A stretch of DNA of 64,000 bases from a virus: the IMG/VR virus record IMGVR_UViG_3300031918_000730, positions 1 to 64,000 of that record. One strand, given 5' to 3'. The notes under the pieces are model-generated. The model was not told where the DNA came from. It did no database searches and saw only the letters and a list, made by a program, of their open reading frames with translations. Both the position numbers and the translations under genes were made by a program. This document shows positions 1 to 64,000 of this stretch, one piece after another (positions within the stretch are counted from its first letter, which is position 1; every line of letters begins with the position of its first letter).

Positions 1-1231
1 CAGAAGAATACTTTGGCAATGCCCTGAATTTTAGATCATATCCAGCCTCTAGCGAAATTTCACCAGATGACGAATCTATGTACAGTAGCGACCCACCATT
101 CAACTGCTTATAGACGTAGATTTCAGGAGGCGCATATCGTGAATCAAATGTAGGATCTTCAGTAACTGAACTATCTCCAACATATGATTCTATAGATTCT
201 AAAGTAATGTCGTATTCTGAAGTTTTAGACGATACTGTGACGGTTGAATATATTTCCTGAAGGTCGCATATTGGTAGTATCACGGTGCTCGAAGATAGCT
301 TAATAGTGCCACTATCGTCAAACAGTTGGACAGTTGCAGTTATTTGACTCGACTGAGTAGAGAGTGATAGTGATACTTGCACGTTCAAGGCATTCAACTT
401 AGAAATTCCATCTAAGTTTAAGACTGTGTGGCTAGACTTTATCGGATACTTAAGTTCATTGTACACATATCCGTTCTGATCTGCGACAAGTGACGTTGCG
501 CTATTCACTAAGTATTGAGTTATATCTGACTTTAATGCATACCTACCGTCAGTTCCAAGAGATATTGGATTGAAGCTCTTGAAATTACCCGATGCGAATG
601 AAGGCTGTACGACTCCATTCTTATAGACCCTTAAGTATACGACTCTCTCACTACTAGTCAGCCTGTCGCTTTCGCACAGGTCAGTCAAGTTACTGGCAGA
701 GTAATCCCAGAAACTACTTGGGGTGTGAATATCTGAATTGAACAGTTCTGGATACTCTACCTTATGAGTAGGAGGTGCCTTGGCGAATACCAGTGCGATC
801 TCATAGTCACTAGTCAATGAAACCTTGAACTCTAGCTCGTCTTTCTGGTAAGAAGGGTCGATTTCTTCGAAAACGTCATAAGACACGTTCTCATTGTTTC
901 CGGGATTTGTATTTAAGTCTCGTAGCCTATATAGAACCTTAACGTCATTAGATGACAGTCCTATCATATTTTTAGGCGTAGACTTTATCTGGATCTTCTC
1001 GTAATTGGTGTACGCTAAGTACGCATCACCTGACGAAATCCATCCAGCAGTATCCACAGTGCCTAATTTAGCTCCACTATACACAACCTCAGGCAATAAC
1101 TTACCTGCAGAATTAATCAATTTTCCGCTAGTAAGTTTGAATTCACTAGTGAAATTATCGCTCACGCTTGCCTGCGTTAGATATGAAAATGCACTGATAA
1201 TACTCGAAAACGAATCAATCCTTGAAGTCAT
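1..1231 (-). CDS. Tail/baseplate-type structural protein, C-terminus cut by window edge
   Basis: The frame is open from ATG at 1231 down to base 1, so the first 410 residues are present and the protein continues outside. It starts MTSRIDSFSSIISAFSYL and is rich in Ser, Thr, Asn and beta-branched residues, with no catalytic motif, signal peptide or membrane segment that I can see. A TAAATA late box ends 5 nt before the ATG and there is no Shine-Dalgarno, so it looks like a leaderless late gene. It follows two co-oriented baseplate-type genes, the nearer ending 13 nt upstream, which suggests a virion role (wedge or fibre-attachment protein). I do not recognise the family; gp6-like wedge or a fibre are alternatives. 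Confidence 0.6.
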   Translation of the reverse strand, partial: MTSRIDSFSSIISAFSYLTQASVSDNFTSEFKLTSGKLINSAGKLLPEVVYSGAKLGTVDTAGWISSGDAYLAYTNYEKIQIKSTPKNMIGLSSNDVKVLYRLRDLNTNPGNNENVSYDVFEEIDPSYQKDELEFKVSLTSDYEIALVFAKAPPTHKVEYPELFNSDIHTPSSFWDYSASNLTDLCESDRLTSSERVVYLRVYKNGVVQPSFASGNFKSFNPISLGTDGRYALKSDITQYLVNSATSLVADQNGYVYNELKYPIKSSHTVLNLDGISKLNALNVQVSLSLSTQSSQITATVQLFDDSGTIKLSSSTVILPICDLQEIYSTVTVSSKTSEYDITLESIESYVGDSSVTEDPTFDSRYAPPEIYVYKQLNGGSLLYIDSSSGEISLEAGYDLKFRALPKYSS

Positions 1232-1236
1232 GGTGA

Positions 1237-1244
1237 TATTTATT
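1237..1244 (-). promoter_or_regulatory. Late promoter box AATAAATA, leaderless
   Basis: AATAAATA on the minus strand, 5 nt (TCACC) from the ATG at 1231. It differs from the T4 late box TATAAATA at one position. No ribosome-binding site fits between box and start. Confidence 0.6.
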
Positions 1245-3338
1245 TTACAGAACGGTATCTAAGTCGTATGCATATTTCAATGTAGCCGAATTATTGGTGA
1301 CTAGATTGGTCCACATTAGATCAACAACTAGGGCACCGATAGACTCATCGAAGTACGCCACGCTCAAATCTGCTCGAATCCTAATTCTAGGGTCTTGCAT
1401 TTCTACTTCAGCCTTAAGATCGGCAATGATGCTCACAGAGTCCATGTCTGCGTTTATCTCAGCAAGTCTCGACGTGATGCTCACTCCAAACTTAGGATTG
1501 AATATCCTCTCAAACATCTCAGTAGCCAAGATGTTGATCAATGCCTGATAGACTGCGAAGTCGTCAGTGACCACTCCCGGACCAACCCATGCCATATCAA
1601 TTGCGTAGCTCGAACCTCCCTGTAGGCTATCGAGAACCTCTTCAGACCTATACTCCTGCGCACTGGTGTCGAATGTCCTTCCACCTGAGGTAGCGACGAT
1701 GATGAGATGATTACGCTGTCCACTAAACTCCTTGAAGCCTATGTGAGAGAATACTCTGAGGCTGTTATTTGTCAGCTTCTTTATATATATTGGAGTGTCG
1801 TATGTGTACTCTAAACCTTCAACAGGGTTAGAGCCGTCAATGGTGTATCTCACCTTACTGTCATCTGCCGAGTTATACTTTGACATATAGACTGCAAATG
1901 TGTCAACATCATCGTATGTGAATGTGTTAGGTATTGTAATATCTGATTTAGCTGGAGTGGCAGGTAATGTATATACTAAATTGACCTTTGCTCCATTTAG
2001 TGTTCTCCACACCTCAATCACAGGAGGCTGTAGTCCAATGTCTGGTAGTTCTATGAGTAGGTATTCCTCAACTACATTACTGTTGTCGCATCTAGGGGAG
2101 TATGCGAAAAATCGCAGTTGATAAGAACCTTCGTCACTAAACTGTGAATTAAATGTGGCGTTGTCGTATTTTGAAGAAAAAACAGATGGATCTGATCCGT
2201 CGAGAGTATAATACACGGTCGAATTAGGCTCATGACTGATGCTGTATTCCACCAACCCAGTACCTACATCTACAGTCTTGACTAGTGAAGGGGTTGGGAC
2301 TTTGCAGTTGAATCCATATGCCTGAGATGCGACTAATCCGTCACTAACTCCATTTCCGAATATCTTAGCCTTAACGGTAACAACTCCGACCTCATATAGT
2401 TCAAATGGAGAGACATACAACTCAGACTCTCTAGTAGGTTCTTTACCGTCCAGTGTGTATCTCACTTCGTAGTATTCTGGGATGACTCCCGAGTCACTAC
2501 TCACAATAACCTCTATTGCTTCATAGTTGTCCATTGAGGATAATGGAGTGACCTTGATTACAGGAGCAACTGCCTGTTCAATGTATCCGGTGAAAGGTGA
2601 ATTATGCACGGTAGCATTACCTGTCACGGTGATCGACTTGGCATATATCGCACCATCTACGATGGAATTGTTAATCACCACGTCACTCTCAGGAGCGAAG
2701 ATAGTACCCTTGATCTCTGAATTATTGATATTCAAAGTATCTGCACCGATAGCGAAGATGACATCACTAGGTGCGCAATTCAATGTCATGTGTAATCCAG
2801 TAAGGGTCACCGATTGACCGACTGCATTCAACTTTATTAGAGAATTTGATGCGGCCTTTGTCGACAGTACTAGCGAGGTAGTATTCTGAAGCGGACTGAG
2901 TTGAGCATTGAATACGTTTATTGATTTGGAGTAATTACCCTTTAGGGTGTATGTAGGTGAAGTGAAGACTGCACTTCCGTTAGCTGGCAATGATAGTAAA
3001 TACTTGAGGTAGCCTAAAAGGTCGGTAGTCTCGATGAATCCCGGAAGTGCATTGAATGCTATTACTTCGTACTGATTTACATCCCATGAGGTATCTACAG
3101 TGGCAATTCCAGAGTAGTATATGTTCTTATTAGACTTTCCATTAGCTAGGTGTATATTACCTTTACATGAGATAGAATAGTCACCACTATAGGAAGGATC
3201 GCCAATACTATTAGCTCCTTGGGCTATTGACATGTTGCCATTGCAATTGACCCCGCCATCAATAACTAGGTTAGCCGCAACATTCTTTGAGAAATTTCCA
3301 ATCGAATATACGTTCGATCTACCAAGATTAACTATCAT
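1245..3338 (-). CDS. Baseplate fusion: choice-of-anchor-A-like domain, chitobiase C-terminal-like repeats, gp25-like wedge domain
   Basis: 697 residues. Residues 1-255 resemble the bacterial choice-of-anchor A surface domain (NNSEIKGTIFAPESDVVINN followed by GAIYAKS). Three immunoglobulin-like CHB_HEX_C-type units follow at about 258-345, 346-430 and 437-548, each with a YTLDGxxP or YTIDGSNP motif. Residues 580-697 resemble the GPW/gp25 fold: an INILAT segment, ERIFNPKFG, then QDPRIRI. In T4 gp25 is a small wedge protein joining the inner baseplate to the sheath. Here it is the C-terminal part of a long adhesin-like protein, so the protein may both assemble the wedge and display carbohydrate- or surface-binding modules. 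It overlaps the upstream gene by 11 nt and is probably translated from the same late transcript. Domain calls are from motif reading, not a search. Confidence 0.65.
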   Translation of the reverse strand: MIVNLGRSNVYSIGNFSKNVAANLVIDGGVNCNGNMSIAQGANSIGDPSYSGDYSISCKGNIHLANGKSNKNIYYSGIATVDTSWDVNQYEVIAFNALPGFIETTDLLGYLKYLLSLPANGSAVFTSPTYTLKGNYSKSINVFNAQLSPLQNTTSLVLSTKAASNSLIKLNAVGQSVTLTGLHMTLNCAPSDVIFAIGADTLNINNSEIKGTIFAPESDVVINNSIVDGAIYAKSITVTGNATVHNSPFTGYIEQAVAPVIKVTPLSSMDNYEAIEVIVSSDSGVIPEYYEVRYTLDGKEPTRESELYVSPFELYEVGVVTVKAKIFGNGVSDGLVASQAYGFNCKVPTPSLVKTVDVGTGLVEYSISHEPNSTVYYTLDGSDPSVFSSKYDNATFNSQFSDEGSYQLRFFAYSPRCDNSNVVEEYLLIELPDIGLQPPVIEVWRTLNGAKVNLVYTLPATPAKSDITIPNTFTYDDVDTFAVYMSKYNSADDSKVRYTIDGSNPVEGLEYTYDTPIYIKKLTNNSLRVFSHIGFKEFSGQRNHLIIVATSGGRTFDTSAQEYRSEEVLDSLQGGSSYAIDMAWVGPGVVTDDFAVYQALINILATEMFERIFNPKFGVSITSRLAEINADMDSVSIIADLKAEVEMQDPRIRIRADLSVAYFDESIGALVVDLMWTNLVTNNSATLKYAYDLDTVL

Positions 3339-5244
3339 GTACTAACTCCAATGCGCATTGTTCGCTCCAATTATCTCTAAATTCACATCCAGTTCCGACA
3401 TGTAAAACTTGCTTAACCCTGTTCATACCTAGCGGCGGATTTATGAATAGAGTACCGTACTCTGCAGTCAACTTAGCATAGAAACCCTGAAACACAGTGT
3501 TAATTGGCTTTATTCTTCTGATTGTCTTAGCAATGGTAGAAAACTGTGTTGAGCTACGAGCGATATTGAGGTAATCCTTGAGGATGTCAAATTCGACTCT
3601 AAAGTGAGGACTTGCGTACCAATCGTATATCGAAGTTCCACTCAATAGCGCATGACCCTTGAACTGGTTAGACATCTCAGTGGAAACTTCATCGTCACTA
3701 GCGCCTTCAATGTTATTAGCATCGATGAATTCATCCATGTCCCCGCTTATTAGTCTACCATCGATGAATTCAACGTACCCGTCAACCTTCGAGTCTCCTC
3801 TAGTGAATAGAGTGACAATCCTACCCACCAGTCCGAAGCTGAGCAATACCATCTCAATACCACTGTCAGTACCCTTCATTCTATTATACTCTGGCATGTT
3901 GTCGATCAGGTTACGAAGAACCTTTTCTTTCTCGTCCTTAGTCTTATAGTACGAATTCTGATTGATTTCCTGTTCGTCAGTCTCAATCGAGTATCCGAAG
4001 TGCTGAGCTACTAATCTCAAGTATTCGTAGTCAAACACCTTAGGGTCTTTCGAATACGCCATCCTATAAATCTTTTCAGCAATTGACGCACCCTTAGGGT
4101 CATGCCTATACTGATTCTCCGAGGAAAACCTATCGTAGAATACTTCAGGGTGCTGATACTTCTTGATCACGAGTAGCGATGATGCTATACAAGGAACCTC
4201 GTTAGAGGAAAACAACGCAACATCAATTAGCGAAGTTGGATACACTGTCATTGCGAATGTACCAATTGGAGATTGATCTATCAAATCCAATACTGAATTT
4301 AGTGACTCTACATTAGCAACAGCCTCAAGTCCAAATGTGACCCTGAATGAAGAAGTGTATAGTGGATCTATTTCCAGTTCGTCGAATGTCACACTATCAG
4401 CGACAAAAGGCGGCTTCTTATTATAGTCAGTGTAGTCTGAAACTCCATAGTAGAGTGGTACTTTCCTAGACTCTACGCTGAATTTAACTGCAGTGTTCCC
4501 TGCAAACCCAGCGAAGTCGCTCAAGAATGATACACCATCACAAGCATAATAAGTGAACAGGATTTCAGGAGAATTTCCATATGAAGGTATTAGCGAACGA
4601 AGAGCCTCAAGACTCATTGCTGTTTCGTCAAGGGAAATACTTGGATTCTTAGTTATCGTGCTAATGTACATGAACAATCCATAGAATGCTTCATTTGATT
4701 TTGCATTTGAGGAGTATGCGTTTTCTAGCTTATTGTAGAATTCAGCGGTTGAGTAATATTGCTTCGGTTCGTTGTAGTAAGAATACAGTGAACCAGAATC
4801 ACCTAGGAGAGTCTTACTATTCTCTTCCTTATATGCGTCCATCACATCAAAGTCGATAGCCCATGTATCGATGTCGCGTTCCTTATAGTACTCTTCAATT
4901 GGATCGTTGCCTGTGTTTGAGTAGTCGAGTGCGCTCGACAATGCCTTCTTGTACATTGCTGGCGTATGGTTATATGGCCGTCTAATCTCAGTATATGAGG
5001 TGCTTACCGTAGAAGGTGAGCATGATTCAGTGGACTTGTATGACTGAACTACTGTAGGGGTGGGGATTTTCCTATAACCGTCGTTCAAATAGTCCTGAAA
5101 CAAATAAATGACCTTCATTAGGTCTGGCCTGTTCCTTATATGCCCCGGTAGCATCGAGTAAAAATCGATATAGCGATGTAGTCCCTTGTCAGAAGTAGGC
5201 TCTATCGAATACCCTATTACGTTTCCGCCGTAAAATTCATCCAT
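3328..5244 (-). CDS. Baseplate protein with tail-protein-I-like segment
   Basis: 638 residues, first gene of the minus-strand tail operon. The N-terminus reads DFYSMLPGHIRNRPDLMKVI, and around residues 430-470 there is a LIDNMPEYNRMKGTDSGIE segment. This matches the pattern of phage tail protein I/baseplate wedge proteins, where a conserved helix and KGT motif precede a hydrophobic strand. No enzyme motif is visible. The ATG is 5 nt from a TAAATA box; the only purine run, ACAGG, is too close to serve as a normal Shine-Dalgarno. It ends inside the gp25-fusion gene. The role as a wedge protein (gp6/gp7 neighbourhood) is inference from the motif and context; exact T4 equivalence is unknown. Confidence 0.55.
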   Translation of the reverse strand: MDEFYGGNVIGYSIEPTSDKGLHRYIDFYSMLPGHIRNRPDLMKVIYLFQDYLNDGYRKIPTPTVVQSYKSTESCSPSTVSTSYTEIRRPYNHTPAMYKKALSSALDYSNTGNDPIEEYYKERDIDTWAIDFDVMDAYKEENSKTLLGDSGSLYSYYNEPKQYYSTAEFYNKLENAYSSNAKSNEAFYGLFMYISTITKNPSISLDETAMSLEALRSLIPSYGNSPEILFTYYACDGVSFLSDFAGFAGNTAVKFSVESRKVPLYYGVSDYTDYNKKPPFVADSVTFDELEIDPLYTSSFRVTFGLEAVANVESLNSVLDLIDQSPIGTFAMTVYPTSLIDVALFSSNEVPCIASSLLVIKKYQHPEVFYDRFSSENQYRHDPKGASIAEKIYRMAYSKDPKVFDYEYLRLVAQHFGYSIETDEQEINQNSYYKTKDEKEKVLRNLIDNMPEYNRMKGTDSGIEMVLLSFGLVGRIVTLFTRGDSKVDGYVEFIDGRLISGDMDEFIDANNIEGASDDEVSTEMSNQFKGHALLSGTSIYDWYASPHFRVEFDILKDYLNIARSSTQFSTIAKTIRRIKPINTVFQGFYAKLTAEYGTLFINPPLGMNRVKQVLHVGTGCEFRDNWSEQCALELVHDS

Positions 5245-5249
5245 CCTGT

Positions 5250-5257
5250 TATTTATT
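5250..5257 (-). promoter_or_regulatory. Late promoter box for minus-strand tail operon
   Basis: AATAAATA on the minus strand, 5 nt from the ATG at 5244. It shares a 33-nt intergenic space with the opposing late box at 5264-5271. Confidence 0.6.
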
Positions 5258-5263
5258 TACCCC

Positions 5264-5271
5264 AATAAATA
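5264..5271 (+). promoter_or_regulatory. Late promoter box AATAAATA, leaderless
   Basis: AATAAATA ends 6 nt (TCATTT) before the ATG at 5278, with no Shine-Dalgarno. It is divergent from the box at 5250-5257. Confidence 0.65.
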
Positions 5272-5277
5272 TCATTT

Positions 5278-6840
5278 ATGAAGTCGGCAATACTAAATCA
5301 AGCACTACCAAAAATTGCAGAAAATACAGATTCTGGTTTCTGGCTATCGATCACACACTTTTCACTAGCTTGGATCTCTGACGAGGAGAGGGTTGCCAAT
5401 CCGGTAGCCTCCACTATGACTGAGTTGGTAAGACAAACCCCTTCAGACGGTATCGTAAGGGGCGACCACGTCTATAATATCTGGCAAACCGCATTTCCAT
5501 ATGACCAGTTTGCTGGTGAATTCTACAAGGAAACTGAAGATTATCAGATAAACAAGCTACTTTCGACATACTTCCAGTACGAGTACGACGATTGTGCAAA
5601 GTACAATAAGCTGAAGAAGAATCAAAACTATACTGCCGACTGGCCATCCAATATCGGCCCTGAAATCGGAGAGCTAAACGGATATTCGTCCGTAACACCG
5701 ACTCTAACCAGTGAATTGACAGTCGCTAACATGCCTTACCCATTGAACGAAGCCAATGGAGTTGCAGGTATCACTAAGTTCAGTAAGCTGTTCCCTATCA
5801 AGGCTTACAACTTAATAGGTAAAGACGATAATGACGGAACTGTAACGATAAACTACAGTCTAGATTTGCCTGCAATATCTAGCAAAATTGCAAATGCAAT
5901 AAACTTCTACGCTAATTCAATTGGCAATTTCAAGTTCAATAGAATCGGACTGCATATGTCTGTTTGCACTAAGGTAGAACCTTCTAGTGCAGATCAGGTA
6001 AAAGACGTATACATGCCACAGGCCGATAAGGAACCTGTACTATTCGCAGTGATAGATCTTGGTGGCCAAGGTCAAGGCTGTTCTGGTAATGACGTAAACT
6101 TCGAAATATATAAGACTAGAGATGACCGTGGATTCTCGGGTTGGAACTTCGATGCCCAGTTGGCAATCTCCATTGCGAACGGTGAGAATATCGCAGAGTC
6201 ATACGAGACTTTCTATGTAGATGCGATGCGCGACGATGCCACTAGGTATTACCAAGCGCAGATGATGAATAATGCATCAATCGCCCAGACAGTGATGCAA
6301 TTGCAGATGATGGTCCTTCAGTTGGCAACGTCCTTCGAGTCACTAACTGGGGTGAATCCTTACTCCACTATCAAGTTTGCTGGATATAATGTCGAAGCCG
6401 CACTCGGAGTCGATAGGGAATACACTATAAGTAAAGGCTCCTCTAACAATAGAATGCTACTAGATGGACTAGCTTTCAGGGGTGTATCTAATCAAGCTGT
6501 AGAGTATATCAATTCATCTAACGCACTATTCTCCCTAAAGTCTTACTCGAATCAGAATAGAATCAGCGACGGCGATCTAGTTAAGATCACAGTGTACAAC
6601 CTAGATGGAAGGTTCTACACCGTTGCTGGTAATGATGTGAGTAGGTGGAATGGTTCTATCTTATTCGCAAACTACGACGAAGCATCTGACAGTAAGACCA
6701 AGATATTTGAAATAAACACAGACCTCATCAAGGGTATGGGTTTTGCGAAAGTTACTGTACTATTCTCATTCTCAGCTTCCTTGCAGAAATGGGTTCTTGA
6801 GAATCTCTCGGTAATTGATGAAACTAATCTAATTGGCTGA
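5278..6840 (+). CDS. Probable tail fibre or tail structural protein
   Basis: 520 residues with no catalytic motif. The middle (around residues 195-290) alternates hydrophobic strands. Residues 325-360 form a Gln/Met-rich helical stretch (AQMMNNASIAQTVMQLQMM), as in trimeric coiled stalks of fibre proteins. It is the first plus-strand gene of a run of very large late genes and starts 6 nt from a late box without a Shine-Dalgarno, so a virion role is likely. A fibre or fibre-connector is my best guess from composition and neighbours; no family is recognised. Confidence 0.5.
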   Translation: MKSAILNQALPKIAENTDSGFWLSITHFSLAWISDEERVANPVASTMTELVRQTPSDGIVRGDHVYNIWQTAFPYDQFAGEFYKETEDYQINKLLSTYFQYEYDDCAKYNKLKKNQNYTADWPSNIGPEIGELNGYSSVTPTLTSELTVANMPYPLNEANGVAGITKFSKLFPIKAYNLIGKDDNDGTVTINYSLDLPAISSKIANAINFYANSIGNFKFNRIGLHMSVCTKVEPSSADQVKDVYMPQADKEPVLFAVIDLGGQGQGCSGNDVNFEIYKTRDDRGFSGWNFDAQLAISIANGENIAESYETFYVDAMRDDATRYYQAQMMNNASIAQTVMQLQMMVLQLATSFESLTGVNPYSTIKFAGYNVEAALGVDREYTISKGSSNNRMLLDGLAFRGVSNQAVEYINSSNALFSLKSYSNQNRISDGDLVKITVYNLDGRFYTVAGNDVSRWNGSILFANYDEASDSKTKIFEINTDLIKGMGFAKVTVLFSFSASLQKWVLENLSVIDETNLIG

Positions 6841-6842
6841 GC

Positions 6843-6850
6843 TATAAATA
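6843..6850 (+). promoter_or_regulatory. Late promoter box TATAAATA (exact T4 late consensus)
   Basis: TATAAATA sits 16 nt before the ATG at 6867. AAGG at 6857-6860 lies between box and start. This is the leadered type of late promoter. Confidence 0.75.
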
Positions 6851-6866
6851 TCAAACAAGGTGACAA

Positions 6867-9800
6867 ATGAATAGTGAACAGCGTGCATTAGCTACATTAG
6901 ATCTCAGTCTAAAGAATGCGTTTGAGACTCTCAACAAGTATTCCATCTGGGCGACTACCCCAGACAGTGAAGTTACTTTCAATCTAGTTGACGCAGTTCC
7001 TACTTTGGAATCTGCAGGCTCAGGAATTTTCCTGAAGCCTATCACAGTACCGTCGTTTGCTTCAATAAGAAGCTCGATCTTCGGAACTGTAGGAACTCCA
7101 TCTACTAGGGCATTATACTGGAATCTAGACTTCATTGCAAGTAAAGGTTGGAAGTTCTCCAGCTTCGACGGTAATGATCCAGCAATTCTTGATATTCTGG
7201 TTGACACTAATTACGGATCTGTCGACCAGAGTGTCACTATCACAGATACCAACGTAACCGAAAACCTAATCAATTCATCGTTGCATCTTGATGCAAATTC
7301 TAGAATCTCACTGAACGGACCTACCGGAAGTCAGATATTCAATCTAAGTGCGGCTCAGTTAAGGGCTAAGCTAGAGAGCATCAACCTAGGAACTGCATCT
7401 GCAACTACCGCATTCTACGGTAAATCAATTCTATTGTCGAATGGCACCCCTTCGAGGGACGTGTTTAGGTACACCTACATTTCCAAGGGAGCTACCACTC
7501 CTGAGGTCAATAAGGTCGTAATCGGACCAGCAACTTCACAACTACAGTCGACATTCGATACTATTTTGAGGAGCGGAAGTCTTGAGATAGACCTGATCGC
7601 AGGTAAGAACTTCGCAATGAAGTTCTTGAATCAGGGTGCGGTGCATGGTGGTGACCTGTTGAAGGCCACATACAATACCCCTGACTACGACATCTACTTG
7701 GCATATAACTTCGGAAACGTGAACTCGCTTAACATCGGCGACGTGTCCAACCTTAATATAAGTGCAAGTGAGTCTTTCAAGCTATATGGAAACTACGGTT
7801 CTATCTTCGGTGACGCTGATGGAATTACAGTAGACTCTACCCTGAAACTAACCCTCACCTCAGATAAGCTAACCAGACTCGCGTCTAAGACCGAAGTCGA
7901 TATTGGCATTGAGGACGCAAATGGAAATATCTCCAGAGAAATACAAGTAACTAAGGGTAGTGTAGTAATTCCTAACCTGTATGTACAGAAGAAGGCTAAT
8001 TACATCCTCTCGGGTATCAAGCATGTTTCTCCTGAGACTATCGACCCTTCCGTGGTTTATTATCCAGATTCAGTCGCTAAGACCCTCAGTGATAGTTCAC
8101 TCGCATTCGAATACTCGAAGAACATTACTAGTCAGACAATCGAAGAAACAAGCGCAAGTGACTTCGCCAGCACTATCAATGATCTCAGCGGTGAAGTTAA
8201 GTCGTACCTAGTAAGGCTAGTCGACGATGGTATTGAGTTCATGAAGGCTGATGCAACATATGCAGATCCAGTGTCAGTAGTGACTTCAAAGTATGAAGTC
8301 GTTGCTAGTGTTGTCGGACTGTCAAATGTAGCCCCTTACAAGAACAATGCACAGCTTCAGATGATTTCCACCCCTAACGGAATGTACATATTTGTGCATG
8401 AATTAGAAGGTTTTAATCACGTCTATAACGTATACTTCTCAATAGATGCGCTCTCGTTCAGTAAACTACACTCTTACCAAATAAACGGAAGATTTATCTA
8501 TGAGGTGAGTATAGACTATACCACCACAGACACGGTCGATTACATATGGTTCACTCATGCAGTAGCCATGACCAATTCAACATCAAACTACGCAGAGTTC
8601 AATTTTGGAACTACATACGTCCTATTCCATCTAGAGAATAACTGTAGCGTTGTTAAGGCTAACATATTCAACGGCTCAATGAACCAGATAGTGGCTGGAT
8701 CTAATCCTGCTGTTGCTGGTCAGTATGGTAGATATGGATCGAAGGCTAAGGTTGTTGTAGTACCTGACACCATCCTCGGTTCATACGCAATGATCCTAGG
8801 AGCATATGGATGTTCGTGGATTAATGTCACCACTAAGAAGACCACAGAAGATTACATAGGCGGTGCATTTGGTGGAGTTGGACACACTGTAACAGGAAGA
8901 ACCCCGGTGTATTCACATGGCGTATTCCTGATGAAATATACCAACAAGTATAATTTCATAGAAGAGTCGCCAATAGTATCATTCGGAACTGATAACGGGA
9001 ACGGATCTGATTTCGTGACAGAGAGTGACATTCTAGACTTTAGCTGGAATGGAAGTAGCGGAAGTGCAATAGTATCTTCTGCAACTTCGACTAAGACTGT
9101 CACATTCAACACCCTTAAGGAACTGTCTGCGACTGTATTGACTAACTCGAATTCGAGATATAGTCAAGCCCTACATGCAGTATCGACTGAGAAAATCATA
9201 CTCAAGATGTTGGTGAATGGGCTAAATCCAGCACAGGCATTCTTATGTGAGGCTGATAATAACACCTCGTATACAGTTAACGCAACACTCACCGATTCAC
9301 TCTACGGTAATATAATATCCTCATTGGGTATCATGTACTATGACTGGACGGCCTCTTCGATTGTGTATTACGATAATGGAGTGAATGGAGTCGACCGTGA
9401 CTTGATTGAAGTCGTGGTCAATAAGTCAGCGGCCAATGGATCATATGACCTCACTGGCGCAATCGTCGACTATATTGGAATTAACTATCAGGAATACGGT
9501 AGCTTCTTCACTAACTTCGTCTTGAGTTCAGTGGCAGGAGGTGATTTCCTACTAACCAATTTAGAGGACGTTACTGATCGTAGGGTATATGTGGAGAAGA
9601 ATCTAGGTGACATCACCTCGATAATTGAATCTTCGAACAGTGTATTCAATCCGAGTAAGGTTTCAAAGGTCATCGCGACTAAGTACGATAAGACTAAGTC
9701 AATCGTAGTCTCTGCCTCAAACATGTACAACGCTAACGGTAAGATGGCTGAAGTGTCTCCTATCGCAAGAGTGTCGTCAATTGAGACTGTAAGAGGAGCC

Positions 9801-10355
9801 TTGAACTTCCACATCGAACCAATCTCATACTTGGTTAAGAATAGGAAGATGGGTATCACCTCACTGGAACTTGGTAACTATACTATCAACTCAACTGGTA
9901 TTGCAGGTTTGTATATACTACAGTCGAGCAATAATAAGTTCTCTGGATATAGAGTTCCATACGCAACTGACAGGTCAGGCAATTATGCAATTGTAGGTGC
10001 CGCGCAGGCTAAGTTCTCAAACCAATCCACTAGCGCACCTGAATCTCCTGACATGAATAGTTCAATAGATACCTTCTGCGTGACCATTGACTCCGAATAT
10101 TGCCATATACATGACAACATTTCGATAGCTAATAGCACAATGATAGTGTCCATTCCTTTCGGACTCATAGATCCTACCGACGCTACATTCGACCCTTCAT
10201 GCGCAATCGTGAATGAATTCAGTAATGTGGTGTCTGTCAAGTTGCCTTATATGTTCGGAGTTAGATCTCAGAATTGCGGTAGAGTATTCTCTAAGGGTAA
10301 GTCTAACCTAATACTAGGATTGACTGAAGTTGCTGAAATCGGAGGCGGTTGCTAA
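6867..10355 (+). CDS. Very large tail fibre-like structural protein
   Basis: 1162 residues, the longest protein in the window. It has a short helical N-terminus (LDLSLKNAFETLNKYSIW) followed by Ser/Thr/Asn-rich beta sequence to the end and no visible enzyme motif. The N-terminal region carries an SSFDGND segment that recalls FFDGND in the next gene product, so the two may share a virion-attachment module. Its start is well supported: exact TATAAATA at -16 and an AAGG ribosome site. Length, composition and position fit a long tail fibre or receptor-binding protein. Which receptor, and whether it is trimeric, cannot be seen. Confidence 0.55.
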   Translation: MNSEQRALATLDLSLKNAFETLNKYSIWATTPDSEVTFNLVDAVPTLESAGSGIFLKPITVPSFASIRSSIFGTVGTPSTRALYWNLDFIASKGWKFSSFDGNDPAILDILVDTNYGSVDQSVTITDTNVTENLINSSLHLDANSRISLNGPTGSQIFNLSAAQLRAKLESINLGTASATTAFYGKSILLSNGTPSRDVFRYTYISKGATTPEVNKVVIGPATSQLQSTFDTILRSGSLEIDLIAGKNFAMKFLNQGAVHGGDLLKATYNTPDYDIYLAYNFGNVNSLNIGDVSNLNISASESFKLYGNYGSIFGDADGITVDSTLKLTLTSDKLTRLASKTEVDIGIEDANGNISREIQVTKGSVVIPNLYVQKKANYILSGIKHVSPETIDPSVVYYPDSVAKTLSDSSLAFEYSKNITSQTIEETSASDFASTINDLSGEVKSYLVRLVDDGIEFMKADATYADPVSVVTSKYEVVASVVGLSNVAPYKNNAQLQMISTPNGMYIFVHELEGFNHVYNVYFSIDALSFSKLHSYQINGRFIYEVSIDYTTTDTVDYIWFTHAVAMTNSTSNYAEFNFGTTYVLFHLENNCSVVKANIFNGSMNQIVAGSNPAVAGQYGRYGSKAKVVVVPDTILGSYAMILGAYGCSWINVTTKKTTEDYIGGAFGGVGHTVTGRTPVYSHGVFLMKYTNKYNFIEESPIVSFGTDNGNGSDFVTESDILDFSWNGSSGSAIVSSATSTKTVTFNTLKELSATVLTNSNSRYSQALHAVSTEKIILKMLVNGLNPAQAFLCEADNNTSYTVNATLTDSLYGNIISSLGIMYYDWTASSIVYYDNGVNGVDRDLIEVVVNKSAANGSYDLTGAIVDYIGINYQEYGSFFTNFVLSSVAGGDFLLTNLEDVTDRRVYVEKNLGDITSIIESSNSVFNPSKVSKVIATKYDKTKSIVVSASNMYNANGKMAEVSPIARVSSIETVRGALNFHIEPISYLVKNRKMGITSLELGNYTINSTGIAGLYILQSSNNKFSGYRVPYATDRSGNYAIVGAAQAKFSNQSTSAPESPDMNSSIDTFCVTIDSEYCHIHDNISIANSTMIVSIPFGLIDPTDATFDPSCAIVNEFSNVVSVKLPYMFGVRSQNCGRVFSKGKSNLILGLTEVAEIGGGC

Positions 10356-11050
10356 TGTTGACCACAATGGAAGATCTGGCAGATAGGCTAGAAACCCTCA
10401 ACGAGAACACTCGCGAGTTACTCTATAAGCTGTATCTCTGGAATACTGTTGAAGATGTGGAAACCATACCAGTCACTCTCAGAGTGCCCAATGACCCATT
10501 CTTTCAGACATTCAGAATACCGACTAAGAAGCACGCGATTGACTATATCTCACAGCAGTCTGCTAATCTGAAGGTATCTAAAGTCACTAAGAACTGGGGT
10601 AAGTATTCGAAGAATGCAGACCTGCAAGGTTCTATCGACATGACTAAGGGTAAATCGCCTGATGTCAATCTAGTATTTTTCGATGGAAATGATGTTGCCG
10701 GATCTACCAAATTCTACCTCATGTCTGCGGCTGAATCTGATGTGTTCGAGTTCATAGTCACAGTCGCAACTTCATTTAATGCAAGCGATAAGGAACTTGT
10801 TCAGTTCTTCGACGCTCGTGGAAATAGGTTATGCGGATTGAAGAATGCTCCGACTTCAGGTGTATATGACACTACAGTACCCCCACAGAATAGGCTACCT
10901 GTCACCTACAAATTGACATTTAGGTATGTACCTGACGCAAATCTGGTTGACGATTGGAAGTTATTCGACTACTACGTCATGCCTAGTTTCAAATATGATG
11001 GTGCGGGTTCTTTCAAATATAACCCAAGTTTTAGAGATCCAACTACCTAA
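10355..11050 (+). CDS. Small fibre-associated structural protein
   Basis: 231 residues from ATG 10355, which overlaps the upstream stop (TAATG) and has GGAGG at 10341-10345, so I prefer it to the TTG two codons earlier. The N-terminus MEDLADRLETLNENTRELLYKLYLW is an amphipathic helix like that of the upstream 1162-aa protein, followed by a beta-rich body with FFDGND around residue 110. It is co-transcribed and probably translationally coupled with the large fibre gene. It may be a fibre partner or a second fibre; no family is recognised. Confidence 0.5.
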   Translation: MLTTMEDLADRLETLNENTRELLYKLYLWNTVEDVETIPVTLRVPNDPFFQTFRIPTKKHAIDYISQQSANLKVSKVTKNWGKYSKNADLQGSIDMTKGKSPDVNLVFFDGNDVAGSTKFYLMSAAESDVFEFIVTVATSFNASDKELVQFFDARGNRLCGLKNAPTSGVYDTTVPPQNRLPVTYKLTFRYVPDANLVDDWKLFDYYVMPSFKYDGAGSFKYNPSFRDPTT

Positions 11051-11056
11051 TAAATA
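11049..11056 (+). promoter_or_regulatory. Late promoter box AATAAATA, leaderless
   Basis: AATAAATA overlaps the upstream stop codon and ends 5 nt (ATTGG) before the ATG at 11062. Confidence 0.65.
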
Positions 11057-11061
11057 ATTGG

Positions 11062-13473
11062 ATGTCGATAAAAGACTTTGTACTAGCTCTAAACGATTCA
11101 ATCGAGCTTAATGAAAATGTAGTGAAAGCTCTTACTGACATTGTATTGTCTAGTAAGAGTTCAACTACCATAGAAAACTCTCCCGTTGAACAGTCGGAAT
11201 ACTTCAACCAAATGGGAGTCTCTTACCTGTACGGTCGCGAACCAGTCGCATCTGACATGTTTGACGGTGCGGCAGGTAGCGATGCCAATCAAGTTCCTTA
11301 CCCAGTAATTGATGATTTTAATCTGGGAGAAACTCCAAATATACTAGGGGATCACCTAGAACAGAAGATCAAGACGCTAAGTTCAATCAATGACACTACC
11401 AGAATTGTACTAGGTACTCTAGCTGGAGTTGTCAGTGAATACGACGACATAATGATTAGGAACGAGTTGAGTGTCAAGGCTAAGACTTGGAAGACTTTCT
11501 CGATAGGGTCGTACTGGCCCGTTGGGTATGGATTGAGCGATAATGCAGACTATAACTCAACCATCAAAGAACAAACTACTTTAGTATACAACCAGAACTC
11601 TAAGTACGCATTCATAAAACTATCGCCAGCTAGAGATGTCAAGTATCATTACATTACAATAGACGTAGATGTGATCGCAGACTATGGAATACCTGCAATT
11701 TTTATCATACTCGATTCTTTTGAAGCTAGGGATGGCGATCAGTTCGAATTTAGGGTAGAATACATCACCTCGAATGAATACACTGACCAAAGTAAGTGGC
11801 CTGAAGTCATATTCTTCGACTCCTCATATAACTCGAATGGAATACCACTTCCTTCGATTTCTGCAACCTACGGAGACAATGAAGAGCAAGTAAACAATGC
11901 ACTGCAAATATCTGGAGTTGATTATTTCTATGTACAGGGTTCCACACTGCCAGTTGAAGCTAGGAACCTACATAGCATATTCGACGACGAAAGAGTTTTC
12001 GTGTCTGCGCAAGAACTCAACAATAGAATCACAAATCATGCAGGCAAGTATGATAAGTTGAGCTTTTCTGATCTTAAGCAGTCCAAGTATGTTGGATACG
12101 GTATACTTGCAGATAAGACACTTAAGACATACAAGAACACCGAAATCAGTATTACTGGAGAGGTTGCTGACTCATTAGACAATGAAGTAGCCAACCAGAA
12201 GTTTGCGAGAAAACGTACTGTGATCAGTAAGAATAGGGAAATAGAATTCAAGGGGCTAGTTGGAGCCTCATTGTTCTACGGAAGACCGTCTTCATTTTTC
12301 TCTCCCAAGAGCGCAAGTTCATATGCTCATGTAGTTGATTACGCAGATTCAATTGAAGGTATTGACGGTAACGTAGTAGACCAGTACTTGTTAGATTCGT
12401 TCGATGGGTATCTGATAGACGCAGATGCGAATGGTATTGTAATATCGTATGAACTAGAGCAATCTACTCTCAATGGTAATGTAATAGCAATTAGAATGGG
12501 ACATTTCGAGTCTTTACTTGGGTTCACCGTACAGTACAAAGACAGCAACCTAATTGTATCCCATGAGGGATTCTCAGGTGGGATTGCAATAGCAATAGCT
12601 CAGGAGTTGAACGTAAAGTGTAGTGTTGGTTTCATATCAATCAACACTAACCTATACGCTAGGTACATCGTCAAGTCAGATAGTGGAATACTTTACGATT
12701 CCAAGCTAATGCAAGTTTCTAGTGGACCTTTTGCTAATTCACTACTAGCATACAAGATACTAACGGACGTTGCGGTAAATTCAACAATCTCACAGTACTT
12801 AACTGAAGAGTCAATATACAAGTACTGGAAACCCACTATTAGTGTGATGGTAGATGGTAGATCTGCAACGGGCGAAACGTCTGTGAAAGTAAGTAACGTA
12901 CTAATCAGACACGGACTGTTTAAGGAAGAGTTCAACGCAAGATGTGATGAATTTGCAAGCACAGTCCCCTTTGTCGACACTACTCCACTATATTGGGACT
13001 ACTCAAGTGTGAGAGGGCCTTTCACTCCAATAATCAAGCGACCATCTGAGATAAAGGGTTTCTTGGCAAAGATAGCCGCAGGTAGTGCAAATACCTATTC
13101 AGTGTCCAAAGATCAGTCGTCACTGTTGACTTCGTATCGAGTGGGGTTCACATACAATGCATATAAGGGTGCGGTAGTGCATGATAGATATGTTCAATAT
13201 TCCCCTGTCGTATCTGAAGATAGTTCATTGAAGGCAGTTCGCGAGTCGAATGATATTGTGCAACTACCAACAGTCTCGACTTTAGCTAGTAAGACTGAAC
13301 TCGTCGCACCTTCAACTACAATAACCGAGGTCGATTCGGTTCCAGTTGTAGCTTCACTCGGTGAAATGGCATACAATCCAACGGTACTCGAAATATCTGC
13401 AACTGAACAAGTAGATAGCATATACGGTCATTTCGGCTGGAAAGTCACTACCTATTATCAGAGTATTGGGTAA
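11062..13473 (+). CDS. Large tail fibre-like structural protein
   Basis: 803 residues. It starts with a helical stretch (IKDFVLALNDSIELNENVVKAL), as in the two upstream fibre-type proteins, then becomes beta-rich with many aromatic and Asp/Ser residues. There is no enzyme signature. The leaderless late promoter immediately before it makes it independently expressed even though it directly follows the fibre genes. The likely role is a tail fibre or baseplate-attached structural protein, inferred from size, composition and neighbours only. Confidence 0.5.
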   Translation: MSIKDFVLALNDSIELNENVVKALTDIVLSSKSSTTIENSPVEQSEYFNQMGVSYLYGREPVASDMFDGAAGSDANQVPYPVIDDFNLGETPNILGDHLEQKIKTLSSINDTTRIVLGTLAGVVSEYDDIMIRNELSVKAKTWKTFSIGSYWPVGYGLSDNADYNSTIKEQTTLVYNQNSKYAFIKLSPARDVKYHYITIDVDVIADYGIPAIFIILDSFEARDGDQFEFRVEYITSNEYTDQSKWPEVIFFDSSYNSNGIPLPSISATYGDNEEQVNNALQISGVDYFYVQGSTLPVEARNLHSIFDDERVFVSAQELNNRITNHAGKYDKLSFSDLKQSKYVGYGILADKTLKTYKNTEISITGEVADSLDNEVANQKFARKRTVISKNREIEFKGLVGASLFYGRPSSFFSPKSASSYAHVVDYADSIEGIDGNVVDQYLLDSFDGYLIDADANGIVISYELEQSTLNGNVIAIRMGHFESLLGFTVQYKDSNLIVSHEGFSGGIAIAIAQELNVKCSVGFISINTNLYARYIVKSDSGILYDSKLMQVSSGPFANSLLAYKILTDVAVNSTISQYLTEESIYKYWKPTISVMVDGRSATGETSVKVSNVLIRHGLFKEEFNARCDEFASTVPFVDTTPLYWDYSSVRGPFTPIIKRPSEIKGFLAKIAAGSANTYSVSKDQSSLLTSYRVGFTYNAYKGAVVHDRYVQYSPVVSEDSSLKAVRESNDIVQLPTVSTLASKTELVAPSTTITEVDSVPVVASLGEMAYNPTVLEISATEQVDSIYGHFGWKVTTYYQSIG

Positions 13474-13479
13474 TAAATA
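13472..13479 (+). promoter_or_regulatory. Late promoter box AATAAATA, leaderless
   Basis: AATAAATA begins within the upstream stop codon and ends 5 nt before the ATG at 13485; no Shine-Dalgarno. Confidence 0.65.
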
Positions 13480-13484
13480 TCTAA

Positions 13485-14105
13485 ATGGATAAGTTAAAGA
13501 AGCCGAGAGGTCCACATCTAGAGACAGTTCTGAATAGACTCGTTCAGGGTTGCTCTAAGATGGTATTTGGACCTCTTCCGGTATATTTGGACAATGAAGA
13601 CACACTTAATAATCAATCATTAGAATACAACATCTCGTCATTCCTATGGGCTGGAGCCACTGCAGGATTCTCTAAGAGTAAATTCTTCGGCTTTGAAAAC
13701 CATGTACCTAACTCCCAAGTCAACGAAAATCAGGAGTTTACTGTAGAGTTTAACGTAGACGAATTTCTAAACAACTATGCATTGTTCAGGGCATGGGTTG
13801 ACCTATATAGGAGCACTGAGGGTAGATTAGATGGCAATAGCCAGATCCCAGGAGAAGATAATATATGGGACGCTCAGCGTGCATGGTGTGACTATGTCGA
13901 CGTGTGGGTTGTGAATAACATGAACTGGCCTACTGCCATCATACGATATGAACAGGTTTTTTGCACCGGAGTAGGTGCGATCACCATGAATTTCAATAGC
14001 GCCGATGAACTAAAATCAACAGCTACATTCGTATACAATAGAGCTAGAATAATAAGGAATCCGAAAGATGTACAGGACATTGTCATGAAAACCATGCTAA
14101 CCTGA
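13485..14105 (+). CDS. Tail-tube-like (gp19-type) structural protein, tentative
   Basis: 206 residues. The pattern resembles tail tube proteins: a short basic N-terminus, a beta-rich core, a central helix (NNYALFRAWVDLYR), and a C-terminal strand pair around YEQVFCTGVGAITMNFNSAD, recalling the fold in which tube subunits stack as a beta-barrel. Its length fits gp19-family proteins. It lies upstream of the portal gene, as gp19 does in T4, but five other genes intervene and I see no sheath gene beside it. A small baseplate or tail-completion protein remains possible. Confidence 0.35.
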   Translation: MDKLKKPRGPHLETVLNRLVQGCSKMVFGPLPVYLDNEDTLNNQSLEYNISSFLWAGATAGFSKSKFFGFENHVPNSQVNENQEFTVEFNVDEFLNNYALFRAWVDLYRSTEGRLDGNSQIPGEDNIWDAQRAWCDYVDVWVVNNMNWPTAIIRYEQVFCTGVGAITMNFNSADELKSTATFVYNRARIIRNPKDVQDIVMKTMLT

Positions 14106-14133
14106 TACATTTTACAACCATGAGAAAAAGATC

Positions 14134-14141
14134 ACTAAATA
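14134..14141 (+). promoter_or_regulatory. Late promoter box ACTAAATA
   Basis: ACTAAATA lies 22 nt before the ATG at 14164. A strong AGGAG at 14149-14153 lies between them. Confidence 0.6.
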
Positions 14142-14163
14142 AAGAACAAGGAGTAAACCGAAT

Positions 14164-15618
14164 ATGAGTTTCATGAATAGACTAAAAGGGGAACAGGATA
14201 TTATTGCTCTCTGCGAGGCATTCGCAGTAGACCAAAATTCTTCGTACCAAAAGACCAACGAGGCAATTGAAGCCGACGAGCAGAAGAACGAGGGCGATGA
14301 CGCTTTCAATCCTGACGATCTTTTCAATACTGTTGATATTCCAGAGGATGCACCTGCACAAAGCGGTCCATCTTTTTCTGCGGACGAAATTGAATTGACT
14401 ACTCTACAGAAGGAAGAAATTAAGAAGGCTCTTAGTGGAGTCCTCGATGAAGTACAGGACAAGGAATCCATTTCCGATCCAGCACTTGAAATGATTGTCA
14501 ATGAAGTTGCCAATAGAACTTCTTACCTCAGCGAAGCTGAAGAGGCTAATCTGAATGGACCTGTCGAAAAGGACAGATATAGAGTTGGACTGATTGAGGC
14601 GATCAAGTTGTTCATTAATGAACTACTCGGAATTGCAGTTGATAACGGTGGAGAACTACCTGCCGACGTTGACAATCTAGGTACCGAAGGTGCTGGCGAA
14701 GCTGGCGAGGGTGCTCTAGGCGGTGAAGCTGGTGAAGGTACTGGCGAAGCTGGAGAAGCTGGCGAAGGCGCTGGAGAGTCCGGTGAGGGTGCTGGCGGAG
14801 AAGCTGGTGAGCCTTCCGAGGAAGAGAAGAAGGAAGCTGGCGCTTTGCAGGAAAGCACTGACGCCGGAGATGGAACTGACGCTAGTGCGGTTGAGCCTGA
14901 ATCCGCAGTACAGGAAAGCGCCTGCCTCGGAAACGAAGGCGTTGTTGACGTAGACCCTTCTGAAGTAGTCCGTGTAGTAGACGACAATGATCCCGGAGTA
15001 TCCGCATTAACTGAGCCATTGGCTGGCGGACTCGAAGCTGGACTTGAAGGTGGAGAGCTAGAAGGTGGAATTGCTGGCGCTTTGGGTGCTCCTGAGGGTG
15101 GCATCGGAGAAGATGGAGGAGTTTCTGATGACACCCCTCTGACTGTCGGCGTATTGAAGCAGATCGTTGGACAGTTCCTATCCGAAGGTACTGAGGGTGA
15201 GAAGTCCTTTGCTGAACTATGGAAGAACCTTGCAGGTAATGCAATTGTACTCCCTAAGCCTTCCACTAAGGGTGACCAGAAGACTGCCGATCCTAAGGGT
15301 AAGGCACCAGACGGAACTTCATATTCTGCACCTACTAACGAAGCTGGTAATGAAAGTTCACTACCTAAGCCTTCCAATAAGGGCGACCAGAAGACTGCAG
15401 ATCCTAAGGGAAAGGCACCTGAGGGAACTCAGTACACTAATCCATCGACTAAGCCTGCTGGTTCGGCACCTGCCGCAACTAAGCCTGCAATTTCCAAGGA
15501 AGAGGCCGCTAATCTAGTTGCAGCTACTCTTAACGAGAGCAACAGCAAGAAGACCCTCGCATTCCTACAGGAAGCGGCTAGTGCAATGAAGAATGCGAAA
15601 GCATCCTTGAATTCGTAA
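14164..15618 (+). CDS. Acidic low-complexity virion or core-type protein with Gly/Glu/Ala repeats
   Basis: 484 residues, strongly acidic. The N-terminal 160 residues are helical and end in an amphipathic YRVGLIEAIKLFINELLG. A Gly-Glu-Ala repeat follows (about 175-220), then an acidic region, then two near-identical 37-residue units with KGDQKTADPKGKAP, and a helical Ala/Lys C-terminus. It has a late promoter, an AGGAG ribosome site and a strong terminator behind it, so it is a monocistronic, well-expressed late gene. Possible roles are an internal head or scaffold-type protein, or a flexible decoration or tape-like linker. I recognise no family. The long minus-strand frame opposite it is a compositional shadow. 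Confidence 0.6.
   Translation: MSFMNRLKGEQDIIALCEAFAVDQNSSYQKTNEAIEADEQKNEGDDAFNPDDLFNTVDIPEDAPAQSGPSFSADEIELTTLQKEEIKKALSGVLDEVQDKESISDPALEMIVNEVANRTSYLSEAEEANLNGPVEKDRYRVGLIEAIKLFINELLGIAVDNGGELPADVDNLGTEGAGEAGEGALGGEAGEGTGEAGEAGEGAGESGEGAGGEAGEPSEEEKKEAGALQESTDAGDGTDASAVEPESAVQESACLGNEGVVDVDPSEVVRVVDDNDPGVSALTEPLAGGLEAGLEGGELEGGIAGALGAPEGGIGEDGGVSDDTPLTVGVLKQIVGQFLSEGTEGEKSFAELWKNLAGNAIVLPKPSTKGDQKTADPKGKAPDGTSYSAPTNEAGNESSLPKPSNKGDQKTADPKGKAPEGTQYTNPSTKPAGSAPAATKPAISKEEAANLVAATLNESNSKKTLAFLQEAASAMKNAKASLNS
14689..14823 (+). repeat. Gly-Glu-Ala coding repeat
   Basis: Tandem imperfect units built on GCTGGCGAAGG-like sequence encode GEAGEG-type peptide repeats inside the 484-aa acidic protein. 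Slippage-prone, so copy number may vary between isolates. Confidence 0.7.
15250..15438 (+). repeat. Two 37-codon direct repeats
   Basis: Two units start at 15250 and 15361, offset 111 nt, both encoding LPKPSxKGDQKTADPKGKAP. Protein identity is higher than codon identity, so the duplication has been kept at the protein level. Confidence 0.75.
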
Positions 15619-15643
15619 GTCGAAACGTATAACTCCTTAAAGA

Positions 15644-15668
15644 CCCTGCCGAAAGGCGGGGTTTTTTA
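15644..15668 (+). terminator. Rho-independent terminator after acidic protein gene
   Basis: CCCTGCC-GAAA-GGCGGGG stem (one G:T) with a GAAA loop followed by TTTTTT. Confidence 0.9.
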
Positions 15669-15671
15669 TTT

Positions 15672-15679
15672 CATAAATA
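15672..15679 (+). promoter_or_regulatory. Late promoter box CATAAATA, leaderless
   Basis: CATAAATA ends 6 nt (ATCTGC) before the ATG at 15686, directly behind the terminator. Confidence 0.65.
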
Positions 15680-15685
15680 ATCTGC

Positions 15686-16222
15686 ATGAACAATCCTCTA
15701 TACCCAGTATTCCACGAAAAGAACTTGAGTGAGTTCGCACGCCTATTAGCTGAAGCTGAAGATATGGACGCACCTATCGAAGAGGATGCTCCCGTCGAAG
15801 ATAAGTCACCCGCCCAGATGCAGGAAGATGACATATTCTCAAAGGTTAAGCAAGAGAATGAAAGCGACGTTGACACTAATGCGTATTCGTTCCTAGGTAG
15901 ACAGGACGACGGATCTCTAGGTGGAATAAACAATATCACCAACGATAAAGATCCAGCCATCAATTCACTGTGCAATGTAATCAAGGGAAATATCCTATCT
16001 AACTCAGACGACTCAATTGGATATGTCACTGCACTATTCGACTCCGTCGGAGCCAATGATATTCCACCTGAAGATTTCGAAAAGATCAAGGGATCTATCT
16101 GGAAGAAGCTAGAAGAGATCGACTCACTAGAGGCTATGGACGCATATAGTACTTTCCAGAAATTCATAGTTGGACTCATCAACGGACTAAGGGATACTAG
16201 AGACTTAAATGGAGCTTCTTAA
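15686..16222 (+). CDS. Acidic helical late protein, unknown
   Basis: 178 residues, acidic, mostly predicted helical. The N-terminal LSEFARLLAEAEDMDAPIEE resembles the style of the N-terminus of the upstream acidic protein (short helix, then Asp/Glu/Pro linker). It overlaps the next gene by 14 nt, so the two are probably co-translated. Late leaderless start. It may belong to the head or neck structural set by position before the portal gene; no family recognised. Confidence 0.6.
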   Translation: MNNPLYPVFHEKNLSEFARLLAEAEDMDAPIEEDAPVEDKSPAQMQEDDIFSKVKQENESDVDTNAYSFLGRQDDGSLGGINNITNDKDPAINSLCNVIKGNILSNSDDSIGYVTALFDSVGANDIPPEDFEKIKGSIWKKLEEIDSLEAMDAYSTFQKFIVGLINGLRDTRDLNGAS

Positions 16223-17951
16223 TAGTTCAGGGAATATTGTAGATAACGCTACTGAGATAATAGACTCCCATTTCAATTATGAGGAGGTTAATTATCCAAT
16301 TCAGCCAATCACCAACTTCCCTTGTTCTCCAAGTACATTACACACTAAGATATACAATTCAATAGGCGAAATTCAGAGGGCCAACGGTGCCGACATTGCT
16401 GATTTAGCGAACTATACCCCTAAGATATACGGTACACTATCCCGTAAAATAGCCAAACTATCGCCTGAATTCATACCGTTCGCAGAATGCATAGTTGCAT
16501 TTATTGACCAGTGGTGTACCAATGGAGGTGCTAAGGATGGTCGAAAATATGGATATGAGATATGCTCTACTGCTAGGTCGTGGTTCGTACAGCAGAACAT
16601 AATAACGGGAACGCAATATAGAGAGAACGGACTTAGCTGGAGTCTATATGGTAAGGCACTGTCAATTAACGTGTATTACCTAGAAGAGGATCAGTTAAGT
16701 GAATCCAATGGCTCTACTACATATGTCAAGAAGACTATAAACCTAGCAGATAATTCAGCTAAGACCTTCATTGAAAATGCGCAGGTATGGTTTAGCGCAC
16801 ATAAGACTCGTACAGGTAAGAACATTAAGGTGTACGGAGTATACCCTGACCTCAAGACTGCGATAAGAAAAGGCAAGTATACCCTACAGTCTGAATACCT
16901 AGACAGTGATGACACTGTGTTTTGGGCTGGATTGTTCTCAACATATTCTAACTTCACTTCATGGGAATATCATCCGGGTCAGATGCCTAATGAAGTATGG
17001 AAGCTAAGACAGAACTTCCTGAACACTTCGTTCGTGAGTGACGGAAACCAGAACATTGCTGATCGAATAGAGAACAATGAGGCAATTACATTTGAAGAAG
17101 CTGACAAGCTACAAACAACAGATGTACTTTCTTCAATTGCTTCGTATGTAGGGTTCACTAATAACGTACAACTAGTCAAATATTTAAGTACCATATTAGA
17201 GATTATGGAGGAGGATTTCATATCTCTATACAACCTGAAGATCAATATCAACACTTCATCAAAATACACAGTTGAGTCTCTATTCAAGTGGAGTAAGGCT
17301 AATCCATATTCACTCGCACAGGTGTTGACTAATTACAGGTTATCTGCTGACGTTGATAGTTCTGTATTGTTCTACCTCATATCTAGAGAACCAGACAATG
17401 ATATTGCATATGACGATAATGGAGATCCATATCTATTACAATCATCTGCATTTAAGATCGAAGGTAGCGAAGACAGTGAATACTATCTCACTTGCACCGA
17501 CATGTTCGGAGACACGCTGAGATTCGCATTCAAGAATACATACAAACTACCATGTGACTATATGCCAGATTCTGGAGACTTCGACCTAATAGATCTAAGT
17601 CTAGGTGAATCAGATCCAGAAGACACTCCGGGTAATCCAATGGACGGGGCTGAAGGCGCTGGTTCAGAAATAAGTAATACGTCGGCCATACTCACAAGTA
17701 ACGCAAACGGAATTAACGAATTCGGACCAATCGCATCTATTGAAGTTGACTCTAGGAAATTACTATACAATTCGGATAGCCTAGCTGACTCCATATTCAG
17801 AAATAAGAACTACAATGAGATGATAACTCCACCAAATCAGCTAGACCCTTCGAAGGCTAAAGCCATTGTCGACGTGACATTGCTTGGTAAGAGATTCGTC
17901 GCAGGGTTGACTTCAAAAGTAAATGAGATGATTCAGCCTGACAAGGCATAA
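16209..17951 (+). CDS. Virion-type protein of unknown function
   Basis: 580 residues without nucleotide-binding or nuclease motifs, so it is not the terminase. The middle has many Tyr/Trp (residues 120-260). Near residues 465-500 there is a Gly/Ser/Glu/Pro linker (GNPMDGAEGAGSEIS), then a conserved-looking helical C-terminus. Its start overlaps the preceding gene. Position in the late run before the portal suggests a structural protein of neck, tail or baseplate. Not recognised. Confidence 0.6.
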   Translation: MELLNSSGNIVDNATEIIDSHFNYEEVNYPIQPITNFPCSPSTLHTKIYNSIGEIQRANGADIADLANYTPKIYGTLSRKIAKLSPEFIPFAECIVAFIDQWCTNGGAKDGRKYGYEICSTARSWFVQQNIITGTQYRENGLSWSLYGKALSINVYYLEEDQLSESNGSTTYVKKTINLADNSAKTFIENAQVWFSAHKTRTGKNIKVYGVYPDLKTAIRKGKYTLQSEYLDSDDTVFWAGLFSTYSNFTSWEYHPGQMPNEVWKLRQNFLNTSFVSDGNQNIADRIENNEAITFEEADKLQTTDVLSSIASYVGFTNNVQLVKYLSTILEIMEEDFISLYNLKININTSSKYTVESLFKWSKANPYSLAQVLTNYRLSADVDSSVLFYLISREPDNDIAYDDNGDPYLLQSSAFKIEGSEDSEYYLTCTDMFGDTLRFAFKNTYKLPCDYMPDSGDFDLIDLSLGESDPEDTPGNPMDGAEGAGSEISNTSAILTSNANGINEFGPIASIEVDSRKLLYNSDSLADSIFRNKNYNEMITPPNQLDPSKAKAIVDVTLLGKRFVAGLTSKVNEMIQPDKA

Positions 17952-17954
17952 ATA
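17947..17954 (+). promoter_or_regulatory. Late promoter box CATAAATA, leaderless
   Basis: CATAAATA overlaps the upstream stop and ends 5 nt (TTTGA) before the ATG at 17960. Confidence 0.65.
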
Positions 17955-17959
17955 TTTGA

Positions 17960-19093
17960 ATGCGAATTTGGTTCAAAAATACTCTCCACGAGAATGAAGA
18001 AGAGGGTCAGGCACCTGATGACCTATATGACACCACAGGTGACACCTCAGATGAAGTGGAGAACTTTGAACAGTTAATCACCAAGAAGGTAGATCCGGGT
18101 ATCGCAGTTAAGCGAATAAACCTAAGTGATCGACTGTACGCCAATATAATAGACTTCATAAAGTACAACATCGGTGAAGTTGAGCAATTAGGTGTAATCA
18201 AGGAACATCAACAGAGGATTCATGACCTGTTTGATGAATTGGCTAGGGAAGTATCTAGTGAGTACAATGCTCATAAGGGTAAAGAAAAAGAGAAGGTGAA
18301 TGTTAGAGAAGACTCGACATTGAGAAAGATCAACTCAATGTATAGGTTCTTTGCATACTACATCATCAAATACGATAAGAACATTGTCGAATGGATGGAA
18401 AGTCTAGTTAGAGTTGGCCTATTCAATGACAAGTCAAAGATTAAGACTATTGATCATTCATATAGCAACATAGATCTTAAGCTGATCTTTCAGCTAGAAC
18501 CATACGAACTAGTGCCGCAGAGCTTTTACATTCTCCATCGAGATAGCGTTTTCAACAAGCCGTTGGAAGATTTCTTCCAAGACTCTGGCGATCTAGTTGA
18601 GCGCCTAGCTAGAGGTCCGGGTCTATTCAATGACCTATCCGCAATGATGACTGCATTTAGATCTGGAATCCCTGCCGAATACTTCGTTAAGACTGAAGAC
18701 GGCAAGAAGGTCAAGAAAAGAGTGATGGTTCCCGTAGGAAACACTACCGAAGCTAAGCAGATAATGGAATCCATGCTTGCTATTGAGGCGGCAGTTAATA
18801 GCGTAATTAGTGTAAATGCTATACGCGAGAAGTATATTAACGACTACAAAAACAACTTGACTAGAATGAATATGACACAAGAGCAAATCGCAAATAAGAT
18901 GAAAATCATGCGAGACTCTATCGCAGGTGGAAAGATTAATACTGTAGAGGATTTCAATAAACTCCAATCAGAATATAAGAAACTAGCCTCGACTGATAAG
19001 GAAAAGGATGAATTGGGTAAGCGTACAGCCAGAATGGCAACCGCATACAAGTATAAAATCGAGGCTGTACTAAATAATCGAAGAGGTTCCTAA
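17960..19093 (+). CDS. Helical late protein, unknown
   Basis: 377 residues, mostly charged helices. It has an acidic N-terminal 40 residues and a C-terminal third rich in Lys/Glu/Gln with coiled-coil character (residues about 285-350, MTQEQIANKMKIMRDSIAGG). It ends 2 nt before the next ATG, which has GAGG upstream, so the pair is an operon unit leading to the portal gene. A structural or assembly role is inferred from late promoter and position; no family is recognised. Confidence 0.6.
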   Translation: MRIWFKNTLHENEEEGQAPDDLYDTTGDTSDEVENFEQLITKKVDPGIAVKRINLSDRLYANIIDFIKYNIGEVEQLGVIKEHQQRIHDLFDELAREVSSEYNAHKGKEKEKVNVREDSTLRKINSMYRFFAYYIIKYDKNIVEWMESLVRVGLFNDKSKIKTIDHSYSNIDLKLIFQLEPYELVPQSFYILHRDSVFNKPLEDFFQDSGDLVERLARGPGLFNDLSAMMTAFRSGIPAEYFVKTEDGKKVKKRVMVPVGNTTEAKQIMESMLAIEAAVNSVISVNAIREKYINDYKNNLTRMNMTQEQIANKMKIMRDSIAGGKINTVEDFNKLQSEYKKLASTDKEKDELGKRTARMATAYKYKIEAVLNNRRGS

Positions 19094-19094
19094 C

Positions 19095-19883
19095 ATGGCT
19101 GAATGGATGAATAGTAATTTGAAGATAAGCGACGGTCTAGACGCTGATGTTGTAGGAGGTAGCAATACTCCTAAACTTCAGAGAGAGCTTATCAACGTGA
19201 ACAGAGAATACCTGTTCGCATTAACCGATGGATATATCAAGGCTATTGACGCCATGATCGAATACCTTAACAGTGTCGAGATCGACAAGGGAGTATACAG
19301 CAAGATTATGCTAGTGCTCACTTCGCTCATACTAGACGAATCTGACATCGAATACCTGAAGGACACTAAGGCAACTGGTGAAGTTGGACGTGCGATACCT
19401 TCAATGTCTGAAATCCAGTATCTAAATGACATCCCACTTGAGTTCGACATCATTCAGGCAGTGTACTTGTACATGCTAAGAATTGCGAGAGAAGCTGGAT
19501 TCTACTCACAGAATGGAATCTTCGGAAACCTAGACGTGTCTGGGGTCATGTTCAATAATGCAAGAAATATCAGCGATGTGTATAAGACATATGTGGTTGG
19601 CATTGACGGCGAAGTTGAGGATACTCCATCTAAGAAACTAGCCCAGCAGATCAGCGAACTATGTAGGGCGAACAATATTGTACGTCAGAGACTATTGAAA
19701 CTCGCAAATGGCGGCAAGAAGCCTAGTAAGAAGGAAGAGTTCTTCATTAGACGTAACTATAAATTCGACACAGTCTCTGGTTCATTCCAGAAGAGGAACA
19801 AGCCGATCAGTACCGTAGTATTCGCACTCCTAGCAAATAAGAGCGACGCAGTATATGCAGATCTAAAGAATCTGTTAAAATAA
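19095..19883 (+). CDS. Late protein of unknown function upstream of portal
   Basis: 262 residues, helical, no recognised motif. The C-terminal 60 residues are basic (KKPSKKEEFFIRRNYKFD). Shine-Dalgarno GAGG precedes ATG 19095. It sits between the 377-aa helical protein and the portal gene, 19 nt from the portal start, and is presumably expressed from the late promoter at 17947. Possibly a head or neck assembly factor. Confidence 0.55.
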   Translation: MAEWMNSNLKISDGLDADVVGGSNTPKLQRELINVNREYLFALTDGYIKAIDAMIEYLNSVEIDKGVYSKIMLVLTSLILDESDIEYLKDTKATGEVGRAIPSMSEIQYLNDIPLEFDIIQAVYLYMLRIAREAGFYSQNGIFGNLDVSGVMFNNARNISDVYKTYVVGIDGEVEDTPSKKLAQQISELCRANNIVRQRLLKLANGGKKPSKKEEFFIRRNYKFDTVSGSFQKRNKPISTVVFALLANKSDAVYADLKNLLK

Positions 19884-19902
19884 GAATAAAGGATAATACA
19901 TA

Positions 19903-21762
19903 ATGGCTATCAGAGGACCGAGTTCAGGCGGGTTTAGAAACGACAGGGTCACTGATTTGACCCATAACCCGTTTTATTCAAACTTCGAAGACTTCAGAAG
20001 AGCATCTACAAGTAGAAAGGCAGAGGCTAAGAGGAATCAGATTGGTCAGTCGGAAGACTCCATCAATGATATTCTTGGCACCGCCTCAGTAGTTCTTTAC
20101 AACTTCGGAAACAAAGACCCTCTGGATAGGCGTAAGGACTTAGCTGATAAGCTAACCACCCAATGGTCTGATCAGCTAAGGATCAGGTATTCGAACTACA
20201 CTCGACTGGCTAAGCGCCCCGAGGTTCGATATGTACTTGAAACCATATGTAATGAAGCTATTGTCACTAACGAATCTGAGCAGATAGTATCGCTCAAGAT
20301 AAACGACAACTTCCCCGGAATTGCAATTGGTAATGCCACCAAGGTACAGTTGCAACAAGACTTCAATAACATGCTTCAGACTGTTATGAACTTCGACAAC
20401 TTCGCATGGAAGCTGTTTAAGAAGTTTCTAATTGAAGGTGGAGTATTCTTCGAAGTCGGATACTCCGAGAAGATGAACAAGATCACTGGACTAAGACTCC
20501 TACCTTCATACAATATGATTGTGGTTGTCGAAGATGGTGAAGTAGTTGGTTATCGTCAGATCATCGATAAGACCGCATACGATACTAATCGTCAGAACAT
20601 GACCTATTACACAATGGGTGGAGATTTGACCAAGGATTGGGTTGACTATCACCCTAATGAAATACTATGGTGGGATTACGACGAAAGAGGATTCGGTGGC
20701 ATTAACGATAGGCTCTCATTCCTTGAGAATGCTCGTAAGGTTGCTAATCAGCTAAAGAACATTGAAGATTCAATTGTTCGCTATAGAATCCTAAGAGGAC
20801 ACGAGAAGCGTGCATTCTACATCCCTACCGGAAATATGCCTCCAATTAAGGCCGAAGAACACCTTAGGAGACAGTCGGAAAATCTAAATCGCAGACTCTT
20901 CTACAATAGCGAAGACGGAACCATCGTAGGACTAGAAAAAGTCACTGCAATGATGGAAGACTATTACTTCGCAATGCCAGAAGGTCAGAGTGCCGCAAAG
21001 ATCGACACTATTCCAGCAGGCGCAAATCTAGGCGAAATCACTGACCTCAATTACTTCAAGCAGTTGCTTTATCAGGCACTATTGTTCCCTGCATCTCGCA
21101 GTGTGACTATGGCAGGACAGCAACAGGCACCAGCATCTCCCGGAAAACCCGGAGAGATTACTAGAGACGAAATAGTGCTCACTAGATTCATCGAACGAAT
21201 CCAGCGATCATTCTCGACTCAGGTTGTAATTCCATTGTTCGTGATGTACTTGGAGACAATGAACAAGTATGACGAGAGCCTTAAGGATGAGAAGTTCTTC
21301 ACTTGTAAGTTCACACAGTCTAACCTATTCAAACTATATAAAGAAGCTGAAGTAACCAACACAAGATTCGATATTCTCGACAAGGCGGCTAAGTATATCG
21401 ACGACGGTAGCGAAGGCCCTAATTCGATATTCGCCAAAGAATTCGTATTGAAGAAGTATTTCAATCTTAGTGATGAAGAATTCGCTGAGAATCTTAGACT
21501 TATTCAACTAGAGAGACTCCAGACTGCCAGAAACATTTCTAAGCAGAAGGCCGTTGATAAGGAGAATATGGAACTAGGTAACCCCGGAGATATGACAGGT
21601 GCTTCTGGCGGTGGTCAGTTCGGTGGTATGGGTGGTGAAGTGAATGGTATGGGTGGATCACCAGACGGCGAATTAGGCGCAGGTGAAGATCTACCTACCG
21701 ACGACGAATTGAATAGCGGCGCAGAGGGAGAGGCACCAGCAACACCAGATGAGATAGGATAA
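19903..21762 (+). CDS. gp20: Portal vertex protein (gp20-like)
   Basis: 619 residues; T4 gp20 is 524, so this has an extended C-terminus. The portal pattern is clear. A wing domain holds FDNFAWKLFKKFLIEGGVFF and a GLRLLPSYNMIVV strand. The later block, with PASRSVTMAG then EITRDEIVLTRFIERIQRSF, matches the T4-type portal clip/stem region. The dodecameric portal forms the packaging channel and initiates prohead assembly. The last 60 residues are a Gly/Asp/Glu tail. AAAGGA upstream supports ATG 19903. It begins the conserved head order portal, core peptide, protease, scaffold, capsid. Confidence 0.9.
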   Translation: MAIRGPSSGGFRNDRVTDLTHNPFYSNFEDFRRASTSRKAEAKRNQIGQSEDSINDILGTASVVLYNFGNKDPLDRRKDLADKLTTQWSDQLRIRYSNYTRLAKRPEVRYVLETICNEAIVTNESEQIVSLKINDNFPGIAIGNATKVQLQQDFNNMLQTVMNFDNFAWKLFKKFLIEGGVFFEVGYSEKMNKITGLRLLPSYNMIVVVEDGEVVGYRQIIDKTAYDTNRQNMTYYTMGGDLTKDWVDYHPNEILWWDYDERGFGGINDRLSFLENARKVANQLKNIEDSIVRYRILRGHEKRAFYIPTGNMPPIKAEEHLRRQSENLNRRLFYNSEDGTIVGLEKVTAMMEDYYFAMPEGQSAAKIDTIPAGANLGEITDLNYFKQLLYQALLFPASRSVTMAGQQQAPASPGKPGEITRDEIVLTRFIERIQRSFSTQVVIPLFVMYLETMNKYDESLKDEKFFTCKFTQSNLFKLYKEAEVTNTRFDILDKAAKYIDDGSEGPNSIFAKEFVLKKYFNLSDEEFAENLRLIQLERLQTARNISKQKAVDKENMELGNPGDMTGASGGGQFGGMGGEVNGMGGSPDGELGAGEDLPTDDELNSGAEGEAPATPDEIG

Positions 21763-21787
21763 TTTAATTATGCTTTTCTCTCTAGAA

Positions 21788-21795
21788 ACTAAATA
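21788..21795 (+). promoter_or_regulatory. Late promoter box ACTAAATA, leaderless
   Basis: ACTAAATA ends 6 nt (ATTGAC) before the ATG at 21802. Confidence 0.6.
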
Positions 21796-21801
21796 ATTGA
21801 C

Positions 21802-21966
21802 ATGGATGTTTCAGATCATTCTGCACTGAAGAATAAGCTAGTCGAATCCCTGATAAGTAGGGATTCGGCTGTTTTCAAGAAATACTTACAAGAGTCAATT
21901 TCACATGTTGAAAATATGCTAGTTTCGAAATACTCCAAGGAGATAAAGGAATCATTAAATGCCTAA
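21802..21966 (+). CDS. 54-aa prohead-core-type small protein (gp67/gp68 position)
   Basis: Short gene read directly: ATG GAT GTT TCA at 21802 to TAA at 21964-21966, 54 residues (MDVSDHSALKNKLVESL...), helical and charged. It lies exactly where T4 has genes 67 and 68, between portal and protease, and overlaps the protease start by 8 nt. It has its own leaderless late promoter, supporting it as real. A role as a prohead core protein is inferred from position, size and helical composition; sequence similarity to gp67/68 cannot be judged. Confidence 0.65.
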   Translation: MDVSDHSALKNKLVESLISRDSAVFKKYLQESISHVENMLVSKYSKEIKESLNA

Positions 21967-22708
21967 TTTGATACTCGAAGGATACAACATAAAAGGCAAG
22001 GGATCGATTGCCGATTATCAATCAGAAAACAAATTGAAGCCCGTGTTCGAAAGCATAATGGGTGGAAATGAAAAGCGCCTAAAGCTGGAAGGCACAGCAA
22101 TCCTCTGTGAAGTAGAAGGTATAAATGGCCGAATCTACTCTACCAGACATATGGATAGGCAGGCTAGGAAGTTTACCAAAGACTACATTGAGACATTCAA
22201 CTCCCTTGGAGAATTGAATCACCCTGCAGTGACCTCCGAAGGCGAACACATCCTATTACCAGTAACCGAAATTAACCTTGAGAAGGCTTGCCATCTAATC
22301 GAGAAGCTCTATATGCAGGGCGACGATATGAAGATCAAGTCTAGGGTTATTACTGACTTGCCATGTGGAGCTATTATTGCATCCTTGGTGAAGAATGGTA
22401 TCCCTGTTGGTAATTCCCTCAGAGGTCTAGGTTCGGTATATGAGCGTAACGGACGACTATTCGTTGCAGACGACTATCAATTGATCACTGTCGACATCGT
22501 GGGTAGACCTTCATACGGTAGACCAGCAATGCTACACGCAATCACAGAGTCCATCAACTCCCACGAAATCCCCATACTAAATGAAGCAGTTGATAGGGCT
22601 GTTCGTGAGTTCAAGCGTGAAATGGATTACAATACTAGAACACACAACATCACCCACGAGACTGAGTACTACTCAATCAACAGATTACTAGCGGCACTAA
22701 AGGCTTAA
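21959..22708 (+). CDS. gp21: Prohead maturation protease (gp21-like)
   Basis: 249 residues. The serine protease motifs of the T4 gp21 family are visible: GELNHP with His88 and GNSLRGLGS with Ser153, plus VDIVGRPSYGRP around 178-188. The N-terminus holds the GRIYSTRHM strand typical of the family. It cleaves scaffold, capsid and core proteins during prohead maturation. It overlaps the 54-aa core gene and ends TAATG with the scaffold gene, so translation is coupled through the head operon. Confidence 0.9.
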   Translation: MPNLILEGYNIKGKGSIADYQSENKLKPVFESIMGGNEKRLKLEGTAILCEVEGINGRIYSTRHMDRQARKFTKDYIETFNSLGELNHPAVTSEGEHILLPVTEINLEKACHLIEKLYMQGDDMKIKSRVITDLPCGAIIASLVKNGIPVGNSLRGLGSVYERNGRLFVADDYQLITVDIVGRPSYGRPAMLHAITESINSHEIPILNEAVDRAVREFKREMDYNTRTHNITHETEYYSINRLLAALKA

Positions 22709-23433
22709 TGATGTCAAAAAACCCCCCAAGTCAAGCAGACTTAGAAGCAGAATACAGGGAGAAATTCGAAACCCTCAAGGAGGACATGAATCGACAGGTT
22801 CAGGCATTCATTGCGGAATCTATTATCAAGAATTCTTTTGAGTCTCCTGAGATGAAGGCCCAAGTCGACGTGTACAAGCCTATCGTCGAATCTGTGGTAA
22901 AGGCTCTCAAGGATAGTGGAATATTGAACGCCAGTAAGGGCGGGACAGAATTGCCAGATGAAGTCGTCGGCGTGATAACCGAGCAGACAGAAGTGATTAA
23001 CAACCAGTCGAAGAAGATTAAGGAGCTAAAAATGCGCATGAAACTATATGAAATGATTACTGAGAATCTCGCGGGACTCGATAAGGAAATCATAAGGGAA
23101 GCTGTAACTAAGTTTCAGGGAGAGGATAGTCTAAGTGAAGATGACCTACTCAAGAAACTAACTAGCTATATCAGCAATAGAAAGCCATCATCTAAGACTG
23201 TCCAGTTTGAGGCAATCAATACTGATATTGACGAAGTCGATGCTATCCTAGAGGGAACTGCAGGAAAAGGTGCATCTGGTAAGTTTAGTCCTAAAAAGAA
23301 AATCAATATGCCCGGAATTAGACCTAGGGTAGTTACTGAATCAGTAGAGGTTAGAATGCCAGATGAAGAGGGTAATGTAGAATTAGACCCCGCTGGCGAA
23401 TTCATGAGAGACTTTGGACATATCGGCACCTAA
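22708..23433 (+). CDS. gp22: Prohead scaffold/core protein (gp22-like)
   Basis: 241 residues, largely helical and charged, with coiled-coil-like stretches at about 10-40 and 90-125 (NNQSKKIKELKMRMKLYEM). It sits between protease and capsid genes as gp22 does in T4 and starts at the protease stop (TAATG). Gly/Lys/Pro-rich segment near 185-205, and an acidic C-terminus. The call is mainly from position and composition, since scaffolds diverge quickly. A terminator follows, separating it from the strongly expressed capsid gene. Confidence 0.75.
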   Translation: MMSKNPPSQADLEAEYREKFETLKEDMNRQVQAFIAESIIKNSFESPEMKAQVDVYKPIVESVVKALKDSGILNASKGGTELPDEVVGVITEQTEVINNQSKKIKELKMRMKLYEMITENLAGLDKEIIREAVTKFQGEDSLSEDDLLKKLTSYISNRKPSSKTVQFEAINTDIDEVDAILEGTAGKGASGKFSPKKKINMPGIRPRVVTESVEVRMPDEEGNVELDPAGEFMRDFGHIGT

Positions 23434-23457
23434 TACATAACATCACCATTAACAAAG

Positions 23458-23486
23458 AAGGCCATCTCATTCGAGGTGGCCTTTTT
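23458..23486 (+). terminator. Rho-independent terminator between scaffold and capsid genes
   Basis: AAGGCCATCTC-ATTC-GAGGTGGCCTT stem with one T:G pair and a T run. Confidence 0.9.
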
Positions 23487-23534
23487 AATTCTTGTACACT
23501 TTTTAATGACTTTTTTTATTACCACGAAAATCTC

Positions 23535-23542
23535 ACTAAATA
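23535..23542 (+). promoter_or_regulatory. Late promoter box ACTAAATA of capsid gene
   Basis: ACTAAATA gives a 53-nt leader to ATG 23596 that contains AGGAGAGG. It is the longest late leader in the window, fitting high-level capsid expression. Confidence 0.65.
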
Positions 23543-23595
23543 AAAGCAAGGTATCAGAGAAAGATCCTTAAACTTTTAGGAGAGGTAACTAGAAA

Positions 23596-24927
23596 ATGTC
23601 AAATACACTATACTCTAAGCATGGTTCACTCATGCGCAAGTGGGCACCAGTCATCGAGTCGACTCAGGTCGGTCGTAAGGTTGAAGGCACCCAGCAGGCG
23701 GCAGTATTGTCTGTCTGTCTTGAGAACCAGTACAAGCTGAATAAGGGCTACTTGCCAGAATCTCAGAACGTGACTTCTGATATGGCAACCTTCCAGCAGT
23801 ACGCACTACCAATCGTTCGCCGTATGCTCCCAGAGCTTTTGGCAACCAACGTGACTCAGGTCCAGCCTTTGACTGGCCCTACCGGACTTGCATATGCAAT
23901 GCGTTTTGCATACGACGACGGTAATCCATTGTATGATGGTAACGGTAACTTCATCGGAAACGAAATGGGTTACAACACCATCAAGCCTCAGTTCACTGGC
24001 CGTGGTACTTCTGCCGCTCCTTCTGCTTTCACCACTGGACAGGGCGAATTGCTCTCCAACTACTCTGAAGTAGCTGGCCAGAATACTTTGCAGAACCTCG
24101 GTTCCGCAAATGCACCAGACGGTACTCAGATTGCTCGTGGTAAGTTGGTTGTTGAGTCGAAGGCTGTCAAGGCTGGAACTCGCGCCATCAAGACTGCTTA
24201 CACTCTCGAACTCCAGCAGGATCTCGCCGCTGTTCACGGACAGGACATCGAGACTCTCATGATGGAAGGTTTGCAGTACGAACTTCAGCAGGAACTCGAC
24301 CGCGAGTTGCTCATCAGAATGCGCTCTGCCGCAATCAACACTGCACTGGGTGGAGCCGCTCCATTCACCATCGACGTGACCCCTAACGCAACCTCCGCAG
24401 GTAGCGTGCTTGCAGGTGACGGACGCTGGTCGCAGGAGAAGTTTGCAAACGTCGTGAATGCAATCATCGCCGCCGCTAACTACCTACGTCGCACCACTCG
24501 CCTTGGTCCGGGTAACTTTGCAATCGTCTCTCAGGACGTTGCAACTGCACTCCAGTCCTTGAACACTGGTGTCTTCACTGCTAACACTGCAGACGTTGAC
24601 GGTACTGTAATGGGTATCAAGATTGGAACTCTCCACGGTTCCAAGATCGACATCTACGTCGATACCTTCGCAAGCAACAGCTACGCGCTCGTTGGTTACA
24701 AGGGTCAGAAGCCGGGACACGCTGGTATCATCTATCTTCCTTACATTCCTCTGGTCGTCCAGAAGACTGTCGGTTCCGAAGATGCATCGCCTCGTATCAT
24801 CCTCAAGACTCGTTACGCAATCCTTGACAACTTGTTCGGTTCGGGCTTGTTCTACCGTGAGATTCGTTTCACTGGTCTGAACGGTTACTTCGGTAACGTG
24901 TTCGAGAACATCACCAACTTGTACTAA
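23596..24927 (+). CDS. gp23: Major capsid protein (gp23-like)
   Basis: 443 residues with HK97-type capsid features of the T4 family. The N-arm is followed by QQYALPIVRRMLPELLATN and VQPLTGPTGLAYAMRF, the counterparts of the T4 RRAIPNL and VQPM-TGPTGQ blocks. The C-terminal half has GRWSQEKF, VSQDVATALQSL, IYVDTFASNSY and GLNGYFGNVF. It is shorter than T4 gp23 (521), probably lacking the inserted domain. The N-terminal 20-30 residues likely carry the gp21 cleavage site. Codons are richer in C/G third bases than neighbours, consistent with very high expression. Flanked by terminators on both sides with its own late promoter. Confidence 0.95.
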   Translation: MSNTLYSKHGSLMRKWAPVIESTQVGRKVEGTQQAAVLSVCLENQYKLNKGYLPESQNVTSDMATFQQYALPIVRRMLPELLATNVTQVQPLTGPTGLAYAMRFAYDDGNPLYDGNGNFIGNEMGYNTIKPQFTGRGTSAAPSAFTTGQGELLSNYSEVAGQNTLQNLGSANAPDGTQIARGKLVVESKAVKAGTRAIKTAYTLELQQDLAAVHGQDIETLMMEGLQYELQQELDRELLIRMRSAAINTALGGAAPFTIDVTPNATSAGSVLAGDGRWSQEKFANVVNAIIAAANYLRRTTRLGPGNFAIVSQDVATALQSLNTGVFTANTADVDGTVMGIKIGTLHGSKIDIYVDTFASNSYALVGYKGQKPGHAGIIYLPYIPLVVQKTVGSEDASPRIILKTRYAILDNLFGSGLFYREIRFTGLNGYFGNVFENITNLY

Positions 24928-24953
24928 GCAAGATTAGTTGAGTTGAATCTTAA

Positions 24954-24981
24954 GGGGCCAGCAGAAATGCTGGCCTTTTTC
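24954..24981 (+). terminator. Rho-independent terminator after capsid gene
   Basis: Perfect GGCCAGCA-GAAA-TGCTGGCC stem followed by TTTTT. Confidence 0.92.
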
Positions 24982-24982
24982 G

Positions 24983-25011
24983 TTTACAAAAGTTGAATCT
25001 CAGAGTATCTT
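24983..25011 (+). promoter_or_regulatory. Sigma70-like promoter, TTTACA-17-TATCTT
   Basis: -35 TTTACA at 24983-24988 and -10 TATCTT at 25006-25011, 17-nt spacer. The resulting leader holds AAAGGGGG before ATG 25034. Confidence 0.5.
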
Positions 25012-25033
25012 AGTAGTACAAAGGGGGTGTGAC

Positions 25034-25375
25034 ATGATCGACATTCATACTGGAATCTGTGCTGAAGACGCAATCATTCTGAAGACTCGCAGACTCAACG
25101 CCGCACTTCTGAACGACGAGCACTTCGAAGCGTTCTACATTGGATACTACGACCGAATCAACGAAGAACTGGATGATCGCAAGTATAATAAGGTCGACTC
25201 GGTAAATACCATCCTCGAATTTTTCTATCACATCGGATACAGGTTTTCCGATAATGAAATCTACCTTTCCGGACTGGTACGAAAAAGCCTTCCGGGGTTG
25301 GAAGGCTTCAAGAAGTCGATCATTACCTATCTTGATCGAATGAATATCGTAGAGTATTACGAACGGGAGAAGTAA
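25034..25375 (+). CDS. Small protein, unknown, likely early
   Basis: 113 residues, charged, mixed helical, no recognised motif. Excellent ribosome site (AAAGGGGGTG) and a host-like promoter instead of a late box suggest early or middle expression, unlike the capsid gene before it. Its 3' end overlaps the convergent late gene by 19 nt and carries a terminator for that gene. Function unknown; small early phage proteins of this type often bind host factors, but nothing here shows it. Confidence 0.65.
   Translation: MIDIHTGICAEDAIILKTRRLNAALLNDEHFEAFYIGYYDRINEELDDRKYNKVDSVNTILEFFYHIGYRFSDNEIYLSGLVRKSLPGLEGFKKSIITYLDRMNIVEYYEREK
25282..25308 (-). terminator. Minus-strand terminator inside the convergent gene
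   Basis: On the minus strand AAGCCTTCC-(6 nt)-GGAAGGCTT followed by TTTC. It lies downstream of the 25357-26166 gene and within the coding region of the opposing gene. Confidence 0.65.
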
Positions 25376-26166
25376 GAAAGGGATTCGGCGAAAGCCTCCA
25401 TGAACACTCTCTCAGATTCTAACATATGATTAGTCTGGTGATTCACGAATACGTCACTAGGCTTATCCTTTTCACTAAACTTAGGTACGTTAGAATTCAA
25501 AGCCTGAATTTCTCCGCGACTCTTGTTTAGATTATCCGCAATGGTATCGAGAATTTCGATCAATCCATCGTCGCTACCCAAAAGAACATCCTTGTAACCC
25601 TTTAGAGTTGCCTGATATGGGAACTCTGGATTATAGAACAATTCAATAGCATCCTTCAGGTGAGTTACTTCCTGCTTAAACGCTTCAATAGGCGACGAAG
25701 TACTCTTCTCAGATACGCCAACTATGATTTCCTTGATGAATGTGGCTAATCGATGGCCGGGATTCTTCTTAGCCTTGGCGAGTGCATTCTTCAAAATTCC
25801 ATCGGTTGATGGATTTGATAGGAACTTATACTTGGAATACAAAGACGCAATATGCTGTTTGGCATTTGGGTCATTTTCTGCTTTGTATTTCTCCATCAAG
25901 TCTTGCCTGATCCTAGTGATCTTATCCTCGAAGGTAGATAGTGCGTTGAACCTTACTGGGTCTGCACTATTTTCCTTCTCCATAGCCATGAGGGTCTTGT
26001 CTGCAATTCTACCTAGAGTGTTCGCGACTAATGCGGAAGACTCTAGGAAAGTCCTATTACCTACACATTCAGCTAGGAACTTAGGATAGCCTAGCTTCAT
26101 CTTAGGGGTTGCAGATTCGAATATTGCCTTTGGCATCATCTCATCGAGTGTAAAAGTAGTTCTCAT
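25357..26166 (-). CDS. Late protein, unknown
   Basis: 269 residues, helical, with no recognised motif. The N-terminus (TLDEMMPKAIFESATPKMKL) and C-terminus (MEAFAESLSYFSRS) are short amphipathic helices. It carries an exact TATAAATA late box with a GAGG ribosome site, so it is made late and is likely a virion or assembly protein. It lies between the capsid gene and the capsid-like paralogue. A head-associated role (core, internal or vertex protein) is inference from neighbours. Confidence 0.65.
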   Translation of the reverse strand: MRTTFTLDEMMPKAIFESATPKMKLGYPKFLAECVGNRTFLESSALVANTLGRIADKTLMAMEKENSADPVRFNALSTFEDKITRIRQDLMEKYKAENDPNAKQHIASLYSKYKFLSNPSTDGILKNALAKAKKNPGHRLATFIKEIIVGVSEKSTSSPIEAFKQEVTHLKDAIELFYNPEFPYQATLKGYKDVLLGSDDGLIEILDTIADNLNKSRGEIQALNSNVPKFSEKDKPSDVFVNHQTNHMLESERVFMEAFAESLSYFSRS

Positions 26167-26182
26167 TTATTAACCTCTTCGA

Positions 26183-26190
26183 TATTTATA
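26183..26190 (-). promoter_or_regulatory. Late promoter box TATAAATA (exact)
   Basis: TATAAATA on the minus strand, 16 nt from the ATG at 26166, with GAGG between them. Confidence 0.75.
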
Positions 26191-26212
26191 GATAGGTAGT
26201 CTACGAGGCAGT

Positions 26213-26773
26213 TTAGACAGGAATACTGGGGAACGCATTTCCGAAGTAGGTGTTGAGTCCCTTATAGACATTCTTGATCACCAATAGTTCGGACGGCACA
26301 ATTAGATTAGGGAACTCGTCTAGTATGCTGATGTTATCAACATCGCTACTGTCAGTTACAAATACACATGAATACGATTCAGTTGCGAACATATCAACAT
26401 ATACAGTTACGAATTTATTCAATACTGCAATAGCGTCAGCTTCTTCGTCATATGAACCTGTAATCACGTCAATCATGAACTCACGATCCGAATCATCTCC
26501 ATTACAACTGATTGACTGTAAGGCAGTCGCAACATCTGGAGAGACTAATACAGAAACGAACATTCTATTCTTGCAATCACGAACAACCGAAGCCGCAGTT
26601 ACTATCTGAGTGAATATCGTCTTAAATTTCTCCTGCGACCATCTTCCCATAAATGCTTCTCCGGGAGTCACATCGAGGATTTCAGGCTCACCTGCGAATG
26701 AATTTACGATACGTCCTAGTTCGAGAACTGCGGTAGTGTGTAGATCTAGGTTTTTTTCTTTTGTAGTTGTCAT
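26213..26773 (-). CDS. Half-length paralogue of the major capsid protein (C-terminal part only)
   Basis: 186 residues that align with the C-terminal half of the capsid protein at 23596. Both share DVTP, then GRWSQEKF (identical), then VSxDVATALQS, then VYVDxFAxxSY against IYVDTFASNSY, and finally GLNxYFGNxF near the end. The N-terminal capsid half and the segment around PRIILKTRYAILDNLF are missing, so it cannot form a normal hexamer subunit. It is on the opposite strand and is driven by an extended -10 promoter rather than a late box, so it is predicted to appear before the capsid protein. T4 gp24 is a full-length paralogue and is not equivalent. Possible roles: capsid regulator, vertex/decoration protein, or interference with other phages' capsids. 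Confidence 0.85.
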   Translation of the reverse strand: MTTTKEKNLDLHTTAVLELGRIVNSFAGEPEILDVTPGEAFMGRWSQEKFKTIFTQIVTAASVVRDCKNRMFVSVLVSPDVATALQSISCNGDDSDREFMIDVITGSYDEEADAIAVLNKFVTVYVDMFATESYSCVFVTDSSDVDNISILDEFPNLIVPSELLVIKNVYKGLNTYFGNAFPSIPV

Positions 26774-26779
26774 GTATAT

Positions 26780-26788
26780 ATTGTAGCA
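26780..26788 (-). promoter_or_regulatory. Extended -10 promoter TGCTACAAT, leaderless
   Basis: TGCTACAAT on the minus strand ends 6 nt (ATATAC) before the ATG at 26773. Confidence 0.7.
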
Positions 26789-26792
26789 GTCT

Positions 26793-26800
26793 ACTAAATA
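26793..26800 (+). promoter_or_regulatory. Late promoter box ACTAAATA, leaderless
   Basis: ACTAAATA ends 5 nt (TTGGA) before the ATG at 26806; 4 nt separate it from the opposing early box. Confidence 0.65.
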
Positions 26801-26805
26801 TTGGA

Positions 26806-27561
26806 ATGTTCATTTCAAGAGATCAGGCTAAGGAATTAATTTTGTTGGAGTTGGGCGCTCCGATGGTGGATATTAATCTGAAGCTACTTCCAGATGCAAT
26901 TAGCCCAATGAATCATCTAGACAAGGCTATCAATGAGACACTCGACCTATTCTTCAGATATAATACTGACGAGTCAGTGTATCAGACTTGGATAGTAATA
27001 CCTGCAGTCCCAAATCAGTCGATATATAAGGTACCTCAGAACATTGAAGGTGTCGTGGAAATGTGGCCTTCTACTGGAGGTATTCTACAATCACCGTTTA
27101 TGATGGTCGACACTAGTTCAATGGAAACACTGATCTCACTGAACGCCAACTTTAACGAGTGGGACATTGTATCATATACTGCATCTAGACTGTTCCTTGC
27201 CGAAGTAAACAAGGCAGTAGGTGAACAATTCTACCCTAAGCTAATCGTTAATGCGCAAGGTGAAAAGGAACTTCATATCTTCCCTCCACCTCGCAACACT
27301 GGATTCCCTAGGGCAATAGTCGGTAGGGCATATCGAAGAGCAGAATTAGGTAGCGTATACGGCCACCCATTCTTCGTGAAGATCGCATCCGGTCTTCTGA
27401 TGCAGATTTGGGGTCGTTCGTTGGGTAAGTTTAGTAGGACTATGCCCGGAGGTGGAACTGTAAATGCATCTGACATCAAGAATGACGGTAAGGAACTATT
27501 CGATACTTGGTTCACAATGCTAAGGAACGAGTCGGCACCTCCCCTAGGGGCGGCGTACTAA
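26806..27561 (+). CDS. Neck protein (gp13-like)
   Basis: 251 residues from ATG 26806; the longer frame from 26767 would run through the promoters and is rejected. The N-terminus (RDQAKELILLELGAPMVDIN, then LDKAINETLDLFFRY) matches the pattern of T4-type neck proteins, in which a helix with LGxPVxxI precedes a helix of paired aromatics. These proteins form the head-tail connector ring that seals packaged DNA and accepts the tail. Late leaderless promoter. It is convergent with the 120-aa gene, overlapping it by 4 nt. Confidence 0.6.
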   Translation: MFISRDQAKELILLELGAPMVDINLKLLPDAISPMNHLDKAINETLDLFFRYNTDESVYQTWIVIPAVPNQSIYKVPQNIEGVVEMWPSTGGILQSPFMMVDTSSMETLISLNANFNEWDIVSYTASRLFLAEVNKAVGEQFYPKLIVNAQGEKELHIFPPPRNTGFPRAIVGRAYRRAELGSVYGHPFFVKIASGLLMQIWGRSLGKFSRTMPGGGTVNASDIKNDGKELFDTWFTMLRNESAPPLGAAY

Positions 27562-27920
27562 GCGCACTGACTGAATTCTAGAATGTCAATATAGTAGCGT
27601 TCTTCGCCTATTTTCGAAAAGATGGTATACTTGCCATCTTTTTTTATTACCTGCGGGTTCTTATGTTTCTTCAATGTCAGTTCATATGCGAACTTCTCGA
27701 ACTCTTCAGGTGAACTCACCTCAGTTTCGAGTTGTTGCTTCTTAGTCATCCCACCTTCAATCATACTGAAGGCCATTCCGGCCACCATAGTCTGGGTACT
27801 ATACTTGACGACTTTTTTGCGAGATCCGATGTGCTTTGCGGTTTTGAGATCATTCGCCGCAATCATTCTATTTCTTACACTGTCTGCGCTCTTACCTGTA
27901 TATCCAGAAAGTTCTATCAC
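27558..27920 (-). CDS. Small protein co-transcribed with the sigma factor
   Basis: 120 residues, basic N-terminal half (KSADSVRNRMIAANDLKTAK resembles a helix-turn-helix-like pair) and beta-rich C-terminus (DGKYTIFSKIGEERYYIDIL). The GTG start at 27920 abuts the TAA of the sigma gene, indicating translational coupling. Last gene of the minus-strand operon headed by the promoter at 29775. It could be a DNA-binding or sigma-accessory protein, but no family is recognised. Confidence 0.6.
   Translation of the reverse strand: MIELSGYTGKSADSVRNRMIAANDLKTAKHIGSRKKVVKYSTQTMVAGMAFSMIEGGMTKKQQLETEVSSPEEFEKFAYELTLKKHKNPQVIKKDGKYTIFSKIGEERYYIDILEFSQCA
27619..27645 (+). terminator. Plus-strand terminator of the neck gene, inside convergent gene
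   Basis: AAGATGG-(8 nt)-CCATCTT followed by a T run, 58 nt after the neck gene stop. Confidence 0.7.
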
Positions 27921-29147
27921 TTAAAACTCCAAATTAGAATGTGATTCCCAGCCAGTGTCGATAGCATATGCGTCGAGTAGAGTCTTATTCTTACCTAGAA
28001 CCTTCTTCAGGTTTGCAATTGCCTTCTTGCGAATCCTGTCATATTCATTTGGTTGAATATTCAACTCAGTGATGATTTCTTCCTTACTCTTAATCTCACT
28101 ACGGGGGTTTATCCCGAAGTGATACTTCAAGTAATACTGTTCGGCGTCATTGTTCACAGATTCAACGTAATTACGGATCAACGATCTCAGGTCTTTGATT
28201 GTGACGTTGTCGGACTCGTCGATGATGTAATTGTCGATGAGGTTATCTTCGAAGGAGGCACCTACCGATTGCTGGTTCTTATGTTCGTGGAACCTAGCGT
28301 CAGTGTCGATCTGATAGTAAGCGAAGGACACATCAAGATTAGAAAGGCTAGATACCTTCTTCTTCATATGAACAATTATCTCTTCTTCCATCGGATCTCT
28401 ATTGAGCCTATGTCGTAGTTCCTTGCGGATTTTCTCGACTTCCTTAGCCTGCTCCCGGACATTGACAGGTATTCTGATTAGTGAATCCTTGTCGGCGATA
28501 GCCCTATTGATAGACGCTTTGATCCATTGAGATGCGTAGGTGCTGAATTTGATACCTAGGCTACAATTGAAGAGTTCGATTGCCCTGCGAAGACCTAGAG
28601 TGCCCTCGGAGAACAAGTCTTTCACTGTCAAATCTACAGTGTTCTTATACGACGACAATATTCGGAGTATGATTTTCACGTTCGACAGGTATATCTTGTC
28701 AATATGGTACTGCATGTCCTTCTGCATGACGTTGAAAATCATGTTCGGGGTTCCATTTGACTCGTATGCGGTCAGGACTTCACGGTAGATGTCGTATGAT
28801 ACATTGAAGTTGTCGGAGTATTCAATGATCTGCTCCCTTGTCATGTCAGCGATAGATGAAACAAACGACAAAGTCATCTTAGAGTTGTAGTCGTAGTCCT
28901 CTGCGCAGACAAAGGTGTCTGTCATGAATGCTTCATGTGCATTGCCAGTGGCAATGAGGTGCGTTACCACTTGCAGGAACTTGGCGAATGCAGTGTCATC
29001 TGCGAGACAGCTACGGAAGATCCTGTTCTTGGTCGCGTTGATATTGGAAAATACGAAAAATTCCTGCTCCTTGAGCAGAATTGGATTTCTAGCGACAGTG
29101 TTTTCCAACGAACTCTTGAGTTCGTTGAACTCTACTAGGAAGGCCAT
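27921..29147 (-). CDS. Sigma70-family RNA polymerase sigma factor
   Basis: 408 residues. Region 2 lies near 140-225 and contains DLFSEGTLGLRRAIELF, KFSTYASQWIKASINRAI and IRIPVNV, very close to bacterial primary sigma regions 2.2-2.4. Region 3 (226-290) has the RLNRDPMEEEI motif. Region 4 lies near 325-392 (KSKEEIITELNIQPNEYDRIRKKAIANLK). The first 135 residues match nothing I know. T4 encodes no such factor; its late sigma gp55 is small and lacks regions 3 and 4. A GGAG site precedes the ATG. It is second in an operon driven by an extended -10 promoter, so it is probably made early and could redirect host polymerase to middle promoters. Confidence 0.9.
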   Translation of the reverse strand: MAFLVEFNELKSSLENTVARNPILLKEQEFFVFSNINATKNRIFRSCLADDTAFAKFLQVVTHLIATGNAHEAFMTDTFVCAEDYDYNSKMTLSFVSSIADMTREQIIEYSDNFNVSYDIYREVLTAYESNGTPNMIFNVMQKDMQYHIDKIYLSNVKIILRILSSYKNTVDLTVKDLFSEGTLGLRRAIELFNCSLGIKFSTYASQWIKASINRAIADKDSLIRIPVNVREQAKEVEKIRKELRHRLNRDPMEEEIIVHMKKKVSSLSNLDVSFAYYQIDTDARFHEHKNQQSVGASFEDNLIDNYIIDESDNVTIKDLRSLIRNYVESVNNDAEQYYLKYHFGINPRSEIKSKEEIITELNIQPNEYDRIRKKAIANLKKVLGKNKTLLDAYAIDTGWESHSNLEF

Positions 29148-29176
29148 TAAAACTCCATTTCGGGCGAACTAGAGAA

Positions 29177-29767
29177 TCAAAATACCTTCGGGAAAATAGC
29201 CTCCATCAACTTGGTCAGGCCACCGAAGCGCACGCTCTCCGACTTATTCCTAAAGTAATTTAAGGTCTGCGCATCTGTCAACCCCATAATGAAAGAAGTG
29301 TCGATGTATAGCGACACCACCTCAGAAATTCGCTTCTCGAAACTCAAGTCGTCGGAGTCGAGAGAGCTAGGGTTGTCGAAGCGTTCAGATATTACCTGTA
29401 GGAATCTGGTTGTCGAGTTAATGATCGCTTCTTGAGATTCGTCATTTAGAGTGTTCACTTCATCTACGTCGACGAGTTCGACCTCAATGTCGTTGTCTTT
29501 ACTGTATTTCACAAATACGTCTAAGAAATACGAGCAACCATTAAGATATGCTTCAATCTGCGCCCCGAAGATTTCACCGTAGATCTTCTGGGCTTTGTCG
29601 TTCTTATCGTCGTCTTCTACGAATGAACTACATTCTCCGATGATGTACTCTGAGAGCTTCTCCTTCACTTCCTGAAAATCCACCCCGACCTGAAGCATCG
29701 CGATTGAGATCTTGTTGGATGAATCTGCGTACTCTTCTTCTGTCAGTGGATTATCTTCATTGCTCAT
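29177..29767 (-). CDS. Early protein upstream of the sigma factor, unknown
   Basis: 196 residues from ATG 29767 (MSNEDNPLTEEEYADS). The extended frame to 29887 would cross the promoter and is rejected. Acidic and helical, with segments SFVEDDDKND and VELVDVDEVN; no known motif. It is the first gene of the sigma operon, starting 7 nt after an extended -10 box, and ends 29 nt before the sigma start. A sigma regulator or RNA polymerase-binding protein would fit the context but is not shown by sequence. Confidence 0.65.
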   Translation of the reverse strand: MSNEDNPLTEEEYADSSNKISIAMLQVGVDFQEVKEKLSEYIIGECSSFVEDDDKNDKAQKIYGEIFGAQIEAYLNGCSYFLDVFVKYSKDNDIEVELVDVDEVNTLNDESQEAIINSTTRFLQVISERFDNPSSLDSDDLSFEKRISEVVSLYIDTSFIMGLTDAQTLNYFRNKSESVRFGGLTKLMEAIFPKVF

Positions 29768-29774
29768 ATTTTTG

Positions 29775-29783
29775 ATTGTAGCA
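29775..29783 (-). promoter_or_regulatory. Extended -10 promoter TGCTACAAT of the sigma operon, leaderless
   Basis: TGCTACAAT on the minus strand ends 7 nt (CAAAAAT) before the ATG at 29767. Confidence 0.7.
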
Positions 29784-29800
29784 CTCAATCTTAAGTTTCG

Positions 29801-29808
29801 AATAAATA
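29801..29808 (+). promoter_or_regulatory. Late promoter box AATAAATA, leaderless GTG start
   Basis: AATAAATA ends 5 nt (TCAAA) before GTG 29814. It is divergent from the early sigma-operon promoter 17 nt away. Confidence 0.6.
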
Positions 29809-29813
29809 TCAAA

Positions 29814-30428
29814 GTGATTGATCTATTAGATGTGGTGCTCGTGAAGTACACTGGCCTCAGCGGTCGCGCCACTGAAGTAAACAGCATATCCTACAAGACT
29901 GTGGATTCCGCCACATACCTTGACAGTATAGATTCGATCAACTATGCTGTTAGATCACCATATGGTACAAGACCAAAAAATCTATCATACGAAAACTGGA
30001 TAAAATTCAAGCTAAGGGTTAATCGGAAGTATAGGAAATGCCTCAAAGGCACTGCTATGCAACTTCCATGTGTTGACCTCGGATGCGACGACATGCAAGT
30101 GTATACTAAGATCAAGAACGTGAAACTATGGATTAAGTTCCAATGTTTCGTAGACTATGAAGTCAAGTATGCGTTCGCTAAGGAATATACTGCACCAGTC
30201 AGAACAGATAGCTCAATTGCAGTGAATAACATTAGGGCAATTCAGAACCCAAAATACAACAGTGAATATGTAGTCGAGATCCCAATTGGAAATCAAGACG
30301 GTGAAATGTTACTAGGTGAACTAGACTTGTATGAGAGTGACTTTTTCGTCTCGCAATTAATTGCGTATAAGGGATGTCAGTTTCAGAATAGCATTATGAA
30401 GGTCTGCATCCACTACGACTTAGCTTAA
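29814..30428 (+). CDS. Late structural or tail-completion-type protein, unknown
   Basis: 204 residues from GTG 29814, chosen because the late box ends exactly 5 nt upstream as at other late genes. The N-terminus MIDLLDVVLVKYTGLSGRATEVNS is strand-rich. The body is rich in basic and aromatic residues (ENWIKFKLRVNRKYRKCLKG), with several Cys (CVDLGCDDM). Convergent with the 415-aa late gene, overlapping it by 4 nt. A neck or tail-terminator role (gp14/gp15/gp3 type) would suit the position near the gp13-like gene, but the sequence does not prove it. Confidence 0.6.
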   Translation: MIDLLDVVLVKYTGLSGRATEVNSISYKTVDSATYLDSIDSINYAVRSPYGTRPKNLSYENWIKFKLRVNRKYRKCLKGTAMQLPCVDLGCDDMQVYTKIKNVKLWIKFQCFVDYEVKYAFAKEYTAPVRTDSSIAVNNIRAIQNPKYNSEYVVEIPIGNQDGEMLLGELDLYESDFFVSQLIAYKGCQFQNSIMKVCIHYDLA

Positions 30429-31672
30429 CTCTCTTGTGTTCTAGCAGTACCGAGGGTAGCTTTAATGTCGGCAATATTACTCTGAACCACATTGGTAGGT
30501 TCTTTTGCGAGTATCGACCTTCCGGTGGAGTTGTTTATTTCAGTGCCACTATTAAGTAAGCTCTGAACTCCCTTAGACACTACAGCCCTGTTCATTCCTG
30601 ATTCAAACGCCTCAAGTGCCTTCTGCTTAACTGCACCTCCGCCTATGCGATCAAGCTCGTCGTATATGACCTTGTTGGAGGCTAGGAGGCCGTTAATGAT
30701 TCCCATGAGGTATTCGTTAGTGGAAGCCTGCATGACGCTAAAAAGGCCCTCTGAGCCTCCTAGAACGTCTATCAGAGAATCCCTTATGGCAACAGCCAAT
30801 GCAGTACCTTTCCGTCTTGCGGCAAATGGCACGCCTCTCAATGCACTCGCAGGTACAGTGTCGGCAATATCACCGTGTCCGTTGGCTTTCAGGTTCTTGT
30901 AGATCCTTTCAACCACTGTTTGACTGAAGCAGTCACTTACATTGCTATCAGGCCCTACGTTCAATATTCCATAGTCAAATGGGAACGAAGGTACGGCGGC
31001 ACTCTTGAACTTGATGGTTATCACTTTCCCGCTTAGGGTTGCCAATTCAGCATTCAAGTATTGATTAGTAGTCAACATCGACGCGATGAGGGCTAATGTA
31101 AGATCTACAGATATAGTAGTTTCAGTAAGGTCGATGTCTAACGAAAGACCCTTCTGATAATTATCAGCTAACGGTAATTCCCAGACGTACCCTACTAAAG
31201 CAAGTGCAGTCTTTATGTTCTCATAGTCAAACTGGAATAGGTAATAATCGCCGAACTTACCATTCAAGCTAGGATGTGTCTTTTTTAGGACCGTTGACGA
31301 ATCTGCAGTTGATTGTGTAATTGTAGGTCCATTGAAGAACCCAGCACCTGCTGAACTGTCTGCCTTAGCCACAGGGCTTGCGCTTCTAGCTACAGCAACT
31401 GAACCAAAATCAAACAGTGGATTTAGTTCTTTTAGTTTATTGAGTCCATTCGTCGCATGGTCTTCAGGTCTTACATATGCCTTGCTCAATTTCGAGCCGT
31501 GCGGTAGGTATGGACTAATGTCATCCCAGAAACTAAACAGTTGCTCGGTCACATATACACCAACTGGTATGTCCAGTGGCGATTCTAGTGGGTAGTTAAT
31601 CAGTAATTTACTGTACTCGGCCTGAATTGCAGATACTGTAGTATCTGAGGTCGATGGAGGTGTTATCAACAT
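30425..31672 (-). CDS. Late virion-type protein, unknown
   Basis: 415 residues. An Ala/Ser-rich linker (VAKADSSAGAGFF) near residue 100 separates an N-terminal part from a larger domain. That domain contains TETTISVDLTLALIASMLTT and a basic segment VPFAARRKGTALAVAIRDSL near 270-290. The C-terminal 100 residues are helical. No enzyme motif is seen. The late box for this gene lies within the stop codon of the UvsW gene, so it is switched separately from the early UvsWY operon on the same strand. Probably structural; not recognised. Confidence 0.6.
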   Translation of the reverse strand: MLITPPSTSDTTVSAIQAEYSKLLINYPLESPLDIPVGVYVTEQLFSFWDDISPYLPHGSKLSKAYVRPEDHATNGLNKLKELNPLFDFGSVAVARSASPVAKADSSAGAGFFNGPTITQSTADSSTVLKKTHPSLNGKFGDYYLFQFDYENIKTALALVGYVWELPLADNYQKGLSLDIDLTETTISVDLTLALIASMLTTNQYLNAELATLSGKVITIKFKSAAVPSFPFDYGILNVGPDSNVSDCFSQTVVERIYKNLKANGHGDIADTVPASALRGVPFAARRKGTALAVAIRDSLIDVLGGSEGLFSVMQASTNEYLMGIINGLLASNKVIYDELDRIGGGAVKQKALEAFESGMNRAVVSKGVQSLLNSGTEINNSTGRSILAKEPTNVVQSNIADIKATLGTARTQES

Positions 31673-31677
31673 GATTG

Positions 31678-31685
31678 TATTTACT
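31678..31685 (-). promoter_or_regulatory. Late promoter box AGTAAATA embedded in the UvsW stop codon
   Basis: AGTAAATA on the minus strand ends 5 nt (CAATC) before the ATG at 31672. The TAA of the UvsW gene is part of the box. Confidence 0.55.
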
Positions 31686-33357
31686 CGTCTTCCAGTTCAG
31701 CGTCTTCGTTGGTATACGACAGGTCAAGTCCGTCGATGGAAATGCCATTGAACGAGAACGTCTTGTCAATGGTGTGTATTTCCTGAGGATAGTCTTCCTC
31801 GTAGTAGAATTCTTCGCGAGTATAGAAGTGCCTCGCTAGATTAGAACGGTACTCCACATCGTGCTTAGCTCTGTTCGAATAATGCACATCCTCGATACAG
31901 TGATGAAGGTCGAATATTCTGGCAAGTGTCTTTGACTTGTGTAGTCGAAGACTTCGTCCAATTGACTGTAATATTAGAGTATAGGATGCACACGATGCAC
32001 CGAAAATCACATTATGTAGATTCTTCATGTTAAGACCAGTGCCGAAGGTCTTATATGTAGCGACGACTATGATTCCAGCCTTTGATTCGAGGTCGGCTAG
32101 AATCCGCTCTCGTTCAGTCATGGAGATCTCACCATACGCCATCCTAATATCATAGTCAGGGTGGAGTTTCTTTAGCATTTCTGCCATCTCCTCCACTTCC
32201 TTATTGGCGATGAACTTCATTAGGATGAGAGTATTCTGATCCTTGGTAATGACTTCATCCCTTATTAGGGTATGTACTGCATATTGCGCAGACTTAGTGA
32301 GTCTCGCGAGTTCATACTCGGCCTTGGAAGGGATTTTCTTCTTCCTGCATAGTTCAATGGTGTACTTATCATACGGAATTTTGACCTCTACGATACTAGC
32401 CATGGAAAGTTCTCCACGGTCTATTAGCTCCTTAGAGGAAATGACATGTCTAATGTCTCCGAAATTACCTACGATTACTTTCTGGTTGAGAATGTTTCGT
32501 GGTATAGTTCCGGTCAGTCCAAATCTATACTCTGCATTGCAACATGCACCTACAACTCTATTGATGACGGCATGGTCATTTTTTGCAGTATGAAGTTCGT
32601 CGACAATGAGGCAGTCGAAACGCTTGAAATACTCCTCGAAGGTCTTCTTTTCTAGCATAGTCCCCATGGACTGCCAAGTACTAATCAATATTGGCTTCCT
32701 AATAGCCTCTTTCTTTTCCTTGATTGTGAAATCTGAATGATACATTCCAACATATTCACCTAGATCCTTCCAATAATAGTCATCCCTGAAATTACGGAAC
32801 AATTGATTTACGAGGTTAATATTAGGTACTAGGATGAGGATATTCATATCCTGCTTAATGATCCTACGAAGGAATCTAACTATCATATAGATGGCAAGAC
32901 TCTTACCTGCACCAGTCGCGGCACGGAATGACGATCTCTTATATGCTAGAGAAAGTTCTAGTATCTTCTGTTGATAGTCTCTAGGATTCAATCCACATGC
33001 TTCACCAATCGCTTTACAGAATGAGGCAATTAGTTCGCTATAGTCCTCTGTCGATGAAAAAGATGAGACTATTTCAGGATCTACCTGAACATTCCATCCA
33101 AACTTTCTGAGACTCTGAACTCCCTCTCTAACTAGACCTAATGGAATTAAACTAGGCAGTATCTTGTATAGCCTAATCTTTCCATCATACTTAGTGAAGC
33201 GTCTTTTCTGAAACCTAGGATCGAACATGAATCCTTCAGGTCTTAATGCAAATAGATTATCTAAAGTCACATATGGACTCTGCTTATATGGGTCTTCTGG
33301 AGTTGGTTGCCAAATTACCTTTGCATGAGAGTTATTGAGCTTCTTAAAAATTACCAT
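31681..33357 (-). CDS. uvsW: UvsW-like SF2 helicase
   Basis: 558 residues. SF2 helicase motifs appear in order: Q-region, Walker A ATGAGKS (147-153), motif Ia LVPNINLVNQLF, DELH box (around 250), FGLTGT, the later VVATYKTFGTGLN, and motif VI QSIGRSLRLHK (around 478). Around 130 residues precede the helicase core, as in T4 UvsW, whose N-terminal domain binds nucleic acid. UvsW unwinds R-loops and branched DNA and drives the switch from origin to recombination-dependent replication. It overlaps the UvsY-like gene by 7 nt; T4 also has uvsW and uvsY adjacent. Confidence 0.92.
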   Translation of the reverse strand: MVIFKKLNNSHAKVIWQPTPEDPYKQSPYVTLDNLFALRPEGFMFDPRFQKRRFTKYDGKIRLYKILPSLIPLGLVREGVQSLRKFGWNVQVDPEIVSSFSSTEDYSELIASFCKAIGEACGLNPRDYQQKILELSLAYKRSSFRAATGAGKSLAIYMIVRFLRRIIKQDMNILILVPNINLVNQLFRNFRDDYYWKDLGEYVGMYHSDFTIKEKKEAIRKPILISTWQSMGTMLEKKTFEEYFKRFDCLIVDELHTAKNDHAVINRVVGACCNAEYRFGLTGTIPRNILNQKVIVGNFGDIRHVISSKELIDRGELSMASIVEVKIPYDKYTIELCRKKKIPSKAEYELARLTKSAQYAVHTLIRDEVITKDQNTLILMKFIANKEVEEMAEMLKKLHPDYDIRMAYGEISMTERERILADLESKAGIIVVATYKTFGTGLNMKNLHNVIFGASCASYTLILQSIGRSLRLHKSKTLARIFDLHHCIEDVHYSNRAKHDVEYRSNLARHFYTREEFYYEEDYPQEIHTIDKTFSFNGISIDGLDLSYTNEDAELEDE

Positions 33358-33926
33358 TGCATGTTATTCTTAATTCTCAATATATTTATTGCGTTACTTA
33401 TTCTATATGAGATTGAATCGATTCTAGCCATAGCTTTTTCAATGACAGAAAGAACAGCACGAATGTTATTGATCTTCTCCTCTAACTCAATATGCTCAGG
33501 ATTGATAGTGATGAGGTTTTTGATTTCCTTATCATTTAGAAGAACTCCATTATGGACCTCTGGATTCCTCTTATATTCTTGAGTGATGAGAGCCTCTAGA
33601 GCTAATAGCTTCTTGGTATTCTTTTCCAAGAATCGATTATACTCATTATGTCTACGGACCCATTTAGACTCAATGATGTTTATACTAGCATTGTAGTTAT
33701 ATAGAAGGTCTAGATCAGTAGGTACTGCGGTATCTTCCTCAAACTCATTCATCAGTTGCGTGACTGTGTGAGTCTGGTTTCTCTCGAACTCTATGATCGA
33801 TGGAGATGAGAATTTCAGGTTTAGCTCTACAGTTATGCCTGCTCTGATCTCGTTGTAGGTAGCTGGAGCCTTGAGTTCTACTTCACCCTTATGCACCTTA
33901 GATCTAGTTTTCTTTTCCGTTTCCAT
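33351..33926 (-). CDS. uvsY: UvsY-like recombination mediator
   Basis: 191 residues; T4 UvsY is 137, so an extra N-terminal stretch is present. The C-terminal half is two long charged helices ending IEKAMARIDSISYRISNAIN, closely following the C-terminal helix pattern of T4-type UvsY proteins. UvsY loads UvsX recombinase onto gp32-coated DNA. Its position upstream of and overlapping uvsW supports the call. It starts 6 nt after the extended -10 box, leaderless, so the uvsY-uvsW pair is an early/middle operon. Confidence 0.65.
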   Translation of the reverse strand: METEKKTRSKVHKGEVELKAPATYNEIRAGITVELNLKFSSPSIIEFERNQTHTVTQLMNEFEEDTAVPTDLDLLYNYNASINIIESKWVRRHNEYNRFLEKNTKKLLALEALITQEYKRNPEVHNGVLLNDKEIKNLITINPEHIELEEKINNIRAVLSVIEKAMARIDSISYRISNAINILRIKNNMQW

Positions 33927-33932
33927 ATCTCT

Positions 33933-33941
33933 ATTTTAGCA
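33933..33941 (-). promoter_or_regulatory. Extended -10 promoter TGCTAAAAT of uvsY-uvsW, leaderless
   Basis: TGCTAAAAT on the minus strand ends 6 nt (AGAGAT) before the ATG at 33926. Confidence 0.7.
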
Positions 33942-34456
33942 TTAATGATGCTTCGCTAGATAGTCTAGTTTGTCTAGGTGAGCCTCACACTGGAGAAACT
34001 CTCAGTCTTTCTTAGCTTTAGATATTTTTATTTTTCATTTTTCTTTTTGAGAGATTTCTCTTTTCAATCTATAAAAATCTAAATGAGCCTATAAGAGACT
34101 GTCATAGACTCTCGCAGGCGCACCTCCTCCAATTCCCCCTAACCCCATAAGCCAACATTTCGAGTTTTGTTGGAAGGTTAGAAGTACTTGTCCCCGCATA
34201 CGCAAACGCTAAACTCAGCTTGCGCACCCGTTCCCCCTCGAAGATTCACTGAATGGGTTTTACCCTGAGGCATTTCTCTTCCCTCACATCCAGCGCACTA
34301 GCATTCCCAGCACAAAAATCCATAGAATTCTCGACTGCAATGATCTCCGTAGCGTCACATGGCCTGCCTCATCGGCTATGGTATCCCCTGCTCCATGCAA
34401 CTCAGACTTTCATCTGTCAGTATCTTAGCAGGATTTTTCTACATACTAGCGTAAAT
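33942..34456. other. Non-coding divergent region, candidate replication origin
   Basis: About 515 bases between two outward-facing early promoters, the only long gap in the window. It holds a T-rich tract with short A runs (34010-34085), a C-rich/G-poor plus strand from about 34120 to 34240, and an imperfect hairpin CGCAA...TTGCG around 34202-34225. No conserved frame is convincing. In T4 an origin lies at uvsY; the same neighbourhood here is suggestive. No iterons were found by eye. Confidence 0.4.
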
Positions 34457-34465
34457 TGCTACAAT
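34457..34465 (+). promoter_or_regulatory. Extended -10 promoter TGCTACAAT with Shine-Dalgarno leader
   Basis: TGCTACAAT followed by an 18-nt interval containing AAAGGAG before ATG 34484. Confidence 0.75.
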
Positions 34466-34483
34466 CAAGGTAAAGGAGAACAC

Positions 34484-35857
34484 ATGGTAGACGTAGAACA
34501 GCAGGTCATTGACCTCGCTAAGGTCGGAAAAACAGTAAATTATATCTCTGAACTGACCGGACTCACCAGAACTCAGATCGCAAATGTACTCATCGAGTAT
34601 ATCGGAGACACTGCAGTAACTGGAAACGGAGTATCTCTCACTCACTCAAGCCTTTCTATTGTTGAGGAAACTAATCCTGACAAAAATAGTAGAGAATTGA
34701 CTGTTAAGTATGCTGGCTCCCAAAAAACTCTAGAAGAGCTACTCGCCGAGTTGAAAATTGACAAGTCCATTTGGGAAGTGTCTACAGTAACCTACAACGA
34801 GTGGGATGGAATGCGCCCTAATGATCAGGGTGTGATCAAGCTCCATCAAATCAAAGTTAGCTTTAAGCGTATCAAGCTAATTGCAAACTATGAATTGCCA
34901 GCACCTATCAACATCACTGTCAAATCGTTCAATAACGGTAATGGTAGCAAGAAGAAGGCGTCTTCAGTTAAGACTGCCGTCATTCTACCTGACATGCAGG
35001 TCGGTTTCAAGCGCAATCTGATCACAGGAGAACTAACTTCGCTACATGATAGGCAGGCAATGGATGTCGCCCTTCAAATTGCAAGGTATGTAAGGCCGGA
35101 TCGTATCGTCCTGCTTGGAGATAATCTAGATCTCCCGCAGGAATCGAAATACCCCACCGGACCTGAGTTCTACTTCACCACTCAAGCCGCCGCAGTCGAA
35201 CTAGCATGGTGGTTAGCTCAGTTGAGATCAATCGACCCTCATATCGAAATCGATTACATCTCAGGAAATCATGATCTCAGGGCCGAGAAAGTCTTGATGC
35301 AGAATGCTATTTCCGCATATGGACTCAGAGCCGCAGACGATCTCAACGGACCCCCACTCCTCTCCATTCAGAAGCTACTAGGTCTTGACAAGCTCAATAT
35401 CAAGTACCACCCTGAATACCCTAAGAGTAAGGTTGTTCTCAATGAGAACCTAGTTTGCATCCACGGAGAAATCGCAAAGGGTGAATCCGGGGCTACAGTT
35501 TCTGCAGTTGTGAAGGATACTAGAGTTTCTGTAATTCAGGGACACATCCATCGATACGAAGTCGCAACCAAGACACTGTGGAGCGCAGACGACAAGGCAC
35601 ACATGTATACAGCCGCCTCGTTCGGTTGCCTATGCAAGATCGATCCGGGTGTCGTTCCGGGCGTGAAGGCATACCAGAACTGGCAACAGGGCCTAGGTAT
35701 TGTCTACTACGAGGACACTGGAGTCCAGCAGTTCAGACAGGAGTTCATCCCTATCATTGAAGGTCGCGCAATCCTACAAAGTGAAATATTCAACGCAACT
35801 GAAGAGGATGAAATCATCAGTGCAATTGAATACGACACAGGGTTTAAGGTAAAGTAA
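34484..35857 (+). CDS. Calcineurin-like metallophosphoesterase with N-terminal helix-turn-helix
   Basis: 457 residues from ATG 34484; the upstream extension would cross the promoter and is rejected. The N-terminal 45 residues form a helix-turn-helix (VGKTVNYISELTGLTRTQIA). A middle segment has WEVSTVTYNEWDG then IKVSFKRIK. The C-terminal phosphoesterase carries PDMQVG, LLGDNLDLP, SGNHDLR, IHGEI and QGHIHRYE, the complete metal-binding set. This architecture is known from phages, often actinobacteriophages, as a predicted nuclease/phosphoesterase. It is distinct from the gp47 nuclease at 41450. It likely acts on nucleic acid or nucleotides; substrate unknown. Confidence 0.8.
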   Translation: MVDVEQQVIDLAKVGKTVNYISELTGLTRTQIANVLIEYIGDTAVTGNGVSLTHSSLSIVEETNPDKNSRELTVKYAGSQKTLEELLAELKIDKSIWEVSTVTYNEWDGMRPNDQGVIKLHQIKVSFKRIKLIANYELPAPINITVKSFNNGNGSKKKASSVKTAVILPDMQVGFKRNLITGELTSLHDRQAMDVALQIARYVRPDRIVLLGDNLDLPQESKYPTGPEFYFTTQAAAVELAWWLAQLRSIDPHIEIDYISGNHDLRAEKVLMQNAISAYGLRAADDLNGPPLLSIQKLLGLDKLNIKYHPEYPKSKVVLNENLVCIHGEIAKGESGATVSAVVKDTRVSVIQGHIHRYEVATKTLWSADDKAHMYTAASFGCLCKIDPGVVPGVKAYQNWQQGLGIVYYEDTGVQQFRQEFIPIIEGRAILQSEIFNATEEDEIISAIEYDTGFKVK

Positions 35858-36195
35858 TGTTCGAACACGGATTTGGAGATCGTGAAGATCCTATTGAGCC
35901 TGTTCAGTGTAACGTCATCCCTCGCTGGAGGGATGACTTTGAACCTTCCGAAGAACTAATAGGGGTTTGTGGTGAAGGACTTACAAAAACTTCATATAAA
36001 GTAGTCGAGATTCTAAGGAAGTACATTTTCGAGTTGATGAGTAGAGAAATTCTACTAACCATTAAGCTCGACCTCGGTCAATACATTGGCGACCGTGAAC
36101 TGGAAGTAGTATTCACAAAATATAGCAATGGAATATCAGTGAGCTACATCGAGGATAACGGCAAAAGATCCGAGATTAAACTTGGAAGCACATAA
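35857..36195 (+). CDS. Small protein, unknown
   Basis: 112 residues starting at the stop of the phosphoesterase gene (TAATG), so translation is coupled. Acidic N-terminus (FGDREDPIEP) then helix and strands (ELEVVFTKYSNGISVSYIED). No family recognised. It ends just before a terminator hairpin at 36219. Confidence 0.6.
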   Translation: MFEHGFGDREDPIEPVQCNVIPRWRDDFEPSEELIGVCGEGLTKTSYKVVEILRKYIFELMSREILLTIKLDLGQYIGDRELEVVFTKYSNGISVSYIEDNGKRSEIKLGST

Positions 36196-36487
36196 TTTTC
36201 CATCAGAGACTGTAGAGGAAAAAGCATTCAGGGAATGCTTTTTTCGTTATATGACTGAAGTTGAAGGCTTCGTCTCGAATGACATGCGAAAAAACGAACT
36301 CGCGCTAAAGATTGCAATGGAGTACTATAAGGAGGGCTATACTAAGCGTGTAGTGGATATGGCCGAGTACATGTATTACCGTACAAGTACAAACTACCAG
36401 AGTGCTACCATACAAGAGAAGAAGGTCGAGCCGCCTAAACCTAAGCGAGATAGACCCGGAAATCCATTTAGCAGATACAGGATCTAA
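36182..36487 (+). CDS. Small protein upstream of gp46, start uncertain
   Basis: Up to 101 residues. The longest frame begins with TTG 36182 and overlaps the previous gene; its early codons then form a terminator hairpin (36219-36244). The next in-frame ATG, at 36251, lies just behind that hairpin and gives 78 residues (MTEVEGFVSNDMRKNELALK). The C-terminus is basic and Pro-rich (EPPKPKRDRPGNPFSRYRI), suggesting nucleic-acid or protein binding. It ends at the gp46 start (TAATG). Function unknown. Confidence 0.5.
   Translation: MEAHNFPSETVEEKAFRECFFRYMTEVEGFVSNDMRKNELALKIAMEYYKEGYTKRVVDMAEYMYYRTSTNYQSATIQEKKVEPPKPKRDRPGNPFSRYRI
36219..36244 (+). terminator. Terminator-type hairpin at the front of a small gene
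   Basis: AAAGCATTC-AGG-GAATGCTTT extended by flanking A/T pairs and ending in TTTTTT. It lies inside the TTG-initiated frame and 6 nt before ATG 36251, upstream of gp46. Confidence 0.65.
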
Positions 36488-38337
36488 TGTCACATACAGT
36501 CGTTTTCAAGAACTTAAGAGGGGCGAATTTCCTTAGATTTGGAAACGAGGAGTTCGTCTTTAATTTCTACGAAGGTGTCGTGGGGTTGATGGGCGAGAAC
36601 GGACTTGGTAAGTCGGCCATTCTCGACGCAGTCTGCATCTGCTTGTTCAACGAAACATACAGGAAATCGACTCAATCTGACTGGACTAATAACATCAATG
36701 GGTCTGGACTCTACCTCGGATTGACATTAGAGACACACGGTGCAACTGTAGACAAGTTCTATATTCTAAGGAAGCCAACATCAAGCAAGGCGCTTGATAA
36801 GTTGTCTATCTATAAGAACGATGTTCTATTGACTGGAATAACAAACTACCAAGAATATATCGAAAATACGATCCTCGGGTTCGGTGTTCATGTGTTCAAG
36901 AACGCAATCGCAGTGTCTGGAGGTACTCCATTTATCTCCATGACTCCAGAAGAGAAGCGCAAATTCTCAGACAGCTTGTTTTCCATTAAGCAGGTCAGAG
37001 AATACAAGAAGAGGTCGAGTGAAGCAGTCAGCGAGTTGAGTCTCAATAAGAGGATCATCGAACAGGAGATCGTTAGCGCACGTTCAAAGATTGCAGAGTA
37101 TGAGAACGTACTCACCATGACCTCATCGAATGTAGACGATCAAATTGCCGGATTACTTGCTGAAGTTGAGAATACTCAGAATGGAATCGACGAGTCTACT
37201 CGGATCATCTCCGAGTCGCAGATTCAACTAGATGCATATGGTGACTTGATTAACACCAAGAATTCTGAAATTGTGGCACTGCAGGCTAAGCTAGTTGAGC
37301 TTAATGCCAATGAAATCTACAAGGAAATTGCGAGAGTAAGCGCAAGTCTTGAACTATGCAGACGTGAATATCAGAAGGAAATTAACGAAAGTAATCGAAT
37401 TGCACCTAATGTGGTCTGTAAGTCATGCGGAAATCACTATACAGAAGAGCAAGCCAGTGAACATAAGGCATTGCATGTAGCTGAGGCCGCAACTGTAGGT
37501 GAAAGAGGCAAAGCACTAAAGGCTGAACTACTTGCATTGCAAGAGTCACTCCCTACCATTGAAAACGTCAAGGCGGCAATTGAGAAAATTAGATTCACTG
37601 AACTAGGCGAACTCAATAATGTAATATATTCGATAAAAGCTAATATCAATTTACACGCAAGTCGTGCTAATAACCTAGAAACAGTTAAGTACAGGTATTC
37701 ATCTCAGATCGAAACCCTTAGAGCTAAAGAAGACCAAAGTTCAATTAAGGTGTTTGCAGAGAATGCGATTAAAGAGGCTACTGCAATAATCGATACTAAG
37801 TCGGTTGTACTCGCAGAAAATGAGCGCAAGCTAAAAGCATATACCTACATCATCGAAATGTGCTCAGATAATGGAATAAAGCATTTGCTTCTTAAGGAGT
37901 TCATGCCTATTCTGAATCAGTTAATTGCGGCATACCTCGACAAGTTCGACCTGCCTATTACAGTGACATTTGACGAATACTTCAACCACGCACTAAAAGC
38001 ACCAAAGGGTCTTGGTCAGAAGCACTCCATGATGTCCAAGGGACAGCGGACTAGGATCAATCTAGCGATCCTGTTCGCAGTTTCTGACCTCATCAAGAAA
38101 ATGGGAAATGTCAAGTGCAACCTACTCATGCTTGACGAGTTTGCAGACGAAGGCATCGACCCTAAGGGTTTTAGAGCCGCAGTCGAGTCTATCCGCAGGG
38201 TTGCCGACCGTGACAATAAGAGCATCGTCCTAGTAACCCACAAGCAGGAAGACTTTCTATACGATAATTTGAATGCACTGTACGAACTGGAGCTAAGGAA
38301 TTCGTTCAGTGTGCTCAAGGAAGTTAAATCTTTCTAG
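36487..38337 (+). CDS. gp46: Recombination nuclease ATPase subunit gp46 (SbcC/Rad50-like)
   Basis: 616 residues. Walker A GENGLGKS at 36-43, a zinc-hook CKSC at 311-314 at the tip of a long coiled coil, an ABC signature variant MSKGQRTR (about 516), and Walker B LLMLDEF (about 545) near the C-terminus. With gp47 it forms the Mre11/Rad50-type complex that resects DNA ends for recombination-dependent replication. The start overlaps the previous stop (TAATG). A late box and three genes separate it from gp47, whereas in T4 they are closer. Confidence 0.93.
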   Translation: MSHTVVFKNLRGANFLRFGNEEFVFNFYEGVVGLMGENGLGKSAILDAVCICLFNETYRKSTQSDWTNNINGSGLYLGLTLETHGATVDKFYILRKPTSSKALDKLSIYKNDVLLTGITNYQEYIENTILGFGVHVFKNAIAVSGGTPFISMTPEEKRKFSDSLFSIKQVREYKKRSSEAVSELSLNKRIIEQEIVSARSKIAEYENVLTMTSSNVDDQIAGLLAEVENTQNGIDESTRIISESQIQLDAYGDLINTKNSEIVALQAKLVELNANEIYKEIARVSASLELCRREYQKEINESNRIAPNVVCKSCGNHYTEEQASEHKALHVAEAATVGERGKALKAELLALQESLPTIENVKAAIEKIRFTELGELNNVIYSIKANINLHASRANNLETVKYRYSSQIETLRAKEDQSSIKVFAENAIKEATAIIDTKSVVLAENERKLKAYTYIIEMCSDNGIKHLLLKEFMPILNQLIAAYLDKFDLPITVTFDEYFNHALKAPKGLGQKHSMMSKGQRTRINLAILFAVSDLIKKMGNVKCNLLMLDEFADEGIDPKGFRAAVESIRRVADRDNKSIVLVTHKQEDFLYDNLNALYELELRNSFSVLKEVKSF

Positions 38338-38345
38338 ACTAAATA
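38338..38345 (+). promoter_or_regulatory. Late promoter box ACTAAATA before the pentapeptide-gp55 cluster
   Basis: ACTAAATA lies 15 nt before ATG 38361 and is followed by a strong GAGGAGG. It overlaps the gp46 stop region. Confidence 0.6.
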
Positions 38346-38360
38346 TTTGAGGAGGCATTA

Positions 38361-39353
38361 ATGAGGAATGAAGATAGTTTTATTTCCGACCTGTTTAACC
38401 TATCTTCGTTTCAGTGGAATGCTGAACTAGCGAAAGAATTCAATTTTGACTTGGGTTCGCTAGTTCACGCCATAAACGACTATAATTACAACATACCTAG
38501 CGAAAAGACGATCCATAATTCAGGTCGATTGAATAAACAAGAGACTCTGAAGCAACCTGTAATAGTGAATCTAATGAAGCACGGTGAGGGGCTTGAAGAG
38601 GCTCCTCTTATTACTGACCCTTCACAAATATCCAAACTGATCGCCACCATGAGACGGTCGGTTAATGGCGTGATAGCTGACTACGGGAAGGGATTCCGTA
38701 GTTTTCTGATATTCGGGGTAGATTTCACTGAAGTTGAACTATCAGGTGTCATAATTGATGGGTGTGTTTTCAGTAATTGCACATTCAATCAATGCTTCAT
38801 GACATCTGCACTAGTCAGTGGAAGTAAATTCATAGAATGTAGTTTCGAAAAGTGCGATTTCTCTAATAGTAACTGGAGTAAAGTCGGATTATTCGGGATC
38901 AATTTCATCGATTGTAATCTAGAAGGGTCGAATATATTCGACTGCGTTCAACACGCAACGTCTTATTATGGATGTGAGCTAGACGGAGCCACCATAGTTG
39001 CAGGAAGTCTCCATCGAGTCGACATTGAGTCATGCTCGATGAAAAAAGCAAATCTACTCAACCTCATATTCAGCGCGATGACCTTGATTAATAGTAATTT
39101 GAGAGGTTCTCAAATTGTAAATAATCGTTTCATAGGTGCTAAGTTTGAAATGCTACATTTAGATACTGCAGTACAGTATTCTAATTCATTTGTAGGTTGC
39201 ACCACATCTTCAGAGGTTCTTGATTTCTTTAGCGAAGGAGAGTATGAAGACGAAGATCAAGGCGAACAGGAATCTGAAGGTCCACTTGACGAACTAACAG
39301 ACAGATCATTCGACGAAATAATGGGCGACGACGACGATGATGAACATGAATGA
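38361..39353 (+). CDS. Pentapeptide-repeat-like protein with acidic tail
   Basis: 330 residues. Residues about 115-265 show the A(D/N)(L/F)xx rhythm of pentapeptide repeats, which fold into a right-handed quadrilateral beta-helix. Examples are CVFSNCTFNQC, SKFIECSFEKCDFSNSNW and ANLLNLIF...SNLRGSQI. The last 45 residues are extremely acidic (EDEDQGEQESEG, DDDDDEHE). Known members such as Qnr/MfpA mimic DNA and protect or inhibit gyrase; the acidic tail adds to that possibility, but function here is unknown. Late promoter plus strong Shine-Dalgarno; overlaps the next gene by 17 nt. Confidence 0.7.
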   Translation: MRNEDSFISDLFNLSSFQWNAELAKEFNFDLGSLVHAINDYNYNIPSEKTIHNSGRLNKQETLKQPVIVNLMKHGEGLEEAPLITDPSQISKLIATMRRSVNGVIADYGKGFRSFLIFGVDFTEVELSGVIIDGCVFSNCTFNQCFMTSALVSGSKFIECSFEKCDFSNSNWSKVGLFGINFIDCNLEGSNIFDCVQHATSYYGCELDGATIVAGSLHRVDIESCSMKKANLLNLIFSAMTLINSNLRGSQIVNNRFIGAKFEMLHLDTAVQYSNSFVGCTTSSEVLDFFSEGEYEDEDQGEQESEGPLDELTDRSFDEIMGDDDDDEHE

Positions 39354-39840
39354 GGTTGATCTATTCAACACAATATACACTGACGAGAATCCAGCAGACA
39401 TATTCAGTGACGAAGATAGTCCATACCATGACTATCATTTGCGACTATGTGAGACTAAATCATATTGCAAAAGTATAGTCTCGGCGATAAGGAATAAGAC
39501 TAACAACTGGAACATGTCTATGGATCAGGAAGTTGGCAATACACTAATGGTATACTATGCTAGTTACTTCGAAATGTTCGCAGAGGATGGACTTGTTGAG
39601 ACTTTCTACGGCTTTTTCCCAATATACACTCAAGCCGTCCTATCAGATGCCACAGGTTACCTGTTCAAGGACTTAATTGGCGATACGTTTCTTCACTATT
39701 GCGCAAGATCCTTCAAATGTACCGACGCGCTCAACGAATTACATAGGGTCGCTATAGTCGATAATGACATGATCATTAATCCATTAGACATGATGAATCT
39801 TCATAAGGTGACGGCTAGAGATATTCTGATGTTAGAATAA
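39337..39840 (+). CDS. Small protein with ankyrin-like motif
   Basis: 167 residues. The N-terminus is acidic. Residues about 110-165 contain GDTFLHYCARSFKCTDALNE and then NPLDMMNLHKVTARDIL, resembling one and a half ankyrin repeats. Such repeats mediate protein-protein contact. It overlaps the pentapeptide gene and precedes gp55 by 15 nt, so the three genes share a late transcript. The choice among the clustered ATGs at 39337, 39340 and 39346 is uncertain. A partner role with gp55 or the pentapeptide protein is inference. Confidence 0.55.
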   Translation: MMNMNEVDLFNTIYTDENPADIFSDEDSPYHDYHLRLCETKSYCKSIVSAIRNKTNNWNMSMDQEVGNTLMVYYASYFEMFAEDGLVETFYGFFPIYTQAVLSDATGYLFKDLIGDTFLHYCARSFKCTDALNELHRVAIVDNDMIINPLDMMNLHKVTARDILMLE

Positions 39841-39855
39841 TACTAGAGGTATACC

Positions 39856-40782
39856 ATGATTAAGAACGAATTTGATGAAAATCCAGACGCATCACTTATT
39901 GATGAGGATTTGCTTTTTGAAGAAACACTGCGACGTAAGGTTGAAGCTAAAGCAAAAGGTCGTAAGGAGAAGAAGGAAGCCAATCCTAGATACTATCTCG
40001 ACCCAGATGAATTGGAGTTGAATCTTAGAGGGCATGTGATCATGAGGGCAATTAACCCAGAGCATGTCATGAGTCGTAAGTTAGGAGATAACTTGATGAT
40101 CCTCGTGGCTGAATATGCAGAGGGTGGTCAATTCAGATCATACTATAATGGATGGAAAGAGGAAATGAAGTCTAGGGCACATGAGCACATTTGTAGATAC
40201 GCTCATGGCTACAAGATCAATTATGTCAAGACTCTAGAGTTCTTCATTCGCTGGCTTTTCCGGAAGAAGACATATGCCCTGCAGGCTTGGCTTGCTGAAC
40301 GAGGTATCTCATATGCCAAGTTCTACCTGAGCCTACTTGAGGTGAAAATAAAAACACCGAACGGTAAAGAAAAGACCAAGATGGGAAGAAAGATCTTCGA
40401 TCATGACTTCCATAAGCTGAACAATCCAGATGTACTTGCTGATCTTATTGATGATTCACTGAAAGGTAACGTACCTGTAGGTGTGGTATTCAATGAAGAA
40501 ACCTTCAAGGATGAGATTTTCGCTAGATGGCCAGAGAGTCTACAGAAGGACTTCAATGAGCAGGTGCGTAGAAACCCGTTCAATTACCTGACGAAGTATG
40601 CGTACAATGCATTCATCGCGGTTATCAAGGAAGAAAAAGAGATCAGTGAGAAGAGTAGAAGTTTCGAAGAGGGCATGAAATATAATCCTGATTCTTTCGA
40701 CGAAGACAATCATGGTGGTGAGGACAGGTATACTCAACTCGATGAGAATCGAATAGATTGGGACATGAAGATGACTGACTGA
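39856..40782 (+). CDS. gp55: Late sigma factor gp55-like with a long internal insertion
   Basis: 308 residues; T4 gp55 is 185. Two blocks match T4 gp55. Residues 78-120 (GDNLMILVAEYAEGG, then YNGWKEEMKSRAHEHICRY) correspond to the T4 segment with AIMLIAEG and SWKQEMIADGIE. Residues 240-270 (NPFNYLTKYAYNAFIAVIKE) correspond to [20 protein letters not shown]. Between them lie about 118 residues where T4 has around ten, containing a basic helix pair and KIKTPNGKEKTKMGRK. gp55 directs RNA polymerase to late TATAAATA-type promoters. AGAGG precedes the ATG. It lies between gp46 and gp47, a region that also neighbours gp55 in T4. Confidence 0.82.
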   Translation: MIKNEFDENPDASLIDEDLLFEETLRRKVEAKAKGRKEKKEANPRYYLDPDELELNLRGHVIMRAINPEHVMSRKLGDNLMILVAEYAEGGQFRSYYNGWKEEMKSRAHEHICRYAHGYKINYVKTLEFFIRWLFRKKTYALQAWLAERGISYAKFYLSLLEVKIKTPNGKEKTKMGRKIFDHDFHKLNNPDVLADLIDDSLKGNVPVGVVFNEETFKDEIFARWPESLQKDFNEQVRRNPFNYLTKYAYNAFIAVIKEEKEISEKSRSFEEGMKYNPDSFDEDNHGGEDRYTQLDENRIDWDMKMTD

Positions 40783-41435
40783 TGCTACTAGTACAGAAGA
40801 AAGATTATTCATATCATGAATTAACTTCGTCGCCTAGGGTTTTCATAGACTTAGATGGAACCCTAAGCGACTTCTTTAGGTACTTTGCTCAGATCAATTA
40901 CTATGATATGCGAGATAAAGGTATTTCTATTTCGGAAATATCTCCAGAGTATTATAGGAAGAAGGCCGCAATACGAAAGTATATCCACAAGAGGATGGCC
41001 AATCAGAAGATAGACTACTGGGCTAGAGTTCCTAAAACTAAGTGCTCCGATATTCTATGGAAAGGGCTTCGTCAATTAAAGCCATATGTGTTTACTGGAG
41101 TAATATCAGGCGACACTACCATGGAAATGGGTAAATTGAAATGGTGTCGTAAAAGAAATCACCTAGGTTTTAAGAATGCAGACCTAGATCGACTACTCAT
41201 CAATAAGGATAGAGTAGAATATGCCATGAATGGTAGATGTCCAAATATACTAATAGACGATGACACCGAAAACTGCAGGGCATGGGAGGAGGCAGGAGGC
41301 ATCTCGTACTTCTACGTCGATAATCCAATCGTGGTTAATCGCATCGTCGAGGAGGTGCGTGACGACATCATCAGAAATGGTCACATCGATTTTCTATGGA
41401 CTTGGGATAAGTCACTCGGCAGATACGTCTTCTAG
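40782..41435 (+). CDS. HAD-like phosphatase (nucleotidase type)
   Basis: 217 residues. Motif I FIDLDGTLSDF appears near residue 22, and LIDDDTENC near 160 serves as the acidic motif IV. This is the pattern of HAD 5'-nucleotidases or polynucleotide-end phosphatases. The body is aromatic-rich and basic. It starts at the gp55 stop (TGATG) and ends shortly before gp47. It could act in nucleotide turnover or DNA/RNA end repair alongside gp46/47; substrate cannot be read. Confidence 0.7.
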   Translation: MLLVQKKDYSYHELTSSPRVFIDLDGTLSDFFRYFAQINYYDMRDKGISISEISPEYYRKKAAIRKYIHKRMANQKIDYWARVPKTKCSDILWKGLRQLKPYVFTGVISGDTTMEMGKLKWCRKRNHLGFKNADLDRLLINKDRVEYAMNGRCPNILIDDDTENCRAWEEAGGISYFYVDNPIVVNRIVEEVRDDIIRNGHIDFLWTWDKSLGRYVF

Positions 41436-41437
41436 GT

Positions 41438-41443
41438 TATCAT
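41438..41443 (+). promoter_or_regulatory. -10 promoter TATCAT, leaderless
   Basis: TATCAT preceded by GGT ends 6 nt (AGAAGT) before ATG 41450; no Shine-Dalgarno. Confidence 0.55.
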
Positions 41444-41449
41444 AGAAGT

Positions 41450-42547
41450 ATGAGTAAAATAGCAGTAGTAGGCGATTTGCATCTTGGTGTCGCACCTAAC
41501 AACTCAATGAAGTTTGACATCATTTTCGACTCCCAGAAGAAGTTCTTCATGGAGTGCTTCATACCAGAACTACGGGCGCGTGGAATTGACACTATCATTT
41601 TCACAGGTGACTTATATGATCAGCGCAGAAGAGTCGATACTCAGATAACGCAATTCATTGAAGGACTATTCGAGAATGAATTAGCTGACTTCAAGTGTAT
41701 TGTGATTCAAGGTAACCATGACACTTACTATAAGGACGACCTCACCGTAACGTCTCTTTCTACTATTTGGTCGAAGAAGAACGTAACTGCTATTGTCAAG
41801 ATCACCCCTATGACGATACATGGGAAGAAGTTCCTGTTCGTACCTTGGTTGACTACTGCACTAGAGGCTAGTTTTGTCAGTAATGCAGAAAAAGCAAAAG
41901 GTAAGTTCGAATACCTAGTAGGGCATTTCGAGACTATTGGATTTCAGTACGAAGCTGGTAGCATAAGCACATTAGGTCTTGACGCAGAAGTGCTTTACGG
42001 TAATTTCAAGCACACCATCTCAGGACATTTCCACACTCAGACATATAAGGAAGTCGACGGCAATAGCATTCACTATGTGGGTACGCCTTTCCAGTTGACT
42101 TTTGGTGATGTAGGGGAAGTCAAGGGATTCAATATCATTGACGTGGAGACTAATGAGCGAGAATTCATTGAAAATAAGTTCTCCAGTAAATTCATTCGTG
42201 AATATAGTAGAGAGGATTTAGCTAAGTATGAATCTTTCGAGAACTGCTTTGTTGAACTGAAATATCCGCAGGGTACCACCGATGAGGAGCTATTCATTAT
42301 CGAAAAAGAGGTGAATGCTAAAGGCCCTATCACCTATAAGGCGTATCTGAATGTTGGCGATACAATCGAAGACATGATCTCCGAGCGTACTGACGTTGAG
42401 ATCAAGGCATTCGAGGATATGACTGTTGCAATTCATAGTGAAAATATGATCTCAATGACAAAAGTGTTTATGGAAGCTAAGCCATACGATGACCCTGAAA
42501 TGGTTATCGAATTAATAGAAGATATGAGAGCCAAAATCTCAGGCTAG
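41450..42547 (+). CDS. gp47: Recombination nuclease subunit gp47 (SbcD/Mre11-like)
   Basis: 365 residues. The phosphoesterase motifs are complete: GDLHLG at 9-14, FTGDLYDQRR, IQGNHDTYY and SGHFHTQTYKE, as in SbcD/Mre11/T4 gp47. The C-terminal 140 residues form the capping and gp46-binding region. With gp46 it processes DNA ends for UvsX-dependent recombination and replication. It is leaderless behind a TATCAT -10 box, consistent with early expression and separate from the late gp55 cluster upstream. Confidence 0.92.
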   Translation: MSKIAVVGDLHLGVAPNNSMKFDIIFDSQKKFFMECFIPELRARGIDTIIFTGDLYDQRRRVDTQITQFIEGLFENELADFKCIVIQGNHDTYYKDDLTVTSLSTIWSKKNVTAIVKITPMTIHGKKFLFVPWLTTALEASFVSNAEKAKGKFEYLVGHFETIGFQYEAGSISTLGLDAEVLYGNFKHTISGHFHTQTYKEVDGNSIHYVGTPFQLTFGDVGEVKGFNIIDVETNEREFIENKFSSKFIREYSREDLAKYESFENCFVELKYPQGTTDEELFIIEKEVNAKGPITYKAYLNVGDTIEDMISERTDVEIKAFEDMTVAIHSENMISMTKVFMEAKPYDDPEMVIELIEDMRAKISG

Positions 42548-42556
42548 TGTTACCAT
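42548..42556 (+). promoter_or_regulatory. Extended -10 promoter TGTTACCAT, leaderless
   Basis: TGTTACCAT directly follows the gp47 stop and ends 6 nt (AATAGT) before ATG 42563. Confidence 0.65.
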
Positions 42557-42562
42557 AATAGT

Positions 42563-44020
42563 ATGTCTAAGAAACACAATTCGCCAAATAGCCAAAAAGC
42601 ATCTTCGAAGAAGTCCGGCAAGAAGATTGCTCAGCTTCGGAAGGAGATTAGCGACCTCGAAAAGTCCCTGACTCCCGAGATGATCGAGAAGGTTAGTGCT
42701 CAGGTGATTGCATCGCAGAGCAACGCGCTCTACGGAGGCATTGCAAACACCGCAGAGAACTATCTGTCTAAGACTGTGATGGTCAATCCGAACGCCCCTG
42801 AGGACACCCTACAGGCCAATGTGTCTGTCCCCACTGCCGCCGCCATCGGACCTGTTGCATTGGTCGAGAAGCCATATGTCTACGGATACACTTCAGACTT
42901 TTCAGGGTCTGCACAGTTCCGTATGATCTTCCCCTTTAATGCAATCAACGCGCATTTCGGACATACTGGAAAGCTCCAGTGCATGGTGCAGAATCAGATT
43001 GTCACTCAAGAAGACATTCTTCCTTTCGTAAGGGCATTCTGGTTCAAGAATCCGTTCGAGAGCAACCGCTCGTATGAGATTTACGTTTACAAGAAGTATC
43101 AGGAAAGGTATCAGTACAAGCTGATCGCCGAACTCGACGACTATGTATTCGAATATCCAGAGTGGCATCCACTCCATGGAAAGTTCACAATTGATGATGC
43201 ACGCAACCTATTGGATAACCTGCGTAAGGTTGATGAAGTTGTGGTTTCTTCTGAGAATCTGAAGAGATTGCTTGTCGAGCTAGGAGTCAATACTCCAATT
43301 ACTCTCATGCCAAATCTCCTTCCGAAGGCATACTACGGAACAGACATCAGCAAGCGTTACCGTTTGAAGGATATTGCAAAGCCAACTATTCTATACAACG
43401 GAACAAACTACCACTACGGAAACTCCAACGGAGACTTCGACGGTCCTATCAAGGAATTCATCCTGAAGAACCTAGACAACTACAACTTCATCTTCATGGG
43501 TGTTGGTCGTAGATTGGATGGTTCCCTGACTCTCCCTGATTACTTGCAAGTTCCTGCAAAGGAAGGTCGCATCAAGATCATGCCGCACTATGCTCCGACT
43601 GAGTATCCATATGCTCTTCGTCAGTTGCGTCCTGATTTCGTCATCGCACCTCTCGCAGAATGCGCATTTAACGAAGCAAAGTCGGACCTTAGGTACCTAG
43701 AGTCTGCATCTACTGGAGCAATCTTCATTGGACAGTCCTTCGCAAACGGGAACAGTCCATATAAGTACTGCAGAAATGTCTTCGAAAAGGCATCCGACAT
43801 TGAGGAAATCGTAAATCGCCTCCTCAATAAGGACACTTTCAACGAGGCACTCAAGTTACAGTACGAAGAGCTTAATACCAGATGGCTCGACGACGTGAAT
43901 AACCTCTTGAATATCGTCAAGATCTTCGGAGAGGGTTTGAACGGAGTCCAGTTGACACCTGAACATGAACAGTATAATCAGTTCAAGAATAGGCTCGACG
44001 AAGACGGATTCTTCCGGTAA
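42563..44020 (+). CDS. Glycosyltransferase, GT-B (group 1) type
   Basis: 485 residues. The N-terminal 40 are Lys-rich and helical (KKSGKKIAQLRKEISDLEKS). Two Rossmann-like halves follow, with AELDDYVFEYPEWHPLHGKF, DEVVVSSENLKRLLVELGV, FIFMGVGRRLDG, and a C-terminal APLAECAFNEAKSDLRYLES, the usual acidic sugar-nucleotide site of GT4-type enzymes. In T4 the alpha-glucosyltransferase that modifies DNA also lies close to gp47. Here it is just upstream of polymerase, so DNA or protein glycosylation is possible. No cytosine hydroxymethylase is seen in the window. Early-type leaderless promoter. Confidence 0.75.
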   Translation: MSKKHNSPNSQKASSKKSGKKIAQLRKEISDLEKSLTPEMIEKVSAQVIASQSNALYGGIANTAENYLSKTVMVNPNAPEDTLQANVSVPTAAAIGPVALVEKPYVYGYTSDFSGSAQFRMIFPFNAINAHFGHTGKLQCMVQNQIVTQEDILPFVRAFWFKNPFESNRSYEIYVYKKYQERYQYKLIAELDDYVFEYPEWHPLHGKFTIDDARNLLDNLRKVDEVVVSSENLKRLLVELGVNTPITLMPNLLPKAYYGTDISKRYRLKDIAKPTILYNGTNYHYGNSNGDFDGPIKEFILKNLDNYNFIFMGVGRRLDGSLTLPDYLQVPAKEGRIKIMPHYAPTEYPYALRQLRPDFVIAPLAECAFNEAKSDLRYLESASTGAIFIGQSFANGNSPYKYCRNVFEKASDIEEIVNRLLNKDTFNEALKLQYEELNTRWLDDVNNLLNIVKIFGEGLNGVQLTPEHEQYNQFKNRLDEDGFFR

Positions 44021-44364
44021 TGAGGAAGTTAGACAAACCTCAATTCGACAAGGCGGCTCAGAAGACAATTTCTGACGAAGCCGCCTTGTTAGAAAAGAGA
44101 ATTTTATCTGACTTGGCTGAGATGATAACAGAAGCCCATACTCGATTAGTCGAGTCTGGGGTTTTTGATAAATTCAAGGCACATCTAGCTGGTAAGAAGC
44201 CCAGCGAATCCGACGTTAGGCACTTCAAGAAGCTGATTGAGCAGGCCGTTTTCGCAAACGATGCTCTTTTTAAGAAGTATTTCGACGTGATTGTTGAGCG
44301 CGACCCCGCAAATCGTGCTAACATCGGCTTCGAGTTTAGGGTAAAGCCGGACCTCTTCCGCTGA
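44020..44364 (+). CDS. Small helical protein, unknown
   Basis: 114 residues, helical and charged, starting at the stop of the glycosyltransferase gene (TAATG). Contains LAEMITEAHTRLVESGVFDK and ends in strands (NIGFEFRVKPDLF). No family recognised. Its last codons precede the polymerase promoter. Confidence 0.6.
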   Translation: MRKLDKPQFDKAAQKTISDEAALLEKRILSDLAEMITEAHTRLVESGVFDKFKAHLAGKKPSESDVRHFKKLIEQAVFANDALFKKYFDVIVERDPANRANIGFEFRVKPDLFR

Positions 44365-44368
44365 CGGA

Positions 44369-44418
44369 CGTGACTGCTACAATACGAGGGAGAGAATATC
44401 CCTCAGAAAGCAGTCACG
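44369..44418 (+). promoter_or_regulatory. Inverted repeat enclosing the polymerase promoter and leader
   Basis: CGTGACTGCT at 44369-44378 and AGCAGTCACG at 44409-44418 are perfect 10-nt arms. Between them GAGGGA (44386-44391) and TCCCTC (44399-44404) form an inner hairpin. The left arm overlaps the -10 box; the right arm ends 1 nt before ATG 44420. Possible operator for polymerase or a repressor; T4 gp43 represses its own mRNA through a leader hairpin. Confidence 0.6.
44375..44383 (+). promoter_or_regulatory. Extended -10 promoter TGCTACAAT of DNA polymerase
   Basis: TGCTACAAT lies 36 nt before ATG 44420, one of the longer early leaders. Confidence 0.7.
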
Positions 44419-44419
44419 A

Positions 44420-47254
44420 ATGTCGATGTTTAAGAATCTTTGGCTAGATCGCACAAAGAACCAGATGCACCTATGGTCAACGGACGGTGCCCACAACATT
44501 TACGATTTCAAGTGCAAATCCTACGAACTAGCACCTGATCTCACAAATGCAACTATGAGAACTGTCGAGGGGATGCCCGTTCGCGCAGTTTATGATACTT
44601 GCATGGATGAGCGTAATAAAATCAACGCAGAAATCCGAAACTCTGAATCTGATATTCAACCAGAGATCAGGTTTATTGCAGAATACTATAAAAACGTAGA
44701 TAACCTTAAGTTCGACTTCAAGGACTTCAACGTATGCTACTTCGATATTGAAGTAGAGGTTGACAAGGGCTTCCCTCATCCTGCAGAAGCCGCACGAAGA
44801 GTAAATCTCATTACCGCATATGGTAGCAAAGCCAATGAATTTGTTACTTTCGGCCTTGAGAAAGAGTTCATCGAGCATGTGTACCTCACCGACGAAGAAA
44901 TCAAGAACGGTGCGTTCCCAGACGGACACGAAGATTACCGTGAAATGTCGGCTGAAGGGTATTTTGTCAACAAGACAAGATACTACGTCAAGCGAGACAA
45001 GACACTAAAGTTCGATAGCGGTGCCGCAACTGAACTAGGTTACACTAATAATCACGTTTACGTCAAATGTGACGATGAGATTGAACTCCTCGAACGATTC
45101 TTCACATACTTCGACAATCAGAAGTTCGACGTAATTACAGGATGGAACTGTCAGACCTTCGATATTCCATACTTGGTAAAGAGGTGCGAGAACTTAGGTT
45201 TACAGGATCATCGCAAGTTCTCACCTGTCAGGAGAGTCTACCTAGTCGAGAAGAGAAACGACTACAATAAGCTAGACCTGATCCCAGTGATTGGTGGGAT
45301 GTCAGTAATTGACATGCTCCATGCATACAAGAAGTCAAATCTGAAGCAACAAGAGAATTACAAGTTAGGTACTATTGCTAGTATCGAACTGAAGACTACA
45401 AAATTGGACCTTGGTGTCGACGGACTCAAGCTCTATAAAAAAGGCCAGAACGGCTGGACTAAGTTCACAGAGTATAACGTCATCGACGTAGAACTTCTTG
45501 TCCAATTAGAGTTCAAGAAGCACTACCTAGAGTCGGTAATTAGCGTTTGCGCTGACGCAAGAATACCTCTCGAATACTTCTTCATCTCGAAACGAGTAAT
45601 TCTCGGATTCATGATGAACTATATGCACAACAAGGGACTAGTAATTCCGCATCCGGGAGAACAGCAACACGTCCCATATGAAGGTGCATATATTGCGGCA
45701 AATCCGGGAGCATATCGATGGGTCGTATCGTATGACTTTAAGGCCATGTATCCGTCCATCATCGCATCTGCGAATATCTCAACCGAGACTAAATTCAAGG
45801 GTCCAGTTCCTCCTGATGGAAGTTACTCGAAGTCTGTCATTAAGGACGTATGGTACAATAACGAGACTCTAGGAATCATCCCAGAGATTGTGTCGATGGT
45901 TGTTGATGACCGAGACAAGTACAAGAAGCTCCAGAAGGTCCATTCAAATCCTTCTGATAAGGCTAATTACGACCCAGAACTCGCAGGTTTCTACAAGCGT
46001 AAGCAGGAAGCATATAAGATCTACGCAAACTCGATTTACGGTTTGCTCGGAAATAGACACTTCCAGTTCTACGACGTTGACAATGCCGCATCGGTTACTG
46101 GTATTGGAAGGTATTTGATCCAGTACTGTATCGACTACATCATCAAGTGGTTCGACATGGGGCTTCCCATTAGCGAGAAGTTCAAGCACGAGTTCGGAGA
46201 TTATGCCAATGTAACAATTAAGGGCGTACTCGACGAGTCCTACATTTGCGAACAGGAAGATAGAGATACTCTCGGCAAGTATAAGAGACTGGTTCTCGCA
46301 CATACCGACTCATTCTTCTTAGATTTCTCAGACATCTATTCTCCATTCATTGGGAAGAAGAGGACTGCAGAGGAATTCAAGGCGCTCATGGACAGGTACT
46401 CAAACCCTGAATCCCCTGACTGTGACTCTTCAGTTTTTTCGATTCTCAAGAGTCGGTGGGAAGACAATACTTGGGAAGAGATGTCACTCACTGAGTTCTC
46501 GTTGCGCTTCGAACACTGCGTCTTCGGAGATGTCCGCACCAAAATCTTGGCAAGATGGGCCAAGGAGAACAACTACAGGGAGAACAGGCTCTGGCTCAAG
46601 CTAGAAAAATGCTGTAATCACCTGATAGAGTTGACAAGAGCGCACTACATATGTTATCTTCAGTACGACGAAGGTGACGACCTCTTGAACCTGCCGTTCG
46701 AGAGTCGCTTCAAGCCCGTCGGCGTTGAGTTGGTTAAGTCTGACACACCGTCTTGGAGTAAGGTACACATCAAGAAACTACTAGAAATGGTATTCAATGA
46801 TGCGTCGAAGGATGAGATCATCAAGAAAATTGGAGAGTATCGCAAAGATTTCAGAGATCCTGCCAACATTGCCTCGATTTCAAAGCCAGTCTCGATTAAT
46901 ACTCTAGATGCGGCTAAGAACAACGTAATGCCAGCACCTCGAAAAGGAGCGAACGCATTCAATATGGTGATCGATAGTTCTGAAGACTATTCTGGGTACG
47001 AAACTATATCAGAAGGAACCAAGGCGAAGTGGATCTATGTCAAGACTCCTAATCGATTCGAGACAGAAGTAATTACCTACAACGTAGATACTTGGCCTCC
47101 ATTCCTAGATAAGTATTTCCAGATAGATCACGAAGTTCAGTTTGAGAAGGTTTTCAAGAAACCACTAGCAAAAATCTTCGATACGATGGGATGGGGAAAC
47201 ATCTTCGAAGGCAACATGGATCTCCTCGCAAAATACATGAGAAAGGCACCGTAA
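44420..47254 (+). CDS. gp43: Family B DNA polymerase gp43 with unusual motif C
   Basis: 944 residues, close to T4 gp43 (898). The proofreading domain is intact: Exo I FDIE (Asp109, Glu111), Exo II GWNCQTFDIPY and Exo III YNVIDVELL. Polymerase motif A is SYDFKAMYPSII with Asp439, and motif B is YKIYANSIYGLLG. Motif C reads AHTDS (His628, Thr629, Asp630) instead of the usual GDTDS, so the first carboxylate is a histidine while the aspartate equivalent to RB69 Asp623 is kept. The rest appears complete, so it is probably active with altered properties. It replicates the phage genome with gp41, gp61 and gp32 encoded downstream. Confidence 0.95.
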   Translation: MSMFKNLWLDRTKNQMHLWSTDGAHNIYDFKCKSYELAPDLTNATMRTVEGMPVRAVYDTCMDERNKINAEIRNSESDIQPEIRFIAEYYKNVDNLKFDFKDFNVCYFDIEVEVDKGFPHPAEAARRVNLITAYGSKANEFVTFGLEKEFIEHVYLTDEEIKNGAFPDGHEDYREMSAEGYFVNKTRYYVKRDKTLKFDSGAATELGYTNNHVYVKCDDEIELLERFFTYFDNQKFDVITGWNCQTFDIPYLVKRCENLGLQDHRKFSPVRRVYLVEKRNDYNKLDLIPVIGGMSVIDMLHAYKKSNLKQQENYKLGTIASIELKTTKLDLGVDGLKLYKKGQNGWTKFTEYNVIDVELLVQLEFKKHYLESVISVCADARIPLEYFFISKRVILGFMMNYMHNKGLVIPHPGEQQHVPYEGAYIAANPGAYRWVVSYDFKAMYPSIIASANISTETKFKGPVPPDGSYSKSVIKDVWYNNETLGIIPEIVSMVVDDRDKYKKLQKVHSNPSDKANYDPELAGFYKRKQEAYKIYANSIYGLLGNRHFQFYDVDNAASVTGIGRYLIQYCIDYIIKWFDMGLPISEKFKHEFGDYANVTIKGVLDESYICEQEDRDTLGKYKRLVLAHTDSFFLDFSDIYSPFIGKKRTAEEFKALMDRYSNPESPDCDSSVFSILKSRWEDNTWEEMSLTEFSLRFEHCVFGDVRTKILARWAKENNYRENRLWLKLEKCCNHLIELTRAHYICYLQYDEGDDLLNLPFESRFKPVGVELVKSDTPSWSKVHIKKLLEMVFNDASKDEIIKKIGEYRKDFRDPANIASISKPVSINTLDAAKNNVMPAPRKGANAFNMVIDSSEDYSGYETISEGTKAKWIYVKTPNRFETEVITYNVDTWPPFLDKYFQIDHEVQFEKVFKKPLAKIFDTMGWGNIFEGNMDLLAKYMRKAP

Positions 47255-47256
47255 TA

Positions 47257-47778
47257 ATGACAAATAATCTTAAGGTCTTGGATCTGATCGTACATCCTGA
47301 GCACGAAGGAGTTCTGACAGTCATCGGAACTGGAATTGGAGCCGTTGATGTAGCCGATGCTACTGGCGATGTGTTCATGGTCGACGTTGAAGGTTCGTTG
47401 AAGGTTGGAAGTGTGAAGCCAAAAAGCAAATATGAACTACTGAAAATGTATGTGGTGGTGGATAATTCTGCACCTAAGGGCCTCGCGTCCAATGGAGCAA
47501 GCCATGCCTCCTATTTTGCGGGAGAGTCCTTCCGGGAACTCCCTCTTCAGAAGGTTTGGCGTGAGAAGTCTACTCGGAACGTGACTTGCGCAGGTTCCAG
47601 CGTAGATATTCAGACTGCGATCCAGCTTGCAGTAGAGCACGGCATCGAACATGTCGTATTCGAGGAGCCGGACTGGAAGAATGCAAATGGTAGGCCGTTG
47701 GCTGTGGCGTTTGCCGCAAGATATAGCTTCCCTGAACTATTCTCTACCTTCCCATTGTTCCTTTCAGACCTTCGATGA
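47257..47778 (+). CDS. Peptidyl-tRNA-hydrolase-2-like domain protein
   Basis: 173 residues from ATG 47257 (GAAAGG upstream), preferred over a frame starting inside polymerase. After 60 residues of strand-rich sequence the pattern KMYVVVDNSAPKGLASNGASHA resembles the PTH2 core (strand, KGK-like turn, helix with AQxxHA). It then runs through IEHVVFEEPDWKN to RPLAVAFAARY. PTH2 enzymes free peptidyl-tRNA; related folds bind proteins. Key catalytic residues are not securely placed, so activity is uncertain. A terminator follows. Confidence 0.45.
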   Translation: MTNNLKVLDLIVHPEHEGVLTVIGTGIGAVDVADATGDVFMVDVEGSLKVGSVKPKSKYELLKMYVVVDNSAPKGLASNGASHASYFAGESFRELPLQKVWREKSTRNVTCAGSSVDIQTAIQLAVEHGIEHVVFEEPDWKNANGRPLAVAFAARYSFPELFSTFPLFLSDLR

Positions 47779-47801
47779 TCTGAAATACATTCTTAGCACT
47801 A

Positions 47802-47826
47802 AGCCTCCGAAAGGGGGCTTTTTTAT
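47802..47826 (+). terminator. Rho-independent terminator between PTH2-like gene and uvsX
   Basis: AGCCTCC-GAAA-GGGGGCT stem with GAAA loop, then a T run. Confidence 0.88.
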
Positions 47827-47827
47827 T

Positions 47828-47836
47828 TGCTATAAT
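47828..47836 (+). promoter_or_regulatory. Extended -10 promoter TGCTATAAT of uvsX
   Basis: TGCTATAAT is the best match to the sigma70 extended -10 in the window. A 19-nt interval with AAGGAG precedes ATG 47856. Confidence 0.8.
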
Positions 47837-47855
47837 ACTCTAAGAAGGAGTTAAC

Positions 47856-49100
47856 ATGGCAAAATCTAGTAAAAAAGAATCGGGCGAGACTGAGGCACCG
47901 AGGAAGAAATTTTCGATTAGGGCGATGATCAATGCCGCGAAGAACGAATACATCTACCCTCGTGGCGATATTAGGGCAAAGACTGACTTCATTGACACAG
48001 GATCGTACCCTCTCAATGCGATTCTGTCAGGTTCTGTGAAGCGAGGACTCCCCGACAATAGAACTGTCATGTTTGCAGGTGAACCTGCGACCGGAAAGAC
48101 GTTTTTCACTCTTCGAATCTGTAAGAGTGCATCTCTAGCTGGTTACTTCATTGTCTACATTGACACTGAAGGTGAAAAGGACGAGGAAATCTTCGCCAAC
48201 TTCGGATTCAAGGGTCGTGGTATCGACTATGAGTTCCTGAAGATTAAGACTATTGAAGACTTGCGTACTCAGATGTACGGAATGATCGACAATTACAAGG
48301 AGTATTTCAAGGGCCTCGACCCGAATAGTCAGGCTTATATTGATCGCGAGAAAATCCTTTTCGTAATCGACTCAATCAGCTTCCTTTCGTCAGAAACCGA
48401 CGAAAAGAATCTAGCAAAGGGTGAATCCAAGCAGAATCTCACACTGAACAAGTCCCTCAAGTCGTTCTTCCGCGACGTGACCATGGACCTGAACATCTGC
48501 AAGGTGCCTCTGATCATCATCAACCACGTCTACGAACTCATGGATGCCAAGGTAGCCAACACGGCCACCATTGACAATGGCAAGAAGATCTCGGGTGGTA
48601 GCGGCGGTGCCTACGGTGCATCTGCTATCATAATGTTGAAGACCAAGGAGTCCAAGACTGATGAGCAAGTGTACTCCGAGAAGGATGGAAAGAATGTAAG
48701 CAAGGCGATTGTGCGAGGAAACTTCTTTACTTGTAAGGCAGTTAAATCTCGATACATCAGAAAAGGTTCTGAGGTTGATATTTACGTTGACTTCTTGACT
48801 GGTATCGCAAAGAACTTTGGATTACAGAAATTCTGCGAAGGTACACTTGTCGAGCCAGTAAGTCGCGGAAACAAGGGCAAATTCTACAAGCTGATTTGTA
48901 AGCCGAAGGACGCAAACGGAGAATATCCTGAAGTCAAGAGTTATGTCAATGAGATTCCTAATTTCATTGACGAGATTGACGAAGTCGTCAAGAAGACTTT
49001 CCAGTTTGGCAACGAAGTTGACGAGAACGGTGAAATAATCGGAGTGGACTTCGATAGCGAAGAAGCAGAACTTACTGAGGCTGACTTCGCTATCGACTAA
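47856..49100 (+). CDS. uvsX: UvsX recombinase (RecA family)
   Basis: 414 residues; T4 UvsX is 391. Walker A GEPATGKT lies at 75-82, followed by YIDTEGEKDEE, and ILFVIDSISFL is the Walker B region. The later NHVYELMDAKV and SGGSGGAYGAS match loop L2-type sequence. It is the strand-exchange protein of recombination-dependent replication, loaded by the UvsY-like protein and aided by UvsW. Strong promoter and Shine-Dalgarno; first gene of the uvsX-gp41-gp32 run, as in T4-type phages. Confidence 0.93.
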   Translation: MAKSSKKESGETEAPRKKFSIRAMINAAKNEYIYPRGDIRAKTDFIDTGSYPLNAILSGSVKRGLPDNRTVMFAGEPATGKTFFTLRICKSASLAGYFIVYIDTEGEKDEEIFANFGFKGRGIDYEFLKIKTIEDLRTQMYGMIDNYKEYFKGLDPNSQAYIDREKILFVIDSISFLSSETDEKNLAKGESKQNLTLNKSLKSFFRDVTMDLNICKVPLIIINHVYELMDAKVANTATIDNGKKISGGSGGAYGASAIIMLKTKESKTDEQVYSEKDGKNVSKAIVRGNFFTCKAVKSRYIRKGSEVDIYVDFLTGIAKNFGLQKFCEGTLVEPVSRGNKGKFYKLICKPKDANGEYPEVKSYVNEIPNFIDEIDEVVKKTFQFGNEVDENGEIIGVDFDSEEAELTEADFAID

Positions 49101-49119
49101 CACTCCCAAAAGGAGATAG

Positions 49120-50505
49120 ATGTTAGACGTAGCGAATCCAGTAGTAGATTCAGATGATCCATTCAAGACCCTAACTCCGCTAAACTTTGAGGATATTGTC
49201 ATCAAGACACTATTCCAAAGGCCGGAGTTAGGTTCTAAGATTTTCCCCAAGCTCTCCAGATCTACAATGGTGAGTGAAGAGAATGGGAAGATCATAGAAA
49301 CAGTCAAGAAGTTCTTTACTGAGCAGGGTAGATACCCCGGAGTGAAGGAGTTCTATGATCTGTACTTGACTGATGAGAATGTGAAGACTAAGTTCAGGGA
49401 CTTGGGTTCGATTTCCATCAGAAACTATGACGATGAATTCCTGAAGGATAAACTTCAGGAGTTCGTTCGTATGAGATTGACATTTAGTAGATTGATGGAG
49501 GCCAGTGCCAAGATCAAGACTACTGGCGACGTGACTGCGATTGACGCTAAGGTATTGGAAGGATTTTCTGATGCTGTGTCGTTCACGATTGAATCTAAGA
49601 CAGGTATTTCTGCAAAGAAGGACATGTCTTCATTCGTCGAGTATCTGAACGCTCCGAATTCCTTCATCCCTACATTCTCTCCAACACTCAATCACTATAT
49701 GGGTGGAGGATATGCATCTAAGGCGTTGACAGTATGGTACGGTGAGTCGAATATGGGTAAGACCACTTACCTATGTAATGACTCTGCATATATCTTCTCG
49801 CAAGGTTATGACGTATTGTATATCAGCCTTGAGATGGATAAGCAGGAAATCATGAAGAAGATTGTAGCTAATCTTCTTGAGATTCCAGTCCACTCGCTGA
49901 AGAACTACGACGTTAAGTTCTTCGAAGACAAGATCAGAGAGATCAGTAAATCAGATCTTCGTATTCTTGAATGGCCTTCATTCGAAGTCAATTCAATCGA
50001 CATCCTGAATTCCATCAGGGATCTTCAGGTTAAAGAGGGTTTCAAGCCCCATATCATCGTACTCGACTACATTAATTGCATGACCACTAATCGCGCAAGT
50101 GGCGCAGGTGGTAAGAAGCACGAAGACCTTGGATACATTACCAAGGAAATCGAGAATCTCGCAAAGCAACTAGATGTTCCTGTTGTCACTTGTTCTCAGT
50201 TCAACAGAAACGGCTACGGAAATACCAAAGCTGGTGCCAAAGATGTAGGTGAGTCAATTGACATTTACAAGTATTCTGCCAACGGCATCGCCATCCTCCG
50301 CGACCCCGTGATGATCGCCAACGGCCTCTACGAGCTAAACATCATCAAAAATCGTTACGGACCCAAGGACGTTGCGTTCCTAGCCCGAGGTTATGCTGAT
50401 ATAATGAAGTTCAGAGACGCGAATGACGACGAAATCCAACGCTTCAAGATTACTACGGGAGATAACAGTGGAACAGTTGATGAAGCGAGGAATTTCCCAA
50501 GATGA
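49120..50505 (+). CDS. gp41: Replicative DNA helicase gp41 (DnaB family)
   Basis: 461 residues. Walker A GESNMGKT at 208-215, Walker B IIVLDYI near 310, and CSQFNRNGYGNTKAGAKDVG as the later DnaB motif with arginine-finger region. The N-terminal 160 residues are helical, the primase-binding side. It is the hexameric 5'-3' helicase at the fork, partnered with gp61 primase at 52544. AAGGAG precedes ATG 49120. It overlaps the next gene by 4 nt (ATGA). Confidence 0.92.
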   Translation: MLDVANPVVDSDDPFKTLTPLNFEDIVIKTLFQRPELGSKIFPKLSRSTMVSEENGKIIETVKKFFTEQGRYPGVKEFYDLYLTDENVKTKFRDLGSISIRNYDDEFLKDKLQEFVRMRLTFSRLMEASAKIKTTGDVTAIDAKVLEGFSDAVSFTIESKTGISAKKDMSSFVEYLNAPNSFIPTFSPTLNHYMGGGYASKALTVWYGESNMGKTTYLCNDSAYIFSQGYDVLYISLEMDKQEIMKKIVANLLEIPVHSLKNYDVKFFEDKIREISKSDLRILEWPSFEVNSIDILNSIRDLQVKEGFKPHIIVLDYINCMTTNRASGAGGKKHEDLGYITKEIENLAKQLDVPVVTCSQFNRNGYGNTKAGAKDVGESIDIYKYSANGIAILRDPVMIANGLYELNIIKNRYGPKDVAFLARGYADIMKFRDANDDEIQRFKITTGDNSGTVDEARNFPR

Positions 50506-50798
50506 TTGTAAGTAACTGGATTGATGTAATTAATGAGCGTTTCTTAGCCTATGGTATGAGCCTTTCTTCCGATGAGTCAATTCTGACTTCGAAGAAGATA
50601 GCTTTCAATCAAGTCCTAAGAGATCTCAAGCAGAAATATCCACATAAGAAGCTATGGCATATAATTCTCTCTATGAGAGATCACTATGAAATAGAGTTCT
50701 TGATAGATTTGCTCGACGATGAGAATAGACTTGAGATACGAAGTGAAGTGGCAGAGGACAACGGGCTAATTCTAGCTAAGAAAAGGAAAAGGCACTAA
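50502..50798 (+). CDS. Small protein between gp41 and gp32
   Basis: 98 residues, helical, with NQVLRDLKQKYPHKKLWHII and EIEFLIDLLDDENRLEIRSE, and a basic C-terminus (AKKRKRH). ATGA overlap with gp41 indicates coupling. In T4 the neighbours of gene 32 include gene 33 (late co-activator) and 59 (helicase loader). By size and place this could be a gp33-like factor, but I see no clear sequence match, so it is left unassigned. Confidence 0.6.
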   Translation: MIVSNWIDVINERFLAYGMSLSSDESILTSKKIAFNQVLRDLKQKYPHKKLWHIILSMRDHYEIEFLIDLLDDENRLEIRSEVAEDNGLILAKKRKRH

Positions 50799-50799
50799 C

Positions 50800-51906
50800 A
50801 TGGATTCGTTTACCGACTTTGATGCACAATTTGAACAGACACTAGCACTCGTAAATGGTGGTGGTTCGGGCGAGGATCAGCGTGATCCTAATCAGTTCCG
50901 TCCGTCTGTCAACGATAAGAGGGGCGAGTATCTCGCAACTGTAAGATTCATTCCTCCTGCAAGCGGCCCGATGTTCGTAAAGAAGGTCGTCCACTTCATG
51001 AAGATTGGAAATCGCACAGTTCGAGTCATTTGTCCCAAGACTCTTGACGAGAAGACCAAATGCGATATTTGCTCAGACAATATCCAAGCACACCGTTCCA
51101 AGGTTCCCGCACTTGTCGCAAGGGCGAAGGATCACGGAAACAAGACTCGTTTCGTTGCGAACGTCCTCGTTATTGAGGATAGCGTATACCCCGAGAATGT
51201 AGGTCGCGTGATGTGGTGGGAATTCCCCAACCAAGTCATGGAGTACATTGAGAAGTTGAAGAATCCGCCTAATTCGCGTATTCCGTCCATCAACGCATTC
51301 CACCCTACCAAGGGCGCGGATTTCTTCCTTTGCATGAAGAAGGTCGATGGATTCACCAAGTACGATGGATCTCAGTTCCTCGTCAGTGGCGGTGCAACTG
51401 CTATTGGTGATGACAACTACATCGCACAGGTTCGTTCTCTTTGCCATGACATCCAAGGTCAAATCGTTCTCCCTTCGCAAGAAGAGATCTCCGATATTTT
51501 GGCTAAGGTTGGAAGTGAACCAGTCGCAGGAGTTCAGAAGACCTACAGCAATTTGGGTAGTTCCTTTGCTGGCACCCCGGCACCTAACGTCGGTGGGTTC
51601 GCACCCGCTTACGCACAGGCCGCACCAGTAGACGAATTCGATCAGGCGTTTAGTCAGGCAGGACAGGTTGCTCCTAGCGTGGGTGGCTTCGGAGCAGGCG
51701 CACAGTCTCGCCCAGCCCTTCAGGCACAGGCACCTGCCCAGAATGCACCGAAGCCACAGATGGCCGTCCCAGCACGCCCTGCGTTGCAGACTGCCGAGAG
51801 CATGTTGCCTCCAGCACAGACTCGCGTGACTCCGCTCCCAGTAACTCCAGCAACTCCACAGCCTCATGCAAATGTACCTGTTGATAGCGAAGAGTGGTTC
51901 AAGTAA
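50800..51906 (+). CDS. gp32: Single-stranded DNA-binding protein gp32
   Basis: 368 residues; T4 gp32 is 301. The zinc ligands sit almost exactly as in T4: His65, Cys78, Cys88, Cys91 (T4 His64, Cys77, Cys87, Cys90), around VVHFMK and KCDICSDN. The OB core runs to about residue 235. The C-terminal 110 residues are an Ala/Pro/Gln-rich linker ending in acidic DSEEWFK, the usual protein-docking tail. It coats ssDNA and coordinates polymerase, primase, helicase loader and recombinase. AAGG precedes the ATG; a terminator follows. Confidence 0.93.
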   Translation: MDSFTDFDAQFEQTLALVNGGGSGEDQRDPNQFRPSVNDKRGEYLATVRFIPPASGPMFVKKVVHFMKIGNRTVRVICPKTLDEKTKCDICSDNIQAHRSKVPALVARAKDHGNKTRFVANVLVIEDSVYPENVGRVMWWEFPNQVMEYIEKLKNPPNSRIPSINAFHPTKGADFFLCMKKVDGFTKYDGSQFLVSGGATAIGDDNYIAQVRSLCHDIQGQIVLPSQEEISDILAKVGSEPVAGVQKTYSNLGSSFAGTPAPNVGGFAPAYAQAAPVDEFDQAFSQAGQVAPSVGGFGAGAQSRPALQAQAPAQNAPKPQMAVPARPALQTAESMLPPAQTRVTPLPVTPATPQPHANVPVDSEEWFK

Positions 51907-51934
51907 AAAACGCTGAACGAGTGATGTAAATATG

Positions 51935-51958
51935 GGGGAAGGGTAACCTTCCCCTTTT
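51935..51958 (+). terminator. Rho-independent terminator after gp32
   Basis: GGGGAAGG-GTAA-CCTTCCCC perfect stem followed by TTTT. Confidence 0.88.
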
Positions 51959-51974
51959 CTATTTTGGAGATTTC

Positions 51975-52526
51975 ATGAAAACTGGTAAGCGAGGAACTAT
52001 ATTCACCAACCTGCATCTGAACAGGCACGAATTATATAGGATGTACATTATGACTATAAGTACGTTCGGAAGATCATCACATATTAAGCAACTTGAACAG
52101 GTAGCTCTTGAGTTAACTCAAGCAACTTACGATTTTAATGACATAGCCAGTATCAATACTGCAATATCTGCACTGATTAAGTTTAGAAATAAACAATCTA
52201 GAAACTTAAGTAGATTGACGCTTGACATTAACGACTTCAAGCGAGAGCACAATTCGGTAGTGGCCGCATTATGTGGACTTAGGCAATTGGAATTGAAGGC
52301 AAATGACATGCCACCAGACATGATAAATGAAGTAATGGAATATGAGAATGACAATAGCAACCCAGACATAAGGGCTATTAGGTCGTTACTGATTGCCGAA
52401 GTGGAATTAATGAAGACGATCTATGAATTGTATCATACTAGATTCAAATGCGAATCACTATGCAAGGTAACTAAGTCCATCGTAAGTCGACTCAATCGCC
52501 ACAGGGAGTCGCTCAGGGCCAAGTAG
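51975..52526 (+). CDS. Helical protein between gp32 and primase, unknown
   Basis: 183 residues, almost entirely helical, with a basic N-terminus (KTGKRGTIFTNLHLNRHELY) and basic C-terminus (RLNRHRESLRAK). GGAG precedes the ATG. It is the only gene between the gp32 terminator and the primase promoter. How it is transcribed past the terminator is unclear (read-through or an unseen promoter). A fork accessory role is possible by context only. Confidence 0.55.
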   Translation: MKTGKRGTIFTNLHLNRHELYRMYIMTISTFGRSSHIKQLEQVALELTQATYDFNDIASINTAISALIKFRNKQSRNLSRLTLDINDFKREHNSVVAALCGLRQLELKANDMPPDMINEVMEYENDNSNPDIRAIRSLLIAEVELMKTIYELYHTRFKCESLCKVTKSIVSRLNRHRESLRAK

Positions 52527-52527
52527 T

Positions 52528-52536
52528 TGCTACAAT
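52528..52536 (+). promoter_or_regulatory. Extended -10 promoter TGCTACAAT of primase, leaderless
   Basis: TGCTACAAT ends 7 nt (CCTCTAC) before ATG 52544. Confidence 0.72.
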
Positions 52537-52543
52537 CCTCTAC

Positions 52544-53677
52544 ATGGAGGAAAGCAACGTCTTCGTGTCCCATTGGAACCATGCGGTAACCACCCCGCCA
52601 TCTAAGTTCCATGAGTACTTGACTAAATTCGGGGTAGAGGGTATTGAACCCAAGGGTAGGAAATTCCTATTCAGATGCCCTATATGCGGTGACTCTGCAA
52701 CTATTAAGTCGAAGAAGCGTGGATACTTAATCACGAATATCGACGGTAATGGCGCAATGGGATGTCATAACTGCGGATACAAATCATCATTCTCTAATTT
52801 CCTGAAGAACGAGAGCATTGGACTATACCGACAGTGGATACAGGATGTATTTGTAGGTATTTCACTAGACGACAGGGTACAGGAAGACAATCTCAACTAT
52901 GTAGAAGTTGCACTGAACGAGGAAGTGGTAGATTACTCACTATTTCTCCCATTGGCCAAGGTCAGCAACTCGCAGACATATAAAAAGGCAATGGAATTCG
53001 TATGCAGTAGGAAAATACCAAGGAAGCACGCGAGGCACTTCCTATATTGTGAGTCTGGAAAATACGCCAATCGAGTAATTATCCCCCACTACAATAAAGA
53101 CATGACATATAAGCACTTCGAAGCAAGAGATTTGCGCCCGAAGCCATTCGTCAAGTACCTATATCCAGAGAACTGGACTCCAAATAATTACAATCTTCCA
53201 CATCTCGACTTAGGCGTTCCATATTTCGCATTCGAGGGCGTGATAGACAGTCAATTCCTGAATAATTCAGGTGCATGTGGTGGCGCTCAGAAGTACGGAT
53301 ACTTCTTCGAGGCAATTCATAGGTCACTTCATCGCAATGGAATTGTATTCGCTGACGGAGACGAAGATGGAGTGCGAGTTTCCTTCAAGTATTTGAAGAA
53401 GGGCTTTAAGGTCTTCAAGTGGACCCGAGAGATGTTAGCTCTTGGAGTACATGACCTGAATGGACTTATCCAAAAAGGCTTTTTCAAGCCAGATGAGATG
53501 AATGCTGACGGAACGGTTAAGACTGAAGTGATAATGAAGCATGTGATCGAGCCTACAATTGGCGAAATACTATGCTTTCAGATGGATGCGCTTGATTTGG
53601 GTGTAAATGTTCTAGAAAGGAAACAGGATGTTAAGTTTGTTAAGCAAGAACGTCAAGATAATTGGTTTACATGGTAG
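52544..53677 (+). CDS. gp61: DNA primase gp61
   Basis: 377 residues; T4 gp61 is 342. The N-terminal zinc finger has Cys45, Cys48, Cys74 and Cys77 (RCPICGD, then GCHNCGYKS). The Toprim-like core carries FEGVIDSQF and FADGDEDG. It makes RNA primers for lagging-strand synthesis together with gp41. Leaderless early promoter. The 3' end overlaps the dNMP kinase gene by 50 nt in another frame, with the kinase Shine-Dalgarno inside the primase coding region. Confidence 0.9.
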   Translation: MEESNVFVSHWNHAVTTPPSKFHEYLTKFGVEGIEPKGRKFLFRCPICGDSATIKSKKRGYLITNIDGNGAMGCHNCGYKSSFSNFLKNESIGLYRQWIQDVFVGISLDDRVQEDNLNYVEVALNEEVVDYSLFLPLAKVSNSQTYKKAMEFVCSRKIPRKHARHFLYCESGKYANRVIIPHYNKDMTYKHFEARDLRPKPFVKYLYPENWTPNNYNLPHLDLGVPYFAFEGVIDSQFLNNSGACGGAQKYGYFFEAIHRSLHRNGIVFADGDEDGVRVSFKYLKKGFKVFKWTREMLALGVHDLNGLIQKGFFKPDEMNADGTVKTEVIMKHVIEPTIGEILCFQMDALDLGVNVLERKQDVKFVKQERQDNWFTW

Positions 53678-54185
53678 GGCTGGATCTGGAAAAGATTTCA
53701 TAGCTTCAAACTGTCTACCTGACTATTTTAAGGTGGCTCTAGCTAACCATTTCAAAATAGATATTGTGAGGAAACACATATTTACATACGAGGAAGTATT
53801 CGAAACCAAACCATCACACGTTAGACATAGACTACAACAGATAGGTACTGAAGAAGGCCGTGATGTATATGGTGAGAATGTATGGTGCGACGCACTTGAA
53901 GCATGGATGCATCAGATAAATCTATCGAATAATGTATCTAGATTTGTAGTTGCAGATTTAAGATTTAACAATGAAGCTGAATGGGTGAAGTCTTTAGGTG
54001 GGGTGGTGATAAAGGTTCAATCTGATAGGGGTCGATCCGGAATGGACGAGACTGCACTTAAACATTCATCCGAAAAAGGAATAGACGAATCCTTGATTGA
54101 CAATTTTGTAATCAATGACGAAGGAACTGACATTGTCAGTCTAAAATGGCAACTCGAAAAAATCAAGGAGTTTAACGGACTATGA
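53628..54185 (+). CDS. Deoxynucleoside monophosphate kinase (T4 gp1-like)
   Basis: 185 residues. P-loop GRAGSGKD near residues 16-23, then an ALANHFKIDIVRKHIF helix and RHRLQQIGTEEGRDV, and a VVADLRFNNEAEWVKSLGG strand-helix, as in phage dNMP kinases that phosphorylate dNMPs including modified ones. GAAAGGA lies upstream within the primase gene. Overlaps the next gene by 4 nt. It supplies dNTP synthesis with NrdJ and ThyX encoded further right. Confidence 0.8.
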   Translation: MLSLLSKNVKIIGLHGRAGSGKDFIASNCLPDYFKVALANHFKIDIVRKHIFTYEEVFETKPSHVRHRLQQIGTEEGRDVYGENVWCDALEAWMHQINLSNNVSRFVVADLRFNNEAEWVKSLGGVVIKVQSDRGRSGMDETALKHSSEKGIDESLIDNFVINDEGTDIVSLKWQLEKIKEFNGL

Positions 54186-54910
54186 AAATACAAACAATTC
54201 TATTCGACCTAGATAATACACTGGTTCGGTGTATGTTGTATTATGAGTTCATTAGGAAGAATATGTATTCTGTACTTGCCTCAGAATCTGGTCTTAGTGT
54301 TGATGAGGTTTCGGAACTATTCAACGAAGTTGAGTCTGTTAGGGTTAAAAAGACTGACGGATTTAGTAAGCAAGCGTTTTTGGATTCTGTCAACTCTGTC
54401 AGGGTTTCTATATATTCAATATTGAAAAAGTCAAATGAATTAAGTGCAGAAAAATTTTACTCGTCTGATATTTCATTTAAGTTACTAAATCTAGCCGCAA
54501 GTGTATATGAAGCTCCCTATTCAATGTACGATGACGTATTGAATTCACTTGAATTTATTAAAAATCTTGGAATTTCGATGCATGTAGTGACAAAGGGGAG
54601 TTTCTACGGACAGTCTAGAAAGGCCGCAATGTTCGGGGAGATATTTGATGGCCTGTTCGTATTACCTCGTAAGGATGTCGACACATGGAACGGCGTCATT
54701 GAGTCAATGCAATTAGATAGAACAACTACATTAGTGGTAGGTGATTCTGTTAAAGATGACATAAACCCAGCAATATTAAATAAACTAATGGCTATACGAA
54801 TCGAGCGACACCCTACTACTTGGATAGGAGATCCATTGACGAACCCACTAGAAGATGTGAAAGTTATTAAAACACTATATGATCTTGTAGACCTACTAAA
54901 AGCCGACTAA
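54182..54910 (+). CDS. HAD-superfamily hydrolase
   Basis: 242 residues with HAD motif I FDLDNTLVRCM (residues 8-18), a helical cap (about 20-110), motif II VVTKG near 138 and motif IV VGDSVKDDINPA near 192. It is likely a small-molecule phosphatase or nucleotidase. ATGA overlap with the dNMP kinase suggests linked nucleotide metabolism. AT-rich compared with neighbours. Substrate unknown. A terminator follows. Confidence 0.78.
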   Translation: MKIQTILFDLDNTLVRCMLYYEFIRKNMYSVLASESGLSVDEVSELFNEVESVRVKKTDGFSKQAFLDSVNSVRVSIYSILKKSNELSAEKFYSSDISFKLLNLAASVYEAPYSMYDDVLNSLEFIKNLGISMHVVTKGSFYGQSRKAAMFGEIFDGLFVLPRKDVDTWNGVIESMQLDRTTTLVVGDSVKDDINPAILNKLMAIRIERHPTTWIGDPLTNPLEDVKVIKTLYDLVDLLKAD

Positions 54911-54916
54911 TATCAA

Positions 54917-54946
54917 AGGCGACACTCCATGTCGCCTCTTTTTTTC
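54917..54946 (+). terminator. Rho-independent terminator after HAD gene
   Basis: AGGCGAC-(7 nt)-GTCGCCT perfect stem followed by CTTTTTTT. Confidence 0.9.
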
Positions 54947-54971
54947 TACTAAGTTACGCATTTTCGTATCC

Positions 54972-54979
54972 CATAAATA
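54972..54979 (+). promoter_or_regulatory. Late promoter box CATAAATA, leaderless
   Basis: CATAAATA ends 5 nt (CATGA) before ATG 54985. This spacing decides between two close ATGs, since the one at 54981 opens a frame that stops after 13 codons. Confidence 0.6.
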
Positions 54980-54984
54980 CATGA

Positions 54985-55617
54985 ATGCAAGCCACTTCGA
55001 TAAGAAAATGCCCACGATGTAGTAGAGAATTAGCGTTATCTAGTTTCTATGTGAATAAGAAAACTGGTAGAGTATATTCGTATTGTAAGCAATGTAACAA
55101 TGAAATGAGTAGAAATAGAGATAAAGAAAAAACAAAGAAATATAATAAACTAAAATACTTAAAGAATAAGGAAGAGTATAATAAGAATAGCTCTGAAAAT
55201 TATTACGCGAATCAACAGAAATACATTGACTATGCCATTAAGAGAGAAGCCATTAGGAAACTTGAGGAGCCTAAGTATGCATTCACTAGGAGACTTAGGG
55301 ATAGGATCAGAAAATCGTTCAGGCGACTAAGTGTAAATGGAAAAGTTAAGTCATGTAAAGAATATGGAATCGACTTCGAAGAAATCTATTTACATTTAGG
55401 CGAAAAGCCTAGTGAGAATTTCGAATTAGATCACATTATTCCATTAAGTGTTTTTAACCTTGACATCGCTGAGCATGTCAAGTTAGCTAATTCTAAGTAC
55501 AACTTGAGATGGATTAGTTGCTCAGATAATAGAAAAAAGCACACTACGATCCCAGCAATCGCATATGAAGATGATAAACTTAGAGATATTTTAGTGGCTA
55601 TAGGTTTGTTAGAATAG
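54985..55617 (+). CDS. HNH endonuclease
   Basis: 210 residues. Two CxxC pairs near the N-terminus (CPRC and CKQC) form a zinc knuckle. The middle is very Lys/Asn-rich. The C-terminal HNH core reads FELDHIIPLS, then NLRWISCSDNRKKHTT. The gene is strikingly AT-rich with AAA/AAT codons, unlike its neighbours, consistent with a mobile (homing-type) origin. It sits between a terminator and the RuvC-like gene with a leaderless late promoter. It could be a free-standing homing endonuclease or a recruited late nuclease. Confidence 0.85.
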   Translation: MQATSIRKCPRCSRELALSSFYVNKKTGRVYSYCKQCNNEMSRNRDKEKTKKYNKLKYLKNKEEYNKNSSENYYANQQKYIDYAIKREAIRKLEEPKYAFTRRLRDRIRKSFRRLSVNGKVKSCKEYGIDFEEIYLHLGEKPSENFELDHIIPLSVFNLDIAEHVKLANSKYNLRWISCSDNRKKHTTIPAIAYEDDKLRDILVAIGLLE

Positions 55618-55621
55618 GTAC

Positions 55622-56422
55622 ATGCGCATATTAGGACTTGACTTAAGTATTACATCCCCCGGCTTCTGCATAATGGACGTTAATGAGGACGATGGATATA
55701 GAATCCGACAAATCGACCTTCATGGCTTCACGAAGACTGACAAGTGGAAGTTTGAAGGAGATGGCCTAATAATCCACCAATTCCCGAAAGACTATAACCA
55801 ACACCCTTCACACTACAGACCTACACTGGTGTACGATATAGTGGAACCTTACCTGAAAGAGATTGACTATGTAGCCATCGAAGACTACGCTTTCGGTGCT
55901 AAGGGTAAGGTATTTGACTTGGCGGAATTCGCAGGGTCTATGAAAAACTACATGTACGATAGAAGAATACCTATCAAGAAGTTCCCCCCTATGACAGTGA
56001 AGCTATGTGCGGCAGGTAGCGGAGCGGCTGACAAGGTACTCATGGGAATGAGCTTCAAGGCATCTAGCCTATCTAAGTTGGTAAATCCGTATTTGTTCAT
56101 GCTCCCTGAGTACGATAACCCGCAAGAGGACTTGGTAGATGCAATCTATATGGCAAATACTCTAAGGGCTGAAATATGCTACATGGCAACAGGAGCTTTT
56201 CCAGTTGATCTCGGAATGAATGTGAATAATTGCGCAACTGCAATTCTATTGGGTAAGAAGGGGGCTAAGACTAAGCCTTCAATTGAACATCCACTCATCA
56301 CATTCGGAGCATTCACTAGAGTTAAGAAAGAGAAGAAGGTCAAGAAGAGTGACGCCGAGGTTGAAGTAAAGGTATCTAAGAAACGAGAACCTAAGAAGAA
56401 GCTGATAGTGCCCAAGCAATAA
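55622..56422 (+). CDS. RuvC-like Holliday junction resolvase
   Basis: 266 residues. The RNase H-fold pattern is visible: Asp7 in ILGLDLSIT, the VAIEDYAFG strand with Glu near 85, then FPPMTVKLCAAGSGAADKV and the C-terminal acidic pair in EDLVDAIYMA near 175. The last 35 residues are Lys-rich (KKEKKVKKSDAEVEV), a likely DNA-binding tail. T4 uses the unrelated endonuclease VII (gp49), so this phage resolves recombination junctions with a different enzyme family. The gene begins 5 nt after the HNH stop with only a weak ribosome site. Confidence 0.8.
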   Translation: MRILGLDLSITSPGFCIMDVNEDDGYRIRQIDLHGFTKTDKWKFEGDGLIIHQFPKDYNQHPSHYRPTLVYDIVEPYLKEIDYVAIEDYAFGAKGKVFDLAEFAGSMKNYMYDRRIPIKKFPPMTVKLCAAGSGAADKVLMGMSFKASSLSKLVNPYLFMLPEYDNPQEDLVDAIYMANTLRAEICYMATGAFPVDLGMNVNNCATAILLGKKGAKTKPSIEHPLITFGAFTRVKKEKKVKKSDAEVEVKVSKKREPKKKLIVPKQ

Positions 56423-56425
56423 ATA
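56418..56425 (+). promoter_or_regulatory. Late promoter box AATAAATA, leaderless
   Basis: AATAAATA overlaps the RuvC-like stop codon and ends 6 nt (AACAAT) before ATG 56432. Confidence 0.6.
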
Positions 56426-56431
56426 AACAAT

Positions 56432-57163
56432 ATGATCGATTATCTAGAACTACTTGAAGAGGATGTTAATCCTGAAGACGTTGACGTTTCTTCTATTAAG
56501 TTTCATACTGAACTGAATCCTGCAATATGGGCTAGAGTCGACGGAGAATATCTAATCAGGGATGACGTTAAGACTAAGTTACTTGCAATAGCTGATAAGT
56601 TTTCTGATTTTATTAGATTCAAGGGTTCGAAATTCAACATATTGGATATTGAATTGACAGGATCTAATTGTAATTTCAATTATACTCCAACTAGCGATCT
56701 AGATATGCATTTGATTGTGGACTATTCAAGTGTAGGCAGTGAAACAGATCTAGTTTCTCAGTACCTATACGACAAGAAGATACTATGGTCGATGAAATAC
56801 GACGTGAAGATCAAAACAATACCAGTAGAATGCTATGCGGCTGACTCTGAACAAGATAGAGTCAAGGGTGCGGCATACTATAGTCTAATGAACGGTGAGT
56901 GGGTCGTAAAGCCTGACAGAAATAACATTGTAGTCGATCTTTCTGCAGTAAAGGAAAAAGCCGCAGAGGTGATGGATACTGTAGACAAGTGCCAAACCAT
57001 CGAGCAGTTGGAGAAACTGCAAGAGAAGTTGTGGCGCATGAGATACACCGGACTACATAGTAGCGGGGAGTTCTCAACCGAGACGCTCGTCTACAAGATA
57101 TTGCGTAATAATGGCACTCTAGCGAAGATCAAGAGCCGCATCGCCAGCCTCGACCGCTTCTAG
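56432..57163 (+). CDS. Nucleotidyltransferase-fold protein
   Basis: 243 residues. The polymerase-beta-type motif is visible near residues 76-95: LTGSNCNFNYTPTSDLDMHL, that is GS followed by DxDxH. KIKTIPVECY then provides the usual third strand at about 125-135. The C-terminal 80 residues are helical. Such proteins transfer nucleotides to RNA, proteins or small molecules; similar predicted transferases occur in other large myoviruses. The target is unknown. The late-type leaderless promoter suggests late expression, unlike the RNase H gene after it. Confidence 0.7.
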   Translation: MIDYLELLEEDVNPEDVDVSSIKFHTELNPAIWARVDGEYLIRDDVKTKLLAIADKFSDFIRFKGSKFNILDIELTGSNCNFNYTPTSDLDMHLIVDYSSVGSETDLVSQYLYDKKILWSMKYDVKIKTIPVECYAADSEQDRVKGAAYYSLMNGEWVVKPDRNNIVVDLSAVKEKAAEVMDTVDKCQTIEQLEKLQEKLWRMRYTGLHSSGEFSTETLVYKILRNNGTLAKIKSRIASLDRF

Positions 57164-57166
57164 TCT

Positions 57167-57175
57167 TGCTACCAT
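57167..57175 (+). promoter_or_regulatory. Extended -10 promoter TGCTACCAT, leaderless
   Basis: TGCTACCAT ends 6 nt (AAAGAC) before ATG 57182. Confidence 0.68.
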
Positions 57176-57181
57176 AAAGAC

Positions 57182-58132
57182 ATGAAACTAAGACACCTAG
57201 TGGTTGACGTTGGTGGACTGTCCTACTGGAAGCTACACTCTCTCGCCAGCAAAATGAAGTGCGAACAACTCGGACTCCCTAAAGAAGCCATCCTAGCGAT
57301 GGAATCTGAAGGTGGATTTAAGGAGTGGATCTACGATGTCAAGATGGAAGTTCTTGATATGATCCAGAGCTTCAATCCAGATCTACTAACCCTTGCCTGC
57401 GACGGAAAGAACCTCTGGCGCAAGGACATTTATCCTGATTACAAGGATAATCGCAAGGCAAACAAGGCGAAAATCCCCATCGACTGGAATCTGTTCTATC
57501 AGACCAGAGACATGTTGATGAATGCATTCGCTGAGAATATGCCAGTCAAGACTGTCCTATTGGACCGGATCGAGGCTGACGATATTATTGCAGTATTGAC
57601 TGAGAAGCTACACGAAACTCAGGAAATCATTGCATTGTCGAATGACGCCGACTGGCATCAGTTGTTCAAGTACGAAGGATTCAGAGTCTTCAAGATCAAC
57701 GATCCAAGTCCAACTGCATATTTTAGCAGAGGCCCTGAGGGTAGAACTGAGATTACTGGAGTTGATCCGGTGAAACTCATTCAGATGAAGATTCTCACTG
57801 GTGATACCGGAGATAACATCCCCAACCTCAAGCCAAGACTTGGCGAGAAGACCGCAGAAAAAATCATCCTTGAGAGCAATGGAAACATTTACGCATATGC
57901 TCAGCGCGAAGGATTGCTTGCAGAGTTCGAACGTAACCAGAAGCTCATCAATTTGGACAGAATCCCACAGGAAATTAAGGATTCTATCTGGAATGCGTAC
58001 AATTCGAAGCCTGTTACCGAAGTTGATCATTTGCTGTTGATGGATTTCTATCCAGAAAACTACGATTTGATAACTCAAATGTCACATTTGCATATTTTCT
58101 CACATGCAAAAGTCAAAAATCTCGGCTGGTAA
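57182..58132 (+). CDS. rnh: RNase H / 5'-3' exonuclease (T4 Rnh-like FEN family)
   Basis: 316 residues; T4 RNase H is 305. FEN/PIN motifs appear in order: an N-terminal VDVGGLSYW strand, LACDGKNLWRKDIYPDYK, RIEADDIIAVL, LSNDADWHQLF and the helix-hairpin-helix start LTGDTGDNIPNLKPRLGEK. It removes RNA primers and adjacent DNA from lagging-strand fragments. Leaderless early promoter. It lies just upstream of the ribonucleotide reductase gene. Confidence 0.9.
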   Translation: MKLRHLVVDVGGLSYWKLHSLASKMKCEQLGLPKEAILAMESEGGFKEWIYDVKMEVLDMIQSFNPDLLTLACDGKNLWRKDIYPDYKDNRKANKAKIPIDWNLFYQTRDMLMNAFAENMPVKTVLLDRIEADDIIAVLTEKLHETQEIIALSNDADWHQLFKYEGFRVFKINDPSPTAYFSRGPEGRTEITGVDPVKLIQMKILTGDTGDNIPNLKPRLGEKTAEKIILESNGNIYAYAQREGLLAEFERNQKLINLDRIPQEIKDSIWNAYNSKPVTEVDHLLLMDFYPENYDLITQMSHLHIFSHAKVKNLGW

Positions 58133-58136
58133 GGCC

Positions 58137-58144
58137 GCTAAATA
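58137..58144 (+). promoter_or_regulatory. Possible late-type box GCTAAATA before nrdJ
   Basis: GCTAAATA ends 7 nt before GTG 58152, or 22 nt before GTG 58167 with GAAAGGA between, so its class is ambiguous. Confidence 0.4.
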
Positions 58145-58151
58145 AAAACCT

Positions 58152-60644
58152 GTGAAAGGACAATTAGTGACAATGGAGACTTTTTCAAATAATCAAGCAC
58201 TGGAGGCATCTGCTGAGTATTTCAGCGGAGATACCACTGCTTCATCTGTATTCGTAGGTAAATACGCACTTCGCAATAACGAAGAGTTGCTGGTCGAGAA
58301 GACCCCTGACGATATGCACCTCAGATTAGCTAGTGAGTTCGCGAAGGCCGAGTCGAAGCATACTGACGGAATGGGATTCGATGAAATTTACGCTCTCTTC
58401 GAAGGGTTTAAGTATATCATCCCTCAGGGTTCCCCGATGTCCGCCATCGGAAATCCATATTCCATCCAGTCAGCTTCGAACTGCTTCGTAATTCCATCAC
58501 CTGAAGATTCATATGGAGGCATTTTCCAAGCGGATCAGCAACAGGCGCAGATCATGAAGCGTCGTGGTGGCGTCGGAATGGACTTGTCTAAGATCAGACC
58601 TAAGGGCATTTCGACTTCCAATGCCGCAAAGACCACTGACGGAATTGCAGTATTCATGGATAGGTTCTCAAATACCTGCCGTGAAGTTGCACAGGGAGGC
58701 CGTCGAGGCGCTCTGATGTTGACTATTTCGGTTCATCACCCAGAGATTGCGACCTTCATCAACATCAAGAGGAATCAGACTCGCGTAACTGGAGCCAATA
58801 TCTCCATTCGAGTGACTGATGACTTCATGAAGGCAGTTCGCGAAGACTCGACGTATACTCAACAGTGGCCTATCGACTCTGCACATCCAAAGCTCAAGAA
58901 GGAAGTTCCGGCTAGGGAGATTTGGAATCAGATTGTTCACGCCGCATGGGAATCAGCAGAACCCGGAATCCTTTTCTGGGATAATGCACTGAACAATACC
59001 CCATCCGACATCTATACTGAGGAAGGTTTCGGTAGCACCTCAACCAATCCATGCGGAGAGATCGTACTTTCCCCGAATGACTCTTGTCGTTTGATGGCAT
59101 TGAATCTTTATTCATTGGTTAATGATAGATTCACTAAGGATGCTACTTTCGATTACGAGAAGTTGGCTGAGATCACCTATAAGGCTCAGCATTTGATGGA
59201 TTCCATGATCGACATTGAGATTGGACAGGTCGATAAGATCATTTCCAAGATCGAAAATGATCCAGAGGATGAATCGGTCAAGTCAATCGAATTGAATCTC
59301 TGGAAGGCCATTAAGAGTGCCGCACTCAAGGGTCGTCGCACTGGATTGGGTATCACTGGACTTGGAGATGCACTCGCCGCACTGAACATCCGCTACGGCT
59401 CCCCAGAGTCAGTGGAAGTTACAGAGGCCATCTACCGTACACTTGCAGTTAATGCATATCGTGCATCCATTGATATGGCTGAGACTCGTGGCGCATTCGA
59501 AGTATTTGACTTCGAGAAGGAAAAGGAACATCCTTTCTTGCTGAGAGTCATTCGTGAACTCGGACCTGAGTATCTGGAGAAGTGGAAGAAGTTCGGTCGT
59601 CGCAACATTGCATTGACCACTACTGCACCGACCGGATCAGTGTCGATGATGACCCAGACCACTTCTGGAATTGAGCCTGCATTCAATGTAAGCTACATTC
59701 GTCGTCGCAAGATCAATCCGGAAGATAAGAATGCAGTTGTTGCATATACTGACGCAACTGGAGACAAGTTCACCGAATACAAGATCTTCCACCATGCTTT
59801 CAAGGAATGGATGGAAGTTAACGGAAAAACCGAAGCCGACTACGAAGAGTCCCCTTACTATAAGGCGACTGCAAACGATGTCGACTGGAGGGCTTCTGTA
59901 GACATTCAGGCGGCGGCTCAGCGTTGGGTATGTCACTCTATCTCCAAGACCTGCAACCTTCCTGCAACCGCATCGGAAGACCTCGTGTCGCAGATCTACA
60001 TGGACGCTTGGGAGAAGGGATGCAAGGGCTTCACAGTCTACCGTGACGGATGCCGTTCTGGAATCCTAATCACCGAATCCAAGCCTGTCGAAGAGAAGAT
60101 TCAGTTTGCTGAAGTAGATGCACCTAAGCGCCCAGAGACTCTCGAATGTGAAGTATCGCATGTGAAGATCGACGGACAGCAGTGGGTAATCTTCCTTGGA
60201 CTTTTGGACGGTCGTCCATATGAAGTCTTCGGCGGAATTGCGGAGAATATCCAAATTCCTAAGAAGATTAAGCATGGTAAGATCTCGAAGGTAGGGAAGA
60301 AAGAAGGTAGAGGAATCTACGCATTCTCCCACGGCGAAGGTGAAGATAAGATCGTAGTTAAGGACATTGTGAAGGCGTTTGCAAATGTCAACTATGCATT
60401 CCACACCCTAGCGATCTCCGGATTGCTCCGTAGCGGAATGGGAGTCAAGTACGTTCTCGACATCTTCACTAAGGCAGACGAGGAAGCAGAAATCTACTCA
60501 TTCAACCGAGTAATTTCGAGAGTACTCAAGCACCATATCAAAGATGGTACTAAGTCTGGCGAGAAGTGCCCCAACTGCGGATCGGAAATGATCTTCACTG
60601 AGGGATGTAAGAGTTGCACTTGCGGATACAGTAAGTGCGGATAA
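58152..60644 (+). CDS. nrdJ: Class II (B12-dependent) ribonucleotide reductase
   Basis: 830 residues from GTG 58152; GTG 58167 or ATG 58173 behind AAAGGA are also possible starts. Reductase motifs: SASNCF with Cys111, RRGGVGMDLSKIRP, the NPCGE loop with Cys301, PTGSVSMM, and SKTCNLPATAS. The last third has the TSCPD-type domain (ETLECEVSHVKIDGQQWVIF) and a Cys-rich end (CPNCG, CKSCTCGYSKCG) typical of NrdJ. It makes deoxyribonucleotides using adenosylcobalamin, needs no NrdB subunit and works with or without oxygen. T4 and most cyanomyoviruses use class I enzymes, so this points to a different host. Terminator behind. Confidence 0.92.
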   Translation: MKGQLVTMETFSNNQALEASAEYFSGDTTASSVFVGKYALRNNEELLVEKTPDDMHLRLASEFAKAESKHTDGMGFDEIYALFEGFKYIIPQGSPMSAIGNPYSIQSASNCFVIPSPEDSYGGIFQADQQQAQIMKRRGGVGMDLSKIRPKGISTSNAAKTTDGIAVFMDRFSNTCREVAQGGRRGALMLTISVHHPEIATFINIKRNQTRVTGANISIRVTDDFMKAVREDSTYTQQWPIDSAHPKLKKEVPAREIWNQIVHAAWESAEPGILFWDNALNNTPSDIYTEEGFGSTSTNPCGEIVLSPNDSCRLMALNLYSLVNDRFTKDATFDYEKLAEITYKAQHLMDSMIDIEIGQVDKIISKIENDPEDESVKSIELNLWKAIKSAALKGRRTGLGITGLGDALAALNIRYGSPESVEVTEAIYRTLAVNAYRASIDMAETRGAFEVFDFEKEKEHPFLLRVIRELGPEYLEKWKKFGRRNIALTTTAPTGSVSMMTQTTSGIEPAFNVSYIRRRKINPEDKNAVVAYTDATGDKFTEYKIFHHAFKEWMEVNGKTEADYEESPYYKATANDVDWRASVDIQAAAQRWVCHSISKTCNLPATASEDLVSQIYMDAWEKGCKGFTVYRDGCRSGILITESKPVEEKIQFAEVDAPKRPETLECEVSHVKIDGQQWVIFLGLLDGRPYEVFGGIAENIQIPKKIKHGKISKVGKKEGRGIYAFSHGEGEDKIVVKDIVKAFANVNYAFHTLAISGLLRSGMGVKYVLDIFTKADEEAEIYSFNRVISRVLKHHIKDGTKSGEKCPNCGSEMIFTEGCKSCTCGYSKCG

Positions 60645-60649
60645 ACAAG

Positions 60650-60673
60650 AGGCCCTCGAAAGAGGGCCTTTTT
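60650..60673 (+). terminator. Rho-independent terminator after nrdJ
   Basis: AGGCCCTC-GAAA-GAGGGCCT perfect stem with GAAA loop, then TTTT. Confidence 0.93.
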
Positions 60674-60689
60674 CTAGAAAAGGTATTAC

Positions 60690-61034
60690 ATGTACGCTGA
60701 AATGATGAATAAATTCCCTGATCCAATAATATTCGGGGATGAGTTGCTACGGATATACTTGAAGGTCAATAAGGCAGAATGTACATTGCAGTATTACGAC
60801 CCAATCACCGGAGAGCCTACTGATGCATTAGTAAAGGGGACTCATTGGCAACTAATACATGAGGATATTCCTGCTAATTTTATCTATGCAGTATATGATT
60901 GCTTTACTGACCATTACTATGTACAGTACAATCTACACTATACTGATTTGACGAAGATCTCCAAGTACGCAGTGCGAGATCACGAGGTTATCAAATCACT
61001 CATGAGAACTCACATAGCTCACACTTACCAGTAA
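60690..61034 (+). CDS. Small protein, unknown
   Basis: 114 residues, aromatic-rich, strand-rich (ECTLQYYDPITGE, then YDCFTDHYYVQYNLHY). AAAGG precedes the ATG. It lies alone between two similar GAAA-loop terminators. No family recognised and no promoter seen; read-through from nrdJ is likely. Confidence 0.6.
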   Translation: MYAEMMNKFPDPIIFGDELLRIYLKVNKAECTLQYYDPITGEPTDALVKGTHWQLIHEDIPANFIYAVYDCFTDHYYVQYNLHYTDLTKISKYAVRDHEVIKSLMRTHIAHTYQ

Positions 61035-61036
61035 TC

Positions 61037-61064
61037 AAGGCCCTCGAAAGAGGTCTTTATTTTT
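61037..61064 (+). terminator. Degenerate terminator resembling the nrdJ terminator
   Basis: AAGGCCCTC-GAAA-GAGGTCTTT followed by a T-rich run. The left arm and loop copy the 60650 terminator; the right arm has decayed, leaving a weaker stem. Confidence 0.6.
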
Positions 61065-61072
61065 ACTAAATA
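61065..61072 (+). promoter_or_regulatory. Late promoter box ACTAAATA, leaderless
   Basis: ACTAAATA ends 5 nt (TCAAT) before ATG 61078. Confidence 0.65.
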
Positions 61073-61077
61073 TCAAT

Positions 61078-61575
61078 ATGTCGCGTCAATTTGAAGATCA
61101 AGATTTACCTCCGCAGAGGCCGAAAAGTGAAGGTGGATGGCATCAAGGTGTCTACAAGGTAGTAAATTACAAGAAGTATATGTCAACTAAGCCCCCTATC
61201 TTCAGATCGAGTTGGGAAGCTAATGTAATGTACTTATTTGATATGAATGAGTTTGTAGTTAAATGGGGTTCGGAAGTAATAGAAGTACCATATATCAACC
61301 CAATTGACGGTAAGGCTCATAGGTATTTCACTGACTTCTATGTAGAGTTTAAGAATAAGAATGGTGAGTATGTGAAGTGGGTGATTGAGGTGAAACCTGA
61401 ATCTAAGCTAAAGCCACCTAGACAGCAAAAGAGAACAAAGACATGGGCTTATCAGATGAATGAATATGTCATCAATACTGCCAAATGGAATGCGGCTAGA
61501 GCCTTTTGTAAACATAAGGGATGGGAATTCAAGATATTCACTGACGTAGAGATTAAAATGTTGGCAGGCCACTAG
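61078..61575 (+). CDS. gp4: Head completion nuclease (T4 gp4-like)
   Basis: 165 residues; T4 gp4 is 150. The TnsA-like endonuclease pattern is clear: FRSSWEANVMYLFDMNEFV, then EVIEVPYINPIDGKAHRYF, then TDFYVEF and WVIEVKPESKLKPP, followed by INTAKWNAARAFCKHKGWEF. This protein is needed to complete filled heads before tail joining. The leaderless late promoter fits its late role. Very recognisable member of the T4 core set. Confidence 0.92.
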   Translation: MSRQFEDQDLPPQRPKSEGGWHQGVYKVVNYKKYMSTKPPIFRSSWEANVMYLFDMNEFVVKWGSEVIEVPYINPIDGKAHRYFTDFYVEFKNKNGEYVKWVIEVKPESKLKPPRQQKRTKTWAYQMNEYVINTAKWNAARAFCKHKGWEFKIFTDVEIKMLAGH

Positions 61576-61582
61576 CGTAGGT

Positions 61583-61591
61583 TGCTATCAT
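61583..61591 (+). promoter_or_regulatory. Extended -10 promoter TGCTATCAT of macro-domain gene
   Basis: TGCTATCAT lies 54 nt before ATG 61646, giving the longest early leader seen here. Confidence 0.68.
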
Positions 61592-61605
61592 CAAGATAAG
61601 AAGTG

Positions 61606-61621
61606 GACTGCCTAGGCGGTC
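61606..61621 (+). promoter_or_regulatory. Leader hairpin before macro-domain gene
   Basis: GACTGC-CTAG-GCGGTC (one T:G pair) followed by TTTAAGTTTT, then AGGAG and the ATG. It may be an attenuator or an mRNA-stabilising hairpin. Confidence 0.4.
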
Positions 61622-61645
61622 TTTAAGTTTTGATAGGAGATAAAG

Positions 61646-62137
61646 ATGGAGATCATTGAAGGTAATCTTCTCGACATCTCACACGGGATTGTGGTTCATC
61701 AAGTGAACTGTCAAGGTGTGATGGGTCGAGGCTTGGCGGCACAGTTAAGGGCTAGATACCCTATTGTTTTCAAGGAATACAATAAGCTGTGCAGGTCTAA
61801 GGTTGGATTAGAGATCGAGTTGCTCGGAAGTGTACAGTTAGTTCCAATTAAGGAGAATCCATCCTTGAGAGTTGCCAATATGTTCGGGCAGTTGACATTT
61901 GCAGGTCCGGGTGTACATACTGATTACGATGCAGTCAGTAAGGCATTAGAGAAGTTGGCTTTCATCAACACTAGAAAGTTACCTATCTACTTCCCTTATT
62001 TGCTAGGGTCTGATTTGGCAGGCGGTCACTGGCCTACTATCAAATCGATCATAGAAGAACATCACCCTAATTCTACCATCGTGGTTTTACCTGAGAAGGT
62101 TGAATCACTAGGCGATAACTGGGTAAACAAAATCTAA
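61646..62137 (+). CDS. Macro-domain protein (ADP-ribose binding/hydrolase)
   Basis: 163 residues, a single macro domain: MEIIEGNLLD, then VVHQVNCQGVMGRGLAAQLR (ADP-ribose-binding loop with Asn and GxG), GSVQLVPI, VANMFGQL and IYFPYLLGSDLAGG. This is the TARG1/DarG-type branch by motif. Macro domains remove ADP-ribose from proteins or DNA or process ADP-ribose metabolites. In a phage this could counter toxin- or defence-derived ADP-ribosylation (DarTG-like) or NAD-derived signals. Early promoter, leader hairpin, AGGAG ribosome site. Confidence 0.85.
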   Translation: MEIIEGNLLDISHGIVVHQVNCQGVMGRGLAAQLRARYPIVFKEYNKLCRSKVGLEIELLGSVQLVPIKENPSLRVANMFGQLTFAGPGVHTDYDAVSKALEKLAFINTRKLPIYFPYLLGSDLAGGHWPTIKSIIEEHHPNSTIVVLPEKVESLGDNWVNKI

Positions 62138-62144
62138 ATGGAGG

Positions 62145-62168
62145 GGGATTCAATAGAATCCCTTTTTT
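62145..62168 (+). terminator. Rho-independent terminator after macro gene
   Basis: GGGATTC-AATA-GAATCCC perfect stem followed by TTTTTT. It ends 3 nt before the next ATG. Confidence 0.9.
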
Positions 62169-62171
62169 GAT

Positions 62172-62588
62172 ATGGACCATACTAAGAAAACAACTTTCGC
62201 TGGATTCGTTAACATTGATAAGTCCAATAAGTATTGGATGGAAGGGCACTTCGAACACGGAGAAGACGCCCCTACACTATTCAGATTCAATACCAAGGAA
62301 GAGCGAGATACTGTTCAAGAGGTTGCCCAGTCGTATCTCGATAATTGGGGATGCGATGCGCTTGAACTTGTAATATTCGAAGCAAAGGCAAGACATGTGG
62401 TGACTTTGAAAAAAAGGACCGAGAGTGAAATCACATTAGCTAGGCAGAAATCTAAGAGTGATGCCGAAGCAAAGCGTGAACGCGCAGTCGCTGAAGTTGC
62501 TGTAGTGTCTCAGGTTGAGACAGGCACTCAACCAGACACCGCCCCTAAGAAGAGGGGTAGGAAACCCAAGACTAGTGCTACAATATAG
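62172..62588 (+). CDS. Small protein with C-terminal AT-hook motif
   Basis: 138 residues. The N-terminal 75 form a compact mixed domain (FVNIDKSNKYWMEGHF, then ALELVIFEAKARHV). A helical Lys/Glu/Ala linker follows, then KKRGRKPKT at 126-134, a canonical AT-hook core (RGRKP) that binds the minor groove of AT-rich DNA. It starts 3 nt after a terminator T run, so expression is probably by read-through or an unseen promoter. It could act on phage or host transcription or DNA packing; no family recognised. Confidence 0.65.
   Translation: MDHTKKTTFAGFVNIDKSNKYWMEGHFEHGEDAPTLFRFNTKEERDTVQEVAQSYLDNWGCDALELVIFEAKARHVVTLKKRTESEITLARQKSKSDAEAKRERAVAEVAVVSQVETGTQPDTAPKKRGRKPKTSATI
62576..62584 (+). promoter_or_regulatory. 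Extended -10 promoter TGCTACAAT, leaderless
   Basis: TGCTACAAT lies in the last codons of the AT-hook gene and ends 6 nt (ATAGGC) before ATG 62591. Confidence 0.72.
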
Positions 62589-62590
62589 GC

Positions 62591-62917
62591 ATGAGCACAA
62601 AACTTAACCTGTCACAGCGCCTCTGGCTTATCGATTCTATCGGTAGCCTTCCATCAACCACTGAGAGAATCAAGGAAGCCGATGGATTCATCGCAATCCT
62701 TGCACCTAACGACGCCGAACTGAGTGTCGAAGGTTTGAATTTCACCGCAGACGAGAATGGTCTACAGTGGGATACTGCAGTTGAAGCCGAGAAGGTTCCT
62801 GCACTTGAAGTCGAAATCCCAGAGATCCTATACTCTGCACTGAAGGATAAATTTTCAGTTCAGATGAAAGATCCTACTGGACTTGACTTGGAAATGATCG
62901 ACCTACTCTCCCTGTAA
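62591..62917 (+). CDS. Small acidic protein, unknown, early
   Basis: 108 residues, acidic, with strands in the middle (FIAILAPNDAELSVEGLNF) and an acidic hydrophobic C-terminus (LDLEMIDLLSL) that could be a protein-docking peptide. Leaderless early promoter. First gene of a run that continues into the 239-aa protein and thyX. No family recognised. Confidence 0.6.
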   Translation: MSTKLNLSQRLWLIDSIGSLPSTTERIKEADGFIAILAPNDAELSVEGLNFTADENGLQWDTAVEAEKVPALEVEIPEILYSALKDKFSVQMKDPTGLDLEMIDLLSL

Positions 62918-62935
62918 TCAAAAGGGTCATCGAAC

Positions 62936-63655
62936 ATGATCGACTTTAATCTCTCAGTTAGATTGAGAATTGGTAATGAGGATTACGACGACGAGTCGAG
63001 TCCTTCATTCTTTTCTCGTAGAATGCAAGGAATTCGAAATATATTCGGGTCGATCAGGGATTTCATCGATTTCCTAAAGAATGATGACCCAATTAACTAC
63101 AGGTATACTTTCGAAGAGGGACATGATGCATACATGATCCTCTACGATAAGAACTACCCTGAAGGTTTCTACCATAACGCGAATAATAAGGCAGAGAGTT
63201 TCTATAAGTCCCACGACGTAAATGGAAATGTAATCGCCTCATTCGTAATGCCTGAAGTGTATATCCAGAATTCTATCCAGCGCATGGAAGGGATTCAGAT
63301 GACTCCGACTGATATTCTTCAGTCTACTTCGGTTGCCGAAATATACTTGACGAACTGCGATGAGTCTAACATAGACCCATACATTCCGTTGAGATTGTCT
63401 TTCGATCAGCACGGCGTAGGCACTGCTTGGTACGGTAGGCGCTCAAAGTTTGAGGCGATTCCGGGATACCTCGAAGAGAAGAATAAGGCATTTGAGGCTG
63501 AACAAGCGTGGATCGAAGAGTGGCTCGGAAATTACGTCGAAGAGGAGCCTGATCTTATTGATCTAATGGCAATTCAACGAGTGAATGAAATCAACAATGC
63601 AATACAGAGATCACAGACTCGAAAGGCTCGTCGTGTACAGCACAATCGAAACTAA
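62936..63655 (+). CDS. Protein upstream of thyX, unknown
   Basis: 239 residues, acidic-aromatic, no recognised motif. The N-terminal 50 residues resemble a helical domain (RRMQGIRNIFGSIRDFIDFL) and the C-terminus is basic (RSQTRKARRVQHNRN). AAGGG precedes the ATG. It overlaps the ThyX-like gene by 23 nt, implying coupling. Confidence 0.6.
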   Translation: MIDFNLSVRLRIGNEDYDDESSPSFFSRRMQGIRNIFGSIRDFIDFLKNDDPINYRYTFEEGHDAYMILYDKNYPEGFYHNANNKAESFYKSHDVNGNVIASFVMPEVYIQNSIQRMEGIQMTPTDILQSTSVAEIYLTNCDESNIDPYIPLRLSFDQHGVGTAWYGRRSKFEAIPGYLEEKNKAFEAEQAWIEEWLGNYVEEEPDLIDLMAIQRVNEINNAIQRSQTRKARRVQHNRN

Positions 63656-64000
63656 GTTACTTCTCAAGTTTTTCACAAACATTGATTCCGATGTTTATGC
63701 GGCTAGAGATGCAATGCCTACTTCACTATGGGCATTTCTAGAAGGTGGATATTCTCGCTCAGAACTCTCAATGAGAGATCGTTTCCTTGCAGTGTTCAAG
63801 GAGATGACAACCAGCGACGAAGAGTACATCACTCTACTAGATGACCTCATTGGAGACGAATACCAGTCAGAGGTATACTCCAAGGTAATGGACAAGGCAG
63901 AACAGTTCATGCGCAAGTGGGCTGTCGAGTATGGTCATTCCTCACTAAAGGACTCTGCAGTAGATAGACTTGCAATTGAGAACGTCTCAATCAGGGCGAC
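63633..64000 (+). CDS. thyX: ThyX-like FAD-dependent thymidylate synthase, N-terminal fragment
   Basis: Open from GTG 63633 (GAAAGG 8 nt upstream) to the window edge, 122 residues seen. ARDAMPTSLWAFLEGGYSRS is followed by DKAEQFMRKWAVEYGHSSLK and IENVSIRA. The YGHxS...IENVS pattern is that of long, duplicated ThyX-type proteins found in phages and bacteria. ThyX makes dTMP with FAD and methylene-tetrahydrofolate, unlike T4 Td. The RHR motif would lie beyond the edge, so catalytic competence cannot be checked. It joins NrdJ and dNMP kinase in dNTP supply. Confidence 0.72.
   Translation, partial: MYSTIETKLLLKFFTNIDSDVYAARDAMPTSLWAFLEGGYSRSELSMRDRFLAVFKEMTTSDEEYITLLDDLIGDEYQSEVYSKVMDKAEQFMRKWAVEYGHSSLKDSAVDRLAIENVSIRA

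Follow-up and report, generated by a model that had tools for sequence, protein, structure and literature searches.

A gp23 paralogue lacking the N-terminal half of the capsid protein and carrying an early-type promoter motif in a virus with T4-type genes

Capsid paralogues and capsid-derived inhibitors

The extra phage capsid proteins known so far, gp24 of T4 and the coat-protein homologue of SaPIbov5, are shell builders. T4 gp24 is a full-length protein that occupies vertices (PMC9958956). Like the gene described here, it is a paralogue of gp23 encoded within the same phage. The present product, termed the half-capsid, is missing the N-terminal half as well as an internal segment of the capsid protein and is encoded behind an early-type promoter. 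The distinction from a full-length vertex paralogue drawn in an earlier note on this DNA holds, the half-capsid being only 186 residues long.

The SaPIbov5 coat-protein homologue makes up the pentamers in small capsids (PMC10945586). It resembles the half-capsid as an extra capsid homologue, one that manipulates the phage shell, but it is satellite-encoded and shell-building. TcaP of PLE and Sid of P4 redirect or inhibit the capsid assembly of a competitor phage, a likeness proposed for the half-capsid as well, but both are external scaffolds whereas the half-capsid is a capsid homologue. TcaP has no capsid homology and PLE encodes no capsid homologue (PMC10945586). The comparison with satellite-encoded capsid mimics made in the earlier note is therefore loose.

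Ty1 p22/p18 resembles the half-capsid in corresponding to the C-terminal half of the capsid protein of its own element and in having a transcript of its own. Its dominant-negative activity has been demonstrated (PMC4599808, PMC8458377), whereas a like activity of the half-capsid is putative. Unlike the half-capsid, p22/p18 is a retrotransposon Gag product with an all-helical, unrelated fold, and its transcript is internal to the same gene.

Moron cassettes are single genes with their own promoter between structural genes. The half-capsid gene shares with them an early-type promoter of its own, a position between two late genes and presence in some close relatives but not in others; unlike them, it arose from the capsid gene of the phage itself. 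A limited search of open-licence papers found no phage-encoded truncated capsid paralogue.

Identity and anatomy of the half-capsid

The window, the whole 64,000-nucleotide stretch analysed here, is part of a 79,874-base IMG/VR virus record whose head, tail and replication genes are of T4 type. Its features around the half-capsid gene are collected in Table 1. The half-capsid matches Pfam PF07068 (Gp23) with 33.6 bits over residues 25-146, and its ortholog in a related contig, L005, does so with 33.8 bits over residues 14-131; both exceed the gathering cut-off of 24.4 bits. It also matches the PHROG 138 major head protein (1.6e-6) and aligns with its own major capsid protein (MCP) at 30% identity over 198 columns (BLASTP, 3e-15). 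The MCP itself is matched by Pfam Gp23 (2e-73), PHROG 138 (7e-71) and T4 gp23 in the PDB (8e-31). These matches, and the presence of the sequence blocks quoted in the earlier note, bear out the identification of a truncated capsid paralogue.

Table 1. Coordinates of the half-capsid gene, its neighbours and their promoter motifs in the window
Feature	Position	Strand	Remarks
Full-length MCP, gp23-type	23596..24927	+	443 aa; source paralogue of the half-capsid
g269	25357..26166	-	downstream of the half-capsid gene, same strand, own late promoter
Late promoter TATAAATA of g269	26183..26190	-	16 nt before ATG
Half-capsid (truncated gp23 paralogue)	26213..26773	-	open ORF, 186 aa
Extended -10 element TGCTACAAT of the half-capsid gene	26780..26788	-	ends 6 nt before ATG
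Late promoter-like CTAAATA of the gp13-like gene	26794..26800	+	5 nt before ATG
gp13-like neck protein	26806..27561	+	PHROG 211 head-tail adaptor, E 1e-8; divergent neighbour

Among these blocks GRWSQEKF is present, but it does not by itself prove origin from the phage's own capsid gene, since the motif is common across gp23 proteins and its R, W and E are invariant in all 36 aligned gp23 sequences. Recent copying from the own capsid gene, which had been argued from this family-wide motif, was dropped. Origin from that gene is shown instead by the tree described below, together with the GLNxYFGNxF tail and TIDVTP.

Alignment to the MCP confirmed that the N-terminal half and an internal segment are missing, corresponding to about MCP residues 1-225 and 376-408. 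The half-capsid starts close to where the spine helix ends (equivalent to ELDRELLIRM...) and continues with TIDVTP, the GRWSQEKF helix, the VSxDVATALQS strand-helix and the YVDxFA strand. It then skips about 30 residues (~MCP 376-408, ...PYIPLVVQKTVGSEDASPRIILKTRY), a gap whose exact borders vary with the alignment, before resuming near ILD(E)F and ending in GLNTYFGNAF. On the model of T4 gp23 and HK97 (domain terms from PMC9958956; PDB alignments), it would span the spine-helix end, the second P-domain helix, the A domain and the C-tail, an assignment that at residue level is inferential. The N-arm, the E-loop and most of the P domain are absent, and with them what a functional MCP requires. 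Met42 is a possible internal start (145 aa, with an SD-like GGAG 8 nt upstream), which is absent from the L005 ortholog.

AlphaFold2 models of the window and L005 halves (pLDDT 68.6 and 67.7, pTM 0.71 and 0.64) have the same element order of helix-strand-long helix-strand-helix-strands. The best PDB match of the window model is T4 gp23 (Foldseek, E 2e-4, prob 1.00), and across the two models the best matches are T4 gp23 and P1/T4 capsids (prob 1.00, TMq 0.46). Model confidence is moderate (pLDDT 68-69), and the input alignments contain capsid sequences, so the models lean to a capsid fold. With this qualification, the covered part of the half-capsid is predicted to have an HK97-type fold, and the comparison with gp23 suggested in the earlier note gave a match rather than a different fold.

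Relatives and the locus

The same capsid lineage occurs in three further IMG/VR contigs, which may be incomplete: L003 (306 kb), L004 and L005. Their capsids are 92%, 92% and 86% identical to the window MCP, respectively; the L005 capsid is 86-88% identical to the other three, which are 92-93% alike. The gene order capsid, g113, g269(-), gp13-like(+) is common to all four. The half-capsid gene is present intact beside the gp13-like gene in one of the three relatives, L005 (12601-13164(-), 187 aa), at the same site and on the same strand, which answers the earlier note's proposal to look for it there. The two halves are 29% identical and share ILDEFP, which is absent from the capsids. L003 and L004 lack the gene cleanly, with ~40 bases at the site that carry late promoter motifs for both flanking genes. 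Because L005 is the outlier by capsid identity, the simplest history has the half-capsid in the common ancestor and lost from L003 and L004; alternatively, the gene may have been transferred between lineages.

The flanking genes differ in conservation. The gp13-like protein is 80-90% identical in the three relatives, and g269 is 43-52% identical to its counterparts there. Database comparison gave no confident function for g269, which is possibly a head or core protein; its C-terminus, FMEAFAESLxYFxR, is strictly kept in all four genomes.

Searches for further copies of the half-capsid returned none at the sensitivities used. No third copy was found in IMG/VR with the window half, the L005 half and their alignment as queries, nor any copy in GTDB genomes. 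INPHARED yielded no further half by tblastn, with capsid genes among the matches listed. Capsid and half-capsid profiles found no further half in the 306-kb relative and other records, and G001 had one capsid match only. The gp13-like protein and g269, used as bait, revealed no relatives beyond the same three. In an alignment search of IMG/VR, in which all 38 loci were checked, the other capsid matches were full-length or cut by the end of the stretch, with the exception of a 65-aa fragment in L008. A 55-aa ORF in L008 (12046-12213(+)) resembles only the capsid segment GYKxPxxxxAGIIYMPYI, which is close to the part missing in the half-capsid, and lies downstream of the contig's own capsid gene, past a transposase-like ORF.

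Origin and selection

The tree of the shared domain groups the two halves in a single clade (SH-aLRT 96, UFBoot 100) that adjoins the four own-lineage capsids (81/93), although the branches joined are long and call for caution. A tree with a duplication of its own in each phage is disfavoured (AU p 0.041). The tree does not include gp24; the nearest relatives of the halves within it are the own-clade capsids. The GLNxYFGNxF C-tail and TIDVTP occur, among the aligned capsids, in the halves and own-lineage capsids only. On these sequences, one old duplication of the gp23 gene is the best supported origin.

The halves have evolved fast, with branch lengths of 0.85-1.0 substitutions per site versus about 0.02-0.06 for the capsids. 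Of the residues identical between them, 29 of 51 use different codons, and changes between the window and L005 halves at codon positions 1, 2 and 3 number 90, 76 and 119 of 176. The open frames, synonymous turnover and codon-position pattern indicate that the halves are under coding constraint, apparently weaker than that on the capsid. Conservation between the halves is concentrated on gp23-universal residues, of which R44, W45, E48, S78, Y125, D127 and A130 are kept in both. The near-universal GxGN and GYKG loops and the Asp before GRW are lost in both. The halves show no clear match to the variable sites of their own capsid (3 versus 1, and 5 versus 4), although this test was too small to be decisive.

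Taken together, a single ancient duplication, rapid divergence, a frame that has stayed open and the synonymous turnover indicate that the gene is selected but dispensable. There is no sign of the pseudogene-like decay that the earlier note had named as a refutation, as relatives either keep the gene intact (L005) or lack it completely (L003, L004).

Promoters and expression

The half-capsid gene is preceded by an extended -10 element from which a leaderless or near-leaderless transcript would be expected. In L005 the extended -10 TGCTATAAT stands 21 nt before the ATG, with an SD sequence. Extended -10 motifs (TGnTAnnAT) lie upstream of 11 of 81 genes versus 2.2 expected, and late motifs (NTAAATA) upstream of 18 of 81 versus 0.9 expected. 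A standard sigma-70 scan (-35 plus -10) showed no enrichment, with 25 matches versus 24.9 expected, so the promoter argument is based on the extended -10 class.

The genes behind TGnTAnnAT encode UvsY, a gp55-like late sigma, a glycosyltransferase, DNA polymerase, UvsX, primase, a RuvC-like resolvase and an exonuclease; one more match, ahead of the portal gene, is probably fortuitous. Those behind NTAAATA include the tail tube, gp4-like head closure and endonuclease VII genes. The half-capsid motif is identical to one before the primase gene and one upstream of DNA polymerase, and other early-type genes likewise have the motif at -6 or -7. At the level of motifs, this supports an early-type designation for the half-capsid gene. 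The contrast with a late capsid promoter drawn in the earlier note stands on one side: the half-capsid gene has an extended -10 of the early/middle class on the opposite strand, but the late motif of the MCP gene is weak (CTAAATA 53 nt upstream), while those of the neighbours are clear. The CTAAATA of the gp13-like gene lies 5 bp from the early element of the half-capsid gene.

Both motif classes often end 5-7 nt, or ~15-24 nt, before the ATG, the shorter spacing implying putative leaderless mRNAs. A motif 5-7 nt before the ATG is seen at many gene starts of the window, e.g. 11062, 13485, 61078, 62591, 57182 and 55622, and this spacing recurs in the 306-kb relative.

Possible roles of the half-capsid

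The half-capsid is probably a working accessory protein. In the proposed history, the phage's own gp23 gene would have been duplicated and shortened to the spine-helix end, the second P-domain helix, the A-domain core and the C-tail. The shortened copy would then have been captured, in an ancestor of the window phage and L005, as a small cassette with its own early or middle promoter between two divergent late genes, and maintained by selection as an accessory gene, though a dispensable one. Its product would be unable to build shells, since it has neither the N-arm/propeptide region nor the E-loop and has lost most of the spine helix along with part of the closing beta strands. A conflict-type accessory protein fits this expected inability, the early promoter, the absence from close relatives and the fast evolution.

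It is quite possible, if somewhat short of probable, that this early HK97-fold fragment acts in trans on capsid-related targets, either the sensors with which hosts detect capsids or the assembly of rival phages, as a phage counterpart of Ty1 p22 with an unrelated fold. As the favoured single explanation, though a more tentative one, the half-capsid may be an early soluble capsid mimic, present before the capsid protein is made, that would occupy partners or interfaces of full-length gp23 and compete with it in a dominant-negative manner like p22. The loss of the universal gp23 loops would weaken capsomer docking, and the fast change of the halves (two orthologs known, window and L005) against a nearly invariant own capsid is a poor fit with faithful docking.

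The same loop loss, the very long branches and a promoter type common to replication genes would also suit an A-domain core recruited to another early job, on a host protein, nucleic acid or replication factor, with no capsid role. This is rather unlikely, as RWxxE, YVD and the lineage-specific C-tail are still present, which suggests that some capsid-like property has been kept.

The half-capsid could instead be a decoy that occupies a putative host defence sensor of capsid without activating it, before the late capsid appears. Capsid proteins set off several bacterial defences. CapRel makes contact with elements of the P and A domains (PMC9712102); Thoeris is another such system, as is Lit, which is triggered via a gp23 peptide (PMC11312562). 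The early-type promoter, fast evolution and presence or absence in close relatives suit an arms-race gene. However, the best-kept residues are the family-wide fold core, in which an epitope is indistinguishable from fold constraint, and such a decoy is considered unlikely.

A minor virion component, a cap for special positions or a regulator of the phage's own head assembly would be in keeping with a capsid-derived gene located among head genes beside the gp13-like neck gene. Such roles are markedly less plausible in view of the early-type promoter, the fast divergence and the absence of the gene from two relatives with capsids about 92% identical. A non-functional duplicate on its way out, as absence from L003 and L004 and fast divergence might suggest, is very improbable given frames of 186 and 187 codons open in two lineages at 29% identity, the synonymous turnover (29/51), the excess of third over second codon-position changes (119 versus 76 of 176) and the conserved early promoter.

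A conserved capsid fragment behind an early-type promoter, and presumably incapable of assembly, would put the HK97 fold to a distinct use. It could serve as a weapon in superinfection or competition, or as a counter-defence against capsid-triggered bacterial sensors. The presence and absence of the gene among near relatives provides a natural comparison.

Neighbouring genes

Beside the gp13-like gene lies a gene for a 408-aa sigma-70-family factor (27921-29147(-); Sigma70_r2 4e-8, PHROG 351 3e-33), which might read the extended -10 class. It is additional to the gp55-like late sigma encoded at 39856-40782. Two long ORFs with provisional start codons, 29712-30428(+) and 29177-29887(-), overlap by ~175 bases on opposite strands.
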